Assembly: GCA_018436095.1 (NCBI GenBank)
Contig: JAHDMJ010000011.1
Span: 62,001-126,000 of the forward strand
Direction: 5' to 3'
Source of the DNA: Clostridia bacterium
GTDB taxonomy: Bacteria; Bacillota; Peptococcia; DRI-13; UBA5745
DNA: 64,000 bases
The notes under the pieces are model-generated. The model saw only the letters and a list, made by a program, of their open reading frames with translations. It did not search any database and was not told the DNA's origin. Shown piece by piece: positions 1-64,000 of this stretch (the stretch's first letter is position 1; each line of letters starts with the position of its first letter). Position numbers and translations under genes: made by a program.

Positions 1-1698
1 TTCTACGCAACGATCCCTATGAAAACACCCTTTGTCCGGATCAAAAAAGATACGCAGAACGCCTCCTACCAGATCCTGCCGCAATGCGGCCAGCAGAAAA
101 GCGTGGAGAACAATTTTCTGCCCTTTGATGAGTTGCAGAATCTTTTCCCATTGGGCAGCAGGCAGGCTGCCGGCGGACGTTGAAGCGGAAGCTAAGCTTC
201 GGCCGGAGCCGGCTGCGGCCTTTGGTTCTCCGGCCGCAATTGCTCCCGAGCCTGAAGCAGCTTTAGGGGCTCCTTGCTCTTTGGCAAAAGCCCCGGCAGA
301 AGCACCAGAAGTCTTCGTTCTGGCAGCCGCAGACTCTGACCCGGCAGAGGCAGAAAAAGCTGCCGCCCGCTGACTGGCGCCCCCATCCCTTGAATTATCA
401 TTTGGCTGAGCGGAAGACTGCACCTCTTCCCAAGGCGGTCTTTCTTGCGTCTTAGTAAAGCCTTCGGCCGCCGCAGCAGCTTTAGCTTGAACTGCCGGTC
501 TTGGGGCAGCGGTTTGATTTACCGGCTGTACCGGGCCTGCTGCAGAAGCTCCAGCCTGTGCGGAGCTTCCTGTCTGCGCCACCGCCAGCCAAGCTTGTCC
601 TTGCTGGCCCGGTTGATCAAGCAGCAACCCGGCAAATAAAGCTTCCGCCATATAGCGGCTGTTGCCCCGGTATCTGCCGCCGGCCACTCCCTGATCCAGC
701 CGGGCTAATATCTGCTGCAGCCTGGCCGGCCCCAGCCTGCCGCTCTGATCGACCATCAACCGCCGCTGCTCACCTGCTGCTATAACCAGCTCCGTCCCTT
801 GACCGCAAAGAGCCAAAAGCAGCAAGTCCCGGCAATAGCCGGCAAATTCTTTCAGCAGCTGCATAGGGTCTACACCTTGAGTGAACAGGGCTTCCAACTC
901 CATAAAAAGCGGGGTAGCTTCACCATCGATCACCGCTGCCAGCAACGAAGCTAAGGCCTCCTGCCGTACCAAGCCTAAAATGGCGCAGGCGTCATCGAGA
1001 GTCAGCCGCTCGGGGCTGAAGGACAGGCACTGATCCAATAAGCTGATAGCATCCCTAAGGCCGCCGTCGGCTTGGCGAATGATCAGGGATAAGGCTTCCG
1101 GGTCCACCTGCCTCTTCTGCCCGGCAATAATCTCCTCCAGCCGGCCTTTGATCGCTTCATAAGAAATTTTGCGGAAGTCAAAACGCTGACAGCGGGAAAG
1201 CACCGTCGGCGGCAGCTTTTGAGGATCTGTGGTAGCCAGCACAAAAATCACATGGGCCGGCGGTTCCTCCAAGGTCTTCAGCAAGGCATTGAAGGCCTCG
1301 TTGGTCAGCATATGAACTTCGTCAACAATATAAACTTTATACTTGCCTAAAGCCGGCAAAAAGCTGATTTTCTCTTTTAGCTCCCGGATCTCCTCAATGC
1401 CCCGGTTGGAGGCGCCGTCGATCTCCAGCACATCCAGGGAGTTGCCCCGGGTGATGGTTTGGCAGCTTTCACATTCACCGCAAGGATGGGCTCCATTGCG
1501 GTTAGAACAATTTAAGGCCTTGGCCAATATTCTGGCGGTACTGGTCTTGCCTGTCCCTCTGGGCCCGGTAAACAGATAGGCATGGCTGATCCTATCCTGC
1601 AAAATGGCATTTTCCAAAGTCCGGCGGATATGCTCTTGCCCCGCCAGCTCTTCAAAGCCTTGCGGCCGCCAAACCCGGTATAATACTTGATAAGTCAT
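1..1698 (-). CDS. dnaX: DNA polymerase III subunit gamma/tau, partial (3' end beyond the window)
   Basis: Clamp-loader ATPase subunit that loads the beta clamp at the replication fork. The reading frame starts at ATG 1698 behind an AGGGAAGGAAA ribosome site and stays open to base 1, giving 566 codons without a stop. Visible near the N-terminus are a Walker A (GPRGTGKT, about residues 43-50), a four-cysteine zinc module, a Walker B followed by the clamp-loader signature (VDEVHML), and SRC. After about residue 360 comes a long Ala/Ser/Gly-rich linker, typical of tau before its polymerase-binding domain, and the frame then resumes ordered sequence (HAFLLAALRQDLVGG). The stop lies left of the window. 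Its promoter is annotated at 1749-1778. Very sure of identity. Confidence 0.96.
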   Translation of the reverse strand, partial: MTYQVLYRVWRPQGFEELAGQEHIRRTLENAILQDRISHAYLFTGPRGTGKTSTARILAKALNCSNRNGAHPCGECESCQTITRGNSLDVLEIDGASNRGIEEIRELKEKISFLPALGKYKVYIVDEVHMLTNEAFNALLKTLEEPPAHVIFVLATTDPQKLPPTVLSRCQRFDFRKISYEAIKGRLEEIIAGQKRQVDPEALSLIIRQADGGLRDAISLLDQCLSFSPERLTLDDACAILGLVRQEALASLLAAVIDGEATPLFMELEALFTQGVDPMQLLKEFAGYCRDLLLLALCGQGTELVIAAGEQRRLMVDQSGRLGPARLQQILARLDQGVAGGRYRGNSRYMAEALFAGLLLDQPGQQGQAWLAVAQTGSSAQAGASAAGPVQPVNQTAAPRPAVQAKAAAAAEGFTKTQERPPWEEVQSSAQPNDNSRDGGASQRAAAFSASAGSESAAARTKTSGASAGAFAKEQGAPKAASGSGAIAAGEPKAAAGSGRSLASASTSAGSLPAAQWEKILQLIKGQKIVLHAFLLAALRQDLVGGVLRIFFDPDKGCFHRDRCVE

Positions 1699-1748
1699 AA
1701 AATATTTCCTTCCCTATGATGCGTAAAGTCCGATAAGCCTATGCTTTA

Positions 1749-1778
1749 AGTATAGCATTGAAGAGCCAAAACTGCCAA
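1749..1778 (-). promoter_or_regulatory. Sigma-A-like promoter of dnaX
   Basis: Reading leftward, TTGGCA (1778-1773), an 18-bp spacer and TATACT (1754-1749) lie about 50 bases upstream of the dnaX ATG. Seen in sequence; activity is inferred. Confidence 0.5.
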
Positions 1779-1846
1779 TACCATAACTATAGAAGACCAG
1801 GTACTCAAAGGCCAAGTGCCAGGGGCTCAAAAAATGGCGGCAAACC

Positions 1847-2120
1847 GAGGGTACTGAAAAAGTCGTACAAGCTGACCATCGTAAAGCTGAAATGTACAAA
1901 ATTTGAGGTTTTGTGGCTGTTGCTTCTTTGGAATAGTAGATTCAAACTATGCCTAACACTAAATATAGGGAGAAATCAGTGTTCAGTAGCGTAAAACTTG
2001 AAATTTTCAGCAGTTAGCTATGGCAAATCCACATAAAACCTCATTTTTTGTACACGCAGCTGGATGGGAAGCGGCTTTTTCAGTGCCCTCGACAAACCTG
2101 CAAATTTGTGCAGTTAGCCA
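1847..2120. repeat. Intergenic modular inverted-repeat element R1 (subtype A)
   Basis: Fills most of the gap between the divergent dnaX and the gene at 2284. Imperfect terminal inverted repeats of 19 bp lie at 1847-1865 (GAGGGTACTGAAAAAGTCG) and 2072-2090 (CGGCTTTTTCAGTGCCCTC). Inside are a forward unit (1893-1916, TGTACAAAATTTGAGG...) and its inverted copy (2029-2054). Just outside the right end is a further reverse unit (2091-2117, ACAAACCTGCA...). Bases 1957-2001 are identical over 45 nt to 13679-13723 in R2. No credible gene lies inside. Confidence 0.85.
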
Positions 2121-2283
2121 CTCAATCTAACATCTAATTCCGGCAAAACTCGCTGTCCGATACCTTTTTCCAGGAGCACGCCCTGTATAGAATCATTTTT
2201 TATTTTATGCGTTTGCATTATTCGCCTCATTATGATAATTTATGGATTAGAATTCCACAAAATTTATTCTTAAGGAGGCTTTG

Positions 2284-4092
2284 ATGCTCCAGAATCGCAC
2301 TTCTTTAAAATCCCCAATTATCATCTTCCTGCTTGCTCTATTATTATTCAGCGTAATGGACGGTATCCTATCCCTGCCGGTTTTGGCAGCCGAGGCCGAC
2401 CACCATACCTCCCGGGTTTATGTAGTGGTGGATACGGCTTTAGCCGACTCCAGCGATACCGTAGAGCTGGACGTGATGCTTTTTGCCCCCGGCCACGGTC
2501 TGGTGACGGACAAAAGCGTCTACGGCGCCTCCTCCCGCAAGGATGACAGTATTTCCGTGGGCGCCAACGAAGAGGGCCTGATCAAAGTGGAAATCTCCAG
2601 TGCAAGTCCCGGCGTCTCCCAAATCGCTTTATCTCTGGTGTCTCAAGATGCGGCAGCCAGATTCCTGCAAGGAACAACCGGCTCCTACGAAGGCAAGATT
2701 CTCCAAACCAGTACAGGCGTAGAAATCTTTTCCGTTTATTTTATTGCCGGCAGCCTGGACCCGGAATATTGCCTCATGGAATTCGATAAAGACACCATTG
2801 CCGTCACCGATCATCAGTATTCGGATAATGCCATCGGCACCATTTATCTGCGGACAGAAATTGACCAGCCTGTAGCCAACCAACGGGTACGGATATACAC
2901 CAGGAAAAGCGGCGTCCTCCTCTACCCCGCTCTCAGCTCCTCCACCAATACAGGCGAAGGCTCTTCCATCAGCCTGGTTACGGATAAAAACGGCACGGCC
3001 TCTTTTGTGGTCCGGGGCTATGAAGTGGGGGATGCGGAAATCTTCTGTGAGGTAGAGGGAGAGGAATTCAGCGAATTCCTCTATATAGACATAGCGGAAA
3101 ATGTTTTTGACTTGGAAGACCCAGATTGGGACGACTATGAGGATGAGGAAGAGGAAGAAGAAGAGTTGATCATCAGCCGGGAAAATACCAGGGTCAACAT
3201 CTCCAAATCCATAGCCCTGGAATACGGCAGCAACGCCCGCTATAACCTTCCTACTACGGAAGCCGGCTGGGATAAAATCGTCATTGGCGGCACAGCCATG
3301 ACCGCTGAAGATGAGCCGGTGCGGGGCCAGCATCTGGTACAGGCTTACGCCACCGCCGGTAATCTGGACAAAAACACCACGCTGACCACCAGCAACGGCG
3401 GCGCTTTCTCCTTCAGCCTTAGTTCCAAGGAACCCTGCCTGGGCCGCTATGCCGTTGGTTTGGGCACCGTGGAGCAGCTAAAAGGCTATCTGGAAGGCAA
3501 GGTCAGCGCCGACGACTGCCAGCTTCTCGGTACCGGCATGTATGCCTTCATCGGCCACGACTGGAATAAATACATGATCTGCGCCATCGGCGAAAAACAG
3601 GCAATTATCAATGGCTATCTGGAAGAAATGGATGTGGCTCCTTTCATTGAAAACGGCAGAACCATGATGATTGCCCGCCCCATAGCCAACACCATTGATG
3701 CAATCAGCAAATGGGATCAGGCTAAGCAAACCGCCAGCTTCTATGTGGGCAGCGGCAATTATACTATTGCAATGAAAGCAGGCAGCAAGGTCATCGATCG
3801 TACAGAAACCTATGTGGCGCCGAAACAATTTACCAGCGATGTGCCCGCCATGGTTAAAGACGGCCGGACTGTACTGCCTTTACGGGCTCTGTCCGAGGCC
3901 TTTGAGATGAAAACCATTTACGATGCCGATCAGCAACTGGTGGCTGTTTATAACACGGCCATCAAATATCCGCCCCCCTACAATCCAAAGAAGGATCCTA
4001 ATCATGCCGACTATGATCCCACTATAGATCCCAACAGCGACCAGTACGACGCTACCAAGGACCCGGACAGCGACGAATATATTGAACCGTAA
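2284..4092 (+). CDS. Secreted copper-amine-oxidase-N domain protein
   Basis: Exported protein of about 602 residues, substrate unknown. A signal peptide with a long hydrophobic core ends at LPVLAAEA (about residues 30-37). The middle resembles Ig-like or Big-type repeats and includes a very acidic run around residues 280-295. Residues about 440-558 carry a copper-amine-oxidase-N (stalk) domain, recognisable by MVKDGRTVLPLRALSEAF; in this family the name does not imply amine oxidase activity. The C-terminus has a short Asp/Pro/Tyr-rich repeat of about 12 residues (KDPNHADYD, DPNSDQYD, DPDSDEY). The upstream TTG at 2281 is possible, but AGGAGG at 2273-2278 sits five bases from ATG 2284, which I prefer. 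Monocistronic, with a strong terminator behind it. Likely a cell-surface or matrix protein. Confidence 0.8.
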   Translation: MLQNRTSLKSPIIIFLLALLLFSVMDGILSLPVLAAEADHHTSRVYVVVDTALADSSDTVELDVMLFAPGHGLVTDKSVYGASSRKDDSISVGANEEGLIKVEISSASPGVSQIALSLVSQDAAARFLQGTTGSYEGKILQTSTGVEIFSVYFIAGSLDPEYCLMEFDKDTIAVTDHQYSDNAIGTIYLRTEIDQPVANQRVRIYTRKSGVLLYPALSSSTNTGEGSSISLVTDKNGTASFVVRGYEVGDAEIFCEVEGEEFSEFLYIDIAENVFDLEDPDWDDYEDEEEEEEELIISRENTRVNISKSIALEYGSNARYNLPTTEAGWDKIVIGGTAMTAEDEPVRGQHLVQAYATAGNLDKNTTLTTSNGGAFSFSLSSKEPCLGRYAVGLGTVEQLKGYLEGKVSADDCQLLGTGMYAFIGHDWNKYMICAIGEKQAIINGYLEEMDVAPFIENGRTMMIARPIANTIDAISKWDQAKQTASFYVGSGNYTIAMKAGSKVIDRTETYVAPKQFTSDVPAMVKDGRTVLPLRALSEAFEMKTIYDADQQLVAVYNTAIKYPPPYNPKKDPNHADYDPTIDPNSDQYDATKDPDSDEYIEP

Positions 4093-4098
4093 TAATAC

Positions 4099-4144
4099 AA
4101 AAAACCGGAGAATGCGGCAAAATTGCTACAGCCTCCGGTTTTTT
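4099..4144 (+). terminator. Intrinsic terminator after the copper-amine-oxidase-N gene
   Basis: AACCGGAG pairs with CTCCGGTT around a 22-base loop, followed by a run of T. Ten bases beyond the stop codon. Confidence 0.8.
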
Positions 4145-4257
4145 AATGCCTTATACTTCAAATAAGCTTCTCAATTTATTATCTCAATTTTTGTGCACCT
4201 CTGATTCCGGACCAAGTCTAAAACCGCCCTTACTACCCTGCGGACTTGACCGGCTCC

Positions 4258-4857
4258 CTATCTTTTCTTTATTCCCTCGAAGAAAAAGTCGGTGACCCGC
4301 TCCGCCGCCTCCTGAGGCATGTAATTCTCCCAGACGGAGCCGCCCCAGGGCCGCACTAAATTCATTACGGCGCCCATCAAGGCCCCCAAAAACAACTGAG
4401 GGTCCACCGGCCGTATCTCACCGCCGGCAACGCCTTCATCGATAATTTCCTCCAGCCACCGCTGCCAGCGCAAATTCTCCTCCTGGGCCATACTCTGGAA
4501 TTCCTTCATGGCATTGCCCAGATCAGCCGGATTGATATTCATGCTTAAGCAGCAGCCTTTATGATGCCGGAACATCACTGTCTCAATCAGGGCCTTCAGT
4601 TTGTCCTTTACGGTGGACACCTGGTCAACCGTATTTTTTACCTGCCGGGCCATTTCTTCCATTTCATAACGGACGGCAGCCGACAGCAACTCTTCTTTGC
4701 TGCGAAAATATTCATATACCGTGCCTTTGCCGATACCGGCAGCGGCAGCCACTTCCTCAATCCGGGTATTGTGGAAGCCTTTGCTGCCAAAGGCCCCCAG
4801 AGCCGCCCGGATAATCTCTTCCCGCCGGTTTTTCTGCGTTTTCTCTTTCTCCATCAC
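4258..4857 (-). CDS. TetR/AcrR-family transcriptional regulator
   Basis: Likely repressor of the efflux operon in which it is the last gene. 199 residues, normal for the family. The N-terminal helix-turn-helix spans about residues 15-60, with the typical IEEVAAAAGIGKGTVYEYF signature; the rest is an all-helical ligand domain. Start is GTG 4857 or ATG 4854 behind AGAAAGGCAGG. It follows the pump gene by 42 bases on the same strand. The 20-bp palindrome at 9138-9157, over the operon start site, is its probable operator (inference), giving an autoregulated resistance operon. The inducing compound cannot be read from the sequence. Confidence 0.9.
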   Translation of the reverse strand: MMEKEKTQKNRREEIIRAALGAFGSKGFHNTRIEEVAAAAGIGKGTVYEYFRSKEELLSAAVRYEMEEMARQVKNTVDQVSTVKDKLKALIETVMFRHHKGCCLSMNINPADLGNAMKEFQSMAQEENLRWQRWLEEIIDEGVAGGEIRPVDPQLFLGALMGAVMNLVRPWGGSVWENYMPQEAAERVTDFFFEGIKKR

Positions 4858-4899
4858 AAACCTGCCTTTCTGCTCTAAGACCGGACATAAGCCGGCAGC

Positions 4900-7800
4900 T
4901 TATGCCCGGCCCTCTTCCGCCGCAGCCTTAGGCCGCCGCCGGAAAAACCTGCCAATGCCATTGCTGATATTTTCAGCATACACATACATACAGGGAACAT
5001 AAACCAGGGTGATCAAGGTAGAAAAGGTCAGTCCCCCTGCCACTACGGTGCCCAGAGGCGCCATCATTTCAGCCCCCTCACCCATACCAATGGCAATAGG
5101 CAGCATACCCAAAATCGTGGTCAAGCTGGTCATCATAATAGGTCTCAACCTGGTCAGCCCCGCATCAATAATAGCCTCCTCACGGCTCATGCCTTTACTG
5201 CGCCGCAGAACATTGATATAGTCCACAAGCACAATGGCATTGTTGACCACAATACCTGCCAGCATAATAACGCCGATCAGTGAAACCACATTAATGGTTC
5301 TGTCGGTAATAAACAGGCAGAAAACGACGCCAATAAAGGTTGGCGGCAGGGAAAACATAATAACAAAGGGGTAGAGCAATTGCTCAAACTGGAAAGCCAT
5401 AACCATATAGACGAGAACTACGGCCAAAAGCAAAGCCAGCATTAAGTCACCGAAGGCATCCATCATTTCCTTATTGCTGCCGCCCATCTCTATTTGCACC
5501 TCAGGGGGAATATTCATCTCCGCCAGGGCCTTTTGAACATCGGCAGATACCTCGCCCAGACTCCTGCCTACGGTCGTGCAGGATACGGATACCTGACGGC
5601 TTTGATTTTGCCGGACGATATTGGTAGGGCTGGCCTCAATCCGCAGGGTAGCAATATTACCTAAAGGAATCAAGTTGCCTGTGGGAGAGGTGATCGTCAG
5701 AGCCGCCAAGTCATTGAGATTTTGCCGGTACTGTTCGTCCATGATCAGCCGGATATCCAGTTCCTTACCTTCCTCCCGCAATTTCGTAGAAGCAGTACCG
5801 CTGACTGCCGCCGATACGGTAGCCGCCACGGTAGAGGAGTTCAGCCCATATTGGGAGGCCTTTTGACGGTCAACAATAACATTAATTTCCGGGTTGCCAT
5901 CTTCAAGAGAAGTGACAACCTCTCTGGTGCCGTCGATTAACTCAATACGGCTGGCCACCGCATCGGCGATGATCTCCAACTGGGCCAAATCATCCCCCAG
6001 CAGATTGACAACAATATCACTGCCGGTCATCATCATGGTGCCGCCGCTGGAGGCCACCTCCACCTCAACGCCGGGAATATCCTTCAGCTTTTCCCTTATC
6101 TCATCCAGGACTTCATCGATGGAACGCTGCCGCTGGCTCAAAGGCACCAGGGCGCCGCTAAAGGTGGCGCTGGAGCCGCCGCCGCCGAATTCCATCATGC
6201 CGCCGCCTCCCACATTGCTGATGATGCGCTGGTTTTCCGGAATCTGCTGCAAGATAGCTTCCGCCTCTTGGGCTACCCTTAAGGTTTCCCGCAGGGCCAC
6301 ACCTTTAGGCAAAGAAAGGGTAACCGTATATTCGCCGGTATCCTGAGCAGGAATAAATTCCATTCCTACCTTGGGCAATATGAAAGCGGAACCAATTAAA
6401 GCCGCAGTAAACAACAATACCACAAAGCCCTTGCGGCGCAAAGCCAGAACCAAAAACCGGCGGTAATACTCTTTAATTTTAAGAAAAACCTGATTGCCGC
6501 CTTTCTTTTCCTTTTCTTTAACCAACAACTTATTGGACAGCATAGGCACGGTCAAAAAGGCCACGCCTAAAGAGGCCAAAAGGGAACAGGTAATGGTCAG
6601 GGCCATTTGCCGGAAAATCTGAGAGGCCAGGCCCTCTACGAAAACGATGGGCAGAAAAACCACGATGGTGGTGATAGTGGAAGCGATTACCGCCCCGGCC
6701 ACCTCTTTGCTGCCTTTGATGGCGGCTGTCAGGTTATTTTCCCCCTCTTCCTGGCGGTGACGGAAGATATTCTCCAGAACAACGATGGAGTTGTCTACCA
6801 TCATACCCACACCCAAGGCCAAACCGCCCAGGGAGACCATGTTTAAGGTAACGCCGGAAAAAAACATCATAACAAAAGCCGCAATTACCGATACGGGAAT
6901 AGATATGGCAATAATCAACGTACTGCGCCAGCTCCGCAGGAACAGCATAAGAATCAATATAGCCAAGGCGCCGCCCTGCAAGGCGCTGGAAGCAACATTA
7001 TTAAGGGATAGATTGATGTAATCGGCCTGATCAAAGGCGATAACGATATCATAGCCCTTAGGCAGATCTCCCTGCAAATCCTCCAGCACTTCCCTGACCC
7101 GGCCGGAAGTCTGCACCAAATTGGCGTCGCTTTGCTTCATCAGGGAAACGTTGATACCCGGTTGACCGTTGATGTAGACATAGCTGCTGCGGTCTTTAAT
7201 GGTTCGCTCAACGCTGGCCAGGGAGCTTAAGGGGATATAACCGCCGTAAGCGCTGGGCACTTGGATATTTTTGACGTCCTCCAGGCTTGTAAATTCGCCG
7301 ACTACCCGGACGGCATGATCTTTCATCCCTTCTTCCACCGTGCCGGCGCTGACATTGCTGTTTTCCTGCCGCAAAAGGCCTACGATCTGGTTCATGCTGA
7401 CCCCATAGGCCTGAAGCCGCTGGGGATCGGTAACGATGCGCACCTCTTCCGTCACGGTACCGGAGGCGTCCACAGAAGCTACGCCATCTACCCGCTCCAG
7501 CCGGGGCCGCAGCTTATCCTCCACATAATCGGTAAGCTCCTCCAAGGTCGTATCGCCGGAAACGCCGATTTGGATAATCGGCATAGAATCCGGGTCCATC
7601 TTGATGATCATAGGCTTTGCCGCATCGGAGGGCAAAGCTGCACCATAGAGATCCAGACGGTCCCGCAGCTGGTTGGTAACATAATTTAAGTCTGAGCCCC
7701 AGGAAAACTCCACCAGCACCATAGAGCTGCCCCTGGTGGAATAAGAAGTTATACTTTGGACGCCGCTGACGGTGCCTACGGCAGCCTCTAAGGGCCGGGT

Positions 7801-7989
7801 GATTTGTTCTTCTATTTCTTGGGGGCTGACGCCGGTATAACTGGTTTGCACCAAAAGCATGGGCAGCTCCATTTTGGGAAACAGATCCATGCCTAATTTG
7901 CCAAAAGACACTACGCCTAAAATAATGACGATTAAAACAATCATCGTTACGGCTACCGGCCGTTTTACGGAAAAATCAAAGATATTCAC
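4900..7989 (-). CDS. RND-family efflux pump (AcrB/SwrC-like)
   Basis: Proton-driven exporter of the resistance-nodulation-division superfamily, 1029 residues, the full usual length. The start FSVKRPVAVTMIVLIVIILG is the standard first membrane segment. Two large extracytoplasmic loops alternate with membrane bundles; TM4 keeps the proton-relay Asp (GVGMMVDNSIVVLENI) and TM10 has GIVVNNAIVLVDYINVL. Start is GTG 7989, overlapping the TGA of the adaptor gene by four bases (GTGA), so translation is probably coupled. Closest in style to the single RND pumps of Gram-positive bacteria (SwrC/YerP type). No outer-membrane TolC partner is seen nearby. Substrate unknown; drugs, detergents or lipopeptides are typical. 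Confidence 0.95.
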   Translation of the reverse strand: MNIFDFSVKRPVAVTMIVLIVIILGVVSFGKLGMDLFPKMELPMLLVQTSYTGVSPQEIEEQITRPLEAAVGTVSGVQSITSYSTRGSSMVLVEFSWGSDLNYVTNQLRDRLDLYGAALPSDAAKPMIIKMDPDSMPIIQIGVSGDTTLEELTDYVEDKLRPRLERVDGVASVDASGTVTEEVRIVTDPQRLQAYGVSMNQIVGLLRQENSNVSAGTVEEGMKDHAVRVVGEFTSLEDVKNIQVPSAYGGYIPLSSLASVERTIKDRSSYVYINGQPGINVSLMKQSDANLVQTSGRVREVLEDLQGDLPKGYDIVIAFDQADYINLSLNNVASSALQGGALAILILMLFLRSWRSTLIIAISIPVSVIAAFVMMFFSGVTLNMVSLGGLALGVGMMVDNSIVVLENIFRHRQEEGENNLTAAIKGSKEVAGAVIASTITTIVVFLPIVFVEGLASQIFRQMALTITCSLLASLGVAFLTVPMLSNKLLVKEKEKKGGNQVFLKIKEYYRRFLVLALRRKGFVVLLFTAALIGSAFILPKVGMEFIPAQDTGEYTVTLSLPKGVALRETLRVAQEAEAILQQIPENQRIISNVGGGGMMEFGGGGSSATFSGALVPLSQRQRSIDEVLDEIREKLKDIPGVEVEVASSGGTMMMTGSDIVVNLLGDDLAQLEIIADAVASRIELIDGTREVVTSLEDGNPEINVIVDRQKASQYGLNSSTVAATVSAAVSGTASTKLREEGKELDIRLIMDEQYRQNLNDLAALTITSPTGNLIPLGNIATLRIEASPTNIVRQNQSRQVSVSCTTVGRSLGEVSADVQKALAEMNIPPEVQIEMGGSNKEMMDAFGDLMLALLLAVVLVYMVMAFQFEQLLYPFVIMFSLPPTFIGVVFCLFITDRTINVVSLIGVIMLAGIVVNNAIVLVDYINVLRRSKGMSREEAIIDAGLTRLRPIMMTSLTTILGMLPIAIGMGEGAEMMAPLGTVVAGGLTFSTLITLVYVPCMYVYAENISNGIGRFFRRRPKAAAEEGRA

Positions 7990-9095
7990 TGGGCTTCACC
8001 TCGGCTTACCACATTAAGCTTTCTTCCTTCCGTCACCGCATATTGGCCTTCCACGATAATCCGGTCGCCTTCTGCCAAACCGCTGAGAACTTCCGCTTCA
8101 TTGCCCAGGGTCATGCCAATGGTCACCAGCTTTTTCTGAGCTACGCCGGCTTCCTCTACAAATACTGCGGTACCCTCCTCCAGCCGTAAAACGGCATATT
8201 GGGGTATAACCAAAGCATTTTCAATTTTCTCCACCACCAGCTTAATTTCACCATACATACCGCCTTTGATGGCTAAATCCTGATTATCCACCTCAATGGT
8301 AACCGTATAAGCCCTGGTTTGGGGATTAATATTGGGAGGGATGGTTTTAACCCGGCCTTTAACGGGAGTATCACTGAATGAGGGAATCAGAATATCCAGC
8401 TCATCGCCCGCCTTTACCCCCATAATGTAATTCTCGCCAACCTGTACATCCAGCAGCAGTTTATCGATATTGACCACCATAGCCACCGGCGTAGAGGCAG
8501 CGGCAAACTGGCCTTCCACTACCGGCAAAGCGCTGACAATGCCGTTGATGGTGGAGGTTACCGCCATTTTCTCCCGGTTTAGCCGCAAGGTCTCCAATTG
8601 CAGGTCAATCTGCTTAATTTGGTTTTCTAAGGTGGTCAGCTGGCCTTCCGCCATAGCGCCTGCCTCAAATAAGGCTTTATTCTTATCGTAACTCTCCTGG
8701 AGCTGTTCTTTATTTAAAAGCAGGTTCTGTTCCTGAATATCCAGATCCCTCATGTCTTGGGTCAAGATAACCTGCCCTTTGCGCACGGGATCCCCCACCT
8801 TGACGGTTACCTGCAGCACCTTGCTGCCAACACCGCCGCCCATCAGCGTTACCTCTTCCTGAGGACGCAAAAGGCCGCCTAAGGTCAGCGTCTTATCAAG
8901 ATCCCGGCGCACTGCCTCCGTTACGGTAACAGGCAACGCTATTTCCTCCTGAACCTGGCCGGCAGTTTCGCTGCCGCCAGCCGCAGCCTGAGCCGTCTCG
9001 CCGCCTGAAGCGCAGCCTGCCAGGATAAAGGCTGGCAAGCACAAGAAAACCAAGGTAATGAAGCCATACATATGATTACGGATTTTTTGGGACAT
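7986..9095 (-). CDS. HlyD/RND periplasmic-adaptor-type lipoprotein
   Basis: Membrane-fusion or adaptor subunit of the efflux pump, 369 residues. The N-terminus has a lipoprotein signal peptide with lipobox ILAGC, so it is probably lipid-anchored outside the membrane. Barrel-sandwich half motifs around residues 85-115 and 185-205 flank a coiled-coil hairpin (about residues 120-165). C-terminal beta-barrel and membrane-proximal domains follow. First gene of the operon (adaptor, pump, TetR), with an AAGGAG site upstream of ATG 9095. It is expressed from the promoter at 9165-9193, next to the TetR-type operator. Confidence 0.93.
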   Translation of the reverse strand: MSQKIRNHMYGFITLVFLCLPAFILAGCASGGETAQAAAGGSETAGQVQEEIALPVTVTEAVRRDLDKTLTLGGLLRPQEEVTLMGGGVGSKVLQVTVKVGDPVRKGQVILTQDMRDLDIQEQNLLLNKEQLQESYDKNKALFEAGAMAEGQLTTLENQIKQIDLQLETLRLNREKMAVTSTINGIVSALPVVEGQFAAASTPVAMVVNIDKLLLDVQVGENYIMGVKAGDELDILIPSFSDTPVKGRVKTIPPNINPQTRAYTVTIEVDNQDLAIKGGMYGEIKLVVEKIENALVIPQYAVLRLEEGTAVFVEEAGVAQKKLVTIGMTLGNEAEVLSGLAEGDRIIVEGQYAVTEGRKLNVVSRGEAQ

Positions 9096-9137
9096 AACTA
9101 TCTTTGCTCCTTTAAATCAACCTTTTTTTCAAAAAAA

Positions 9138-9157
9138 CTGACCGACCATTCGGTCAG
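9138..9157. promoter_or_regulatory. TetR-type operator palindrome of the RND operon
   Basis: Perfect inverted repeat CTGACCGA-CCAT-TCGGTCAG. It begins just downstream of the predicted start site (-10 at 9165-9170), where a bound repressor would block transcription. The pairing with the TetR at 4258-4857 is inferred from operon membership. Confidence 0.75.
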
Positions 9158-9164
9158 CATATAT

Positions 9165-9193
9165 ATAATAACTTCACAAATCTTTCCTGTCAA
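9165..9193 (-). promoter_or_regulatory. Sigma-A promoter of the RND efflux operon
   Basis: Leftward TTGACA (9193-9188), exactly 17 bp, then TATTAT (9170-9165). Near-consensus and correctly placed before the adaptor gene. Confidence 0.8.
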
Positions 9194-9383
9194 AGGAATT
9201 TTTGCTCCCGCCAATAAACAATCCGTATAATTTAAAAGTAAAAAAACACCCTATATTAGATGCGGCTGTTTCCCGGTTATTTCCGGAGCCTTCCCGGCGC
9301 TTCAGGCAAAAAGAATTTTAACCCTTGTTAAGCCCTTCTCTTTGATTTAAAATAAGCATCAAATATCGATTTGGAGGCTGGAA

Positions 9384-11165
9384 ATGCCAAACCGTAAGCC
9401 GGATCTGCCCCTGGTTCTGATTACACTCGTTACCTTGCTATTGGTACTCCTGATATACGTGGGCTCCTATACTGCCGCCCTCCGTTTTTTAAGCCAGCGC
9501 AATCATTTAAACATCCCCACCGCAATGCTGGCTTTATTTTTCAGCTTTGTTTTTGCCTCTACCTGCATCATCCTGCTGTTGGAGCACGAGGATCCCAGCC
9601 GTACCCTGGCCTGGCTCCTGGTGTTGCTGGCTTTTCCCGTAGTGGGTTTTATCTTATATTTGCTCTTTGGCCAGCGGCTAATCAAAAAGCAGAAGCTGAG
9701 CCGCCATTTGCGCCGGGCCTACGGTCAAACGGGAGTGATGGGCAAGACCACCTTAAGATTTCGCAAAGGCTTTTCTCCCGTGGCCCCGGGGAGCTGCCCT
9801 GTGACGGAAATGAACAGATTCCCCAAAGATTCTGTGCAGATGCGCATGAGCCATCTCATTTACAACAGCAGCGGCACCCGTATCACTTGCTCCAACTGGG
9901 TTCATATTTTAAATGACGGCATCCGTATTTTCCCGGCCATGCTGACGGCTATCGCCGGGGCTAAACATCACATCCATCTGGAAAGCTATATATTAAGGGA
10001 TGACGAAGTCGGCAAACTGTTTTTTGAGGTATTGGCCGAAAAAGCTGCCGCCGGTGTACAAGTCAGGATTATCACCGATGGCGTCGGCTCCCTTAGCTTC
10101 AAAAATAAAAGAATTACGGAATTAAAAGAACAGGGCATTCAGGTTCAGGTCTATTTTCCTTTGCGTTTTACACTGTTTCGCAACAAGCTGAATTACCGCA
10201 ATCACCGTAAGATCCTGGTGGTGGACGGCAAAACCGGCTTTGTAGGCGGCGCCAATATCGGCAACGATTATCTGGGCCTTTATCCCGATATCGGCAATTG
10301 GCGGGATACCCAGCTAATGATCCACGGCCCCGCCGTAGCCGATTTGCAGCGCATCTTTTTTCAGGATTGGGTTACCCTTACGGGCCGGCTGCCCCAGGAC
10401 AGCAAAGACAAGTATTACCCCGCCTTCACCGAAGCCGACCGGTTGGCCAGTGCCGCCCCTGTTTTTCCCGATTATTTGACCCACCTGGGCAAGGTGACTC
10501 TGGTTGCGGCCCAGGCTATGGCCCTCAACGCGGCAGCGGCGGCGGGCAACAGCAACATAACGGTAGATCCTCTATCCTCCAATGAAGAAGGCCTGCCTCC
10601 TTTTCAGCCGGATTACAGCCAGGCGGTGCAGATTGCAGCCAGCGGCCCTGACAGTCCCTACGAATCGATTATGCAAGCTTACCATTATGCCATTGCCACG
10701 GCAAAGCATACGATTTATATTACATCCCCTTACTTCATCCCTAATCAAAGCATTCTGACGGCCTTGAAAACCGCAGCTTTGGCCGGTATCGACGTCAACT
10801 TGCTGGTGCCCCGCAATCCCGATCACCAGTTGGTTTATATGGCGGCTATGCCTTACATTGAAGACTTGTTGGAGGATGGCGTTAAAGTCTGGCTTTACCG
10901 CAAGGGCTTCCTTCATTCAAAAATTGTCACCGTGGATGACACCATTGCCATCGTAGGCACGGCCAATATGGACCAGCGCAGCTTTGCTCTTAATTTTGAG
11001 GTTAATGCCCTGATTTATGATAAAAAAACGGTGGAGGAGCTGAATAACGCTTTCCACCGGGATTTAGCCGACGCCGAGGGCCTGGATTTAACCGTAATGA
11101 AAAAACGGCCCCTGTCCAGAAGAATACTGGAATCCACCAGCCGGCTGCTATCACCGCTTTTGTAG
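9384..11165 (+). CDS. cls: Cardiolipin synthase (PLD superfamily)
   Basis: Makes cardiolipin from phosphatidylglycerol at the cytoplasmic membrane. Two N-terminal membrane segments (about residues 8-28 and 42-62), then two phospholipase-D HKD motifs: HRKILVVDG near residue 274 and HSKIVTVDD near residue 510. At 593 residues it is longer than the usual 480-510; the excess is an Ala-rich, unconserved stretch between the two catalytic halves (about residues 345-415). Start ATG 9384 has GGAGG six bases upstream. It stands alone, divergent from the efflux operon. Confidence 0.93.
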   Translation: MPNRKPDLPLVLITLVTLLLVLLIYVGSYTAALRFLSQRNHLNIPTAMLALFFSFVFASTCIILLLEHEDPSRTLAWLLVLLAFPVVGFILYLLFGQRLIKKQKLSRHLRRAYGQTGVMGKTTLRFRKGFSPVAPGSCPVTEMNRFPKDSVQMRMSHLIYNSSGTRITCSNWVHILNDGIRIFPAMLTAIAGAKHHIHLESYILRDDEVGKLFFEVLAEKAAAGVQVRIITDGVGSLSFKNKRITELKEQGIQVQVYFPLRFTLFRNKLNYRNHRKILVVDGKTGFVGGANIGNDYLGLYPDIGNWRDTQLMIHGPAVADLQRIFFQDWVTLTGRLPQDSKDKYYPAFTEADRLASAAPVFPDYLTHLGKVTLVAAQAMALNAAAAAGNSNITVDPLSSNEEGLPPFQPDYSQAVQIAASGPDSPYESIMQAYHYAIATAKHTIYITSPYFIPNQSILTALKTAALAGIDVNLLVPRNPDHQLVYMAAMPYIEDLLEDGVKVWLYRKGFLHSKIVTVDDTIAIVGTANMDQRSFALNFEVNALIYDKKTVEELNNAFHRDLADAEGLDLTVMKKRPLSRRILESTSRLLSPLL

Positions 11166-11324
11166 AGGGGGGAATGAGCCTTGTACATACCCTCTTCCCT
11201 TTATTAAATATAACAAACATGTGGTAAATATGGCCTATTATTATTGTTTTTGCCAAAAGATGATGTTATAGTGGAATTAAGGCGAAAAAAGGGTTTAGCC
11301 TTATACCCTGAAAGGAAGGTTACA

Positions 11325-12806
11325 TTGAGCTGTTATAAACCCAAAGGGCCTTCTGAAGGCCTATTTAATATATATTCCTATAAACCAAGGTTAGCAACAG
11401 TGCGGCCGGAAAATATGGATGAGTTGGATCGCTGCTTAGCCATTGTAATTAACCAAATGGTAGCCGAAGGTAGTTTGGGCCTGTATTTTCACGATTTGCC
11501 GGCGAGCCAGCTTGACAAGCACTGGACTGATTTTATCGCCCGTCTGGCAGCTAAAAATATTCCCTATACCCCCGTCCCGCCTGTTCAAAGGAGCGAGGAT
11601 GACGACAACCTCAGCCAAATGGATTCTTCGTTCCCTAAAACAACCGAAGGCCGGCGGGCGACAGCTAGCTTGATACCCCATCCCTCGAATTTTTCCAGGG
11701 ATGACCTGAAACGGGCCTGGCAGGATTTGCAGTCCAGACTGGCTGCCAAATCTTCTTCTACTACTCCCGGCAATCAAAGATTGGAGGCAGAGCCCATGAT
11801 TAATGTAACGATTGATGATATGGATAAGCTGTTGTCCCGCGGAATCCATTCCATGATAAATAAGAGCTACCTGAATGATGACGTTGATATTAATGACAAT
11901 GATAATGATCCTGACTCCTCCGCCCCTTCCGAGGATGAGATTGATTTGCTTTGGCAGGAGCTGCAAAACAGAGTGGCTGACAAAGTCAAAAAGGCTTCCC
12001 TGCGCCCTGATGGGCCGAAAGCCCTCGATGAGGTGACTGAGGCCAGGATGGACCAACTGCTGACCCGGGAAATCCGGAGCCTGGTGGATGAGGCCGGTTT
12101 GATCCCCAGCCTGCCGGATCTGACAGCCCAAGACATGAATAAGGCTTTAGCAGACTTTGCCAGACGGCTGGATAAGCGCAATATCCCCGTGCCGGAGAAT
12201 TGGCCCGTTGCCACTGAAACTCCCCGCCGCAACCCTTTAAGCAAGCTTTTGACGGTTATTGCGGCGGCTCTGATTCTGGCTTTGGCTCTGGGGGCCATCG
12301 GCTCCTTTATGCCCCAGGAGGTGACGGCCTGGCAGAAGAAATTCAGAGCCTTAATCACCGGCCGCAGCGAATCCAGTATAGTGGTGAAAGAGGTGAAGCC
12401 CTTAGATCCGGGCATATACGAAATGGGCAGCTACGAAGAAGTCAATCAGTACGTGCCGTTCGTACCGATTTATCCCTACGATAAGCTGCCCTCGGGTTAT
12501 GAAGAAAAAATGCTGAAATTAGAGAAGACTGTAGAAGGTGAGTATAAAGTTGAATGGGTTTTTGCAAATCAAGATGGTTTGTACATCCAAATTGAACAAA
12601 GAGACGAAGAGTTAAATTCATGGAACATGCTACAACAAGATCACTCAAGTAATCAAAATCTCGATTTGGGTAATGGAGAAATTGCTATACTCCAAAAGCA
12701 AGATATAAATACTCTTTACTGGTTAAATGAAGGTAAAATCTATATAACAACAAATATACCTGATTCCTCCAGCATTATGAATTTATTGAAACAATTAACC
12801 CCTTAA
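11325..12806 (+). CDS. Membrane protein with internal repeats and DUF4367-like C-terminus, function unknown
   Basis: I do not recognise the whole protein. The N-terminal cytoplasmic part has at least three degenerate copies of a two-part module: a helix like MDKLLSRGIHSMI (also MDQLLTREIRSLV and MDELDRCLAIVI), then one like WQDLQSRLAAK (also WQELQNRVADK and WTDFIARLAAKNIP). One membrane segment follows (about residues 305-325, LLTVIAAALILALALGAIGS). The last ~90 residues, outside the membrane, resemble DUF4367 (TLYWLNEGKIYITT), a domain often on anti-sigma-like membrane proteins. That portion (12540-12806) is visibly AT-richer than the rest. TTG 11325 has AAAGGAAGG upstream; the frame is open further to TTG 11244. 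The stop touches the opposing gene's stop with no gap. Confidence 0.6.
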   Translation: MSCYKPKGPSEGLFNIYSYKPRLATVRPENMDELDRCLAIVINQMVAEGSLGLYFHDLPASQLDKHWTDFIARLAAKNIPYTPVPPVQRSEDDDNLSQMDSSFPKTTEGRRATASLIPHPSNFSRDDLKRAWQDLQSRLAAKSSSTTPGNQRLEAEPMINVTIDDMDKLLSRGIHSMINKSYLNDDVDINDNDNDPDSSAPSEDEIDLLWQELQNRVADKVKKASLRPDGPKALDEVTEARMDQLLTREIRSLVDEAGLIPSLPDLTAQDMNKALADFARRLDKRNIPVPENWPVATETPRRNPLSKLLTVIAAALILALALGAIGSFMPQEVTAWQKKFRALITGRSESSIVVKEVKPLDPGIYEMGSYEEVNQYVPFVPIYPYDKLPSGYEEKMLKLEKTVEGEYKVEWVFANQDGLYIQIEQRDEELNSWNMLQQDHSSNQNLDLGNGEIAILQKQDINTLYWLNEGKIYITTNIPDSSSIMNLLKQLTP

Positions 12807-13199
12807 TCAAGGAATTGAGATAGCACTGCAATAATTAGATAAGGTGACACCACCAGCTGTAGCCGTTACATAAGCTCGATAATAGCCCGGGGTCAGACCA
12901 GACTTTGATGTAGAAAGTGTATGAGTGCTACCAGCACCATACTGATTACTATACGTTTTACTGTCAATATTCTCATATACACCGGAACGGACTTCCCGCT
13001 GCAAAGTTATTGTAACATCATAGTAGCCCAACTCACTAAGAACCGGTTTTCCATGGGAGGTAACATAGCTACTACCGTTACTAATCCCAGCCCCTACACC
13101 TGTAAGCTTAGCTGCCGCCAGAGCTACCGTAGGCAAAATCGAAACCATCATCATAACAACAGCTAAAATTAGGGCAATACGTTTTCTACTCTTTTTCAT
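12807..13199 (-). CDS. Small secreted protein, probable Spo0A target
   Basis: 130-residue exported protein of unknown function. It has a clear signal peptide (KKSRKRIALILAVVMMM... ending VALAAA). The mature part, about 100 residues, reads as a small beta-sandwich (YDVTITLQREV, YYRAYVTATAGG) and has no charge clusters or catalytic motif I recognise. AGGAGG lies ahead of ATG 13199. Base composition is AT-rich, like the 3' end of the convergent gene it abuts. Two perfect TGTCGAA boxes upstream suggest control by Spo0A, so a role at sporulation onset or in the biofilm matrix is possible (inference). Confidence 0.7.
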   Translation of the reverse strand: MKKSRKRIALILAVVMMMVSILPTVALAAAKLTGVGAGISNGSSYVTSHGKPVLSELGYYDVTITLQREVRSGVYENIDSKTYSNQYGAGSTHTLSTSKSGLTPGYYRAYVTATAGGVTLSNYCSAISIP

Positions 13200-13236
13200 T
13201 CTCTTTCCTCCTAAAAAATTCTTTGCGACAGTGAAT

Positions 13237-13263
13237 TGTCGAATCTTAGACCGACATGTCGAA
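13237..13263. promoter_or_regulatory. Tandem Spo0A boxes upstream of the small secreted protein
   Basis: TGTCGAA at 13237-13243 and again at 13257-13263, exactly 20 bp apart (two helical turns). This is the established Spo0A box core. The same bases also sit in palindromes (CGACA-N6-TGTCG, 13226-13241; CGACATGTCG, 13252-13261), so a dimeric repressor is an alternative reading. Confidence 0.6.
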
Positions 13264-13585
13264 AAAGCGTTTCTTTTCCCCGAAAGATATTGATAGTACT
13301 GAGGGGTGAAACCTTTTTTTACTTAGATGGTCTAAATATTTTTTAGGATATTTCCAGTATACTTATAGATGTTTCATTATACAAACCCCGAGGCAAGTGT
13401 TAGCAAACAATTTCTCTTAATCTCAATATACGCAACATATACGGTCGTAGTCGGCACTGACCCCAGGATACCACTTTCCGCCATTGCTCAACTGATTGAT
13501 CACTGTACTTAGTGTATGGATCGATAGATTGACACTGTTCCGGGGAGGCCGCCCACTTTAAACTTGCATTTTTGGATAAACGGCT
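13264..13585. other. Gene-poor intergenic stretch
   Basis: About 320 bases, AT-rich at first, with no convincing ORF, RNA or terminator. A fragment near 13558-13578 (AAACTTGCATTTTTGG) resembles a reverse unit of the repeat family and may be a decayed copy. Confidence 0.4.
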
Positions 13586-13840
13586 GGAGCATGCTGACTG
13601 TCATAAAACTGAAATGTACAAAATTTGAGGTTTTATGGATGTTGTTCCTTTAGAATAGTAGATTTAAACTATACCTAGCACTAAATATAGGGAGAAATCA
13701 GTGTTCAGTAGCGTAAAACTTGATATTTTGATTGGTTAGCCAATGAAACAGCCCTAAAAACTCAAATTTTGTACAAAAGGCTGGGACCCGGGCGACTTTT
13801 TCAGTACCCTCTGACAAATCTGCATTTTTGCATAGTTGGG
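13586..13840. repeat. Intergenic modular inverted-repeat element R2 (subtype A)
   Basis: Second copy of the R1 type. Forward unit 13615-13638 (TGTACAAAATTTGAGG...), conserved core, inverted unit 13757-13775, right terminal repeat 13792-13811 (GCGACTTTTTCAGTACCCTC), then a flanking reverse unit to 13840. The left terminal repeat seen in R1 is not recognisable, so this copy is degraded there. It abuts R3. Confidence 0.82.
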
Positions 13841-13862
13841 TGCGGACAACGACAAACTGAGT

Positions 13863-14200
13863 CCGCCGAAAAAGTCGTAGTCCGTATAGTGGCTAAAATC
13901 CGATTCACTGTTGCCAACTGCTCAAAAATCGAGGTTGTGTGATGGCAAGCAGGGGATTTCACCTATTTTCCGGGTCCAGATGCACAAAAATCGAGGTTGT
14001 GTGACGGATTATGGCAGTTCTTCGTGATCTAAGCCAATTCGAAGGAAATAGTGCAACACAACTTCGATTTTTGTGCAGTTAGCCTCTGCTTTTAGCCTAA
14101 ATTTGATGCCCGCTGTGACACAACTTCGATTTTTGTGCACCTCGCCCGATTTACCGCCGACTTTTTCAGTGCCCTCCGACAAACTTGCATTTTTAATCAG
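13863..14200. repeat. Intergenic modular inverted-repeat element R3 (subtype B)
   Basis: Four 22-bp units: forward at 13919-13940 and 13981-14002 (TGCACAAAAATCGAGGTTGT core), reverse at 14056-14077 and 14118-14139. Both pairs have a 62-bp period, so the whole locus is a large dyad. Ends are 13863-13880 and 14155-14176 (...CTTTTTCAGTGCCCTC). A flanking reverse unit runs to 14200. Bases 14041-14108 are identical over 68 nt to 57139-57206 in R4. Confidence 0.88.
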
Positions 14201-14324
14201 AAAGATGCCGACTACTCTGCATACTGTATTTTCGTAAAGGCGGATAACAGGCAAAATAGAGCGAATACCAGGCAAAATAGCTCTCGTTTCCCTCTAGCTG
14301 CAGCAAAATAAAGCCCGGCAAAAG

Positions 14325-14355
14325 GGCAAAAAAAACGGGCTCCGAAGAGACCGTT
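14325..14355 (-). terminator. Intrinsic terminator of the gene at 14391-14906
   Basis: Leftward hairpin AACGG-TCTC / GAGC-CCGTT with a four-base loop, followed by a run of T. Confidence 0.75.
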
Positions 14356-14390
14356 TTCCTGCCTAAAATATTAACATTATATCCCTGAGA

Positions 14391-14906
14391 TCAATATCCC
14401 ATTTCTTTAAGCAGCCTGGACAGCACCGCCAGCCGCTCCCCCAGCAGCTCCCCATCATTGCTGAGAGCTTGGGAAAACAGCTTGATATCCTCATCAATCA
14501 GCGGATTATCCTGGCACACCGCCAAAGTCATGGCGGCCCCCTGAAGTCCCATCCTGTCAATCTGCGGATTCGCTTCATCATAAAACTTAGGGTAGCGGTA
14601 AGCCGTCTCCCGAAAATATTGGCTGGTGCGGCAAATCATAATCGCCAGATCCAGCACCCGGTGCAGAGGCAGCTCTTCCGACTGACGGGACCACTTCTCG
14701 CCGGTGTAGCGCCAAACCTTGGCGGAAATATCCACTTTGCCCCGGTCATTCCATTGGGCCAGCCCCAGGGAAAGCCCTTTAGCATCGCTATCGAAAGCCG
14801 CTCTGCCGTCTACCCGCTCATAATCTTCCGCTACAATTACCGGTTTGTGCTTTAGGGCCACCGGTATTTTTTTACCGCTTTCCTTTGTGTTTTGATCGTC
14901 TGTCAT
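14391..14906 (-). CDS. Conserved hypothetical protein, DUF6530-like
   Basis: 171 residues, soluble, no signal peptide. A conserved-looking block DAKGLSLGLAQWNDRGKVDI followed by KVWRHT-like and KWSRQSEELPLHRVLDLAI segments resembles Firmicutes proteins I recall as DUF6530, whose function is unknown; the family number is from memory. The C-terminal half is helical. ATG 14906 is preferred over the adjacent TTG 14909, with AAAGG upstream. It sits 60 bases after the GIY-YIG gene on the same strand and may be cotranscribed with it from the promoter at 15369-15397. It ends in a strong terminator. Confidence 0.65.
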   Translation of the reverse strand: MTDDQNTKESGKKIPVALKHKPVIVAEDYERVDGRAAFDSDAKGLSLGLAQWNDRGKVDISAKVWRYTGEKWSRQSEELPLHRVLDLAIMICRTSQYFRETAYRYPKFYDEANPQIDRMGLQGAAMTLAVCQDNPLIDEDIKLFSQALSNDGELLGERLAVLSRLLKEMGY

Positions 14907-14969
14907 CAATGAACCAGCCTTTCTTTTCTTTCCTCAGCATCTTCCTTACGAGCCTTGTTCTAAAAAAAC

Positions 14970-15311
14970 CTATTTTACCTTCAGGGCGCCGGGATGATTC
15001 TCCAGCCACATATCCTGCAACACTTCCAGATCCTCTTTGTAATCGGTTTTACTTTCGTCTTCATCGTAAGCCAGACGCTCCACTACCTCGATAACCATAT
15101 TTTCGGCTCCATACTTATCGAAATCAGCCTGCAGCCTGGCTCCGGCATGCATACCCCCGGCTAGCCTGGCTCTGGTGCCGTTGATTACACCCCGCAGATC
15201 AGCGGCAAAACCCACATAGACTTGTGTATCCGGTCCAAAACTTATGGTAAACAGGCCCATATCGGGCTTTGTTTGTTTATATAGCTCTTTTAGCGCTTTT
15301 TTATCCACCAT
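14970..15311 (-). CDS. GIY-YIG superfamily small protein
   Basis: 113 residues. The fold's motifs are visible in divergent form: GLFTI in place of GIYxI, VYVG in place of YIG, then a conserved Arg (about residue 47) and a basic/Asn region. Such stand-alone domains can be nucleases or degenerate DNA-binding relatives; activity cannot be claimed. ATG 15311 follows AAGGAGGAG. Its promoter is near-consensus and overlaps two palindromes, so expression is probably controlled. Divergent from the nitroreductase gene. Confidence 0.7.
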   Translation of the reverse strand: MVDKKALKELYKQTKPDMGLFTISFGPDTQVYVGFAADLRGVINGTRARLAGGMHAGARLQADFDKYGAENMVIEVVERLAYDEDESKTDYKEDLEVLQDMWLENHPGALKVK

Positions 15312-15343
15312 GGTATTCTCTCCTCCTTACCAGCAATTCAATC

Positions 15344-15364
15344 TACTAATTTAGTAAATTACTA
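15344..15364. promoter_or_regulatory. Overlapping palindromic operator in the GIY-YIG gene leader
   Basis: Two perfect interlocked 13-bp palindromes, TACTAATTTAGTA (15344-15356) and TAGTAAATTACTA (15352-15364), lie at and just downstream of the predicted start site. The binding protein is unknown. Confidence 0.55.
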
Positions 15365-15368
15365 GTAT

Positions 15369-15397
15369 AGTATAAATAAAAAAACCGCTTTTGTCAA
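15369..15397 (-). promoter_or_regulatory. Sigma-A promoter of the GIY-YIG gene
   Basis: Leftward TTGACA (15397-15392), 17 bp, TATACT (15374-15369). Confidence 0.75.
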
Positions 15398-15480
15398 ATA
15401 CTATGCCAGACGTATTTAAAAGCATATTGAGGATAAGCGGCTCTATAGCTCTACATCTGGTAATTTGCGGAAAAGCCATC

Positions 15481-15509
15481 TTGTATATTACCCAGTAATA
15501 TGGTATGAT
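15481..15509 (+). promoter_or_regulatory. Promoter with inverted repeat in the spacer, nitroreductase gene
   Basis: TTGTAT (15481-15486), 17 bp, TATGAT (15504-15509) with an upstream TG (extended -10). A perfect 7-3-7 inverted repeat ATATTAC-CCA-GTAATAT (15485-15501) fills the spacer, so binding there would compete with RNA polymerase. Confidence 0.55.
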
Positions 15510-15568
15510 TAATTTATCTGTTGTAGGAATCTTTACTGATAGATTATACGATATAGAGGAGGTGCCCC

Positions 15569-16162
15569 ATGGAATTTTTGGCAGCAGTAAAAAACAGACG
15601 GTCAATTTATGGATTAGGCAAGGACATCAGCGTAAGCGAGGAACGAATCAAGGAAATTGTTAAAGAAGCTGTACTGCACACCCCCTCTGCTTTTAATATG
15701 CAAAGCGCCCGGGTTCTGCTTTTATTTGGCGAGCATCACCATAAGCTATGGAGCATCGTAAAGGAAACCTTGCGTAAAATCGTTAAACCGGAAGCCTTCC
15801 CCAAGACGGAAGAAAAGATTAATACTTTTGATGCAGCATACGGTTCGCTGCTTTATTTCGACGATACTGCAGCAGTGGCTTCATTCCAAGAGCAATTCCC
15901 CAGATATAAAGAGAACTTTGCTATGTGGGCCCAGCACGCCAATGGTATGCTCCAGCACGTGATTTGGACAGCCCTGGAGGCAGAAGGCTTAGGAGTTAAT
16001 ATACAGCACTATAACCCCATCATCGACGATGAAGTAAAAGCCACTTGGGGCGTTCCCGCCTCCTGGCAACTGATCGCTCAAATGCCCTTCGGTTCCATTA
16101 CCGAGGCCGCCGGCGATAAAGAATTCGCTCCCATCGAAGAGAGGTTAAAGATTTATCCCTGA
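15569..16162 (+). CDS. Nitroreductase-family FMN oxidoreductase
   Basis: Flavin-dependent reductase of the nitroreductase superfamily, 197 residues. It opens with the FMN-phosphate-binding pattern FLAAVKNRRSIY and continues with HTPSAFNMQSARVLLL. The WTALEAEGLGVNIQHYNP segment places it near the small Frm2/Hbn1-like branch, thought to act on nitro compounds or in lipid/redox signalling; the physiological substrate is unknown. AGGAGG precedes ATG 15569. Monocistronic, with a regulated-looking promoter and a strong terminator. Confidence 0.88.
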   Translation: MEFLAAVKNRRSIYGLGKDISVSEERIKEIVKEAVLHTPSAFNMQSARVLLLFGEHHHKLWSIVKETLRKIVKPEAFPKTEEKINTFDAAYGSLLYFDDTAAVASFQEQFPRYKENFAMWAQHANGMLQHVIWTALEAEGLGVNIQHYNPIIDDEVKATWGVPASWQLIAQMPFGSITEAAGDKEFAPIEERLKIYP

Positions 16163-16193
16163 TCATGGCTATTTAATTTCATAAACGCAATCA

Positions 16194-16230
16194 AAAAGGT
16201 ACGTGTCCTCGATCCGGCACGTACCTTTTT
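16194..16230 (+). terminator. Intrinsic terminator of the nitroreductase gene
   Basis: AAAGGTACGTG pairs with CACGTACCTTT, followed by T residues. Confidence 0.85.
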
Positions 16231-16350
16231 ATATTACCAAATAGACTTTATCATATGTAAATTTTTTACTTATATCCTTGAATTGGGTTCAGTCTTATTA
16301 TAATAATTATTAGATATTATCAGCATTGATTAGGAGGATATCTATGCTTA

Positions 16351-16602
16351 TTGAAAATAAGACGCTCTATTAATAGCTTAGCGGAAGATATGAAACCCTA
16401 CTCCGCACCGGGAAGACGGGAAGAGTTGATTATGAACCTGTTCCGCTATAAAGCTTACATTTCCCGTCAGGACATTCAAGATTGCCTGAAGGTCTCTCAA
16501 CCGGCGGCAATTCTGATTTTGCGTAAAATGATTGCCGACGGCACCCTCATTAAAGAAGGCAGCGGCAAATATGTACGCTATCGTCCCGCAAAACCCCTAT
16601 AA
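16351..16602 (+). CDS. Small winged-helix DNA-binding protein, start uncertain
   Basis: Up to 83 residues. ELIMNLFRYKAYISRQDIQDCL, then VSQPAAILILRKMIADGTLIKEGSGKYVRY, read as a helix-turn-helix followed by a beta wing. Translation start is odd. The good ribosome site (AGGAGG 16332-16337) fits ATG 16344, which is in another frame and stops after nine codons. The winged-helix frame has only TTG 16351 or ATG 16390. Either a tiny leader is coupled to it, or a one-base shift has broken a slightly longer gene. Target unknown. Confidence 0.55.
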   Translation: MKIRRSINSLAEDMKPYSAPGRREELIMNLFRYKAYISRQDIQDCLKVSQPAAILILRKMIADGTLIKEGSGKYVRYRPAKPL

Positions 16603-16644
16603 GACAGCACTGCAGTTGTATTGCAAGACAATCAAAAGATCTTA

Positions 16645-16689
16645 TCAAAAATGGCAGGTTATTCTTTATCAATAAAGAGTAACCTGCCA
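16645..16689 (-). terminator. Terminator of the SH3b-protein gene
   Basis: Long hairpin TGGCAGGTTA-n-TCTTTA / TAAAGA-n-TAACCTGCCA, with T residues following in the leftward direction. Confidence 0.75.
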
Positions 16690-16756
16690 AAATTAATGCG
16701 ATATGCTGTTATTCCGCGGACCGGTCTCTATTTGACCTGTCTCTTGCTTGCGCTTC

Positions 16757-17386
16757 TTATTTCACTTTAACCAGATAGCCGGCTACCCAGCCTATGGTAC
16801 CGTCGCTGAGCTGCACCTGGTACCAGTCTTTATCCACTTTGGTAATGGTGAAGCTGTCGCTGGGGCTCAATTTTTTCTTGATGGTGGAAGAGGTGGAAGC
16901 GGATTCTCTCAAGTTGACCACGTCGGCAGTAACGGCTCCCGTCTTGCCGATATTGGCCTGGGACACTGCTGTACCGCTGCTGCTGCCTCCGGTACCTGTA
17001 CCACTGCCCGTAGAACCGGTGCCTGAAGTGCCGGAGCCGGAACCGCCAGTGCCTGTCCCTGTACCTGTTCCGGTACCGCCGGTGCCGGTACCCGTGCCCG
17101 TCCCTGTGCCGCCGGTACCGGTGGTGCCGACAACGCCGCCGTTAAGCAGGGACAACTCATTTTCCAGGCTTTGAATCTTGGCTTCCAAGCTGCTGATCCT
17201 GGTATCCATGGCTTGCACCTTCTGCTCAATAGAGCCGTCGGCATAGCTTTGGGTCACTAAAGGATCCTCCTTGGAACCGGGCTCCTTCGTATCTCCGCCC
17301 AAAACGCCGGTACCGTAGAGAAAACCCACGCCTACAGAAACAATTATCCCTAAAAGTACAAACACTTTCCAATCTATTCTTCTCAT
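16757..17386 (-). CDS. Membrane-anchored coiled-coil/SH3b protein
   Basis: 209 residues in four parts: one N-terminal membrane segment (about residues 7-28), a short coiled coil (about 55-78, ISSLEAKIQSLENELSLL), a low-complexity Gly/Thr/Ser linker (about 80-135), and a C-terminal bacterial SH3 domain (VVNLRESASTSS... to WVAGYLVKVK) expected to bind peptidoglycan. It is probably anchored in the membrane and reaches the wall. The linker plus SH3b end closely resembles that of the protein at 57326-59470. It follows the WecA-like gene by 54 bases on the same strand. Confidence 0.8.
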   Translation of the reverse strand: MRRIDWKVFVLLGIIVSVGVGFLYGTGVLGGDTKEPGSKEDPLVTQSYADGSIEQKVQAMDTRISSLEAKIQSLENELSLLNGGVVGTTGTGGTGTGTGTGTGGTGTGTGTGTGGSGSGTSGTGSTGSGTGTGGSSSGTAVSQANIGKTGAVTADVVNLRESASTSSTIKKKLSPSDSFTITKVDKDWYQVQLSDGTIGWVAGYLVKVK

Positions 17387-17440
17387 CTTGTTTCCTCTTT
17401 TCCCTTCATTCTCGCTTTACTGAATCAATACCGCAAAAGC

Positions 17441-18511
17441 TTAACGATGGCTTTCCGCAGCTTGAGCCTCTTGGGGCTCTGCTGCCTTATCTGCCCGCAC
17501 CTTGCTGCCGATGACGCCGATCTTATCCGCACCGTAGAGCACCGCCAAAGTAACCAGCACAATGGCCATCATGGCCTGTCCCGTAGGCATCAGTGCAATA
17601 CCGATAGCGGAAAGGCTTAAAAAGATACAAACGCCATACACTACCAATACCGCTTTCTTGTGGGAAAGGCCCATAGCCAGGAGGCGGTGGTGAAGGTGAT
17701 CCTTATCCGCCATAAAGATAGGTGTCTTATTTACCAGGCGGCGGACAATGGCCAGAAGGGTATCAAAAATAGGTACACCCAAAACAAGGATGGGCAGGAA
17801 AATCGATACGGTGGTGGCCATTTTGGTCAAACCCATAATGGACAGAACCGACAAAGAATAGCCCAGGAATAAAGCTCCCGTATCACCCATAAAAATCTTT
17901 GCAGGGTTGAAATTATACCGCAGAAAGGCCAGAGAAGATGCACCCAGGATCAACGCTAAAACACCGACGGGGGCAAAACCCTCCATCCAGGCAATGACGC
18001 CGATGGATAAGGCGGCAATACCGGAAACACCGGCAGCCAATCCATCCAGGCCGTCTACCAGATTAACTGCATTCGTAAGGCCCACGACCCAGCCTAAGGT
18101 CAAAGGTAAGGCCAGCCAGCCCAAGTATGCCGGGTTAGTACCAAACAAGCTGGTAACAAAGGTAATCCGGAGACCGCCATAAAAGATGACTACGAAAGCC
18201 GCCGCCAACTGAAAAGCCAGCTTCACTACGGGACGGATATTTCTGCTGTCGTCCCAAATACCGGAAACCAAAATCAGCAGGCTGCCTATACCGAAAGCAG
18301 TAATCTCTCTGGTCAAAGGCTGAGTGAGCAGCACCGTGCTCCAAAAACCAATAAAGATAGCCAGGCCGCCCATAAGGGGCATCGGCGTCTTATGAACCTT
18401 CCGCTGGTTAGGGCGGTCCACCACACCCATTTTCATGGCCAGATGGCGCACACCGGGAGTCAGCACTAATGTAATGCCAAAAGCCATCAATAAAGGCAAT
18501 ATCCAATTCAT
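17441..18511 (-). CDS. Undecaprenyl-phosphate glycosyl-1-phosphate transferase (WecA/TagO type)
   Basis: Polytopic membrane enzyme that starts a secondary wall polymer by moving a sugar-1-phosphate (usually GlcNAc) from a UDP donor to undecaprenyl phosphate. Family marks are RPNQRKVHKTPMPLMGG, NAVNLVDGLDGLAAG, KIFMGDTGALFLGY and the HLHHRLL motif after IFMADKD, which separates this branch from MraY. The frame is open to GTG 18529, but that region contains the GGAGG site itself, so ATG 18511 (356 residues) is the likely start. Adjacency to murJ and csaB supports a role in envelope polymer synthesis. Confidence 0.93.
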   Translation of the reverse strand: MNWILPLLMAFGITLVLTPGVRHLAMKMGVVDRPNQRKVHKTPMPLMGGLAIFIGFWSTVLLTQPLTREITAFGIGSLLILVSGIWDDSRNIRPVVKLAFQLAAAFVVIFYGGLRITFVTSLFGTNPAYLGWLALPLTLGWVVGLTNAVNLVDGLDGLAAGVSGIAALSIGVIAWMEGFAPVGVLALILGASSLAFLRYNFNPAKIFMGDTGALFLGYSLSVLSIMGLTKMATTVSIFLPILVLGVPIFDTLLAIVRRLVNKTPIFMADKDHLHHRLLAMGLSHKKAVLVVYGVCIFLSLSAIGIALMPTGQAMMAIVLVTLAVLYGADKIGVIGSKVRADKAAEPQEAQAAESHR

Positions 18512-18708
18512 AGCAAAAAAAGCCTCCACTATTTCAAGTCTAAAATCAACGCACTTATCCGTGTACTTATTCGTCTTTTAATCCATGCTCTTAATCCGCC
18601 ATTATTATAACAGCAAAAAAAGAAAAAGACAAACCCCCTGCAAAATTCTTACATCTAATAGTATTTTTTACCACAAAGCATTAATTGATACATGAGCTGA
18701 GAAAACCT

Positions 18709-20277
18709 TTATTTTATAAGGCCTTTTTCTGAGCCCTTCCCCTTGTTTTTGCGCAACTGGCCAATGAACAGGAATAATTCATTTTCTTTTAACAAAAAGA
18801 TTACAACTATGAAACTCAAAACGCCGGCAGCTATAGCCAGAGCTACCGTCAGCAGGAGCCCCATGCTGCCCTTGGCCAAAAGCAGAGAACCCGCCAAACG
18901 GTAGACGCTGATGGCTGCCGCCGCCGTTACTGCCGATCCCGCCAACACCTTTGACAGGGTAGCCAGTATATTGCCATAGCCTGCCCCCGAAAGCCGGCGC
19001 TGCAGCAAAATATACATTCCTACGGCATAGTATAAGCTGGCCAGGCTGTTGGCCAGAGCCAGCCCCCCCTGCTTCATCAACGGCGTCAGCAGAATACTGG
19101 CGCCGATATTGACGGCAATGGAGGACAGGCCAAAGAATAAGGGGGTTTTTGTATCTTCCAGGGCGTAATAAGCCCTGGTCAGCACCTGGGTGGCAGCCAT
19201 GGCCCCCATGCCCGGTCCAAACCAAAACAGGGCCTGGGCCGTCATCACCGTGGCTTCACCGGTAAAGGCCGCCCGTTCAAAAAGCAGCTTGACAATAGGC
19301 TGGCCCAAGGCCATGAGCCCCGCCGCCGCCGGCAGGGTAATCAACAGCACCAGCTTTAAGCCACGGTTGGCCGTTTCCCAAAGCTTACTCCTATCGGCTT
19401 CCAAGGCTTGCGCCGACAAAAGAGGGAAAATGCTGGAGGATACCGCCGCCACAAAAATGCCCAAAGGCAGATTCATCAGCTTGCCGGCATAATTCAGGGC
19501 AGAGATGCTGCCCGCCGGCAGGCTGGAGGCAAAAAAACGGTTGATGGCCAGATATATCTGATAGGTAGCCGTACCCAGAAAAACGGCGCCCAGATTGCTG
19601 AAAACTCCTTTAACCAGGGGGTTTTTATAATCAAAAGAAAAAGTATAGCGGAATCCCGTGCCTTTTAGAGCCGGCAATTGCACCAGCAGCATGCAAATAA
19701 AGCTGATCAGGGATGCTGCCGGCAAGGCATAGGGGTGGCGGGAACCAAAAAAGACCACGCCCAGAATGATAATGAAACTGGCAAAGGCCGGCGCAAAGGC
19801 CGCCACCGCAAACCGCCGGCAGGCGTTAAGAATGCCGGTGATCAGCATGGCCAGGCTCATGAACATTACCGAAGGGAACATAATGGCGGTCATGACAGCC
19901 GCCAAGCTTCTCGTTTCCGCATTGAAGCCGGGAGCCGTGACGCCCACCAAAAAATCGGCGCCAAGCACCCCCAGAGCCGTAAAAAAAGCCATCAGCAAAA
20001 ATGTCAGGTTCATGGTAATGCTGGCCGCCTTCCAGCCCTCCTCGGCCTTGCCGCCGTCAATACAGCGAACCATCACCGGCACAATGGAGGAAACCAGAGC
20101 CACGCCCAAAACCATTTGCAGAAAATAGGGGATCGTATAAGCCACCTGATAAGCATCCGTATACTGTCCGGCGCCGAAAACGGCAGCCATAGCCGTTTCC
20201 CGGACAAAGCCCAGCAACCGGGCTAAGGTATTCATCATCATCAGCACCAAGGCGGTGCCGGCTATTGTTTTTGCCAC
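18709..20277 (-). CDS. murJ: Lipid II flippase MurJ/MviN
   Basis: MOP-superfamily transporter that flips lipid II across the membrane for peptidoglycan synthesis. 522 residues with about 14 membrane segments. The start ARLLGFVRETAMAAVFGAG and later GQPIVKLLFERAAFTG are characteristic of the family. GTG 20277 follows AAGGAGAAGG. The gene comes 63 bases after csaB on the same strand. Clostridia often carry a second MurJ-like copy for surface polymers; the csaB link leaves open that this one serves that purpose. Confidence 0.93.
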   Translation of the reverse strand: MAKTIAGTALVLMMMNTLARLLGFVRETAMAAVFGAGQYTDAYQVAYTIPYFLQMVLGVALVSSIVPVMVRCIDGGKAEEGWKAASITMNLTFLLMAFFTALGVLGADFLVGVTAPGFNAETRSLAAVMTAIMFPSVMFMSLAMLITGILNACRRFAVAAFAPAFASFIIILGVVFFGSRHPYALPAASLISFICMLLVQLPALKGTGFRYTFSFDYKNPLVKGVFSNLGAVFLGTATYQIYLAINRFFASSLPAGSISALNYAGKLMNLPLGIFVAAVSSSIFPLLSAQALEADRSKLWETANRGLKLVLLITLPAAAGLMALGQPIVKLLFERAAFTGEATVMTAQALFWFGPGMGAMAATQVLTRAYYALEDTKTPLFFGLSSIAVNIGASILLTPLMKQGGLALANSLASLYYAVGMYILLQRRLSGAGYGNILATLSKVLAGSAVTAAAAISVYRLAGSLLLAKGSMGLLLTVALAIAAGVLSFIVVIFLLKENELFLFIGQLRKNKGKGSEKGLIK

Positions 20278-20340
20278 AACCTTCTCCTTTATTTAATCGG
20301 GGAATTGCCCCGGCTGTTTACACATGTCTTTGTCTTAACT

Positions 20341-21462
20341 TCAGTCCAGAAGCTCAACTGCCTGCTTCGCCATCTGCCAGGCCTGCTGTTGCATTTCCCG
20401 GCGGCGGTTTTCCTGTTCCCGGCGCATGGAGAGGGGCAGAGTTTCCATTTCCTCCAGCAAATCGTTGGCTGCTTCCCAATCGAAATCCTCATAAGGCAGG
20501 CAAAAACCGGCCAGCCCCGCCTGCTCCATAAAGGCATCAACTTTAGGGTCGTAAGAAAGGCCCAGCATCGGCGTACCCATAGCCATAGCAAAAATCAGGC
20601 CGTGGAGCCGCATGGCAAACACCTTGTCGGCATAAGCGGTCAGGGCCAGAAACTGGCGGGCGGTGAGGCTTTTGCCCAGGCAATACAAGCGCTCTGTCAT
20701 CAGGTTGCTGATTTTATCAATGGCCTCCATATCCGCCGGGAAATGGGCGGGGACAAGCAGCACATCCCAGCCGCCGCTGCGGGCCTGGGCATCCAATAGC
20801 TGCGCAACGGCAGCCAGGTGCTTGTTGTCTTCCCAGCAGCGGATGACTGCCAAAAGCAAAGGTTTATTCTTTCTTCCCTTGCCATCCAATATGTCCATCT
20901 CCTGCAAGACATCCTTGATCTCCTGCCGGTCGATATCCGCATAACTGAGAGCCATCACCGGGTCGCAAGCTACCCGGATATTCTTTTCCACCCCAAGCTC
21001 TTTCAATAATTTAGCAGACTGAATATCCCGCACCGTGACCTCATGGCAGCGGTTAAACACCTTGGCCGTAGCCTGCCGGTTTTTCTCGCTGGTCAAGGGG
21101 CCTACGCCCTGGCCATAAATCATGGTTTTTCCAGCCAGCAGCAGAGCCAGCCGGATCACCCATAAATAATAACGGGGACTTCTTTCGCTGGTTACATCCT
21201 GAATCAGAGAGCCGCCGCCGCTGAGAAACAGCCGGCAGCCCACAAGAGCTTTGGCTACCTCCATAGGCTTCCAGCGGTCCACGGCCTTCACCCCATATAA
21301 TTCTGCGGTCTTTTCAGGATTATTGGACAGCACGACGATTCTGACATCCGGACGCAATTGGCGCAGGCAATGAATGATTGCCAGGAGCACAGCCTCATCA
21401 CCGCAATTGTCAAAGCCATAATAACCGCTAATGACGATTTTTGGCCCTTTTTTACGAAACAT
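20341..21462 (-). CDS. csaB: Polysaccharide pyruvyltransferase CsaB
   Basis: Adds pyruvyl ketal to the secondary cell-wall polymer that SLH-domain surface proteins bind. 373 residues from ATG 21462, which has GGGAGGAG directly upstream. Family marks include VISGYYGFDNCGDEA at the N-terminus, LFLSGGGSLIQD, GQGVGPL, and the C-terminal AMRLHGLIFAMAMGTP. Start and end overlap the neighbouring DUF5693 gene by 11 bases, implying coupled translation. Its presence predicts SLH-type surface proteins elsewhere in the genome, since none lies in this window. Confidence 0.92.
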   Translation of the reverse strand: MFRKKGPKIVISGYYGFDNCGDEAVLLAIIHCLRQLRPDVRIVVLSNNPEKTAELYGVKAVDRWKPMEVAKALVGCRLFLSGGGSLIQDVTSERSPRYYLWVIRLALLLAGKTMIYGQGVGPLTSEKNRQATAKVFNRCHEVTVRDIQSAKLLKELGVEKNIRVACDPVMALSYADIDRQEIKDVLQEMDILDGKGRKNKPLLLAVIRCWEDNKHLAAVAQLLDAQARSGGWDVLLVPAHFPADMEAIDKISNLMTERLYCLGKSLTARQFLALTAYADKVFAMRLHGLIFAMAMGTPMLGLSYDPKVDAFMEQAGLAGFCLPYEDFDWEAANDLLEEMETLPLSMRREQENRRREMQQQAWQMAKQAVELLD

Positions 21463-23539
21463 GAGGCTCTCCTCCCTTTTTTTGACCATCGATTATTTTC
21501 GGCAATAGACGAAAAGCCAGAAGAATAACGCCGATAGCCGCCGCCCCAAGCAGGATACCGATCCACAGGCCGTGGAGGCTGCGCAGCAAAGAAACGGCCA
21601 GAGGCGTATGAATATGGGCATAAGTATTGATCAGGGATATCTGACCGATCAGACCCAAAAGCAGTACAGGATACATGCTGAAACGATAGCCGAAGTACAG
21701 CAGCACCAGCATTAGCGGATGGCCGATCAGGAATTCTTTCGTCCGGGGCCGGACTCCCAGCAGCCTGTCCAAAAGCTGCCGGAATTGCATTTCGATACCG
21801 GAGGCGCTGAGGCTGTCATTGCCTGTCCGCAGGATGTAGACAGCCAGGCCCGCCAGTATGACCAGGCCCACTGCCAATTGCCAGAACCGTACGTTGCTTT
21901 TGGCTGTATCCGTCAGCCGGCCAAGCCAATCCTTCTCCCACAGCCAAAGAACAGCCGGCACCAATAGCAAAGGGATCAGGTGGGATACTTTGACGCCCAC
22001 AAAGCTATCCAGCTTCAGCATAAAAGCAGGTTCCGCCAAAAAGGCGGACATGATCATAGCTCCCGCCAAGGTGAAAGCCGATAAAATAAGCAGACTGCCA
22101 ATGGCCCGGGGCAGACTGGGCTTTCGGGGGCTAAGAGCCCGGCCATCGGCCATATCCTGCTTCAGCACCAAAAGGGTGCCCAGGCTGGGAAAAAGGATGG
22201 CCGCCGCCAAAGCAAAAAGCTTCCTGGATAGAACCGGCGCCTTCAAAAGCAAGACGGCCCAAACCAGACAGGCTGCGCCCAGAAGCAAGACATAAGGCAA
22301 ATAAAGCTTCTTACCGGCAAAAGGCGCCGCTGCCAAAGCCAGAAGCCAGCCGCCCCCGGCTACCACTCCCAAGCCCAGCAGAAATCTTAGCCCATAAGGA
22401 ACCTGGAAGGAGGAGATTGTCTGAGGCTTGCCGATTTGGAAGCCCTCTGCCATCAGCCCCTCCCGGACCGCAGTAATTAAGTCCGTATTGCTGGTTAGGG
22501 AAGCCGCCGGATTTTCCAGGCCGTAAAAGCGCAGAAAAATATAGCGGATATTTCGCTCCGTGGCCGCCAGGTTAAAGCGGTCCATAGCATCCCGGACATT
22601 GGCATATTTCTTCAGTTCATTTTCCGCAATAGCATGGGCCCGCAGCACCTGGTTGTCCAAGCGTCCGGCCAGGCCGGCAAACCCGGCCTGATCATAAAAT
22701 TCAAAAGAGATCAAAGGTTTGCCTAAAGGCTCAATGGCTGCCGCCAAATAGTCCTGGAGCAAAGGGTTAGTACCGCCGCCGGGAACGGAGGCGTCATTGA
22801 AGCCAATGCCCGCCAGGCCGGGAATCTGGCTTACCCATTCAAATACGGTAGCCAGATTATCCTGACGCACCGGCTCCCAGCCCCGCAGCCGGGGAATTAC
22901 CTCAAAGCCTGCCTCCGCCGCTATTTGCAGCCCTTCCATGGGAAAACCCAGTCCCAAGGTAGCCCGTTCCGAAGAATGGAGCTGGGTGACTATCCCCTGA
23001 TAGCCCAAAAAAGTAAAAGGCTCCGGGTAACGCCGCTTGGCTTCCAGCAAGGAGAACAGTTGGTCATAAACCTGGGGGTTTCTGACTAGAATATAGGTTT
23101 TGCCTGCATCCGGCTCAACGTCGGCAGAACCGCTAAAAAGGGGAAGAGCCCCGGGCTGCCCGCCTTCGGCCCCTGTTTGAAAGGGAAGCTCTGACTGTAA
23201 GGCTTGATATAGCTCAAGCTGGCTGCCTTGCAGCACTACAATGTCGCCGGCGCTTTCCCAATCTGCCAGAATCCTCTCCCTGACCACCAGTCCGGTGGCT
23301 CCGGCCTTCCCCGCCTTCCTTACCATGTCGGCAAAGGTTACATCCTGGCTGCCGTCAGCCAAGCGTTTCAATTCATCGTAATCCACCAAAAGGCCTACGG
23401 TTTTATCCTGTGCTTCCGCCTGGGCCCGGATACCATTGATCCATAAAGCGGCAGCCAGGGAAAGAAGTATCAAGGCGCAGGCCGCAATCCCCAGATAGCG
23501 CCGGAATTTTTGATCATTAACCTCGTTTTTGCCGGTCAT
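21452..23539 (-). CDS. DUF5693 family membrane protein
   Basis: 695 residues: one N-terminal membrane anchor, a large extracytoplasmic domain (about residues 35-385, with GLLVDYDELKRLA and GIGFNDASVPGGGTNPLL), then about eight membrane segments. In Firmicutes this family lies beside csaB, as here, and is presumed to take part in surface-polymer assembly or pyruvylation; the mechanism is unknown. The extracytoplasmic domain has a TIM-barrel-like, glycosidase-like feel (inference from the NDAS and FEFYDQAG segments). First of the envelope block, 132 bases after lysS with a terminator-like hairpin between. Confidence 0.85.
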   Translation of the reverse strand: MTGKNEVNDQKFRRYLGIAACALILLSLAAALWINGIRAQAEAQDKTVGLLVDYDELKRLADGSQDVTFADMVRKAGKAGATGLVVRERILADWESAGDIVVLQGSQLELYQALQSELPFQTGAEGGQPGALPLFSGSADVEPDAGKTYILVRNPQVYDQLFSLLEAKRRYPEPFTFLGYQGIVTQLHSSERATLGLGFPMEGLQIAAEAGFEVIPRLRGWEPVRQDNLATVFEWVSQIPGLAGIGFNDASVPGGGTNPLLQDYLAAAIEPLGKPLISFEFYDQAGFAGLAGRLDNQVLRAHAIAENELKKYANVRDAMDRFNLAATERNIRYIFLRFYGLENPAASLTSNTDLITAVREGLMAEGFQIGKPQTISSFQVPYGLRFLLGLGVVAGGGWLLALAAAPFAGKKLYLPYVLLLGAACLVWAVLLLKAPVLSRKLFALAAAILFPSLGTLLVLKQDMADGRALSPRKPSLPRAIGSLLILSAFTLAGAMIMSAFLAEPAFMLKLDSFVGVKVSHLIPLLLVPAVLWLWEKDWLGRLTDTAKSNVRFWQLAVGLVILAGLAVYILRTGNDSLSASGIEMQFRQLLDRLLGVRPRTKEFLIGHPLMLVLLYFGYRFSMYPVLLLGLIGQISLINTYAHIHTPLAVSLLRSLHGLWIGILLGAAAIGVILLAFRLLPKIIDGQKKGGEPHVS

Positions 23540-23603
23540 ATTGCCCTCCGCTTATCAAGCAAATAAAGATAGTAAAAAAATTAAACACGTTAGATTAAAC
23601 GTA

Positions 23604-23659
23604 GAAAACCGCCTGCCCCACTGTCCGGCAGCTTATGCCAGAAACGCCGGAGCAGGCGG
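23604..23659 (-). terminator. Terminator-like hairpin after lysS
   Basis: Leftward CCGCCTGC pairs with GCAGGCGG, with an inner CCGGC/GCCGG pair and a short T run after it. Confidence 0.6.
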
Positions 23660-23671
23660 CCTAGTATTTCT

Positions 23672-25186
<1,515 letters not shown>

Positions 25187-25200
25187 TCAAGTACAAATGG

Positions 25201-25674
25201 TTATCTTATTTCTTCCAACTGGTATTTGATGACGCCGGCAGGAACCTGCACTTCAAATACGTCGCCTTTTTTGTGGCCTAAAATAGCGGCCCCTACCGGG
25301 CTTTCGTTGGAAATCCGGTTATTCATGGGGTTGGCCTCGGCGGCGCCTACGATGGTATATTCTATAGTTTCGTTGTACTCCAAATCCTTCAGCAGCACAG
25401 TGGAACCTAAGGTCACCTGTGTCTGGCCTTCTTCGATATTTTCAATAACTTTGACGTTGCGCAGCATCTTTTCCAGGGTCAGAATCCTGCCTTCAATAAA
25501 GGCTTGCTCGTTTTTAGCATCCTCGTACTCGGAATTCTCACTGATGTCTCCGAACTCGATAGCCTGCTTAATCCGCTCGGCAACTTCCCGGCGTCTGACG
25601 GTTTTCAAGCTCTCCAATTCCTGCTCCAGCTTGAGCAGACCCTCTTTGGTCAAGACTACTTCTTTTTCCTTCAT
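25201..25674 (-). CDS. greA: Transcription elongation factor GreA
   Basis: Rescues backtracked RNA polymerase by stimulating transcript cleavage. 157 residues. The N-terminal coiled coil has [19 protein letters not shown] and the acidic tip [12 protein letters not shown], with the two catalytic acidic residues kept. The C-terminal FKBP-like domain ends [20 protein letters not shown]. Upstream 25736-25754 is a GCACTGG/CCAGTGC hairpin of unknown role. Confidence 0.97.
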
Positions 25675-25902
25675 TTCTCCAACACACCGTCCTCCGTCAG
25701 TTCTAACGCGATAAAAACCTTACAAATTAACAATAGCACTGGATAGGCCAGTGCAGGTTATCGCCATTTACAAAACGTTGTCATCATCACCATAAACATC
25801 TGTAAAATCTCCCGATAATTATATCCGCCGCGCCTTGGTTTGTCAAGGAAAAGCCAAGGGCCTGCCGGGGCCGGTCAGGTCGTTGTTCATGAAAGGTCAG
25901 AG

Positions 25903-26802
25903 CTAGCCCACCCGGCAGCCCACCCGCTGTAAGGCCGCCACTAAATCCAGCAGCTCTTCCCGGCATTCCCAGGTCTGCCGTTCCTGAAGCAACTGCCACA
26001 ACTTGGGAGAGCGGCAGTATAAAAGAACCTCAGCCTGGACCGGCGTGAGTCTTCGCGGTTCATCCTTGACATAAAAGGATGTTTCACTATAGGCGAGGCT
26101 CTGCCCCTCAGCCAGGCAGCGGCCTTGGGCCAAATCCAGCAGCATGATCCCCGGCACCTTTTCCTGATAAAACTTTTCTATGGCCTCCCGGCGGCCTGCG
26201 TTTTCTGCCTGAGGCCGGTTGCCGATAATTGTGCCCGTACGGTAACCCGCTTGCTTCTGCCACAGCTCCAGCTCCGGCCAGGGATAGCCCCAAAAAATCA
26301 GACTATTTACCTGCTGGCAAAGCCAATCCAGCAAAGCCCTGGGCAGCATGCCCGCTTCCCGGCAGCCTCCCGGTAAAATCACCTGGATTTGCCGGGGATT
26401 CTGCCGTTTCACCTTCTCCATAGACCAGAAAACCAGCAGGTTTTTGCCGTCGATATAGGTTTTCCCTGCCTTTTCCAGCTCCCGGCGGCACATTTCCTGG
26501 CCGCCCCAATCTTCAATGATCTGAGGAGCAAGGCCTAAAGCCCTGGCCTGAACCAGCAAGGGTTCTTGCCAATGGCCCGCCAGGCTTGGCGCCGCCGGCG
26601 TCCTGCGGGAATCCTGGGATCTGGGCAGCCGGTGCCAGCAAAGCCACCATTCCACTTCTCCAAAAGCGGTACAGTGCCGGCTGAAAGCCAGCTTTTCGGC
26701 GGCGGCGGGCAACAAAAAAGCCGGCCAATAGCGGCCCAGAGGCAGCTTGGCTCTTATGCTTTTTTCATCATAGAGATAAGATAAGAAAATTGCCTGGCTC
26801 AT
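25903..26802 (-). CDS. Hypothetical protein between dusB and greA
   Basis: 299 residues, no family recognised. It is soluble, Trp/Leu/Arg-rich and GC-rich like its neighbours. It has no signal peptide or membrane segment. Segments QVILPGGCREAGMLPRALLD and YRTGTIIGNRPQ could belong to a Rossmann-like fold, but this is a guess. ATG 26802 has no obvious ribosome site. It lies in the conserved dusB-greA-lysS cluster, so is probably expressed with it; a tandem repeat precedes it. Confidence 0.6.
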   Translation of the reverse strand: MSQAIFLSYLYDEKSIRAKLPLGRYWPAFLLPAAAEKLAFSRHCTAFGEVEWWLCWHRLPRSQDSRRTPAAPSLAGHWQEPLLVQARALGLAPQIIEDWGGQEMCRRELEKAGKTYIDGKNLLVFWSMEKVKRQNPRQIQVILPGGCREAGMLPRALLDWLCQQVNSLIFWGYPWPELELWQKQAGYRTGTIIGNRPQAENAGRREAIEKFYQEKVPGIMLLDLAQGRCLAEGQSLAYSETSFYVKDEPRRLTPVQAEVLLYCRSPKLWQLLQERQTWECREELLDLVAALQRVGCRVG

Positions 26803-26848
26803 GGCATAGTCTATGAGGCTGCCAAGCAGCCTATGCAGAAAAATCTCA

Positions 26849-26944
26849 AGAGAGTTTGCTTTGCTTCTAGAGACTCTTTTGAGAGTCTGCTATGGTTCTA
26901 AAGACTCTCAAGAGAGTCTGCTATGGCTCTAGAGACTCTCTTGG
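26849..26944. repeat. Three tandem 31-bp repeats across the dusB stop codon
   Basis: GAGT(C/T)TGCT(A/T)TG..TCTA.AGACTCT recurs with 31-bp period at 26852, 26883 and 26914. AGACTCTC-AA-GAGAGTCT (26902-26919) is a perfect dyad between copies. The last copy encodes the final dusB residues and its TAG. Could fold in RNA between dusB and the next gene. Confidence 0.75.
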
Positions 26945-27928
26945 ATAGCTGCGCAGAATAGCCTCCGCCTCCGCCAAAGTACGGCAATGAAAGAGCTTCT
27001 CTTTTAGCGGGGCTGTCCGGGGCAGGCCTTTGAGATACCAGGCCAAATGCTTGCGCATTTCCGGTATGCCCTTAGCCTCGCCCTTACGTTCCACCAGACG
27101 GCGGCAATGCTCCAAAGCCATGGTAATTTTCTCTTCCCGGCCAGGCTCCCGGCCTTCGTCTGCCGTCAGCAAAAACTTAGCTATACGGCCCGGCAGCCAG
27201 GGATTGCCTAAAGCCCCCCGCCCTACCATAACACCGTCACAGCCTGTTTCCTCCAGCAGCCGCCGGGCATCCTTGGGCCCCCAAACGTCGCCGTTGCCAA
27301 TGACCGGCACCTGCACAGCCTCTTTAATCCGCCGAATCTGCTGCCAATCAGCCCGGCCGCTGTAATACTGCTCCCTGGTCCGGCCATGGACGGCGATCAT
27401 AGCCGCCCCTGCCGCTTCCATCCGCAAGGCAAAATCCGGCACCACCAGACGGCCGCTATCCATGCCCAAACGGATTTTTACCGTTACCGGAATGGCCACT
27501 GCCGCTGCCATGGCCTCTACAATCCGGGCTGCCAGCCCCGGATTTTCCAGCAAAGCGGAACCCTCCCCATTTTTCACTACTTTGGGGACGGGGCAGCCCA
27601 TATTGACATCCACAAAAGCAGCGCCTTGAGCGGCTGCCGCCTTGGCCGCCGCCGCCATCACTTCCGGCTCGGAACCAAAAACCTGTACCGCCACCGGCCC
27701 CGGCTCGCCACTGATATCCAGCAGGGCCTGGGTTTTAACATTATGATAGGACAGCGCTTTCGCACTGATCATTTCCGTATAAAGCAAAACCGGCCCTTGC
27801 TCCCTGGCCAATTCCCGAAAGGTTTTATCGGTGATTCCGGCCATGGGAGCCAAGGCCACAGGATTACTTTTTAAGATAGCGGCAATATCCGCCGGACTTT
27901 TTTCTTTTTCTCGATTACCGCTCAGCAA
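26921..27928 (-). CDS. dusB: tRNA-dihydrouridine synthase, DusB type
   Basis: FMN enzyme reducing uridine to dihydrouridine in the tRNA D-loop. 335 residues. LAPMAGITDKTFRELA binds FMN; the catalytic Cys is in DVNMGCPVPKVVK; VTVKIRLGMD, AVHGRTREQYYSG and VIGNGDVW complete the TIM barrel. The start is TTG 27928 behind AAAGGAG. The C-terminal codons and stop are formed by a short tandem repeat. In Firmicutes it normally follows coaX or fol genes; here two chromate-transporter genes and ggt are in between. Confidence 0.95.
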   Translation of the reverse strand: MLSGNREKEKSPADIAAILKSNPVALAPMAGITDKTFRELAREQGPVLLYTEMISAKALSYHNVKTQALLDISGEPGPVAVQVFGSEPEVMAAAAKAAAAQGAAFVDVNMGCPVPKVVKNGEGSALLENPGLAARIVEAMAAAVAIPVTVKIRLGMDSGRLVVPDFALRMEAAGAAMIAVHGRTREQYYSGRADWQQIRRIKEAVQVPVIGNGDVWGPKDARRLLEETGCDGVMVGRGALGNPWLPGRIAKFLLTADEGREPGREEKITMALEHCRRLVERKGEAKGIPEMRKHLAWYLKGLPRTAPLKEKLFHCRTLAEAEAILRSYPRESLEP

Positions 27929-27955
27929 ACGTTCTTCTCCTTTAGTATCCGCGCT

Positions 27956-28522
27956 CTAGAATTTCAGCAGGACGCCTACCACTGCCGCAACGGCAATATA
28001 AACTATAGGATGCCATTTCAGTTTAAAATTCATTACCGTCATGATGATAAACATAACCAGAGCCGGGAAATGAAACAGCTCCAGGAAAGAACCGCTTTGC
28101 CGGAAAGCAGCCCAATCCACCAAAGAAATAGTCATGATTTTAAAGCCGGCGGCAGCAATCAGCCCGCAAACCGCCGGGCGCAAACCGTAAAACACAGCCT
28201 CCACGTAAGGGCTGGCTTTAAATTTGTTCAGGAACCTGGCCACGGTTACGCCGATAATCAGGGAAGGCACCACATAAGCGACGGTAGCCAACACTCCGCC
28301 CAAGACGCCGGCCACCGTAAAGCCTACATAGGTGGCCATATTGATGCCTATGGGGCCGGGTGTGGACTCCGATACGGCAATGATATTGGCTAAATCCGCA
28401 TGAGTATACCAGTGGTATTTGTCAGATAATGCGTAAAGGAAAGGCAGAGCAGCCAAACCGCCGCCTATGGCAAATATGCTGATTTTGGCAAACTCCAGGC
28501 AAAGCTGCAGATAAGTATTCAT
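27956..28522 (-). CDS. Chromate-transporter family protein, short form (second half of pair)
   Basis: CHR-superfamily membrane protein of 188 residues, one half of the two-gene form found in Gram-positives. It shows the signature ISIFAIGGGLAALPFLY, ESTPGPIGINMATYVG, and about five membrane segments. It overlaps the preceding partner by four bases (ATGA), so the two are translated together and probably form a heterodimer. Chromate export is known for some members; for the short pairs the natural substrate is unsettled. Confidence 0.9.
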   Translation of the reverse strand: MNTYLQLCLEFAKISIFAIGGGLAALPFLYALSDKYHWYTHADLANIIAVSESTPGPIGINMATYVGFTVAGVLGGVLATVAYVVPSLIIGVTVARFLNKFKASPYVEAVFYGLRPAVCGLIAAAGFKIMTISLVDWAAFRQSGSFLELFHFPALVMFIIMTVMNFKLKWHPIVYIAVAAVVGVLLKF

Positions 28523-29148
28523 CGCTTATCACCGGCCCTTTCCTGATTTTTTTCGCTTTCCTGGGGGTTTTGCAGGCTCTCCGGTTTCTGTACGCTCTCC
28601 GGCTTTCTGCCAATTTTCCCGCTTAATAAGCTTAGAGCAAGGCCGGCTATGGCTGCTAAAACCACCAGAGGCACAGGTGTGATTTTCAGCCAGGCGGAAG
28701 CGAGGAAAGTAGCCACGGCAATAACAGCCGTAGTCAGGTTGACGACGCCCTTTTTGGCCATGGTATAAATAGCATTGGCTACTAAAGCGCAAACAGCCAC
28801 CCGAATACCGGCGAAAGCACTTTGCACCACTGCCAAATCGGAAAAATTCTGGATCAACGAAGCAATAGCCAGAATGATCAATAATGAGGGCATCACCAGG
28901 CCCGTAGCCGCAATGGCGGCGCCCCTTCTGCCCTTTACGTTATAGCCGATAAAAATAGCGGTGTTAACGGCGATGAGCCCGGGCAGGCATTGGCCTACGG
29001 CATAATAATCCATGACCTCTTCCTGGCTGGCCCAGTTTCTCTTTTCCACTATCTCCCTTTGCATTAAGGGCAGCACCGTATAGCCGCCGCCAAAGGTTAA
29101 AGCACCAATACGAAAAAACGTAAAAAACATATCCCAATAAAAAGCCAT
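28519..29148 (-). CDS. Chromate-transporter family protein, short form (first half of pair)
   Basis: Partner of the preceding entry, 209 residues from ATG 29148, which has a GGGAG site; the frame extends to ATG 29163 without one. Signature FRIGALTFGGGYTVLPLMQREIV and GQCLPGLIAVNTAIFIGY. The C-terminal tail after about residue 185 is charged and Gln/Glu-rich, likely cytoplasmic. It lies 33 bases after ggt and is probably in the same transcript. Confidence 0.9.
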   Translation of the reverse strand: MAFYWDMFFTFFRIGALTFGGGYTVLPLMQREIVEKRNWASQEEVMDYYAVGQCLPGLIAVNTAIFIGYNVKGRRGAAIAATGLVMPSLLIILAIASLIQNFSDLAVVQSAFAGIRVAVCALVANAIYTMAKKGVVNLTTAVIAVATFLASAWLKITPVPLVVLAAIAGLALSLLSGKIGRKPESVQKPESLQNPQESEKNQERAGDKR

Positions 29149-29181
29149 TTCTTCATCTCCCATGTGATATTGATCCGGTAT

Positions 29182-30795
29182 TTACCAAGCAGCAACGCAA
29201 CCGTCGGTGCGGTACTCGCTGCCGCCGCAGAAAATCCCCTGTTCATCCCGCCAAATAATTTGTCCCCGGCCAAAGTTGCGGTTATGGGGAGCATAATGAA
29301 TATCGTGGCCCTTGGCCGCTAAGGCCGTTACCAACTCTTGAGGAAAGCCGGGCTCCACCAGGATGGTTCTGCCTTCTGTCCATTGCCAGCGGAAACCGTC
29401 CAGGGCTTGCTGGGGATTCAGGTGGAAATCTACCGTATTCATAACTACCTGGACATGGCCCTGGGGCTGCATGAAAGCACCCATGACCCCAAAGGGCCCC
29501 ACCGCCTGGCCATCCTTGGTCAGGAAGCCGGGAATAATGGTATGATAAGGCTTTTTCTCCGGTCCTACGCAGTTTTCCGATGCCGGATCCATATAGAAAT
29601 TGGTGCCCCGGTTGTGCAAAGCGATGCCGGTGCCCGGCACCACCAGACCGGAACCGAAGCCCCGGTAATTGCTTTGGATGTAGGAAACCATGTTGCCCTG
29701 GCTGTCGGCGGTACAGAGATAGACAGTACCCGCTCCCTCCGGCTTGCCCGGTGCAGGATCCCGGGCCTCCCCGGTAATCAGGCGGCGGCGCTCAGCGGCA
29801 AAGGCCTCGTTTAAAAGCTGCTCCGTATTTACCTTCATGCTCCGGGGATCGGCGATGTATCTCTTGCCATCGGCAAAAGCCAGTTTCATGGCTTCCAACT
29901 GGCGGTGAATAGTTTCCGCATTATCCCGTTCAGTAAATTCCATACCTTTCAATATATTCAGAGCCATTAAGGCCACAATGCCGTGGCCATTGGGAGGAAT
30001 CTCCCAAACGTCATAGCCCCGGTAATTGACGGAAATAGGCTCCACCCATTCCGGTTGATAAGCTTCCAGGTCTTCTTTACGAATCAAGCCGCCGGTATCC
30101 AGGGAGAATTGATGAATAGCCGACGCCAGGCTGCCTTTATAGAAAGCCTGGCCTTTTGTCCTGGCAATCTCCCGTAAAGTTCCGCCATGATAAGGGCTGC
30201 GCCAAAGCTCACCGGCCCGGGGAGCTCTGCCTTCCGGGGCAAAAACCTTAAACCACTCCTGGAATTCCGGCCCGATTCCCTCTTTTTTATACAGATGATA
30301 AGCCTCTTGCCAAAGAAGGGAAATAACCGGCGAAACGGGATAGCCTTCCTCGGCATAATTGGCGGCAGGCTCCACCACCTCTTCCAATGACAGCCGGCCA
30401 AACCTCTCGGATAAGCCGGCCCAGCCTGCCGGCAGGCCCGGGACCGTTACCGGCACCCAACCGGTGAATGGCATAGTCTGATAGCCCCGCTTCAGAACCT
30501 CTTCCCTGGTCAGCGCCTTGGGAGAAGGGCCGCTGGCGTTAAGACCGTGCAGCTTGCCGCCGGTCCAAACCAGAGCAAAGCAATCACCGCCGATGCCGTT
30601 GGAAGTAGGCTCCAGCACCGTCAAAGCCGCCGCCGTGGCAATAGCGGCGTCCACCGCATTGCCCCCCTTCTTTAGAATATCAAGGCCTGCCTGGGCCGCC
30701 AGAGGCTGGGAGGTGCAGACCATGCCTTTTTTACCGTAGACCGGCCTTTTCACCGCACCATAAACTTCCTGCAAAGCATCAAACTGCAACGCCAT
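29182..30795 (-). CDS. Gamma-glutamyltransferase family protein
   Basis: Ntn-hydrolase that cleaves gamma-glutamyl bonds such as glutathione's. 537 residues from ATG 30795, whose AAGGAG site lies inside the end of coaX. GMVCTSQPLAAQAG and EPTSNGIGGDCFALV mark the large subunit. Self-cleavage is expected before the Thr of GTVYLCTADSQGN, with the later GSGLVVPGTGIALHNRG matching the small subunit. No signal peptide is visible, so it appears cytoplasmic, unlike secreted GGTs; activity on glutathione is not assured. The OPT transporter upstream of coaX could supply peptide substrates (inference). Confidence 0.92.
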   Translation of the reverse strand: MALQFDALQEVYGAVKRPVYGKKGMVCTSQPLAAQAGLDILKKGGNAVDAAIATAAALTVLEPTSNGIGGDCFALVWTGGKLHGLNASGPSPKALTREEVLKRGYQTMPFTGWVPVTVPGLPAGWAGLSERFGRLSLEEVVEPAANYAEEGYPVSPVISLLWQEAYHLYKKEGIGPEFQEWFKVFAPEGRAPRAGELWRSPYHGGTLREIARTKGQAFYKGSLASAIHQFSLDTGGLIRKEDLEAYQPEWVEPISVNYRGYDVWEIPPNGHGIVALMALNILKGMEFTERDNAETIHRQLEAMKLAFADGKRYIADPRSMKVNTEQLLNEAFAAERRRLITGEARDPAPGKPEGAGTVYLCTADSQGNMVSYIQSNYRGFGSGLVVPGTGIALHNRGTNFYMDPASENCVGPEKKPYHTIIPGFLTKDGQAVGPFGVMGAFMQPQGHVQVVMNTVDFHLNPQQALDGFRWQWTEGRTILVEPGFPQELVTALAAKGHDIHYAPHNRNFGRGQIIWRDEQGIFCGGSEYRTDGCVAAW

Positions 30796-30797
30796 TC

Positions 30798-31571
30798 TTA
30801 CCACTCCTTCCGGTTTCTGTTGTAAATCAATCGCAGTCCTTCTAACGTCAAATTATTGTCTACCAGGTCGATAGTCTCCGATTCCTCGGCGATTACTTCG
30901 GCCATGCCGCCGGTGGCAATAACCCGGGGCTTGGCGCCCAGCTCTTTAATCAGCCGGTGGACTATACCGTCCACCAGCCCGATATAACCGTAAATCAGGC
31001 CTGACTGCATGCTGACTACCGTATTGCGGCCAATAACCTGCTTAGGCTTCACCAGCTCGATTCTGGGCAGCTTAGCGGCCCGCTGAAACAAGGCTTCTGC
31101 CGAAATACCGATACCGGGGCTGATGACGCCTCCCAGATAACGGCCTTCCTCATCAATGACACAAAAGGTAGTGGCCGTACCAAAATCAATAATGATCAAG
31201 GGGCCGCCGTGCTGTTCAAAACCGGCTACAGCATTGACGATACGGTCTGCCCCCACTTCCCTGGGGTTGTCATAAAGTATGGGCAAGCCTGTTTTGACGC
31301 CGGGTCCTACCACCAAGGGCTCGAGGTTAAAACACTGGCGTATCATTCTCTCCAAGGTGGGCATGATGGGCGGCACCACCGAGGAAATAATGACGGCAGA
31401 TATGTCCCGGGGCCACATCTGGGCGCAGGATAAAAATGACCTGATCTTAATTTCGTATTCGTCGGCAGTCTGGTTGCGGTCCGTGGCCAGCCGCCAGGCG
31501 TGAAGCAAGGTCTCCTCTTTATATACGCCCATGACAATATTGGTATTCCCCACATCAAAAACTAAAAGCAT
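30798..31571 (-). CDS. coaX: Type III pantothenate kinase
   Basis: First step of coenzyme A synthesis, phosphorylating pantothenate. 257 residues. ASKHA-fold marks: [16 protein letters not shown] (phosphate 1 loop with catalytic Asp), [28 protein letters not shown] and [17 protein letters not shown] precedes ATG 31571. In Firmicutes coaX normally sits near ftsH and dusB, consistent with this cluster. The following ggt starts two bases after its stop. Confidence 0.96.
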
Positions 31572-31602
31572 AGAGTTCCTCCTGTATACAAGATAGAGGC
31601 TG

Positions 31603-33312
31603 CTATTTTAAAGCAGTAAAAAAGCTGAGAAAAGCCAGCAGAACGCCGGTCAGGCTTTCACCGCCGAAGACGCCGGAGGCCAGAACCATACCCTTATCCT
31701 GGCTTTGGGGCCAAAGCTTATCCGTAACCCAGCGGATAACGCCGCCGATAAAGATAGCGGCCGAAAAGGCAAAAGGAAGATATAAGCCGATGCCCAAAGT
31801 GGTGGCCGGCAAACCGAAAAAGCAGAGGGCTGCGCCGGCCATGGCACCGCTCCAAAACACCAAAGGATCAAAGGCGCTGTTGACCATGGAAAACACCAGC
31901 CGGGCCTGAGGCGCAGGTAAAGCGTCGGAAAAAACCGGGCCGAACTGGCCGATAACCACAAATAAGGTGAAACTGGCCACCACAGCCCCAAGCAGCCCCC
32001 CTACACCCTGGGCAATCAACTGCTCCTTGGGATTGGTGCCGATAATCTGGCCGGCCCGGTAGTCAAACATAGTATCGCCGGCAAAGCCGCTGGCCACCGC
32101 CACCACTGCCGCTACCATCAGGCTGGATTGCCACTGGGGTTTAAATAAGAAAGCCGCTCCCATCATGACAATTATGCCGAAAATCTCCATAGGATCGATG
32201 CCGGATTCGCCTGTTACCAGGCAAGCCATCAGCGTCATCAAGAATGTGCCTGCTATCACAAATAAGCTGAGAGAAAATCCCATACCGGCTCCAACGCAGG
32301 CCAGAGCTGCGCCTATGGCGGCAATGAGCAGCCAGGTCATGTTGCCCGGCCCGGTCCGCTCTCCGGAAAGGCTTGGTTTGCCTGAGGAGGACTTTGACCC
32401 TAAAGCAGCCCCTCCGCCCGCTTTGCCTTCCTTGAGGCCAGCCTTCTGCCGCTCCTTGATCTGGCTATGGAAAAACCGCAGTAAGGTCCCTAAGCCGGCG
32501 CCCACCATAAGGCCCAAGCCCAGGGTGTCTTTAAATGAAGCCGCGGCGGCGGCATCGGCAAAGAATCCTCCGGCTACGCCAAAGGGCAGGATAATAAAAT
32601 ATGCCAGCAAGGCTCCGCCAAAAAGCACCGCCGTGTAAATACCGCCGATCATATAGCCGATGGCAGGGGCCATGGGGTAGAGCATAACGCCGGCCTGAAT
32701 ACCGGCGGCCCCCGGCAGCGTAAAGCTGATAAGCTGGGGTATTTTGCCCAGCCAATCCCGGATAAAAGTGAATACGGCGCTGATGGCCAAGGAAACTGCC
32801 AGCAGTTTGCCTTTGCTGCCGCCGGCGTCGCCGCTCTTTATGGTTTCCGCCGCCGCCATACCGATGGGAAAAGGCAGCTTCCTTTGCTCCAGCAGCATGG
32901 GCCGCCAGTACCAAGTCAGAGCCAGTCCCAGAAAAAGGCCGGCCAAAGCAATCAACAGCACCGGCAGAAAAAAGGCGGACAACTGAGGCCCCTGGCCTTC
33001 CGCCCACAAACCGGGCAAAGTAAAGGCCATTCCGCCGGCAATCATGGCGCCGGCAGTCATGGCCGTTTGCGTCACATTAATCTCATTTAAATTCGTATTG
33101 CCCATTAGCTTCAAAATACTCATGGCGGCAATTGAAGCAAAAACCGTAGGCCAGGGCAGAGCCCCCATCCGTAAGGCCACATACAGAGAGCTGGCCGTCA
33201 ATAATGCGGAGCCCAAAGCTCCCCAAATCAGAGCCCGAAGGGTAAGTCCCGTGGAAAACTGCCTTTGCTCCCCCTGTGTGAATTCCTGGTCAGTCCGTGG
33301 TTTGTTTGTCAT
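31603..33312 (-). CDS. OPT-family oligopeptide transporter
   Basis: Integral membrane transporter with about 14-16 segments, 569 residues. Family marks are the N-terminal [37 protein letters not shown] and the late [17 protein letters not shown] Gly/Ser/Lys-rich cytoplasmic loop lies around residues 290-320. ATG 33312 is eight bases from an AGAAAGG site; ATG 33321 also fits and overlaps the stop of a 23-codon ORF upstream. Known substrates of OPT proteins are small peptides and metal chelates. Adjacent coaX-ggt suggests a link to gamma-glutamyl peptides (inference). Confidence 0.88.
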
Positions 33313-33317
33313 CCGAA

Positions 33318-33389
33318 TCATCCTTTCTGCAGGCCCAAAAAAATGGCCCCGGCTACCAAAGTTGCCGAAGGCTGCTGTGTTTCGGGCAT
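33318..33389 (-). CDS. Possible 23-codon leader ORF upstream of the OPT transporter
   Basis: ATG 33389 to TGA 33318 encodes a 23-residue peptide with a hydrophobic second half (ATLVAGAIFLGL). The stop overlaps ATG 33321 of the transporter frame as ATGA, as coupled genes do. The ribosome site is weak. It may be chance. Confidence 0.25.
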   Translation of the reverse strand: MPETQQPSATLVAGAIFLGLQKG

Positions 33390-33561
33390 CTTTGTCTCAG
33401 TCCTATCCTTAGGATCCAAGCATACCTGTAGTTGAAGGGTACCTATGAAATTGTCCGTTGCCCTCCCCGGCGGCGGCCCGGTGGCCGCGGAGCAGGCTTC
33501 TCACGAAACCGGTATAGGATTCCTGCGGCTGCCGCCTTTCGGATATCCTTACCTTGCCCCT

Positions 33562-34065
33562 TTATTCCCCGGCAATATTCATCTTAACATCCGCCGCCGG
33601 AATTTTCAATACTATGCCCTCATGTATCCACGGCAGACCCCATTTAGCCAGCAAGCTTATACCCATCTCCCCTAAAGGCCCCAGAACAAAAGCCCTTTCC
33701 CCCATCCGGGGATGAGGCACCGTCAAATCCGGCAGATTGATGGTTAAGTCGCCGATCAGCAGTATGTCCACATCCAGAGTGCGGGGCCCCCAACGCAGGT
33801 TTCTTTCCCGCTTATACTCCCTTTCGGCCTGCCGGCAAACCTCCAATAATTCAAGGGGCTCAAGGCTTGTGCTGCAATGAACTGCCATATTGTAAAAAGG
33901 CGGCTGGTCCGTATAGCCTACCGGCTCCGTCTCATATATGCCGGAGCAGTTCCGAAATGCCAGTCCATTGGCCAGTAAAAAAGCCACTCCCCCCATTAAA
34001 TTTTCATAACGGTTGCCCAGGTTGCTGCCCAAGGACAGCCAAACATCATAGATCTGACCGGACAT
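33562..34065 (-). CDS. folK: 7,8-dihydro-6-hydroxymethylpterin pyrophosphokinase
   Basis: Folate pathway: pyrophosphorylates hydroxymethyl-dihydropterin for FolP. 167 residues. LSLGSNLGNRYENL, the YETEPVGYTDQPPFYN loop, and RWGPRTLDVDILLIGD with the Mg-binding Asp pair, then VPHPRMGERAFVL are all present. GAGGAG precedes ATG 34065. It is third in folP-folB-folK order but is parted from folB by 534 bases filled with element R6. Confidence 0.95.
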   Translation of the reverse strand: MSGQIYDVWLSLGSNLGNRYENLMGGVAFLLANGLAFRNCSGIYETEPVGYTDQPPFYNMAVHCSTSLEPLELLEVCRQAEREYKRERNLRWGPRTLDVDILLIGDLTINLPDLTVPHPRMGERAFVLGPLGEMGISLLAKWGLPWIHEGIVLKIPAADVKMNIAGE

Positions 34066-34110
34066 AGAGGCTCCTCTTTTCTAATTTGTTCATAACTGCA
34101 CGGTTCCATA

Positions 34111-34390
34111 TGGTGAAGATTTTACGTTTGTACGCAATGAGCCAGGGCGGAGTGTACAAAATTTACGGTTGTAGGTAATTAGCCGGAGCGAGTTGTACAA
34201 ATTTTTCGGTTATAGGTAACATGCAAATGGAAAATTGGGTCAAAAGGGTTAAAATGCTCTCGATTTGGCCTGGGATTGGCCTAAATTGCCCAAAATCTTT
34301 TTGGAGAGGAGCTGCAATTCACCCACAAGTGGAAATTTTGTACAAGCTAAGTTCTGAAACTGCATACGAGTGGAGATTTTATACAAAAAT
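34111..34390. repeat. Intergenic modular inverted-repeat element R6 (subtype C), inside the folate operon
   Basis: Fills the folB-folK gap. Forward units at 34153-34175 and 34194-34216 (TGTACAAA-TTT-CGGTT pattern, 41-bp period); reverse units at 34327-34344 and 34367-34386 (40-bp period). A decayed fifth unit may lie near 34116-34133. The core (ATTTGGCCTGGGATTGGCCT, 34263-34282, and on) resembles the core of R7. Bases 34391-34599 hold nothing I can call. Confidence 0.75.
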
Positions 34391-34599
34391 CCGAGGACAT
34401 TTTCCCAAGATTTTTTAAATGCTGTCACCCTGAAGAAAACTTTAGCCTCTACAATCCTGCCACTGCCCAAAGAGGCAAGTTCAACAGCCAGTCCTCTTTT
34501 TTATAATCAGCCATGGATGTCCTAATGGATTGTGGAGGCTTGAATTTCTCATTACATAACATATTTTCAAACGTCTGCCGTCTAATTAGCCCTTTAGCC

Positions 34600-34998
34600 T
34601 CATATCTGGCTGCGATTACGCGTAAGCTCCACCGCCGCATAATCCAGAGGCCCTCCCAAAGGAGCCTGGGGCTTTTTCAGCAAAACCTTAACGCTTTCTA
34701 TTTGCCCGAAAGTAAAACAAGCATTAATCACTGCCTGAGCCAAAGCTTCAATAAGGGCAAAAGAAGGTCCTTCCACCACAGCCTTCACCCGTTCATATAC
34801 TTCGGCATAGCTCAAGGTATCGTCGAGAGCATCACTGGCTGCCGCCTTGGCCAGATCCATGGTCATTTCCAGATCCACCACAAACCATTGGCCCAGCTCC
34901 AATTCGGCCTTCAGGCAGCCGTGGCGGCCATAAAACCGCAGGCCCTTGAGAATAATTTTATCGCTGATTATTGTATTGCTGCTCATTGTATCGCTCAT
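34600..34998 (-). CDS. folB: Dihydroneopterin aldolase
   Basis: Folate pathway: converts dihydroneopterin to hydroxymethyl-dihydropterin. 132 residues. DKIILKGLRFYGRHGCLKAE, LSYAEVYERVKAVVE, and the end VKVLLKKPQAPLGGPLDYAAVEL match the family. ATG 34998 follows GGGAG; the adjacent GTG 35001 overlaps the folP stop by one base. Cotranscribed with folP. Confidence 0.95.
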   Translation of the reverse strand: MSDTMSSNTIISDKIILKGLRFYGRHGCLKAELELGQWFVVDLEMTMDLAKAAASDALDDTLSYAEVYERVKAVVEGPSFALIEALAQAVINACFTFGQIESVKVLLKKPQAPLGGPLDYAAVELTRNRSQI

Positions 34999-35000
34999 CA

Positions 35001-35981
35001 CTAAATCTCCCTTTTGCTGTCCGCTAAAGAACTTGTCATCAGCGCCTGGGCCATCATCAAAGCCTCCGCCGTTTCCTTCACGTCATGAACCCTTACAAAA
35101 GCCCCGCCGCCAAGAGCCGCCCACACTGCCGCCACCAGGGAACCCGCCAAACGTCCGCCAGCCTCCGGGTTGCCGCTGGCCTTGCCGATGAAGCCCTTCC
35201 TGGAGGCTCCGATGTATACCGGGCTGCCTAAAGCCTGCAACTGCCGGCAGTTGTTTAGGATGGCCAAATTCTCACCATAGATTTTGCCAAAACCCAGTCC
35301 CGGATCTAAGGCTATATACTCTCCGGGCAAGCCGGCTTCCATATAAAGCTGCCGCAAAGCTGCCAAATCCTCCAGCACCGCCGTCAGGCTGCCCCGGTCC
35401 ATGCCGGCAGGCCGGTGCATCAAAATCAAGGGTACTTGGTAGCGGGCAGCTATCCGGGCCATTTCCGGATTGCCGCCGCTTTCATCATTAAGAATGTGAG
35501 CCAGACCCTGACCCAGTACTTTGTCAGCCAGGGCGGGCTTGTCCGTATCCAAAGAAATCAAGGGCCCGGCGGCAAAGCTTGCCGCTGCTGCGCCTTCCTC
35601 CCGGTAGGCTGCCTGCCGGCGGGCTTCCTGCCGAAGTGCTTCCTGCTGCTGCCGGGCTTTTTCCAGGGCCTCCTGCAAGGCCAAAAGTACCGGCAGCACC
35701 CGCTGTTCTTCCTCTTCCGCACTAATGGGCACATGGCCCGGCCGGGTGGATTGGCCTCCCACATCAATGATGCAGGCCCCGTCCCGTACCATAGCCAAAG
35801 CCTGCTCAACCGCCGCTGCCGGCTGGAGATAGCGGCCGCCGTCAGAAAAGGAATCCGGCGTCACATTGAGTATGCCGGCAATATAAGGTTTTTCGGCCGG
35901 AAATGTCAGCGTTATCCCGGGCCAGCACCAATGCAAAACCTGTCCGCCCACTTTTTCAACATGAAAATTCCTTTTATCCAT
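35001..35981 (-). CDS. folP: Dihydropteroate synthase
   Basis: Joins hydroxymethyl-dihydropterin pyrophosphate to p-aminobenzoate; target of sulfonamides. 326 residues against about 280 usual. GILNVTPDSFSDGGRY, IIDVGGQSTRPGH, LDPGLGFGK and IGASRKGFIG are intact. The excess is an Ala/Gln/Arg-rich helical insert (about residues 105-140) just before ISLDTDKPALADKVL. Its start lies only ten bases from the recombinase remnant, so the island border falls directly upstream and any native promoter has probably been displaced. Confidence 0.95.
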   Translation of the reverse strand: MDKRNFHVEKVGGQVLHWCWPGITLTFPAEKPYIAGILNVTPDSFSDGGRYLQPAAAVEQALAMVRDGACIIDVGGQSTRPGHVPISAEEEEQRVLPVLLALQEALEKARQQQEALRQEARRQAAYREEGAAAASFAAGPLISLDTDKPALADKVLGQGLAHILNDESGGNPEMARIAARYQVPLILMHRPAGMDRGSLTAVLEDLAALRQLYMEAGLPGEYIALDPGLGFGKIYGENLAILNNCRQLQALGSPVYIGASRKGFIGKASGNPEAGGRLAGSLVAAVWAALGGGAFVRVHDVKETAEALMMAQALMTSSLADSKREI

Positions 35982-35991
35982 AATGATACCC

Positions 35992-36144
35992 CTAAACGGT
36001 TATCGTTTTGCTTTTATGGCGTGCCAAAACGTATCGCAATTCATTTTCATACTTGAATTTTACGGATAGGCCGCCGCCCTCATATACTTTAACATGGTCA
36101 ACCAGTTCTATCAATACATCCCGCGTCAACTTCTTGCGGAAAGC
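35992..36144 (-). pseudogene. 3' remnant of a large serine site-specific recombinase gene
   Basis: About 50 codons ending at 35992 read FRKKLTRDVLIELVDHVKVY then LSVKFKYENELR. This matches the C-terminal pattern of large serine recombinases of conjugative and mobilizable elements (the DUF4368-like end). The upstream part of the frame (to 36234) does not resemble the family, and the catalytic domain is missing. A scar of a mobile element bordering the MFS/MerR island. Confidence 0.6.
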
Positions 36145-36274
36145 GCGGGCGAGTGTCTTTACTATCACACAGTTTACGCGCCAAACATGAAATATAGAGC
36201 AGCACAACATAGGCGATGATATATTTCTATCCAATTGTATCGTGGGCGCTGCCGTCGCTACTCAGTTTTTTCAT

Positions 36275-37711
36275 TTAACAGCGCTCCTTTGGATTTTGTA
36301 TAGAGGTCTTATTCGTTAAGAACAAACTTGGAATGAGCAATACCAAGCTAAGGATTAAAGCTAACGTGAAACCATCGTGGTAAGCGTTGGCCATAAGTGG
36401 AATTGTAGGTGTTTTACCTTGGGTTGAAAAGCTAACAACTGTTGCAATTACTGCTGAACCAAACGCACCACCAATATTTTGCACAAGTCGAGTTCCGACA
36501 CTGGCTTGCGCGATTTCTTGTTTGGCCATGCCGGTGTACGCGTCAGTCATCATGGGAATAGTGACTCCACCGATACCAATACCACGAATAAACAAAACAA
36601 CACTCACAAGAATGAGTGAAGATGCCTCATTGAAAAAGACAAATGGAATCGTGCCGACGATGGCTAATGTCAAACTTACCAAGACAACATTACGCGCACC
36701 AAATTTATCAGTTAACTTACCAATCAATGGCCGGGCAACTAACATACCGATCCCTTGCGGAATCAAGATCAATCCGGCGCTCAAAACAGAAAAACCCTTA
36801 ATGTTTTGGAAAAACAAAGGTAATAACAGCATTGGACCGTTGGTAGCAATCCCTGCAAGGAATAAGCCAATCATGGCGGCGCTGAAATTTTTCGACTTAA
36901 ACAAGTGTAAGGGGAGGATAGTCCGTTCTTTTTTGAAAACGGCATAAATCATATAGGCGGCTAAAATTACGGCCCCAGCAGTCACAAAACCAATTGTTGT
37001 ACTGTTGTTAAATGTGGCGTTTTTTGCTGCTTTCGTAATTCCATAAATCAACGCTGCCGAACAGGCACCCAATAAAGTGATACCGATGAAGTCAAATTTG
37101 GCTTTTCTATTAGTCGGTGTGAAGTCGGGCAACTTCAAAATCATCAAAGTGATGGCAAGAATACCGATTGGAACATTGACAAAGAAAATATAACGCCAGG
37201 ACAAGAATTGGACAATCACGGCTCCAATAACCGGCCCAAGGATTGGGCCCAGGACTGTTGGGATACCAATGGTTGACATCAAACGTCCCATTCGCTCCCT
37301 GCCGGCAATTTCAACACACAAGGTAGTCACCAATGTCATAATAAAGCCGGCGCTGATCCCTTGAATAACCCGGAAAATAATTAATGAATGGATACTCCAA
37401 CTAAATCCTGAAGCAATTGAAGTAGCTAAAAATAAGATATTGGCACCAATCATTAACCATTTACCGTTGAACCGTTGAACCATCCAACCTGCAAGCGGTA
37501 CTGAAATTGCCATAGCTAACACATAACCTGTAATTACCCACTGAATTAAATCAAGTCCGATACTGAAATCATTGCTCAAATGCTTGATGGCAATATTGAC
37601 CATTGTTGAATCAAGCAGGGGCATAATTGCTCCAAGTACTAAAATCCAAGCAATGTTCATGATGCTCTTTGGAATCGGCTCAAGTTCTGGAGCTTTTTCA
37701 TTCTTACGCAT
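36275..37711 (-). CDS. DHA2-family (14-TM) MFS multidrug efflux protein
   Basis: Drug:H+ antiporter of the EmrB/QacA type, 478 residues. Marks are MPLLDSTMVNIAIKHL (TM1), the GRLMSTIGIPTVLGPILGP motif C, and SWRYIFFVNVPIGI. ATG 37711 is preferred; AGGAGG is 12 bases upstream and the frame is open to 37753. The DNA is distinctly AT-richer than the surrounding chromosome, which with the adjacent recombinase scar suggests horizontal transfer. Expressed from a MerR-type promoter shared with the divergent regulator; substrate unknown. Confidence 0.92.
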   Translation of the reverse strand: MRKNEKAPELEPIPKSIMNIAWILVLGAIMPLLDSTMVNIAIKHLSNDFSIGLDLIQWVITGYVLAMAISVPLAGWMVQRFNGKWLMIGANILFLATSIASGFSWSIHSLIIFRVIQGISAGFIMTLVTTLCVEIAGRERMGRLMSTIGIPTVLGPILGPVIGAVIVQFLSWRYIFFVNVPIGILAITLMILKLPDFTPTNRKAKFDFIGITLLGACSAALIYGITKAAKNATFNNSTTIGFVTAGAVILAAYMIYAVFKKERTILPLHLFKSKNFSAAMIGLFLAGIATNGPMLLLPLFFQNIKGFSVLSAGLILIPQGIGMLVARPLIGKLTDKFGARNVVLVSLTLAIVGTIPFVFFNEASSLILVSVVLFIRGIGIGGVTIPMMTDAYTGMAKQEIAQASVGTRLVQNIGGAFGSAVIATVVSFSTQGKTPTIPLMANAYHDGFTLALILSLVLLIPSLFLTNKTSIQNPKERC

Positions 37712-37781
37712 CGTAAAATAAATCCTCCTTATTTGTGTGGCGCTTCTGCCCATCGTTTTTCACTTTACAAAGCGCCGTCTT

Positions 37782-37826
37782 TTGCTTATAATGCAAGCAT
37801 AGACTATAACGTTACGTTCGAGTCAA
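37782..37826. promoter_or_regulatory. Divergent MerR-type promoter/operator between MFS and merR genes
   Basis: For the MFS gene (leftward): TTGACT (37826-37821), a 19-bp spacer, TATGCT (37801-37796). The long spacer is the hallmark of MerR-activated promoters. A 23-bp near-palindrome (37802-37824, GACT...ACGT-n-ACGT...AGTC) fills it. For the regulator (rightward): TTGCTT (37782-37787), 17 bp, TATAAC (37805-37810) inside the dyad, implying autorepression. Confidence 0.8.
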
Positions 37827-37862
37827 GAGCATTTTGAAAAAATTTTGGGGGAGTAAAAGGCA

Positions 37863-38618
37863 ATGAGAAGTGTAAATGAAGTGAGCAAGCTCTCCGGCGT
37901 AAGTCGCCGCACCTTGCAATATTATGATGAAATCGGATTGTTGCCGCCCAGCGCGGTAAAAGAATCGGGCTACCGTCAATATGATGACGAGAGCCTGCGC
38001 CGCTTGTGGAGTATTCTGTTTTATAAAGAGCTTGGCATGTCCCTTGATTATATTCGGTTGTTACTTGAAAATCCAAAGGAAATGGAAAAAGAGATCATAC
38101 GGCAGCATAAACAGATTCTTTTGGAGAAACAATCAGGACTGCAAAAAATGATATTGTCAGTTGACCGTATATTGAATGATGATTTTGATATTTCGATGTT
38201 AAGAGATTTTGATAAAAATAGAATTGAGACAATGAAAAAAACATATGCAAACGAAATCCGAGCGTTAACGGAAAGCGGTTTTTTCCTTCCGATAGTGAAA
38301 AGCGGCATATTCCCGGGCGGTGTAACACTCATAAAAAACGCCTCGAATATAATGACTGTGGATTTTGGTGAGATCATTTCTTTTTGTGGGAGTATCTTGA
38401 AAAAATTTCGCGAAGCTATGGTAGATGGCCCTGAGAGTTTAGCGGCAAAAAAGGCGGTTATTGCTTATAGAGAGTTTATAAATATGTGGATTCCCTGCGA
38501 TGATACAGCTTTTCGTAAAATCGGACAGGCGTATTTAATTCATAAGGAAGAATTGGATAAAAAGGCACCAGGGCTTGCGGAATTTGTAAGTGCGGCTATT
38601 GGACATATCTACCAGTAG
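37863..38618 (+). CDS. MerR-family regulator with TipAS-like ligand domain
   Basis: 251 residues. The N-terminal MerR winged helix is clear (NEVSKLSGVSRRTLQYYDEI, GYRQYDDESLRRL), followed by a dimerisation coiled coil (about residues 75-125). The C-terminal half (KKAVIAYREFINMWIPC to FVSAAIGHIYQ) resembles the TipAS antibiotic-recognition domain. A long purine-rich site precedes ATG 37863. AT-rich like the MFS gene it diverges from. Probably senses the compound exported by that pump and activates it from the 19-bp-spacer promoter. Confidence 0.9.
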   Translation: MRSVNEVSKLSGVSRRTLQYYDEIGLLPPSAVKESGYRQYDDESLRRLWSILFYKELGMSLDYIRLLLENPKEMEKEIIRQHKQILLEKQSGLQKMILSVDRILNDDFDISMLRDFDKNRIETMKKTYANEIRALTESGFFLPIVKSGIFPGGVTLIKNASNIMTVDFGEIISFCGSILKKFREAMVDGPESLAAKKAVIAYREFINMWIPCDDTAFRKIGQAYLIHKEELDKKAPGLAEFVSAAIGHIYQ

Positions 38619-38639
38619 GTGATTTCTGCTTTCCCAAAA

Positions 38640-38812
38640 CGGTTATTTTATGCCCACGATAAAAACGGCAAGCAATTCAAGTGGCTTACCACCACTTGAA
38701 AACGCTTGTTGGAGCCTTGCCCCAAACCCTCTCACTTCGGGTCAGCTTGGCCCGAAGTCCACAACGGAAAACGCCGTCCGGCTGTCTGTACCGTTCGGCG
38801 TTCTCCTGTAAT
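38640..38812. other. Mobile-element scar with inverted repeats
   Basis: Beyond merR lie a perfect 9-7-9 repeat TTCAAGTGG-n7-CCACTTGAA (38676-38700), a perfect ACTTCGGG/CCCGAAGT hairpin (38734-38758), and an ACGCCG/CGGCGT pair (38763-38812). No ORF is intact. The layout recalls the non-coding ends or transfer origins of clostridial mobile elements, from general memory only. Confidence 0.35.
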
Positions 38813-38949
38813 GTGATAGCTTAAATTTTATTTTGTGTGCCTCATTCCGCTTGAAATAAGGCTTTATTGCAGTTCGCTTAATTTTGGCTTTTCATAAGAA
38901 AGGTTACGCAACCGAAACATGGGATTAGCTTCAAATTGCCGGGCTGCTG

Positions 38950-39090
38950 CAGCAAAAATTGCGGCTGTACGCAAGATGCAAGATCAATATAGCCGCACAA
39001 TCGAAAAAAATGCACTGATTTGGTCTAAAATTGCCTAAAATTGCTCCTGGGAACCCCGCAATTTACATACAACCGTAAAAACTGCACAAC
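38950..39090. repeat. Intergenic modular inverted-repeat element R7 (subtype C, degraded)
   Basis: Forward unit near 38950-38970 (AGCAAAAATTGCGGCTGTAC) and reverse unit 39069-39088 (ACAACCGTAAAAACTGCACA). Between them a core with ATTTGGTCTAAAATTGCC resembles the core of R6. One forward/reverse pair only. Bases 38813-38949 and 39091-39219 hold nothing else recognisable. Confidence 0.6.
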
Positions 39091-39219
39091 CAGCACCATC
39101 AAAGGCTCAACCGGCGCCGCTCCTCCGCTACCGCCTCACAAAACCGGCCTTTAAGCCAGAAGGGCGCCCCTCCTGTACCCCTTTCAGGTCCATTTTGAGA
39201 CACCCCTCTGCTGCTGCAT

Positions 39220-39618
39220 TTATTTTGTTAGTTTTTTTGCCTCGGCTTTAGCCAGGAATTTTTCATTATTGATGATGAATCTTTCGTGCTTGCCGTCGCC
39301 TACCAGCTCCTTGTCGTCCCAGGCCTCCACGCTGAACACCAGCCGGCGGCCATCGACTTCTTCCAGCCGGGCTTTCGCCGTCACCGTCATGCCGATAGGG
39401 GTGGCGGCTTTATGGTTGACTTGGATCATGGTGCCTACGCTGCCTTGCTCCGGCAAAAGAGCCGCCTCTATGGCATTAACGGCTGCCCCTTCCATTAAAG
39501 CCACAAGATAGGGCGTGGAAAATACCGGGGCCAATCCGCTGCCAAAGGACAAAGCCGTATTGCTTTCCTTGACCTGGGCAGACCTCTCGCCGGTCAAGCC
39601 GGCGGCTAATTCCGTCAT
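39220..39618 (-). CDS. Hotdog-fold thioesterase, FlK-like
   Basis: 132 residues. [21 protein letters not shown] carries the Glu and [20 protein letters not shown] the His of the fluoroacetyl-CoA-thioesterase-like (FlK) hotdog family; the Thr in FSTPY completes the usual triad. The family hydrolyses acyl-CoAs of varied kind, so no substrate is claimed. Its start overlaps the ftsH stop by four bases (ATGA), so it is translated with ftsH. Element R7 and the island lie beyond its end. Confidence 0.88.
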
Positions 39619-41606
39619 TGCTCGTTACCTCCCTGGCTTTGGCTTTCCTGTTCCTGAGATGAAGAGGGTTCCTGCTGCCGGGCAGCTTCTGGTTCGCCCT
39701 CTTTGGCCAGAGACTGGGCCTTCTCCAGTTCGTCTTCCTCCGCCCATTTCTTTTCCAGGGTTCCCCAGTGAGGCTCCGGTTTCTTCAGGTTGGCGGCGGC
39801 AAAAATAGCTTTAACTTCCTCGGCGTTGAGGGTTTCTTTTTCCATGAGGGATCTGGCCAAGGTATGCAGAACCTCAATATTTTCTTTCAAGATGGTTTCG
39901 GCCTCTTGATAGCATTCGTTCATCAGCCGCCGGGCTTCCTTATCGATAGCTTCCGCCACCGATTCGGAATAATCCCGGTTTTGAGAGAAATCCCGGCCCA
40001 GGAAGACTTGCTCCTGCTTAGCTCCGTAAGTCAGGGGCCCCAGAGCCTCCGACATGCCGTACTCCGTAATCATCTTGCGAATAACCTTGGAGGCCCGCTC
40101 CAAGTCATTGGTGGCGCCGGTGCTGATTTCCTCCAGCACCAGGCTTTCGGCGATACGCCCGCCCAGCAGGGTCTTGACGTCATCCAGGAGCTTGCCCCGG
40201 GGAATATAATTTGTATCCCGGTCCGGCAGCATCAGGGTATAGCCCCCTGCCCTTCCCCTGGGTACGATGGATACTTTATGAATGGGATCGGTATGAGCCA
40301 AAAGGGCGGCTACCAGGGTATGGCCGGATTCGTGATAAGCCACCAGGCGCTGGTCATAAGCCGTGACCTTCCGGGATTTTTTTTCGGGACCGGCGATGGT
40401 CCGCTCAATGGCCTCCTCCAATTCCGTCATGGAAACCTTTTTCTTATTGCGGCGGGCAGCCAAAAGAGCCGCCTCGTTCATTAAGTTGGCCAAATCGGCG
40501 CCGGTAAAGCCGGGGGTGCGCTTAGCCAATACTTCCAGGTCCACTCCTTCTTCCAAGGGTTTGCCCTTGCTGTGAACCTTGAGGATAGCTTTACGTCCGT
40601 CCAGATCGGGAGCATCCACCACTACCTGCCGGTCAAAACGGCCGGGCCGCAGCAAGGCTGGATCCAAAATATCCGGGCGGTTGGTGGCGGCAATAATAAT
40701 AATGCTTTCATTGACGGTGAAGCCGTCCATTTCCACCAGCAACTGATTTAATGTCTGCTCTCTTTCGTCATGGCCGCCGCCTAGCCCGGCGCCTCTTTGA
40801 CGGCCCACAGCATCGATTTCGTCGATAAAAACGATACAGGGACTATTTTTCTTGGCCTGGTCAAACAGATCCCGGACCCGGGAAGCGCCTACGCCCACAA
40901 ACATTTCCACGAAGTCGGAGCCGCTGATGCTGAAAAAGGGCACGCCTGCCTCTCCGGCCAAAGCTCTGGCCAGCAAGGTTTTACCGGTACCCGGCATACC
41001 GATGAGCAGTACGCCCTTGGGGATTTTAGCGCCGATGGCGATAAATTTATCCGGGTTTTTCAGGAAGTCCACTACCTCCTGAAGCTCTTCTTTGACCTCG
41101 CCGATACCGGCTACATCGGCAAAGGTAATACGCTTTTTGTCATAAGTCTGCAGTTTAGCCTTGCTTTTGCCAAACTGCATGGCCTTGCCGCCGCTTTGGG
41201 TCTGCTGCAGCATAAAAAACATCAGGGCTACCAATAAGATCATTGGCACAAAATTCAGCAAAAAGCTGAATACCACATTTTGGGGTACCGGCTTCTGATA
41301 AAAAGGGATGTTCTTTTCTTTGATCAGCTCGGTAAGCTGGTCATCGGAGGGCGGACCCATAAGCTCAAAAACTATGCCGCCTTCCAGAGTGCCTTTAATT
41401 TCCTTGACATCGGATTTTTGTACCACATCAAGAGAAGCCACCTTCCCCTGCCGCAGAGCCTGAATAAATAAATTGTAGTCACCTTTAAAAGGATCAGGGT
41501 CCGCTTCCTTAGTGCCAAAACTATTCATAAAAGACAAAGCCAAAACAACAATCAACGAAAATAATGCTAAATTTCTTAACGCTGCATTACGGTATGAACG
41601 ATTCAC
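39615..41606 (-). CDS. ftsH: ATP-dependent zinc metalloprotease FtsH
   Basis: Membrane-bound AAA protease that degrades misfolded and regulatory proteins. 663 residues. Two N-terminal membrane segments (about 9-28 and 112-133) flank an extracytoplasmic domain. Walker A GMPGTGKT begins at residue 203; [14 protein letters not shown], the second-region-of-homology arginines (RPGRFDRQV) and zinc site HESGH near residue 422 are all intact. The C-terminal tail is Gln/Ser/Glu-rich. GTG 41606 follows GGGAGGAGG. It is next to tilS, but the hpt gene often found between them is absent. Confidence 0.97.
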
Positions 41607-41719
41607 TCTTAGCCTCCTCCCGGCTTTATTTATGTTGCCATAAGCACAGATCGTGCACTTTTTTCCATTAGGAATATGCGTCTGCTACAACGCATTTTAT
41701 AATGATATCACGATTGTTT

Positions 41720-43189
41720 TTATTTTTCAAGAAAGTAAAAGATATATTGTAAAGGATTCTTATTTTTTCCACAGGCTTTTTCTCCCTCATTAATTCCTTG
41801 GTCAAAGGGCCCCAAAGCCTTGATTACGCCGGGCACCCAAAGCACTTGGGAGCCCCAGGCCAAAAGAGGTAAAAACTCCCGCATTTCCCGGGGTATTTTT
41901 TTCTCATTATAAAGCTCTTTGAGTTTTTTGCGTCCGTAAGGCAGTAAAAGCCAATCGCCGGGCCGGCGGCGGCGCAGCAAGGGCCAGCCTTGGTCCTGCG
42001 GCCAGCAGCAGATGTATTCGTCAAGGATTCTTTCCGGCAAAACACCACTGCTATGGCCGGGCTCCCCCTGGCGGCAAACAGCGATTGCCGCCCTGCCGCC
42101 GGCAATGACCAAGGGTCTGCCGGGGAGGATGGACTGCTCCCTGAAAACCGGCAGCCTCTCCCTTTCTGTCTCTGCTTTTGTCTCTTCCAAAACAAGGCAA
42201 TCTTTTTCCCGCCTGACCCGCAAACCGCCGGCGGCCTCCGCCCGGGCCCCGTTTCTGCCGGCGGCAGCCAAATCATAGATCCGCTGGATAGCGGCATAAT
42301 CCGTTTCCTTATCCAGCCATAAACGCAAAACCCGCCGGGCCAATACCGGGTCCAGCGCCAACAAAGCCTTGGTATCCAGCCCCTTTTTTCTTTCAGAAGC
42401 GGGGTCAAAGCCCGCTAAAAGCTCCAGAATTCCCAGGTTCTCCAGAGGATGCAGTATTTTTTCCAAGGCTTGGGCCGCCAAACCGTCTAAAAAACGGTCC
42501 TCCTGACGCACCAGCTCCGTCAGCCTGCTGACGGCAGTACCGAGCCGGGGATTGCATTCCTTCAGTACAGGAATCACCTGGCAGCGCAGGCGGTTGCGCA
42601 AATAGGCCTGATCTTCATTGCTGCTGTCCTGCCGGGCCACTAAGCCCAGTTCAGCCACATAATCCAATATTTCCCGGCGGCTCACCTCCAACAATGGCCG
42701 GATATAGGGCGGCCGTACGGGCCAGATGCCCCCCAGGCCCCGCAGGCCGGAACCGTTTATCATATGAATTAATACGGTTTCCGCCTGATCATCCCGGTGG
42801 TGGCCCAGGGCGATGGCCTGTCCCCCCCAGTCTTGCAGCGTTTTCTCCAGAAAAATACGGCGGGCTTTGCGGGCCGCTGCCTCCGGCGATTGGCCGGTTT
42901 TCACTTCTTGATGGCCGGGCCAGTAGCCCCGAAAAAAGGGAACCTCCTGCCGGCGGCAAAAATCCTCCGCCCAATCGGCATCCTGCCGGGAAGCTTCCCC
43001 CCGTAAGCCGTGATCCAGATGAGCGCAGGCCAGTTCCAGGCCCCATTCTGCTTTTATTGCTAAAAATGCGCATAGCAAAGCCAGGGAATCGGGGCCTCCT
43101 GAAAAAGCCACCAATACCCGGCTGCCTTTTTTAACCATCTGATAATGCAGCAGAGTTTCTGCCATTTTTTTAGGTAAAGCTGTGGGCAA
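41720..43189 (-). CDS. tilS: tRNA(Ile)-lysidine synthetase
   Basis: Modifies the CAU anticodon of tRNA-Ile to lysidine. 489 residues. The PP-loop is VAFSGGPDSLALL (about residues 27-39), followed by HLDHGLRGEASRQDADWAE and ALGHHRDDQAETVL; the C-terminal lysidine-specific domains are present (RRRRPGDWLLLPYGRKKLKE). TTG 43189 has GGGAGG five bases upstream; the in-frame ATG 43165 has no ribosome site. Confidence 0.95.
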   Translation of the reverse strand: MPTALPKKMAETLLHYQMVKKGSRVLVAFSGGPDSLALLCAFLAIKAEWGLELACAHLDHGLRGEASRQDADWAEDFCRRQEVPFFRGYWPGHQEVKTGQSPEAAARKARRIFLEKTLQDWGGQAIALGHHRDDQAETVLIHMINGSGLRGLGGIWPVRPPYIRPLLEVSRREILDYVAELGLVARQDSSNEDQAYLRNRLRCQVIPVLKECNPRLGTAVSRLTELVRQEDRFLDGLAAQALEKILHPLENLGILELLAGFDPASERKKGLDTKALLALDPVLARRVLRLWLDKETDYAAIQRIYDLAAAGRNGARAEAAGGLRVRREKDCLVLEETKAETERERLPVFREQSILPGRPLVIAGGRAAIAVCRQGEPGHSSGVLPERILDEYICCWPQDQGWPLLRRRRPGDWLLLPYGRKKLKELYNEKKIPREMREFLPLLAWGSQVLWVPGVIKALGPFDQGINEGEKACGKNKNPLQYIFYFLEK

Positions 43190-43252
43190 ACGGTCCTCCC
43201 GGCTACGGAAGCATTTGGCGTCCGGTTGCTAAAATCCTACCAATTCTTGCAA

Positions 43253-43531
43253 CTAACGGCGGATTAGCGATCTTACCGATTCATTATAGGCTTTAGCCAC
43301 ATTATAATAACCGCTATTGGCCAATTCTGCTACTACAAAATAATGGATGTCTTTTGCGTGGACCTGGTCCGTATAGTACCGGCTGATCCTGTCTACTATG
43401 CCTTTAACTATAATGCGAATATTCCCTGAGCTCATGGGCTCGCCAATTTCATCGGAGGTGGTCTCCAGAGAAGCTCGTATCTTATCTTCGTTAAATTCTT
43501 GGGTTGAACCGTCTCTCTTCAATACAATCAC
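43253..43531 (-). CDS. ATP-cone domain protein
   Basis: 92 residues, a lone ATP-cone: IVLKRDGSTQEFNEDKIRAS at the start and YYNVAKAYNESVRSLI at the end. In ribonucleotide reductases and NrdR this domain senses ATP/dATP, but here there is no catalytic or zinc partner in the same chain. AAGGAGG lies inside the longer frame (to TTG 43549), so GTG 43531 is the better start. It lies 63 bases before tilS on the same strand. Role unknown. Confidence 0.8.
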   Translation of the reverse strand: MIVLKRDGSTQEFNEDKIRASLETTSDEIGEPMSSGNIRIIVKGIVDRISRYYTDQVHAKDIHYFVVAELANSGYYNVAKAYNESVRSLIRR

Positions 43532-43701
43532 GGAAGCTGCCTCCTTCAATATCGCCTTTTGCCCTATTATAACGCCTTCCGGACAAATTTAAAAGAGGAA
43601 CTTGCCAATATCGCCATTTGATTTCCTGGACAGCCATGATATAATTTTATGATAGATGATAGATTAAGGCGAATATATATTATCCATGAGGAGTGTTTGA
43701 C

Positions 43702-44094
43702 TTGCAGCAGTTCCGAAAATTCATGGAGGGCAGAAACGGCTCAGATCAGCTCTTGTTTGCTCTCCTAATCATTTACTGGCCCTTTTCTTTAGCCGCCCGT
43801 TTCACCGGTATCAGGATTTTTGATTCCCTGGCCTTAGCTTGCCTGGTTTTTGCCATATTCCGCTTCTTGTCAAAAAATAAGGAGCGGCGCCGGGCGGAAA
43901 ATCAGCAATTCCTTCAGCTTTGGCAGCCTTTTGCCCGCTGGGCCGGCCAGTACCTGCGCCGGATCAGGGAGTTCAAAACCCATCGTTACTTTAAGTGCCC
44001 CGGCTGCAACCAGACCCTGCGGTTGCCGGCGGGCAAGGGCAAAATCACCATCCGCTGCCCCAAATGTGATACCACCTTTGATAAACGGACCTAA
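43702..44094 (+). CDS. Membrane protein with C-terminal zinc ribbon
   Basis: 130 residues. One or two membrane segments (about residues 15-50), a basic helical stretch, then CPGCNQTLRLP...IRCPKCDTTF, a four-cysteine zinc ribbon. A family found across Clostridia without known function. TTG 43702 is preferred because GAGGAG lies eight bases before it; GTG 43693 would overlap that site. It lies 89 bases ahead of asd on the same strand. Confidence 0.78.
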   Translation: MQQFRKFMEGRNGSDQLLFALLIIYWPFSLAARFTGIRIFDSLALACLVFAIFRFLSKNKERRRAENQQFLQLWQPFARWAGQYLRRIREFKTHRYFKCPGCNQTLRLPAGKGKITIRCPKCDTTFDKRT

Positions 44095-44183
44095 AAGAGG
44101 TACGGGGGCTTAATCAATACAAAACCGTCATAGCATTATGGAGCAACCATCAAAAGCACAGAGAAACGTAAGGAGGCTTTCCT

Positions 44184-45284
44184 ATGAATAGCAAACAAAA
44201 ATGGCAGGTGGGCATCGTCGGCGCTACCGGCATGGTAGGTCAGCGGCTGATTCTCTTATTAAAGGATCATCCTTGGTTCCAGTTAAGCCTTTTGGCGGCC
44301 AGCGGCCGTTCCGCCGGCAAAACCTATAGGGAAGCAGCCGGCCACCGCTGGTTTATGGATGAACCCATTCCCGAAACCGTCAAAGACATGAAGCTTTATG
44401 ACGGCGAAAAAGACATCAAAGCCATTGCCGGCCAGGTGGACTTTATCTTTTGTGCCGTGGAAATGGACAAAAAAGCCTTACAGGCTTTGGAAGAGGCTTA
44501 TGCCAAGGCGGAATGCCCCGTTCTGTCCAACAACAGCGCCCACCGCTGGACTGCCGATGTACCTATGATTATTCCGGAGCTGAATCCGGATCACGCCCAA
44601 GTAATTCCCCAGCAGCAGCAGCGTCTTGGCTCCGTTCACGGTTTCATTGCCGTCAAATCCAACTGCTCTCTGCAAAGCTACCTGCCGGCTCTCTGGCCCC
44701 TCCATGAGAAATTCGGCCTGACGAAAGCCCTGGCCTGTACTTATCAGGCTATTTCCGGCGCCGGCAAGAACTTCCACACCTGGCCGGAGATGGTGGACAA
44801 TATCAATCCTCTGATCAAAGGCGAAGAGGAAAAAAGCGAGCAAGAGCCTTTGAAGATTTGGGGTAAAGTTACTCCTCAAGGCATCCTGCCGGCTGCCGGC
44901 CCTTCCCTCACCTCCCAATGCCTGCGGGTACCCGTCACCGACGGCCATATGGCGGCAGTCTTCGCCTCCTTCGAAAAGAAACCGGACATTGACGAAATCA
45001 AAAAAATCTGGTCTGATTTTGCGGGCTTGCCTCAGCAGCTCAAGCTGCCCTCGGCTCCCCAGCAATTTCTCTATTATTTTGAGGAGGAAGACCGGCCCCA
45101 GACCCGTCTGGACCGGGACCGGGAAAAAGGTATGGGCGTATCCATCGGCCGGCTCAGACCCGACAGCCAATACGACATCAAGTTTGTCTGCCTGTCCCAC
45201 AATACCCTGCGGGGAGCCGCCGGCGGCAATCTGCTTTTGGCGGAACTCCTTTGCCAGCAAGGCTATATAAGACAAAACAGATAG
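44184..45284 (+). CDS. asd: Aspartate-semialdehyde dehydrogenase
   Basis: Reduces aspartyl phosphate to the semialdehyde for lysine, methionine and threonine synthesis. 366 residues. VGIVGATGMVGQRLI is the NADPH site; the catalytic Cys lies in VKSNCSLQSYLPAL, and His in PVTDGHMAAVFASF. Sequence style (SAHRWTADVPMIIPELN, AISGAGKNF) matches the archaeal/fungal type rather than the commoner bacterial type. AAGGAGG precedes ATG 44184. Strong terminator after it. Confidence 0.93.
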   Translation: MNSKQKWQVGIVGATGMVGQRLILLLKDHPWFQLSLLAASGRSAGKTYREAAGHRWFMDEPIPETVKDMKLYDGEKDIKAIAGQVDFIFCAVEMDKKALQALEEAYAKAECPVLSNNSAHRWTADVPMIIPELNPDHAQVIPQQQQRLGSVHGFIAVKSNCSLQSYLPALWPLHEKFGLTKALACTYQAISGAGKNFHTWPEMVDNINPLIKGEEEKSEQEPLKIWGKVTPQGILPAAGPSLTSQCLRVPVTDGHMAAVFASFEKKPDIDEIKKIWSDFAGLPQQLKLPSAPQQFLYYFEEEDRPQTRLDRDREKGMGVSIGRLRPDSQYDIKFVCLSHNTLRGAAGGNLLLAELLCQQGYIRQNR

Positions 45285-45287
45285 TAT

Positions 45288-45332
45288 AAAAAAAACGGTA
45301 TAATGCTCTTAGCGAGCTTATACCGTTTTTTT
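45288..45332. terminator. Bidirectional terminator after asd
   Basis: AAAAAACGGTATAA...TTATACCGTTTTTT with an inner CTC/GAG pair. T runs on both strands serve asd and the opposing ABC operon. Confidence 0.9.
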
Positions 45333-45348
45333 TGTGCCTTTTTATGCC

Positions 45349-45459
45349 TTACTTGCCTGACCGGCCAAGCTGCAGGCCCAGGGCCACAGCCTGCAGCAGC
45401 CGCTGGGCGGCGGCACAGACCATATCCTCAGCCTCGGCCATAGCCTGCTCCAGAGTCAT
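45349..45459 (-). CDS. Possible 36-residue ORF coupled to the ABC ATPase gene
   Basis: ATG 45459 overlaps the TGA of the ATPase gene as ATGA and runs 36 codons to TAA 45349, just before the shared terminator. It encodes an amphipathic, Ala/Leu/Gln-rich helix (EQAMAEAEDMV, AQRLLQAVALGL). Codon use is GC-rich like its neighbours. It could be a genuine small coupled protein or the stump of a longer lost gene; no homologue comes to mind. Confidence 0.4.
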   Translation of the reverse strand: MTLEQAMAEAEDMVCAAAQRLLQAVALGLQLGRSGK

Positions 45460-46250
45460 GAAAGAACTAACTTGTCCTCGGCTTCATCGGAGCCGCTGGC
45501 CCGGCTGAAGAGTTCCAGGAGCTTTTCCACGGTGAGCCTTTTCTTCTCCTCCCCGGCGACATCCACGACGATTTGCCCTTCATAAAGCATAATCAAACGG
45601 TTGCCGTGCACGATAGCATCCTTCATGTTGTGGGTGATCATCAGGGTGGTGAGCTTATCCCGGTTAACGATGAGATCAGTGGTCTCCAGCACCTTGGCCG
45701 CCGTCTTGGGGTCAAGGGCTGCCGTATGCTCGTCCAGCAGCAGGAGCCGGGGCTTTTTTATGGTGGCCATCAGCAAGGTCAAAGCCTGCCGCTGGCCTCC
45801 GGAAAGCAGGCCCACCTTAGTGGTCAGCCGGTCCTCCAGGCCAAGGCCCAAAGAGGCCAGCAACTGGCGGTATTGCCCCCGTTCTTTCTGAGAAATACCC
45901 CAGCGCAGACTGCGCTTTTGCCCCCGGCGCAGGGCCAGGGCCAAATTCTCTTCAATACCCATACTGGCGGCGGTCCCCATCATGGGATCCTGAAAAACCC
46001 GGCCGATAAAAGCGGCCCGCTTATATTCCGGCAAACGGGTTACATCGTCGCCGCCAATAAGGATGCGCCCGCCGTCTACGGGAAAAACGCCTGCTACGGC
46101 ATTGAGCATGGTGGATTTACCGGCGCCGTTGCCGCCGATAACCGTGACGAATTCTCCGTCTTTCAGAACAAGGGAAAGGCCTTTTAAAGCGACTTTTTCG
46201 TTAACCGTATTATGGTTAAAGGTTTTACTGATGTTTTGTATTTCAAGCAT
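45456..46250 (-). CDS. ABC transporter ATP-binding protein
   Basis: Energy subunit of the importer. 264 residues. Walker A GGNGAGKST, signature LLSGGQRQAL, Walker B LLLLDEHTAALD, and the switch His in MITHNM. The DEHTAALDPKTA form is typical of ATPases paired with ABC_sub_bind-type binding proteins. It overlaps the permease gene by eight bases. Confidence 0.93.
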   Translation of the reverse strand: MLEIQNISKTFNHNTVNEKVALKGLSLVLKDGEFVTVIGGNGAGKSTMLNAVAGVFPVDGGRILIGGDDVTRLPEYKRAAFIGRVFQDPMMGTAASMGIEENLALALRRGQKRSLRWGISQKERGQYRQLLASLGLGLEDRLTTKVGLLSGGQRQALTLLMATIKKPRLLLLDEHTAALDPKTAAKVLETTDLIVNRDKLTTLMITHNMKDAIVHGNRLIMLYEGQIVVDVAGEEKKRLTVEKLLELFSRASGSDEAEDKLVLS

Positions 46251-47190
46251 CGCCGCGGCCTCCTTTCCTGGCCAAAGGAGCGGTCAGGGATTTCTTCCAA
46301 TGGGGCACGGCAAGGAAAACTGCCACAATCAAGGCGGAAAGCAGCTTCAGGTTGTTGGGGTCCAGCTTCAGCCAAAGAACGGCTTGAATAACTACGTAAT
46401 ATATGATTGCGCCTATAGCAATGCCAAGGAGACGCAGGGAAAAATTCCTGAAGATCTTGGCAAAGACCACCTCGCCGATAATGACGGCGGCCAAACCGAT
46501 AACGATAGCCCCCCGGCCCATGTTGATGTCGGCAAAGCCCTGATATTGAGCCAGCAAGCCGCCGGAAAGGGCTACTAAACCATTGGAAAGCATCAGCCCC
46601 AGAACCTTGTTGAAGTCTGTGTTAATGCCCTGGGCCCGGGCCATATGCAGGTTTGTCCCCGTTGCCCGGATAGAGCAGCCCAGCTCGGTACCGAAAAACC
46701 AGTAAAGCAGCCCCACGATAACCAGCACAAAAAGCCCGGTTACCAAAATAGGCGACCAATAAAAAGGCCGGGTACCTTTTAATACCTCTTGCAGATAGCG
46801 CAGGGATACCAAAAGGTCATAGTTGTTGACGTTAATCGTTTGATTGGGCTTGCCCATAATGTTTAGGTTCACCGACCAAAGGCCTAGCTGGGTCAAGATT
46901 CCTGCCAGGATAGCCGAAATGCCGCAAAAGGTTTGAAAAAGGCCGGTAGCCAGGCCGGTGAGCATCCCTGCCAAAAATGCACAAAGAAGCGACAAGCCCA
47001 CGTTATAGCCGCTTAAAAGCATGACAACGCAAACAGCGCCCCCTGTACAAAAAGAGCCGTCCACCGTAAGGTCGGCAATATTTAAGATACGGTAAGTGAT
47101 ATAGACGCCAATGGCCATGATCCCCCAGATAAGGCCCTGGGCCACAGCACCCGGGAGCTGGCTAAAGAGCTCCAGTGGATTAAGTGACAA
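46243..47190 (-). CDS. ABC transporter permease, branched-chain type
   Basis: Membrane subunit of about 8-9 segments, 315 residues. GVYITYRILNIADLTVDGSF near the start and MARAQGINTDFNKVLGLMLS, the ATPase-contact loop, are typical. GLAAVIIGE follows. The start is TTG 47190 behind GGGGGA. It is separated from the binding-protein gene by a perfect hairpin (47230-47262). Confidence 0.92.
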   Translation of the reverse strand: MSLNPLELFSQLPGAVAQGLIWGIMAIGVYITYRILNIADLTVDGSFCTGGAVCVVMLLSGYNVGLSLLCAFLAGMLTGLATGLFQTFCGISAILAGILTQLGLWSVNLNIMGKPNQTINVNNYDLLVSLRYLQEVLKGTRPFYWSPILVTGLFVLVIVGLLYWFFGTELGCSIRATGTNLHMARAQGINTDFNKVLGLMLSNGLVALSGGLLAQYQGFADINMGRGAIVIGLAAVIIGEVVFAKIFRNFSLRLLGIAIGAIIYYVVIQAVLWLKLDPNNLKLLSALIVAVFLAVPHWKKSLTAPLARKGGRGDA

Positions 47191-47229
47191 GCGCTCATCC
47201 CCCTAAATTAGATTGGTATAAATATAACA

Positions 47230-47262
47230 GAAGTGGCAGAAAAAATCTAGTTCTGCCACTTC
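47230..47262. other. Perfect 12-bp hairpin between binding protein and permease genes
   Basis: GAAGTGGCAGAA (47230-47241) and TTCTGCCACTTC (47251-47262) with a nine-base loop. There is no T run in the gene direction, so more likely a stabiliser or partial stop that keeps binding protein above permease. Confidence 0.65.
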
Positions 47263-47281
47263 CGCTATTTTTCTTATGGAA

Positions 47282-48292
47282 TTATTCGGTTATGGCGGTG
47301 TAGCCCTCCGGCGGAGTAATGTTCAGGTCTGCAGCGATTTCTGCGTTATACATCTTCGTAAAGTTAGGCGCATATTCAATGGGCATAGCGGAAATATCCT
47401 CCTGGCCCGTCAAGACCCGGTAAGCCATTTCACCGGTGGCATAACCAAGATCATAGTAATCGATGGAAAGTGCGGCGACACCGGCGCCGGCGCAGATGCC
47501 TTTTTCACCTGCGATGATAGGCACGCCTGCGGGACGGCTGATGCTGTCGATGATGCCTGTGTTGGAGGCTACGGTGTTGTCTGTGGGCAGATAAATAACG
47601 TCGCTGCTTGCTACTGCGGTAGTGGTAACCGCCGCCAGATCATTGGAATCGGAGAAGGAATAGAAAGTGGCGGTATAGCCCATTTCTTCCAGGAAGTTTT
47701 TCACCGTTTCCACCTGATAGAGGGAATTAGGTTCTCCCGAGCAGTAAAGCAGACCTACGTTCTTGGCGTCGGGGAAAAATTCCTTAATCATGGCAGCCTG
47801 CTGATCCAGGGGAGCCAGGTCTGAGGTGCCCGATACGTTGCCGCCTACGGTGCCGTTAAAGTCTTTGATATCCAGTGCAACGCTGTATTCCGTAACGGAG
47901 GTGCCCAGAATGGGGATATCGGCAGTGGCCGCGGCAGCCGCCTGTAAGGCAGGAGTAGCGTTAGCCATAATCAGATCCACATTGGCGGAAACAAAGCTGT
48001 TGGCAATGGTGGCACAAGTAGCCGGATCACCTTGAGCATTTTGTTCGTTAAAAACAACTTTATCCCCCAGCTTCTCGGTCAGAGCGTCCCGGAAGCCCTG
48101 GGTGGCGGCGTCTAATGCGTCATGCTGAATCAACTGGGAAATACCTACGGTATAGGTTTTTTCCTCACTGGGCTGGGATCCTGCCGGCTCAGTAGGGTTA
48201 GTGGGATTAGCAGCGCCGCCGCCGCAGGCGGTCAGAGAAAAGAGCAAGGCCAGACTGGCGGCCATAGCAATCAATTGGCGAGACTTCTTCAT
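47282..48292 (-). CDS. ABC substrate-binding lipoprotein (ABC_sub_bind family)
   Basis: Solute receptor, 336 residues. A lipoprotein signal with lipobox LTACG is followed by a Thr/Pro/Glu-rich tether, then TVGISQLIQHDALDAATQGF and VDLIMANATPALQAA, marks of PF04392. Some members bind tryptophan or other amino acids; the ligand here is unknown. ATG 48292 has AAGGAAG upstream; the frame is open to 48352 through an AT-rich leader containing a duplicated TTTCCTGTAAAAAA. Confidence 0.92.
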   Translation of the reverse strand: MKKSRQLIAMAASLALLFSLTACGGGAANPTNPTEPAGSQPSEEKTYTVGISQLIQHDALDAATQGFRDALTEKLGDKVVFNEQNAQGDPATCATIANSFVSANVDLIMANATPALQAAAAATADIPILGTSVTEYSVALDIKDFNGTVGGNVSGTSDLAPLDQQAAMIKEFFPDAKNVGLLYCSGEPNSLYQVETVKNFLEEMGYTATFYSFSDSNDLAAVTTTAVASSDVIYLPTDNTVASNTGIIDSISRPAGVPIIAGEKGICAGAGVAALSIDYYDLGYATGEMAYRVLTGQEDISAMPIEYAPNFTKMYNAEIAADLNITPPEGYTAITE

Positions 48293-48370
48293 TTTTCGGC
48301 TTCCTTTCCTGTAAAAAATAAATTTCCTGTAAAAAAAAGGGTGTTTTATCACCTTAAATCAATGGGATTA

Positions 48371-48398
48371 ATTATAATCGTATCTGTATAAAAGTCAA
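48371..48398 (-). promoter_or_regulatory. Sigma-A promoter of the ABC importer operon
   Basis: Leftward TTGACT (48398-48393), 16 bp, TATAAT (48376-48371). A second TTGACT lies five bases upstream. Confidence 0.7.
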
Positions 48399-48454
48399 GT
48401 CAAAATATCTGCCATTGCGGCATCTCTTCCCATATCTCGACATGGTTAAATGAG

Positions 48455-48534
48455 TCTCTGCTGCGATGGGACCCCATTGGAGGAAGGTGCCTCTGCAGCA
48501 GAGAAAAACAGTCCCAAAGGACTGCTTTTCTCTG
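48455..48534 (+). ncRNA. Candidate structured RNA ending in a terminator
   Basis: Read rightward: CTCTGCTGC (48455-48463) pairs with GCAGCAGAG (48495-48503), enclosing ATGGG/CCCAT and GAGG/CCTC arms, that is, a three-way junction. Then CAGTCC-CAAA-GGACTG (48508-48524) is followed by T residues. The outer CAGAGAAAA/TTTTCTCTG pair overlaps the junction stem by five bases, so two exclusive folds are possible. It lies upstream of the ABC promoter and has no downstream gene on its strand. No known riboswitch consensus was recognised. It may simply be a bidirectional terminator for the glpX transcript. Confidence 0.35.
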
Positions 48535-48696
48535 TATTGCAGACATAATGTTTCAGAGGAAGTCTAAACAAGCAGTAAAAATTAAACCATACATCAAGAA
48601 AAGCCGCCAATGATCAGATTTGTCATGCCAAGGTTGACTCGGAATTCGCTTTTGTCCGGTCTGCAGGCTTTGTCCTCTGGTGGTGCGGACGTTTTC

Positions 48697-48929
48697 TGTG
48701 CAAAAATGCAGGTTTGTATCCAGTAAGGGCGCCAGTTGAGCAAAAATGCAGGTTTGTAGACACCCCCTAGAGTTATGGAGGCCCCCAAAACAGGTGGAAA
48801 GATATGACTCGACTATATCTAGTGCCCTGGCAGAAACAAGTTCGCTACCAAACTGTAAAAAATGTTTAAGCTTTCAAACATTCCTGCTGATAGGGTCTCT
48901 AGACGAAGACAAACTTGCAATTTTGCACA
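48697..48929. repeat. Intergenic modular inverted-repeat element R5 (subtype D)
   Basis: Forward units 48697-48718 and 48737-48758 (TG.GCAAAAATGCAGGTTT core, 40-bp period), and a reverse unit 48909-48929 (ACAAACTTGCAATTTTGCAC). The same unit type flanks the right ends of R1-R4. Bases 48535-48696 and 48930-49098 contain nothing else clear. Confidence 0.7.
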
Positions 48930-49098
48930 GAGGGGGGACCTCAATAAGCCAACCACCCCCTGCCGGTGGGCATGCCCATTTCTTTCCATTAGATTAATAG
49001 ACAATCATAAAAAAAGTTAGCAAAAGAGAGCCTGCCTCTAGAAGGGAAGCTCTCTTTTATTTAAATTAAATCCTGATATTCTCTTGGGAATCAGTACC

Positions 49099-50118
49099 TT
49101 AATTGCCGCAGCCGCAACCGCTCAAGGGCTCCAGAACCTTCTTCAACCGCTCCGGCTTCCGGTCCAGGCGGTGCTGGGTTTCCAGGAAGCGGATAGTGCC
49201 GGTCTCTCCCCGCATGACCAGCGTGTGCGTGGTGGCAAAATCGCCATAGAAGCGGACGCCTTTCAGCAGTTCGCCGTCGGTAACGCCGCTGGCGGAGAAA
49301 ATCACGTCGTCGGTCTTCACCAGGTCATCTAAGGTCAAAAGCCGCTCTGCATTGCCGCCCAGCATCTGGCTGGCCCGGTAACGCTCCTCGTCATTTTCCG
49401 GCCATAAACGGCCCATAAACTCGCCGCCCAAAGAGCGCAAAGCCGCAGCAGCCAAAACCCCTTCCGGAGCGCCGCCGATGCCTACCATCATATCGATACC
49501 GCTGCCTTCGATACCGGTAGCCACTGCCGGTGAAACATCGCCGTCGGTGATCAGCTTGATCCTGGCGCCGCTGGCCCGCAGCTCATCGATAATCCTTTGG
49601 TGCCGGGGCCGGTCCAAAACCACCACCGTCACATCCCAAGGTTCTTTATCCAAAGCGGCCGCCACTGCCTTGACATTTTCCGTAACAGACCAGTCCAAAT
49701 GTATCTTGCCTTTACATTTGGGGCCGGCGGCAATCTTATCCATATACATATCGGGGGCGTGAAGCAGACAGCCTTTAGGCGCTATGGCCAAAGTTGCAAT
49801 GGCTCCCGTCATGCCTTTGGCTACCAGATTAGTGCCTTCCAAGGGATCTACGGCAATATCCACCTCAAAACCGCAGCCCATGCCTACCTTCTCGCCAATA
49901 TACAGCATAGGGGCTTCGTCCATCTCGCCTTCCCCGATGACTACCGTGCCGTTGACGCTAACGGAGTCAAACATGGCCCGCATAGCCTCCACTGCGGCGC
50001 CGTCGGCGGCGTTTTTATCTCCTTTGCCCCACCAGCGGGCGGCAGCCAGGGCCGCTACTTCCGTAACCCGGGCCATCTCCAGGGAAAGCTCCCTGCCCAT
50101 TGATTCATGATGAACCAT
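49099..50118 (-). CDS. glpX: Fructose-1,6-bisphosphatase, class II
   Basis: Gluconeogenic removal of the 1-phosphate from fructose bisphosphate. 339 residues. VVIGEGEMDEAPML, the metal site DIAVDPLEGTN, ITDGDVSPAVAT and GIGGAPEGVLAAAAL are intact. The end is Cys/Gly-rich (SGCGCGN). AAGGAAGG precedes ATG 50118. It lies 44 bases after fba, its pathway neighbour. Confidence 0.96.
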   Translation of the reverse strand: MVHHESMGRELSLEMARVTEVAALAAARWWGKGDKNAADGAAVEAMRAMFDSVSVNGTVVIGEGEMDEAPMLYIGEKVGMGCGFEVDIAVDPLEGTNLVAKGMTGAIATLAIAPKGCLLHAPDMYMDKIAAGPKCKGKIHLDWSVTENVKAVAAALDKEPWDVTVVVLDRPRHQRIIDELRASGARIKLITDGDVSPAVATGIEGSGIDMMVGIGGAPEGVLAAAALRSLGGEFMGRLWPENDEERYRASQMLGGNAERLLTLDDLVKTDDVIFSASGVTDGELLKGVRFYGDFATTHTLVMRGETGTIRFLETQHRLDRKPERLKKVLEPLSGCGCGN

Positions 50119-50162
50119 AGCTAATCCTTCCTTTCAAGGGAAATCCATTATGCCGGCTGCCC

Positions 50163-51017
50163 TTAAGCTTTGCCGTTTGAGCCAAAAATTTGAATTTTTT
50201 CCCGGATTACCTCCACCATAGCCTGGCGGGCAGGCTTCAGGAGCTTGCGGGGATCGATTTCCCCCGGTTGTTTTGCCATCTCATCCCGGAGGGTATTGCA
50301 GAAGGCTTCCCGAATATTCGTATCGATATTAATTTTGCGGACGCCCAGGGAAATAGCGGTTCTCAGATCATCGGCAGGCACGCCGGAGGAACCGTGGAGA
50401 ACGATGGGTACGGAAACCAAGCCTCTGATTTTCTCCAGACGGGCAAAATCCAGCTTGGGAGGCAGCTTGTAAGGGCCATGGGCGGTGCCGATGGCTACGG
50501 CCAGAGAATCCACACCGGTCTGCTCCACAAAGAGCTTGGCTTCCTGCGGGTCGGTCATCATAGCATCCCGTTCACTGACATTGATATGGTCTTCAATACC
50601 TCCCAGCTTGCCCAGTTCGGCTTCTGTAGAAACCCGGGCGGCTCTGGCGATTTCCACAACTTTTTTTGTCATGGCCACATTTTCTTCAAAAGGCTTAGCG
50701 GAGCCGTCATACATCACACTGGTAAAACCGCCGGTAATGCACTGAATGACCTGCTCCATATCGGTACCGTGGTCCAGATGCAAAGCAATGGGAATGGAGG
50801 CGTTTTTTGCCGCTGCGTTGCACAGAGCCACTACGTAATCCAACCCGGCATACTTAATGGCTCCCTGACTGGCTTGAATGATCACCGGTGATTTTTCCTT
50901 TTCTGCCGCTTCCACAATGGCCTGGACAATCTCCATGTTGTTGCAGTTGAAGGCTCCTACGCCGTAGCCGCCTTTTTCTGCTGCGTCTAAAAGGGTTTTT
51001 ACTGTGACTAATGCCAT
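50163..51017 (-). CDS. fba: Fructose-bisphosphate aldolase, class II
   Basis: Zinc aldolase of glycolysis and gluconeogenesis, 284 residues. ALHLDHGTD carries the catalytic Asp and a zinc His; VSTEAELGKLGG, AIGTAHGPY (zinc His) and VLHGSSGVP with INIDTNIREAF bind zinc and substrate phosphate. AAAGGAGG precedes ATG 51017. It lies between pyrG and glpX on one strand. Confidence 0.96.
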   Translation of the reverse strand: MALVTVKTLLDAAEKGGYGVGAFNCNNMEIVQAIVEAAEKEKSPVIIQASQGAIKYAGLDYVVALCNAAAKNASIPIALHLDHGTDMEQVIQCITGGFTSVMYDGSAKPFEENVAMTKKVVEIARAARVSTEAELGKLGGIEDHINVSERDAMMTDPQEAKLFVEQTGVDSLAVAIGTAHGPYKLPPKLDFARLEKIRGLVSVPIVLHGSSGVPADDLRTAISLGVRKINIDTNIREAFCNTLRDEMAKQPGEIDPRKLLKPARQAMVEVIREKIQIFGSNGKA

Positions 51018-51123
51018 TTTAACCTGCCTCCTTTATATCAATTGATCCGCTCAGGGCGGGGTACGTTTATGGTAATAACGCCTCAGTAGAAAAGTTTCGA
51101 TTGCAGAAATTTTTCTTACCTGT

Positions 51124-52743
51124 TTATTTTTGCCGGTCTAAAGCCGCGCCGATGAAATCCCTGAATAAAGGATGAGCCCGGTTAGGCCGGGACTTGAACT
51201 CCGGCTGGAAAGAGCAAGCCACAAACCAGGGATGGTCAGGCAATTCTACGACCTCCACAAATTCGCCGTCGGAGGAGAGTCCCGCAAGGGCAAGACCGCC
51301 CTCAATAAAGGTCTGCCGATAAGCGTTGTTCATCTCCAGGCGGTGGCGGTGCCGCTCCCTGATCTCCTCACTGCCGTAAGCGGCGGCGGCTTTAGAGCCC
51401 CTTTTCAAGACACAGCCATAGCTGCCGATACGCAGGGTACCGTTTTTGCCGAAGCTGGAAGGATCGGACTTGTCATCTTTGCGGGCATAATGGACCACTT
51501 TATCCCGGCTTTCGGGATGGGCTTCTTCCGAGCCGGCGTCCATGGACAATACATGGCGGCCATATTCCACCAAAGCTAGCTGCATACCTAAACTTATGCC
51601 GAAGTAGGGGATTTTATTTTCCCTGGCATACTGAATAGCTAATATCTTACCCTCGATACCCCGGGTACCGAAACCGCTGGGCACCAGTATGCCGTCGTAG
51701 CCCTCCAAAATCTCCTTGGCTTTTTCTTTGCTGGTAATATTGCCGGAGAAAATCAGGGAATGCTGGACTTCCGCCTCATGATGAATACCGGCGTGGCGCA
51801 AAGCTTCGCAAACGCTGAGGTAGGAGTCAGGCAGCTCGGTATATTTACCGACTATGGCAATTTTGACTTTGTGCTTAGGATTTTTTGCGCGGCGTACCAT
51901 GGCTTCCCATTCGTCCATCATGGCAGGACCGCATTCCAGGCGGAAATAATCCACTACGATATCGTCCAGACCCTCGGAACGCAAAAGCAGCGGTATCTCG
52001 TCCAGATTGTCCACATCGGGAGTCTGAATCACCGCTTCTTTGTCGATATCACAGAATAAGGCAATCTTAGCCTCCGTATCCTTTGATAAAGGCCGCTCGG
52101 AACGGCAAACGATGGCGTTGGGCTGGATGCCGATACTCCGCAGTTCCTTGACGCTGTGCTGAGTGGGCTTAGTCTTGGCCTCGGAGGAAGCGGAAAGATA
52201 AGGCACCAGCGTCACATGGATATACATAATATTTTCACTGCCCATATCCCGTTTCATCTGGCGAATGGCTTCAATAATCGGCAGGGACTCAATATCGCCT
52301 ACCGTACCTCCTATTTCTGTGATCACCACATCGGGATAGAGCCTGTCCGCCACTGTCCGGATAGAGTTTTTAATCTCATTGGTAATGTGAGGAATAACCT
52401 GAACGGTTCCTCCCAGGTATTTGCCTTCCCGCTCATTGCGGATGACCCGGTCATAGACAGAGCCCATGGTAGTGCTGCAGCAGCCCGGCAATGTGCTGTC
52501 GGTGAAGCGCTCATAGTGGCCCAAGTCCAGGTCCGTCTCAGCGCCGTCATCAGTGACGAAAACCTCGCCGTGCTGAGTAGGACTCATATTGGTAGGATCT
52601 ACATTGATGTAAGGATCAAACTTCTGATTGACCACCTTCAGTCCCCGGTTTTTCAATAAGCGCCCTAAGGAGGCCGCGGTAATTCCTTTCCCCAATGAGG
52701 AAACTACTCCTCCGGTGATGAATACGTATTTTGTCGATGACAT
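51124..52743 (-). CDS. pyrG: CTP synthase with degenerate glutaminase domain
   Basis: Aminates UTP to CTP. 539 residues, full length. The N-terminal synthetase domain is intact ([48 protein letters not shown]). The C-terminal class I glutamine amidotransferase domain is present but lacks key residues: the nucleophile is Ser384 (GISLGMQ, normally GICLGMQ), the triad His is Gln513 (SFQPEF, normally QFHPEF), and the oxyanion loop has Ser356 (PSGFG, normally PGGFG). The triad Glu remains. Free ammonia should therefore be the nitrogen source (inference). All three changes are substitutions with the frame intact, so a single sequencing error cannot explain them. Confidence 0.95.
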
Positions 52744-52781
52744 TACCTTTTCCCTCCAAAATATATTAAAAATATATTATA

Positions 52782-54485
52782 CTACATTCTTTCCGGGGCG
52801 CTGACGCCAATTAATTGCAGGACATTGCGAAGCACGATTCTGGTGGCATCGGATAAAAGCAGCCGGGCCTGGCGCAAAGGCATATCTTCTACCAGGCAGC
52901 GGCATTCTGTATAAAAGCTGTGATATAAAGCGGCCAAATCCATAGCATAGCGGGGCAGGCGGTGAGGCTCCCGGTCAATGGCAGCCTGAATAATCTCCTC
53001 CGGCAGGTCCGCTAATTTGCGGATCAGCTCAAGCTCCGCCGGGTGGATCAGGCGGCTGAGGTCTGCCTGGGACCATGGCTGATTGCCGCCGCCTTCCAAA
53101 GAGTCCCCTAATAGGGGCTCTTTAGCCATTTTGAGCAGGCTGTGGATTCTGGCGTGAGCATATTGAACATAGTAAACGGGGTTTTCCGAGGATTGGGATT
53201 TAGCCAGATTTAAATCGAAGTCCATCTGGCTGTCGGCGCTGCGCATGACGAAGAAGAAACGGGCCGCATCCCGGCCGACCTCCTCCATCAGCTCATCCAA
53301 AGTGATGTATTGGCCGCTGCGCTTGGACATTCTGACGAGCTCATCGCCCCGCAGCAGGCGGACCAATTGCATCAGGATCACTTCCAGGTCGTCGGGGTTG
53401 TAGCCTAAAGCGCCCATGGCCCCCTTCATCCTGGCTACGTGGCCGTGATGATCGGCGCCCCAGATATCGATAAGGGTCTGGAAGCCCCTTTCAAATTTGT
53501 CCCGGTGGTATGCGATATCTCCCGCAAAATAAGTAGGCACGCCGCTGGCCCGAACCATAACCTCGTCTTTTTCGTCGCCGAAAGCCGTGGCCTTTAGCCA
53601 AAGAGCGCCGTCCTTCTCACAAAGGAGATTCTTCTCCCCTAAAATATTGACAGTCTCCTGAATCTTGCCTTTGTCATGGAGGCTTTGTTCACTAAACCAG
53701 ACATCGTAATGGACGCCAAAATTCTCCAGGCTCCTGCGAATGGCGCTGAGCTTTTCCTGGAGGCCGGCCTGGATCATAAACTCCCGGCGCAGGCTGGATT
53801 CTATATGCAGGAAGCGGTCTCCCTCCCTCTCCAGAATCAGCTTGGCCGTCTCGGTAATATCCTCACCCTGATAACCATCTTCGGGGAAAACGATCTTCTC
53901 TCCTAAAAGCTCCAAATATCTGGCTTCCAGGGACTTGCCGAAGTTTTCAATCTGGTTGCCGGCGTCATTAATGTAGTACTCCCGGCTGACGGAAAAACCG
54001 GCGGCGCTGAGCACATTGCCCAGGCTGTCGCCTAAAGCCGCACCCCTGGCATTGCCCATATGAAGCAGGCCTGTGGGATTGGCGCTGACAAACTCAATCT
54101 GGACTTTGCGGCCGCCGCCGAAATCGCTGCTGCCGTAAGCTTGATCCTCAGCCAAAACCGCTGTCAGCACCGGATGGAAATAACCGGGAGTCAGATAAAA
54201 ATTGAGAAAGCCGGGACCGGCAATCTCCAGCTTGTCCAGCCAATCCAATTCTTTAGCAAAATGGTCCACGATAATCTGGGCAATCACCCGGGGGGCTTTG
54301 CCGGCTGCCTTTGCCATGATCATGGCAATATTAACAGCAAAATCCCCGTGGTTTTTATCACGGGGGGCATCTATCGCAAAAGCCGGCGGCTCTCCGGCAG
54401 GTAGTTGGCCGATCTTTTCCGCCCTGCTCAGGGCTGCCAAAACCTCCTGCCGGATCAATTCTTTAATTTCTTTCACTCTATTCAT
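52782..54485 (-). CDS. argS: Arginyl-tRNA synthetase
   Basis: Class I synthetase charging tRNA-Arg, 567 residues. The N-terminal tRNA D-loop domain is followed by FVSANPTGLLHMGNARGA (HIGH-type motif), then DIWGADHHGHVARMKGAM, RMSKRSGQYITLDEL (KMSKS region) and a DALR-type anticodon domain. First gene of the argS-pyrG-fba-glpX run, behind the promoter at 54512-54541. Confidence 0.96.
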   Translation of the reverse strand: MNRVKEIKELIRQEVLAALSRAEKIGQLPAGEPPAFAIDAPRDKNHGDFAVNIAMIMAKAAGKAPRVIAQIIVDHFAKELDWLDKLEIAGPGFLNFYLTPGYFHPVLTAVLAEDQAYGSSDFGGGRKVQIEFVSANPTGLLHMGNARGAALGDSLGNVLSAAGFSVSREYYINDAGNQIENFGKSLEARYLELLGEKIVFPEDGYQGEDITETAKLILEREGDRFLHIESSLRREFMIQAGLQEKLSAIRRSLENFGVHYDVWFSEQSLHDKGKIQETVNILGEKNLLCEKDGALWLKATAFGDEKDEVMVRASGVPTYFAGDIAYHRDKFERGFQTLIDIWGADHHGHVARMKGAMGALGYNPDDLEVILMQLVRLLRGDELVRMSKRSGQYITLDELMEEVGRDAARFFFVMRSADSQMDFDLNLAKSQSSENPVYYVQYAHARIHSLLKMAKEPLLGDSLEGGGNQPWSQADLSRLIHPAELELIRKLADLPEEIIQAAIDREPHRLPRYAMDLAALYHSFYTECRCLVEDMPLRQARLLLSDATRIVLRNVLQLIGVSAPERM

Positions 54486-54511
54486 AATACTTCCTCCATC
54501 ATCATGCTTTT

Positions 54512-54552
54512 ATTATAGCTAAGTGGTAACGGGCCTGTCAACCGACAGGCCC
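54512..54552 (-). promoter_or_regulatory. Promoter of the argS-pyrG-fba-glpX run, -35 inside a hairpin
   Basis: TTGACA (54541-54536), 18 bp, TATAAT (54517-54512). The -35 lies in a perfect GGGCCTGTC-AACC-GACAGGCCC dyad (54531-54552) that may also end the ypeB-side transcripts or act in regulation. Confidence 0.65.
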
Positions 54553-54561
54553 GGTTTTCTG

Positions 54562-56172
54562 CTAAAGGCGAATGATTTTTTCTTCGGCTCCGGTGGTGCA
54601 ATTATAATATAGCGAGAAGCGTTCTTTTCCCACAATAGCTCTGACTTCCCAAGTCAAAATTTCTTTTCCCCAATCATCCTGAATTAAGGCCAGATTTGTT
54701 TCCTCCACCCGCAGATAAGGGCTGATAAAAGTCATCAATTTACCCCGGGTAACCAGCACTTCTTCCAAAACCCTCTCTTTATGGTTGCGATAGAAGGGGG
54801 AACCCTCATAACCGGTGATTTTCATCTCCTGGAGATCAACCTGGATCTTAACTTGATCTGAGTAAAGCCGGACCCCTTCCTGCAGCGGCGTTAACGTATA
54901 TACGCCGTAGCCCCCTTCTTCCTGGCTGTAAGCCAGCACCATATCGGGGAAATTACGCTGGGCCAAAAAGTCAAGAGCCCGATGGCCCCCTTGCAGCAGC
55001 CGCTCTTCAGAAGCCGCCGGCGGGCTCATCATGCCCGTTTGGCTGCCTGCATCCCGTTCGGGATCCGGTATGGCCATAGCCCATAAAACATGGCCGTCCC
55101 GCTTCACCACATCAACCTCGGCAAAGGGTATGGTGATGTTGTTCTGGACCATGGAAAGTTCTACGCTGTAAGTGGGTGTATCCCCAACGCTTTCATAAGC
55201 TACCCGGCCTTGAAAACCGGCGGCGTTTTCACCCAGCCAAAAGTCTTTCGCAATTTGAATGGCCAGCTCTGCCCCAATATCTTTTTCCGGTCCTTGTACC
55301 TGATCGCCCGCCGGACCCTCTGCCTGAGTTTGATCCGGTTGAGTTTCCCCTGGCTGAGTTTCACCCGGCTGGGTTTCGTCCGGTTGACCCTGCCCTTGCT
55401 GCCCCTCTGTACCTTGGATTTCTGCCAAGGGCTTAGGCGCTCCGGTGTATTCGGATGAGGGCCCCGTCAAGGCTTTCAGATCCCCGCTTATATTGATTTC
55501 CGGATACTCTGCCAGCTCCGTTTCCATAAGACTTAGCCCGTCAATAACGGCGTTGGCCTCGTCTGCCTCCGGACGCCAGAGCAATTGCTGCACATCCACC
55601 AGCTTCAAATCCTGTTCCACTACCTGGGTAGATATCTTATCCAGGCTGTCTTTTAAATGCCTGGCTTGCTGATACAGCTTTAGAACGTGCTCTTTTTCCT
55701 GAGTGACCAGCAGGTTGTCCTCCCTGGCCGTGCGCCAGAGCAGATAATAGGCGGTGTCCGCCGTGGCCCTCAAAAAATTCTCCGTTTGCTCTAAGGACAT
55801 AAAGGAAAGGGGCAGCCCCCCCAGGTTGGCTTGGGCGGCAAAGGATTGACGCCACAAAGCCGATAGTGACAAAACCAACTGTTCCCGGGAGCTGCAGGAT
55901 AATACTTGGGCCAATTGGCCTGTAATATCGTCCAAATTTTGGGTTAGGTCATGAAAATCCCTCTGATAATTGTTTTCGGCTAAAGTAATCAGGCTTTCCC
56001 GCTCCCGCATCCGCATAGCGCCTTGATATACGGCGGCCACCAAAGCCGCCGCCAGGCAAAGGGAAAGCAGCATCAGCCAGCGGCTCTGGCTTTTTTTCGG
56101 CGGAGCTCCTCTGCTTTCTGTGCCATTGCCATTATGCTGCCCGGCAAATTCGTTATAACTTTTTTCACTCAT
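54562..56172 (-). CDS. ypeB: Germination protein YpeB
   Basis: Partner needed to localise and stabilise the cortex-lytic enzyme SleB in spores. 536 residues from ATG 56172 (GGAAGGG upstream); the frame is open to 56250 but would overlap sleB. One N-terminal membrane segment (about residues 32-52), a helical N-domain, then PepSY-like domains (AIQIAKDFWLGENAAGF; LDFLAQRNFPDMVL). Unusual is an insert around residues 255-295 of about four 5-residue repeats (TQPGE, TQPDQ), lengthening it well beyond the usual ~450. Confidence 0.93.
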   Translation of the reverse strand: MSEKSYNEFAGQHNGNGTESRGAPPKKSQSRWLMLLSLCLAAALVAAVYQGAMRMRERESLITLAENNYQRDFHDLTQNLDDITGQLAQVLSCSSREQLVLSLSALWRQSFAAQANLGGLPLSFMSLEQTENFLRATADTAYYLLWRTAREDNLLVTQEKEHVLKLYQQARHLKDSLDKISTQVVEQDLKLVDVQQLLWRPEADEANAVIDGLSLMETELAEYPEINISGDLKALTGPSSEYTGAPKPLAEIQGTEGQQGQGQPDETQPGETQPGETQPDQTQAEGPAGDQVQGPEKDIGAELAIQIAKDFWLGENAAGFQGRVAYESVGDTPTYSVELSMVQNNITIPFAEVDVVKRDGHVLWAMAIPDPERDAGSQTGMMSPPAASEERLLQGGHRALDFLAQRNFPDMVLAYSQEEGGYGVYTLTPLQEGVRLYSDQVKIQVDLQEMKITGYEGSPFYRNHKERVLEEVLVTRGKLMTFISPYLRVEETNLALIQDDWGKEILTWEVRAIVGKERFSLYYNCTTGAEEKIIRL

Positions 56173-56192
56173 CTTTATACCCTTCCCTTCCG

Positions 56193-56720
56193 TCATTTGG
56201 CAAACACATGGTTGCCGATTCGGGCGATAATAGGACGGGACCATATCCATTTAGAAGTAGCCGTAACGGGGTTCCAATAATAGATGGCTCCGTTGCTGGG
56301 ATCCCAGCCGCCTAAGGCTGCCTTGGCCGCTTTGACCGCCGATTCCGTGGGCTCCTGGTAATATTGGCCGTCTTTTACGGCGTCAAAAGCGCCGGGCTCA
56401 AAAATTACACCGTAAACTGAATTAGGGAAGTTGGGATGCTTACAGCGGTTAATGATTACCGCCCCAACCGCTACCTGGCCTATATAAGGTTCTCCCCGGG
56501 CTTCACCGCTGATCACCTTGGCCAGAACTGTTGTATCTTTGCTGCTGGCGGTGCCTACGCCTCTGGTTACTACCGTCAGGCTTTGTTCTTGCTCCTGATT
56601 TTCAGCCTGCAGCCACAGCCCCACTGCAAATAAGCTGGCAAAGGCAAAAAGAAAGCCCGCCAGCCATAGCGCTCTTTTCTTTTTACTATAGTCGAGATGC
56701 TTAGGTTCCTTATTCCCCAT
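56193..56720 (-). CDS. sleB: Spore cortex-lytic enzyme, SleB-like hydrolase
   Basis: Degrades spore cortex at germination. 175 residues from ATG 56720 with AGGAGG six bases upstream; longer starts in the frame have no such site. One membrane segment (about 18-38) replaces a classical signal, then the Hydrolase_2 domain with catalytic Glu in VISGEARGEPYIGQVAVG and INRCKHPNFPNSVYGV. The N-terminal peptidoglycan-binding domain of standard SleB is missing, so it is the short, CwlJ-like size, but pairing with ypeB marks it as SleB. Confidence 0.9.
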   Translation of the reverse strand: MGNKEPKHLDYSKKKRALWLAGFLFAFASLFAVGLWLQAENQEQEQSLTVVTRGVGTASSKDTTVLAKVISGEARGEPYIGQVAVGAVIINRCKHPNFPNSVYGVIFEPGAFDAVKDGQYYQEPTESAVKAAKAALGGWDPSNGAIYYWNPVTATSKWIWSRPIIARIGNHVFAK

Positions 56721-56743
56721 GGCCGTCCTCCTGCTTTTTACTC

Positions 56744-56773
56744 TAGTATGAACAAAAAAGCCGGACGTTATAA
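56744..56773 (-). promoter_or_regulatory. Sigma-F/G-like promoter of sleB-ypeB
   Basis: CATACTA (56750-56744) matches the forespore -10 (CATNNTA), 17 bp from TTATAA (56773-56768). It sits 23 bases upstream of the sleB start. This fits forespore expression known for sleB. Confidence 0.6.
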
Positions 56774-56781
56774 CGCAGCAT

Positions 56782-56812
56782 AAGAAAGATTTCGCTTGTA
56801 GAAATCTTTCTT
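56782..56812. other. Perfect hairpin upstream of sleB
   Basis: AAGAAAGATTTC-n7-GAAATCTTTCTT, between the sleB promoter and the upstream terminator. Role unknown. Confidence 0.5.
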
Positions 56813-56845
56813 TGAAATATTTTTTATGTGAAGCAAATCTTTCAT

Positions 56846-56885
56846 GCAAAAACAAATGGAGCTGTCTCATTTGAGACAACTCCAT
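56846..56885 (-). terminator. Intrinsic terminator upstream of sleB
   Basis: Leftward TGGAG-n-TGTCTC / GAGACA-n-CTCCA hairpin followed by T-rich sequence; insulates sleB from transcription of the gene at 57326. Confidence 0.75.
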
Positions 56886-56956
56886 AATATATGCACCCGG
56901 CATGATGGACAGCGGCCCACGGTGCCGATATTTGTTCAATTCAGCAGCTAATCGGA

Positions 56957-57303
56957 AGCCGCTGAAAAAGCCGCAGTCCGTATAGTGGCTAAAATCGGGT
57001 TCACTGTTGCCAACTGCACAAAAATCGAGGTTGTGTGACGGCAGGCAGAGGATTTTACCGTTTTTTCGGGTTCAGATGCACAAAAATCGAGGTTGTGTGA
57101 CGGATTAGAGGGCAGTTTTTCGTAATCTGAGCCAATTTGAAGGAAATAGTGCAACACAACTTCGATTTTTGTGCAGTTAGCCTCTGCTTTTAGCCTAAAT
57201 TTGATGTCCGCTGCGACACAACTTCGATTTTTGTGCACCTCGCCCGATTTGCCGCAACTTTTTCAGTGCCCTCATACAAACCTGCAATTTTGAGCAGTTA
57301 GCC
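56957..57303. repeat. Intergenic modular inverted-repeat element R4 (subtype B)
   Basis: Same plan as R3. Forward units 57015-57036 and 57077-57098; reverse units 57154-57175 and 57216-57237; both pairs with 62-bp period. Ends: left GCTGAAAAAGCCGC (56960-56973), right ...CTTTTTCAGTGCCCTC to 57273; flanking reverse unit 57274-57303. Confidence 0.88.
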
Positions 57304-57325
57304 CAGTAAACGGCCGCTTGCTTCC

Positions 57326-59470
<2,145 letters not shown>

Positions 59471-59605
59471 GCTGAATGCTCCTTTCCCATTGCCAATCTG
59501 GATTTTCTATTCGATTATATCACATATGACGGAAATTCCTGAACAAAAGATCGGCCAATCTCCATAAAAACGAGGATTTAATAAAAATTTTACAATTCTC
59601 AGCAT

Positions 59606-59654
59606 CAAAATAAGCCGTCCCTCTAATACTAATCGTATTAACCGGAACGGCTTA
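59606..59654 (-). terminator. Terminator of spoVT
   Basis: Leftward AAGCCGT/ACGGCTT hairpin followed by TTATTTT. Confidence 0.7.
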
Positions 59655-59713
59655 TGTATCTATCGGCGGGATCTGGCGCTGCCGAAACATGCTTTACTGC
59701 TTCAAAACCTGCT

Positions 59714-60271
59714 TTATTGCTCCATTTGTTTGGCTAAAAAGGCCGCCGCCGTCTCCACAAGACGGAGCTCAATATCGCTGAACTTGGCGCCTGCCTCTTG
59801 GCTGGCTAAGGCTACGGCTCCGATAGAATCGCCTTCGGCGATAATGGGAGCCAAAGCAACGGCGGTATATTTACTTTCCCGCTCGTCCCCTTCGCAAATA
59901 GCCGCCGCCAAGGCGGTACCGGGCTGATTCTGCATTGTGGACCGCCGGTCGTTCATGACCTTTTCAATACCGCTGCCGATGGGTTTATTTAAAAACTCTT
60001 TTTTCGACGCACCGGCTACGGCGATGGTCTGATCCCGGTCGGCAATGATGGCAATATGTCCGGTAGCTTCATAAAGGGATTCTGCATATTCTTTGGAAAA
60101 ATCCCCCAACTCGCCGATTAAGGAATATTTCTTAAGGATCACTTCTCCTTCCCGATCAACAAAGATCTCTAATGGGTCCCCTTCCCGTATCCTTAGTGTA
60201 CGGCGAATTTCTTTAGGAATAACGACCCGGCCCAGATCATCGATTCTTCTTACAATGCCGGTTGCTTTCAT
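59714..60271 (-). CDS. spoVT: Stage V sporulation protein T
   Basis: Forespore regulator that tunes sigma-G-dependent genes. 185 residues. The N-terminal AbrB swapped-hairpin domain (TGIVRRIDDLGRVVIPKEIR, residues 3-50) is followed by a GAF-like domain (about 60-180, HIAIIADRDQTIAVAG; IGAVALAS). AAGGAGG precedes ATG 60271. Complete and typical. Confidence 0.96.
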   Translation of the reverse strand: MKATGIVRRIDDLGRVVIPKEIRRTLRIREGDPLEIFVDREGEVILKKYSLIGELGDFSKEYAESLYEATGHIAIIADRDQTIAVAGASKKEFLNKPIGSGIEKVMNDRRSTMQNQPGTALAAAICEGDERESKYTAVALAPIIAEGDSIGAVALASQEAGAKFSDIELRLVETAAAFLAKQMEQ

Positions 60272-60364
60272 CGAACTAATTCCTCCTTGCGCTGCATGGT
60301 CTACTGCTATTATTTGCGATCTGGGAAATTTTATTCTTTTGCCGGCGGTTTTTTATTATAGCTC

Positions 60365-61030
60365 TTAGGTCTCCAAGACAAAAACTTCCTTGCCTCTTTG
60401 ACATACGGGACAGCGCCAGTCTGCCGGCAATTCTTCAAAAGGTATCTCTCCGTCATAGACGTAATGACAAATCGAGCACACCCATTTGCCTTGCTTGGCC
60501 TGGCCTCCGCTGGCTCCTTCGCTGCCGGCTGCTGCGGCATCTGCCGGTTTTTTGGGGGCGCCGCCGGATTTCATCTTGCGGTAATCGGCATAGGTTATAG
60601 GCTCCTGCTGACCGGTGGTCTGGCAGTTCTCCACCTCACAAATAAACAGATAATGGCTGCCTAAATCAATGGTCTGCTCAACCCGGCAGCTAAAACGGGC
60701 AATGGTTCCTTCCACTATATAAGGATTTCCCCGCTCATCTTTTTCAAAGGGTATACCGGCAAATTTTTCTTTTGTCCGGCCGCTTTGCATACCGAAATGA
60801 GCTATTTTATCCAAAGGGCAATCCATAGACAAGACAGATACGGCCATGCTGCCTTTTTTGGTGATTAGCTCCGTAGTTAAATTGGTTTTCAACATGGTAG
60901 CAACCAGACGGCCGGGCTCAGAGGTAGCTTGGGCGGCAGTATTGATAATGCAGCCGTTAAGCTGCCCCTCAAACTCTACGCCTACCACAAACAAACCGTA
61001 GGTTAACTTAAAAAAGGCCTTTTTATCCAA
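60365..61030 (-). CDS. Flavin reductase-rubredoxin fusion (high-molecular-weight rubredoxin)
   Basis: Electron carrier of 221 residues joining a flavin-reductase domain (residues 1-155; [36 protein letters not shown]) through an Ala/Gly linker to a rubredoxin (about 178-221) whose iron ligands are CSIC and CPVC around [11 protein letters not shown]. This is the Hrb architecture known from acetogens such as Moorella, where it passes electrons from NADH to the flavo-diiron protein FprA for NO or oxygen reduction. No fprA is in the window. TTG 61030 follows AAGGAGGGGG. Confidence 0.92.
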
Positions 61031-61213
61031 GAAACCCCCTCCTTATTTATCTCTCCCCTTATCTACACCAGATTATATCCTATATTTTGGGGAAGCGCCA
61101 CGGTCTCTTACTAAAAATGATGGAAAACCTTCACAAAGTTGAAAGAATTTAAACACACAATCTTCACTTGGCTTTTTTATAATAAAAGTAACCCCACAGA
61201 GAGGAGTCCGTAT

Positions 61214-61336
61214 ATGAATCCAGTCATCAATCCAGCGGTATTTGCCGCCCTGTTTTTAGCTGCCGCCATTTTCATTATGGGCAATAACGGTGCTTTTCAG
61301 CCTAAGCAAGACCCTTCTGCAGAAACACAGAACTAA
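61214..61336 (+). CDS. Small membrane protein, 40 residues
   Basis: Single hydrophobic segment (PAVFAALFLAAAIFIMG) with a short polar tail. GAGGAG lies upstream of ATG 61214 and a TATAAT (61178-61183) ahead of that; a strong terminator follows. Function unknown; small single-span proteins of this kind are common near spore genes. Confidence 0.6.
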   Translation: MNPVINPAVFAALFLAAAIFIMGNNGAFQPKQDPSAETQN

Positions 61337-61379
61337 GCTGAAGGAAAGCCTGGACTGAAACGCCGATGATGTAATAGAA

Positions 61380-61424
61380 AAACAGAGGAGACCTGCCTGA
61401 TCAAAGGGCAGGTCTCCTCTGTTT
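61380..61424. terminator. Bidirectional terminator
   Basis: AAACAGAGGAGACCTGCC pairs with its inverse (18-bp stem), between two convergent genes. Confidence 0.9.
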
Positions 61425-61492
61425 GCTTGTGCCAAGCCCTCAATATCATTTGCGGGCTCTGTTTGTTTTTCTTATAGTTGTTTGCCTCTTGC

Positions 61493-62068
61493 CTACACCG
61501 CGGTCTTAGGCATGGATAAGTCAAAGTAAACGAAGAAAGTATTGCCTTCCACATCATCTTCGTAATACTCCAAGTAGCTTATGCTGTATTCGTTTTCATC
61601 CTCGGGAATAGGCACCTCATACACAATAGTCTTTGTAACAGTCTCGCCTTTAGCTAATTCGTATTCGTCTTCCATCTGGCTGTCGCTGAATTTAGCAATG
61701 GGATAACCGTAATCCTCGTCTTCCTCGCCCCACTGTACCTGGAAATCATCGGCCCACATGGGCAGAGGCTCACCGTAAAGGTTTTTCACCGTGATCTCTG
61801 CCACCAGATAAGCATTGCCTGCTTCCGGGGCTTTGCCTTCATATTCGGCGGCCAGATAGGCATCGTTGACGCTATAGGCAAAGAAAGTATTGCTCAATGT
61901 ATCGCCGATTCTGCCGTCTGCGTAGCCGCCCACTTCCCTGCCATCCTCAAGCTTCTCGGCGCCTATTATCATAGTTCCGGAGCTCTCCGAAGCGGGGCTG
62001 GAGCCGCAGCCCGCCGTCAAAACCAACAAACACACCATAATAACCGCAATCCATAAACTTTTTCTCAT
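61493..62068 (-). CDS. DUF4352-like lipoprotein
   Basis: 191 residues. Lipobox LTAGCG; the mature part reads as an Ig-like DUF4352 domain (IGDTLSNTFFAYSVNDAY; YLVAEITVKNLYGEPLPM; KTIVYEVPIPED). Acidic. Family members are surface lipoproteins of unknown role. It is 44 bases downstream of the cysteine-desulfurase-like gene on the same strand. Confidence 0.8.
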   Translation of the reverse strand: MRKSLWIAVIMVCLLVLTAGCGSSPASESSGTMIIGAEKLEDGREVGGYADGRIGDTLSNTFFAYSVNDAYLAAEYEGKAPEAGNAYLVAEITVKNLYGEPLPMWADDFQVQWGEEDEDYGYPIAKFSDSQMEDEYELAKGETVTKTIVYEVPIPEDENEYSISYLEYYEDDVEGNTFFVYFDLSMPKTAV

Positions 62069-62112
62069 TATTATCCTTCTTTCTCCTTTATTCTATATAT
62101 TCCCGGCCATTA

Positions 62113-63387
62113 TTAGGAATGGCCGGCCATAAAAGCCTTTACCGCCTGAATTGTCCTTTCCACTTCCGCCAACGTATTGTAAGGGGCAAAGCCAATCCGG
62201 ACCAAGCCGCCATTTTTTTGCCGGTCAAGAACTTCAAAGACCATCTTGATAGCATAGAAGCTGCCGGCCCAGACAAAGATGCCCTGTTGGGCCAGATAGG
62301 CGGCGCAATCGGCTGCTTTTCTGTCTTTGATGGCAAAAGAAACCGTGGAAGTTCTGGGCTGGCCCGGCTGAGGACCAAAAAGGGTAATACCTTCTATCTC
62401 ACCCAGCCCTGCCCGCAGCTTAGCAGCCAAGGTTTCTTCATAAGCGTCGATGGCCAGCATACCGGCCACAATATTTTTACGGCGGCCTGCCAGCCCTTTG
62501 AGCTGCTCTGCAAAGCTATCCGTATATTTAGCGCCCAGGCCGGCAATAAACTCCACGGCTTCCGCCGCACCGCAAATAGCCTCAAAGCTGGGAGTGCCGA
62601 TCTCGAATTTTTCCGGGGCTAAGGTATTGTCTAAAGCCAGCACCCGGATGGTATTGAGCCTATCCATTACCGAGGTTTTGGCATAAATAACACCCAGATG
62701 AGGTCCAAAAAACTTATAGGCGGAGCAAATCAGGAAATCCGTATCGATATCCTGAACATCGATAGGCTTGTGAGCGGCATAATGAACGGCATCCACCACC
62801 GTCAATGCTCCCACATGGTGGGCCATAGCGATAATTTTCTTAACGTCATTAATAGCTCCTACGGCGTTTGATGCCCAGTTGACGGCCACCACCTTCGTCA
62901 TTTTAGAAAGCTTCGCCTGATAGTCTTCCATATCCAAGGTGCAATTGCGCTTATCCACTTTCACGCTTTTGACGATGGCCCCGTATTCCTCCAATAAACG
63001 CCAGGGTGAACGGTTGCCCTCATGGTCCAGATCGGTAATCAGCACTTCGTCCCCCGGCCTGATGCTGCGGGCTATAGATAAAGCCAGGCGAAAGTTATTG
63101 GAGGAAGAATTAAAGCCGAAAGATACCTCCTGCCAACGGCAGTTGAAAAAATCGGCATAGATTTCCCGGGCCTGCTGGACAAGGGCGTCGCTTTCCACCG
63201 AAGTAATAAACTTGCCATGAGTGTTGGCATTATGATGATAAAGGTAGTCATTAATTTTTTCCACCACCCGGACAGGAACTTGCGTACCGCCGGGGCCGTC
63301 GAAATAGATTGCCGGATGACCATTAACCTGTCTTTTTAGGGCGGGAAACTGATCGATGACCCATTGAACGTCAAAATTAAATACCAT
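62113..63387 (-). CDS. Cysteine desulfurase-like aminotransferase class V protein
   Basis: PLP enzyme, 424 residues from ATG 63387 (AAGGGAG upstream). IYFDGPGGTQVPVRVVEKI, HHNANTHGKFITS and the PLP-lysine motif CSAYKFFGPHLGVIYA match the cysteine-desulfurase-like family (VC1184 type). Unlike true IscS/NifS, no NifU or Fe-S assembly genes are adjacent. Physiological substrate unknown. Confidence 0.9.
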   Translation of the reverse strand: MVFNFDVQWVIDQFPALKRQVNGHPAIYFDGPGGTQVPVRVVEKINDYLYHHNANTHGKFITSVESDALVQQAREIYADFFNCRWQEVSFGFNSSSNNFRLALSIARSIRPGDEVLITDLDHEGNRSPWRLLEEYGAIVKSVKVDKRNCTLDMEDYQAKLSKMTKVVAVNWASNAVGAINDVKKIIAMAHHVGALTVVDAVHYAAHKPIDVQDIDTDFLICSAYKFFGPHLGVIYAKTSVMDRLNTIRVLALDNTLAPEKFEIGTPSFEAICGAAEAVEFIAGLGAKYTDSFAEQLKGLAGRRKNIVAGMLAIDAYEETLAAKLRAGLGEIEGITLFGPQPGQPRTSTVSFAIKDRKAADCAAYLAQQGIFVWAGSFYAIKMVFEVLDRQKNGGLVRIGFAPYNTLAEVERTIQAVKAFMAGHS

Positions 63388-63569
63388 ATATAACGCTCCC
63401 TTCAAAGCCCGTGAATTTAGGACTATTTGAAATTGTATAAGAAGCTTCCAAATAAATCAACCCTGAATTATTAACGACGAAATATCATACCATGATGCAG
63501 GCTGATTATTACTCTGCCGTAATGAATACTATATTTAATGTAGCCGATCCCGGGGATTTTTTACCGAGC

Positions 63570-63600
63570 AAAAAACAGAGGCGCCTGAAAAGGCGCCTCT
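63570..63600 (-). terminator. Terminator of the TRAP transporter gene
   Basis: Perfect AGAGGCGCCT-n4-AGGCGCCTCT hairpin with a leftward T run. Confidence 0.88.
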
Positions 63601-63648
63601 GCAACCGATTTTTTCAATCTCGGCTCATTCATTCCCGGCCAATGGGGC

Positions 63649-64000
63649 TTATACTCCTATGCCAAAGAGCTTGGGCAGCAGCATGGAGATTGGTTCAATA
63701 TAGGTAATAAGCAGCAAAGCCACCACATTGAAAATCAGGAAGGGCACCGCTGCTTTTGATATCCGCTCGATGGATATCTTATTTATGCCGCAGGCCACAA
63801 ACAGGTTTACTCCCAGAGGCGGCGTACTCATACCAAGGGCCAGATTCACAATCATAATGATACCGAAGTGGATAGGACTTACCCCCAAAGCAGCGACTAT
63901 GGGCAGGAAAATCGGCGTCAGAATAATCAGGGCCGCATTGGTTTCCATAAAACAGCCTACCACTAAGAGCATCAGGTTAATAATCATTAGGATTACATAC
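63649..64000 (-). CDS. TRAP transporter large permease (DctM), partial (5' end beyond the window)
   Basis: C-terminal ~117 residues of the large membrane subunit of a tripartite ATP-independent transporter, open through base 64000. METNAALIILTPIFLPIV and the signature GIIMIVNLALGMSTPPLGVNLFVA are diagnostic of DctM. These systems import carboxylates with sodium. The small subunit and binding protein would lie to the right. Confidence 0.92.
   Translation of the reverse strand, partial: YVILMIINLMLLVVGCFMETNAALIILTPIFLPIVAALGVSPIHFGIIMIVNLALGMSTPPLGVNLFVACGINKISIERISKAAVPFLIFNVVALLLITYIEPISMLLPKLFGIGV

What the first reader, a model, noticed from the sequence alone, without database searches (positions are those of the whole stretch)
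13863..14200. Exact 62-bp periodicity and four-unit dyad in R3, repeated in R4
In R3 the units start at 13919, 13981, 14056 and 14118; in R4 at 57015, 57077, 57154 and 57216. Each has +62, then a turn (75 or 77), then 62. Two 22-mers forward and two inverted give nested pairing of about 220 nt. Near-integral helical spacing (62 bp is about six turns) suits either cooperative protein binding on one DNA face or a long RNA hairpin.
Basis: seen in the sequence. Interest (0 to 1): 0.65.

Follow-up and report, generated by a model that had tools for sequence, protein, structure and literature searches.

The report
Helically phased repeats inside mini transposons
The two repeats are small non-coding transposons whose internal 22-bp units sit whole turns of the DNA helix apart, and the same rule holds across most related elements in this genus, so the units most likely bind a protein that loops the DNA rather than folding as RNA.

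Summary
R3 has units at 13919, 13981, 14056 and 14118 (+62, +75, +62); R4 at 57015, 57077, 57154 and 57216 (+62, +77, +62).

R3 (13859-14176) and R4 (56955-57273) are about 319-bp MITEs (miniature non-coding transposons) of IS1182 type. The ends are GAGGGCACTGAAAAAGTCG, and R3 is flanked by an exact 9-bp duplication, CGACAAACT. A complete IS1182 element in a same-order genome has the same ends and a 9-bp duplication.

The units belong to a larger family: 508 sites in 1.26 Mb sampled from this genome (1 in the reversed control), found otherwise only in one congener. Unit spacings are quantised in helical turns. Same-strand spacings are 40-42 or 61-62 bp. Forward-to-inverted distances follow 98 + n x 10.45 bp across 29 loose families, while distances between back-to-back elements do not. 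The congener's copy of R3 keeps 62/62, but its loop is one turn shorter.

No compensatory base changes were found, so the RNA-hairpin reading is not supported. Best reading: phased protein-binding (probably transposase) sites on short DNA that must loop. The protein is unknown. Tandem decamers explain some 10-bp steps, but families without them are still phased.

The parts
13850..13858 (.). left 9-bp target-site duplication of R3, CGACAAACT
   Evidence: 9/9 match to the right copy
13859..13877 (+). left terminal inverted repeat of R3, GAGTCCGCCGAAAAAGTCG (IS1182 type)
13919..13940 (+). unit 1 of R3 (22-mer, forward)
13981..14002 (+). unit 2 of R3 (22-mer, forward), +62
14056..14077 (-). unit 3 of R3 (inverted)
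14118..14139 (-). unit 4 of R3 (inverted), +62
14158..14176 (-). right terminal inverted repeat of R3, GAGGGCACTGAAAAAGTCG read on the minus strand
14177..14185 (.). right 9-bp target-site duplication of R3, CGACAAACT; also the edge of a pre-existing unit (14179-14199, minus)
56955..56973 (+). left terminal inverted repeat of R4
57015..57036 (+). unit 1 of R4
57077..57098 (+). unit 2 of R4, +62
57154..57175 (-). unit 3 of R4 (inverted)
57216..57237 (-). unit 4 of R4 (inverted), +62
57255..57273 (-). right terminal inverted repeat of R4 (no duplication left around R4)
1847..2090 (+). R1: 244-bp IS1182-type MITE of a second subfamily, with units at 1893 (+), 2012 (-) and 2054 (-), 42 bp between the last two
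13590..13811 (+). R2: left-truncated relative of R1 (82% over 181 nt) with right TIR 13793-13811 and units at 13615 (+), 13734 (-) and 13775 (-)
34153..34386 (+). four-unit array of another unit subtype (TGTACAAAATTTACGGTTGTA): forward at 34153 and 34194 (+41), inverted ends near 34344 and 34386
   Evidence: only 34153 passes the weight-matrix threshold, the other three read by eye
48697..48929 (+). two forward units (48697, 48737, +40) and one inverted (48929) inside a larger genome repeat

Best explanation
R3 and R4 are non-autonomous IS1182-type transposons (MITEs) that carry inside them an array of two forward and two inverted copies of a 22-bp protein-binding site. The units belong to a genus-specific superfamily of sites (CAAAAWT..ARGTT core) found mostly in forward-then-inverted arrays. 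Shown: TIRs, target-site duplications, quantised spacing, conservation of units over spacers, and no RNA covariation. Inferred: a DNA-binding protein, most likely the transposase of a vanished or unassembled element, occupies the units on one face of the helix and brings the forward and inverted sets together by looping 80-190 bp of duplex. Because such short DNA resists twisting, only lengths of whole helical turns work, which leaves the 10.4-bp quantisation. In R3 and R4 the array is a passenger or relic that an IS1182 transposase has copied around.
For: IS1182 MITE: exact 9-bp duplications in R3 (also fetched as L047) and in L034, L039, L049, L050, L016 and L106. A full IS1182 element in same-order genome G012 (L171 1389-3118) has ends GAGGCCACTGAAAAAGT and duplication GGATGAACC. 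Transposases beside the same end in G048, G137 and G012 score above the IS1182 cut-off (NF033551). Phasing: forward-to-inverted distances of 146 loops peak at 10.4 bp (R=89.5); 29 family representatives R=14.9, none of 2000 jittered sets as high; 44/55/77 stricter clusters R=21.9/27.9/42.3, null maximum 12.5. Control back-to-back distances show none, R(10.4)=0.11, n=36. Same-strand spacings inside elements: 40-42 (148), 49-53 (7), 61-62 (50) of about 215; those crossing an IS1182 end are irregular. Species test: the congener copy keeps 62/62 with a loop 11 bp shorter and diverged spacers. Units vary 2.3 times less than the rest, the best of 226 mask shifts. Transposon-end nature: 26 single-pair elements, nearly all in the congener, start TG or TA, end CA, measure 130-131, 140-142, 150-152 or 161-162 bp and sit in AAA/TTT with a 2-3 bp duplication (p 0.0006 and 0.009).
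Against: No protein is identified: no autonomous element with unit ends was found in the sampled third of the genome, and no IstB/IS21-type match is convincing. The TG/CA boundary with a duplication is clear only for the single-pair elements, not for R3 or R4; other arrays show no duplication. Part of the 10-bp stepping in the largest family comes from tandem decamers CTAAATAYAG in the loop, so slippage contributes, although about 20 families without a tandem signal remain phased (R=9.6, p about 3e-4). The loop families are defined by sequence similarity and may share ancestry too old to detect. The family-reference loop is 98, while R3 itself has 96, slightly out of phase.
Confidence: 0.7

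Rival explanations
1. The units are operators of a host regulator or nucleoid protein that loops or bridges DNA; the transposons merely spread them.
For: The same phasing would be expected; the unit has a partial dyad (CAAA..TTTG). Arrays are numerous and lie mostly outside genes.
Against: Arrays avoid divergent gaps where promoters lie: 6 divergent, 24 convergent and 41 tandem of 71 occupied gaps, against 57/67/199 of all gaps. Same-genus genomes G001-G003 lack the units. In the congener the units form the ends of elements with a short duplication.
Confidence: 0.2
2. The array is a long RNA hairpin acting in transcription termination or processing.
For: Strong predicted folds, z -5.1 and -7.7; a bias to convergent gaps.
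Against: No covariation beyond shuffles, covariation term -0.31, no Rfam family, a B-DNA period in loop lengths, and weaker unit pairing in the congener copy although 62-bp spacing is kept.
Confidence: 0.06
3. The quantised lengths are by-products of replication slippage on decamer repeats and of common ancestry; no looping constraint exists.
For: Tandem CTAAATAYAG decamers, 2/3/4 copies, match the 130/140/150-bp classes in the congener; tandem duplication clearly makes the 40-41-bp arrays.
Against: Families with no tandem signal keep the phase. The R3 family lost one turn in the congener in a loop without obvious decamers. The 41- and 62-bp same-strand spacings are also whole turns.
Confidence: 0.15

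Closest known systems
IS1182-family insertion sequences and MITEs derived from them
   Same: Terminal repeat GAGGGCACTGAAAAAGTCG against GAGGCCACTGAAAAAGT of a complete IS1182, 9-bp duplication in both, no coding capacity.
   Different: The MITE interior is filled by phased 22-bp arrays unrelated to IS1182; no intact IS1182 transposase in this genome, only a broken relic.
Paramecium internal eliminated sequences (PMC3464196)
   Same: Population of short elements whose length distribution has a helical period (about 10.2 bp), interpreted as DNA looping in a transpososome-like complex.
   Different: Eukaryotic and excised in development; here bacterial, multi-unit, and the quantised quantity is the spacing of repeated internal sites.
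IS21, Tn7/CAST and Mu ends with several direct-repeat transposase sites
   Same: TG/CA ends in the congener family and two or more direct repeats per end; in VchCAST, changing site spacing alters transposition with a period of about 10 bp (PMC10201428); IS21 needs two repeats per end (PMC10122671).
   Different: No IstA/IstB or TnsB-like gene found here, the duplication is 2-3 bp rather than 5, elements are only 130-320 bp.
IS50 short-element length experiment (Goryshin 1994, as cited in PMC3464196)
   Same: Transposition of short elements depends on length with the DNA helical repeat (read only as cited; the paper itself was not held).
   Different: Laboratory constructs; here a natural genome-wide series.

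Membership tests
IS1182-type MITE (R3, R4) | terminal inverted repeats matching an IS1182 element | tested here: met
   GAGGGCACTGAAAAAGTCG against GAGGCCACTGAAAAAGT at the ends of L171 and beside transposases in G048, G137 and G012
IS1182-type MITE (R3, R4) | target-site duplication of the same length as the parent element | tested here: met
   9 bp exact in R3 and six other copies; 9 bp in L171. R4 has none left
IS1182-type MITE (R3, R4) | no coding capacity, many copies | tested here: met
   318-320 bp, no ORF of 100 aa inside, at least 25 near-complete copies
IS1182-type MITE (R3, R4) | autonomous partner in the same genome | tested here: not met
   no match to the intact transposase; one frame-broken IS1182 relic at G000:C4:168970
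IS21 / Tn7 / Mu type ends (unit arrays) | TG...CA termini | tested here: inconclusive
   clear for most of 26 single-pair elements; R3 and R4 arrays lie inside another transposon
IS21 / Tn7 / Mu type ends (unit arrays) | cognate transposase and ATPase genes | tested here: not met
   PF01695 (IstB) gives only three weak partial hits, and the single rve protein is IS3 family
IS21 / Tn7 / Mu type ends (unit arrays) | duplication of 4-8 bp | tested here: not met
   2-3 bp AAA/TTT
IS3 family | ends of the genome's IS3 element match the units | tested here: not met
   L089 shows no unit at its ends
REP/RAYT elements | Y1 (RAYT) transposase in the genome | tested here: not met
   no PF01797 in G000, one in G004
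structured RNA | covariation or an Rfam match | tested here: not met

The most novel reading that the evidence does not exclude
A bacterial genus holds hundreds of copies of one binding site in arrays whose spacings are nearly all whole helical turns, maintained through sequence divergence and between species: a natural helical-twist experiment pointing to an undescribed transposase (or looping protein) that needs several phased sites per end on DNA as short as about 80 bp.
Probability: 0.45. Interest if true: 0.75.

Novelty: new variant of a known kind. Interest (0 to 1): 0.6.

Why it matters
Helical phase-dependence of transposition and looping is known from constructed plasmids (IS50, CAST libraries, lac and ara loops) and, in nature, from ciliate internal eliminated sequences. 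Here a bacterial MITE population records the same rule in its sequence, with two orders of spacing (within each arm and across the loop) and two species to compare. It gives a quantitative read-out of which geometries were viable and makes the identity of the binding protein directly testable. It also shows how multi-unit binding sites are built by tandem duplication and then spread inside another family's transposon.

Tried and rejected
1) RNA hairpin: folds strongly but without covariation; my first structure string was off by one column and was corrected. 2) IS21/Tn7 partner: family searches found no convincing genes. 3) IS3 element L089 as the owner of the units: its ends do not match. 4) RAYT/REP: no Y1 transposase in this genome. 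5) Autonomous copies with the IS1182-type ends, or with unit ends: none in the held DNA. 6) Duplications around all arrays pooled: none; only the single-pair elements showed them. 7) Decamer slippage as the sole cause of the quantisation: a first classifier was too permissive (discarded) and was replaced by a shuffle-based one; slippage explains part only. 8) Phage, plasmid, viral and other-genome collections: no relatives except one contig of the congener. 9) Literature search for the terminal repeat sequence gave one unrelated paper; no paper on helically quantised bacterial MITEs was found. 10) The whole genome was not available as a file, so unit statistics rest on 1.26 Mb of stretches.

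Full report
1. The observation. Units in R3 start at 13919, 13981, 14056 and 14118, and in R4 at 57015, 57077, 57154 and 57216, exactly as written. The spacing is 62, then 75 or 77, then 62. Units 1 and 2 read forward, 3 and 4 inverted. The 22-mer occurs 148 times in the genome at up to two mismatches, and the reversed pattern never does.

2. What R3 and R4 are. A search of the host genome (a 3.7-Mb, 38-contig assembly) with R3 gave at least 25 near-complete copies. Aligned copies share sharp ends, GAGG(G/C)C(A/G)CTGAAAAAGTCG, in inverted orientation. R3 spans 13859-14176 between two exact copies of CGACAAACT. Six other elements have exact 9-bp duplications and four more have 8 of 9. The size classes are about 190, 233-244 and 318-327 bp. 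The same end sequence occurs in other genomes of the phylum, where it lies beside a transposase that scores above the cut-off of the IS1182 model (325-365 bits against 270). One complete element in a same-order genome (L171 1389-3118) has ends GGGGCCACTGAAAAAGT / GAGGCCACTGAAAAAGT and the 9-bp duplication GGATGAACC. R3 and R4 are therefore IS1182-type MITEs. The host has no intact transposase of this kind, only a frame-broken IS1182 relic.

3. The units form a superfamily. A weight matrix built from seed variants finds 508 sites in 1.26 Mb of host DNA (1 in the reversed sequence) and 73 in 0.4 Mb of a congener (0 reversed). The sampled stretches were chosen near known hits, so the density is not representative. 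The conserved core is TGNNCAAAAWTNSARGTT, often preceded by GCTAAC. Subtypes differ in the variable positions. Sites mostly occur as one to four forward units followed by one to four inverted units. Only one congener among 100 relatives searched has matches to R3, and a scan of the public genome collection returned a single contig, Clostridia bacterium SM1-B15.1, with the same length as the congener's contig C65. Phage, plasmid and viral collections have none.

4. Helical quantisation. Forward-to-inverted distances fall at about 77, 87-88, 97-98, 110, 118-121, 130-131, 139-140, 148-152, 159-161, 171, 181-183 and 191-193. The strongest period is 10.4 bp: R=89.5 for all 146 loops and 14.9 for one representative of each of 29 loose families, with no jittered set as high. 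Stricter clusterings into 44, 55 and 77 groups give R=21.9, 27.9 and 42.3, against a null maximum of 12.5. The same test on back-to-back distances between neighbouring elements gives R=0.11. Same-strand spacings within elements are 40-42 (148), 49-53 (7) and 61-62 (50) of about 215; spacings that cross an IS1182 end are irregular apart from a 58-60 peak, which fits insertion of these MITEs at the outer edge of a pre-existing unit: R3's own duplication overlaps the start of the unit at 14199.

5. Cross-species test. The congener copy (L070 1314-1622) has units at 1373, 1435, 1501-1522 and 1563-1584. Spacings of 62 and 62 are kept, the loop distance is 87 instead of 98 (one turn), and the first spacer and the loop have largely changed in sequence. 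Within 24 host copies, nucleotide diversity is 0.057 in units and 0.132 elsewhere; the unit mask is the best of 226 circular shifts, and gaps fall in 1 of 88 unit columns against 13 of 138 others. First spacings of 61 and 62 both occur.

6. Against the RNA reading. The structure pairs 96.5% of cells, but 381 of 500 shuffles do as well, and a single pair shows changes on both sides. Alifold's covariation term is -0.31. No Rfam family matches. Power is limited because units vary little.

7. A caveat found late. Many loops in the largest family carry tandem decamers CTAAATAYAG. In the congener, two, three or four of them correspond to element lengths near 130, 140 and 150 bp, so slippage is one source of 10-bp steps. 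Families whose loops show no tandem signal (about 20) are still phased (R=9.6, p about 3e-4), and so are the 50 signal-free loops of the largest family. The decamers are themselves phased A/T tracts and may curve the loop (inference).

8. Are the units transposon ends? 26 single-pair elements, nearly all in the congener, run from TG (rarely TA) to CA, have unrelated flanks, and are bordered by AAA or TTT on both sides more often than chance (2 bp p=0.0006, 3 bp p=0.009). This fits units as transposase-binding terminal repeats. Other arrays have no such duplication, and no autonomous element was found. Arrays avoid divergent gaps (6 of 71 occupied gaps against 57 of 323 gaps overall) and favour convergent ones (24 against 67), as neutral or mildly harmful insertions would.

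9. Mechanism. Most likely a protein binds the units on one face of the DNA and pairs forward with inverted sets by looping 80-190 bp. On such short duplex, twisting is costly, so only whole-turn lengths work. Precedents: Paramecium internal eliminated sequences (PMC3464196, which cites IS50 length experiments), CAST binding-site spacing (PMC10201428) and IS21 ends with two repeats (PMC10122671). Shown: MITE identity, quantised spacing, unit conservation. Inferred: the protein, the loop, and that the array is a passenger in the IS1182-type MITE.

Noticed in passing
window 13578-14199: A chain of ten units with nested elements (R2, a single unit, R3, a single unit), consistent with IS1182-type MITEs landing at the outer edge of existing units (duplications such as CGACAAACT overlap ACAAACYTGC).
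   Followed up: partly
window 48560-48950: A larger genome repeat (copies seen near L002, L021, L023, L182, L200) carries a ++- unit array with a 192-193 bp forward-to-inverted distance; its full boundaries were not determined.
   Followed up: partly
window 34153-34386: Four-unit array of a divergent subtype (GGTTGTA type), spacing about 41 in both arms by eye; relatives of this subtype at L090 6797 and L108 19538.
   Followed up: partly
window 26839-26943: 31-bp tandem repeat with AGAGACTCTC motifs, three copies.
   Followed up: no
window 57529-57661: Imperfect 12-bp coding repeats (related copies at 17047 and 17080) inside the minus-strand ORF 57326-59470, probably a protein linker.
   Followed up: no
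L232 1402-2498 (G000:C4:168970): Frame-broken IS1182 transposase, the only DDE_Tnp_1 match in the host genome; no MITE-type ends were found around it at up to 4 mismatches.
   Followed up: yes
L021-L025, L028: The same four-unit core without the IS1182 ends; L022-L025 share a right flank (GCGGCCGGGCACAACCCAATCC), with tRNA-like sequences just upstream of the core in L022, L025 and L028.
   Followed up: partly
loops of L212-L231: Tandem decamers CTAAATAYAG between the inverted units, possible curved DNA.
   Followed up: partly
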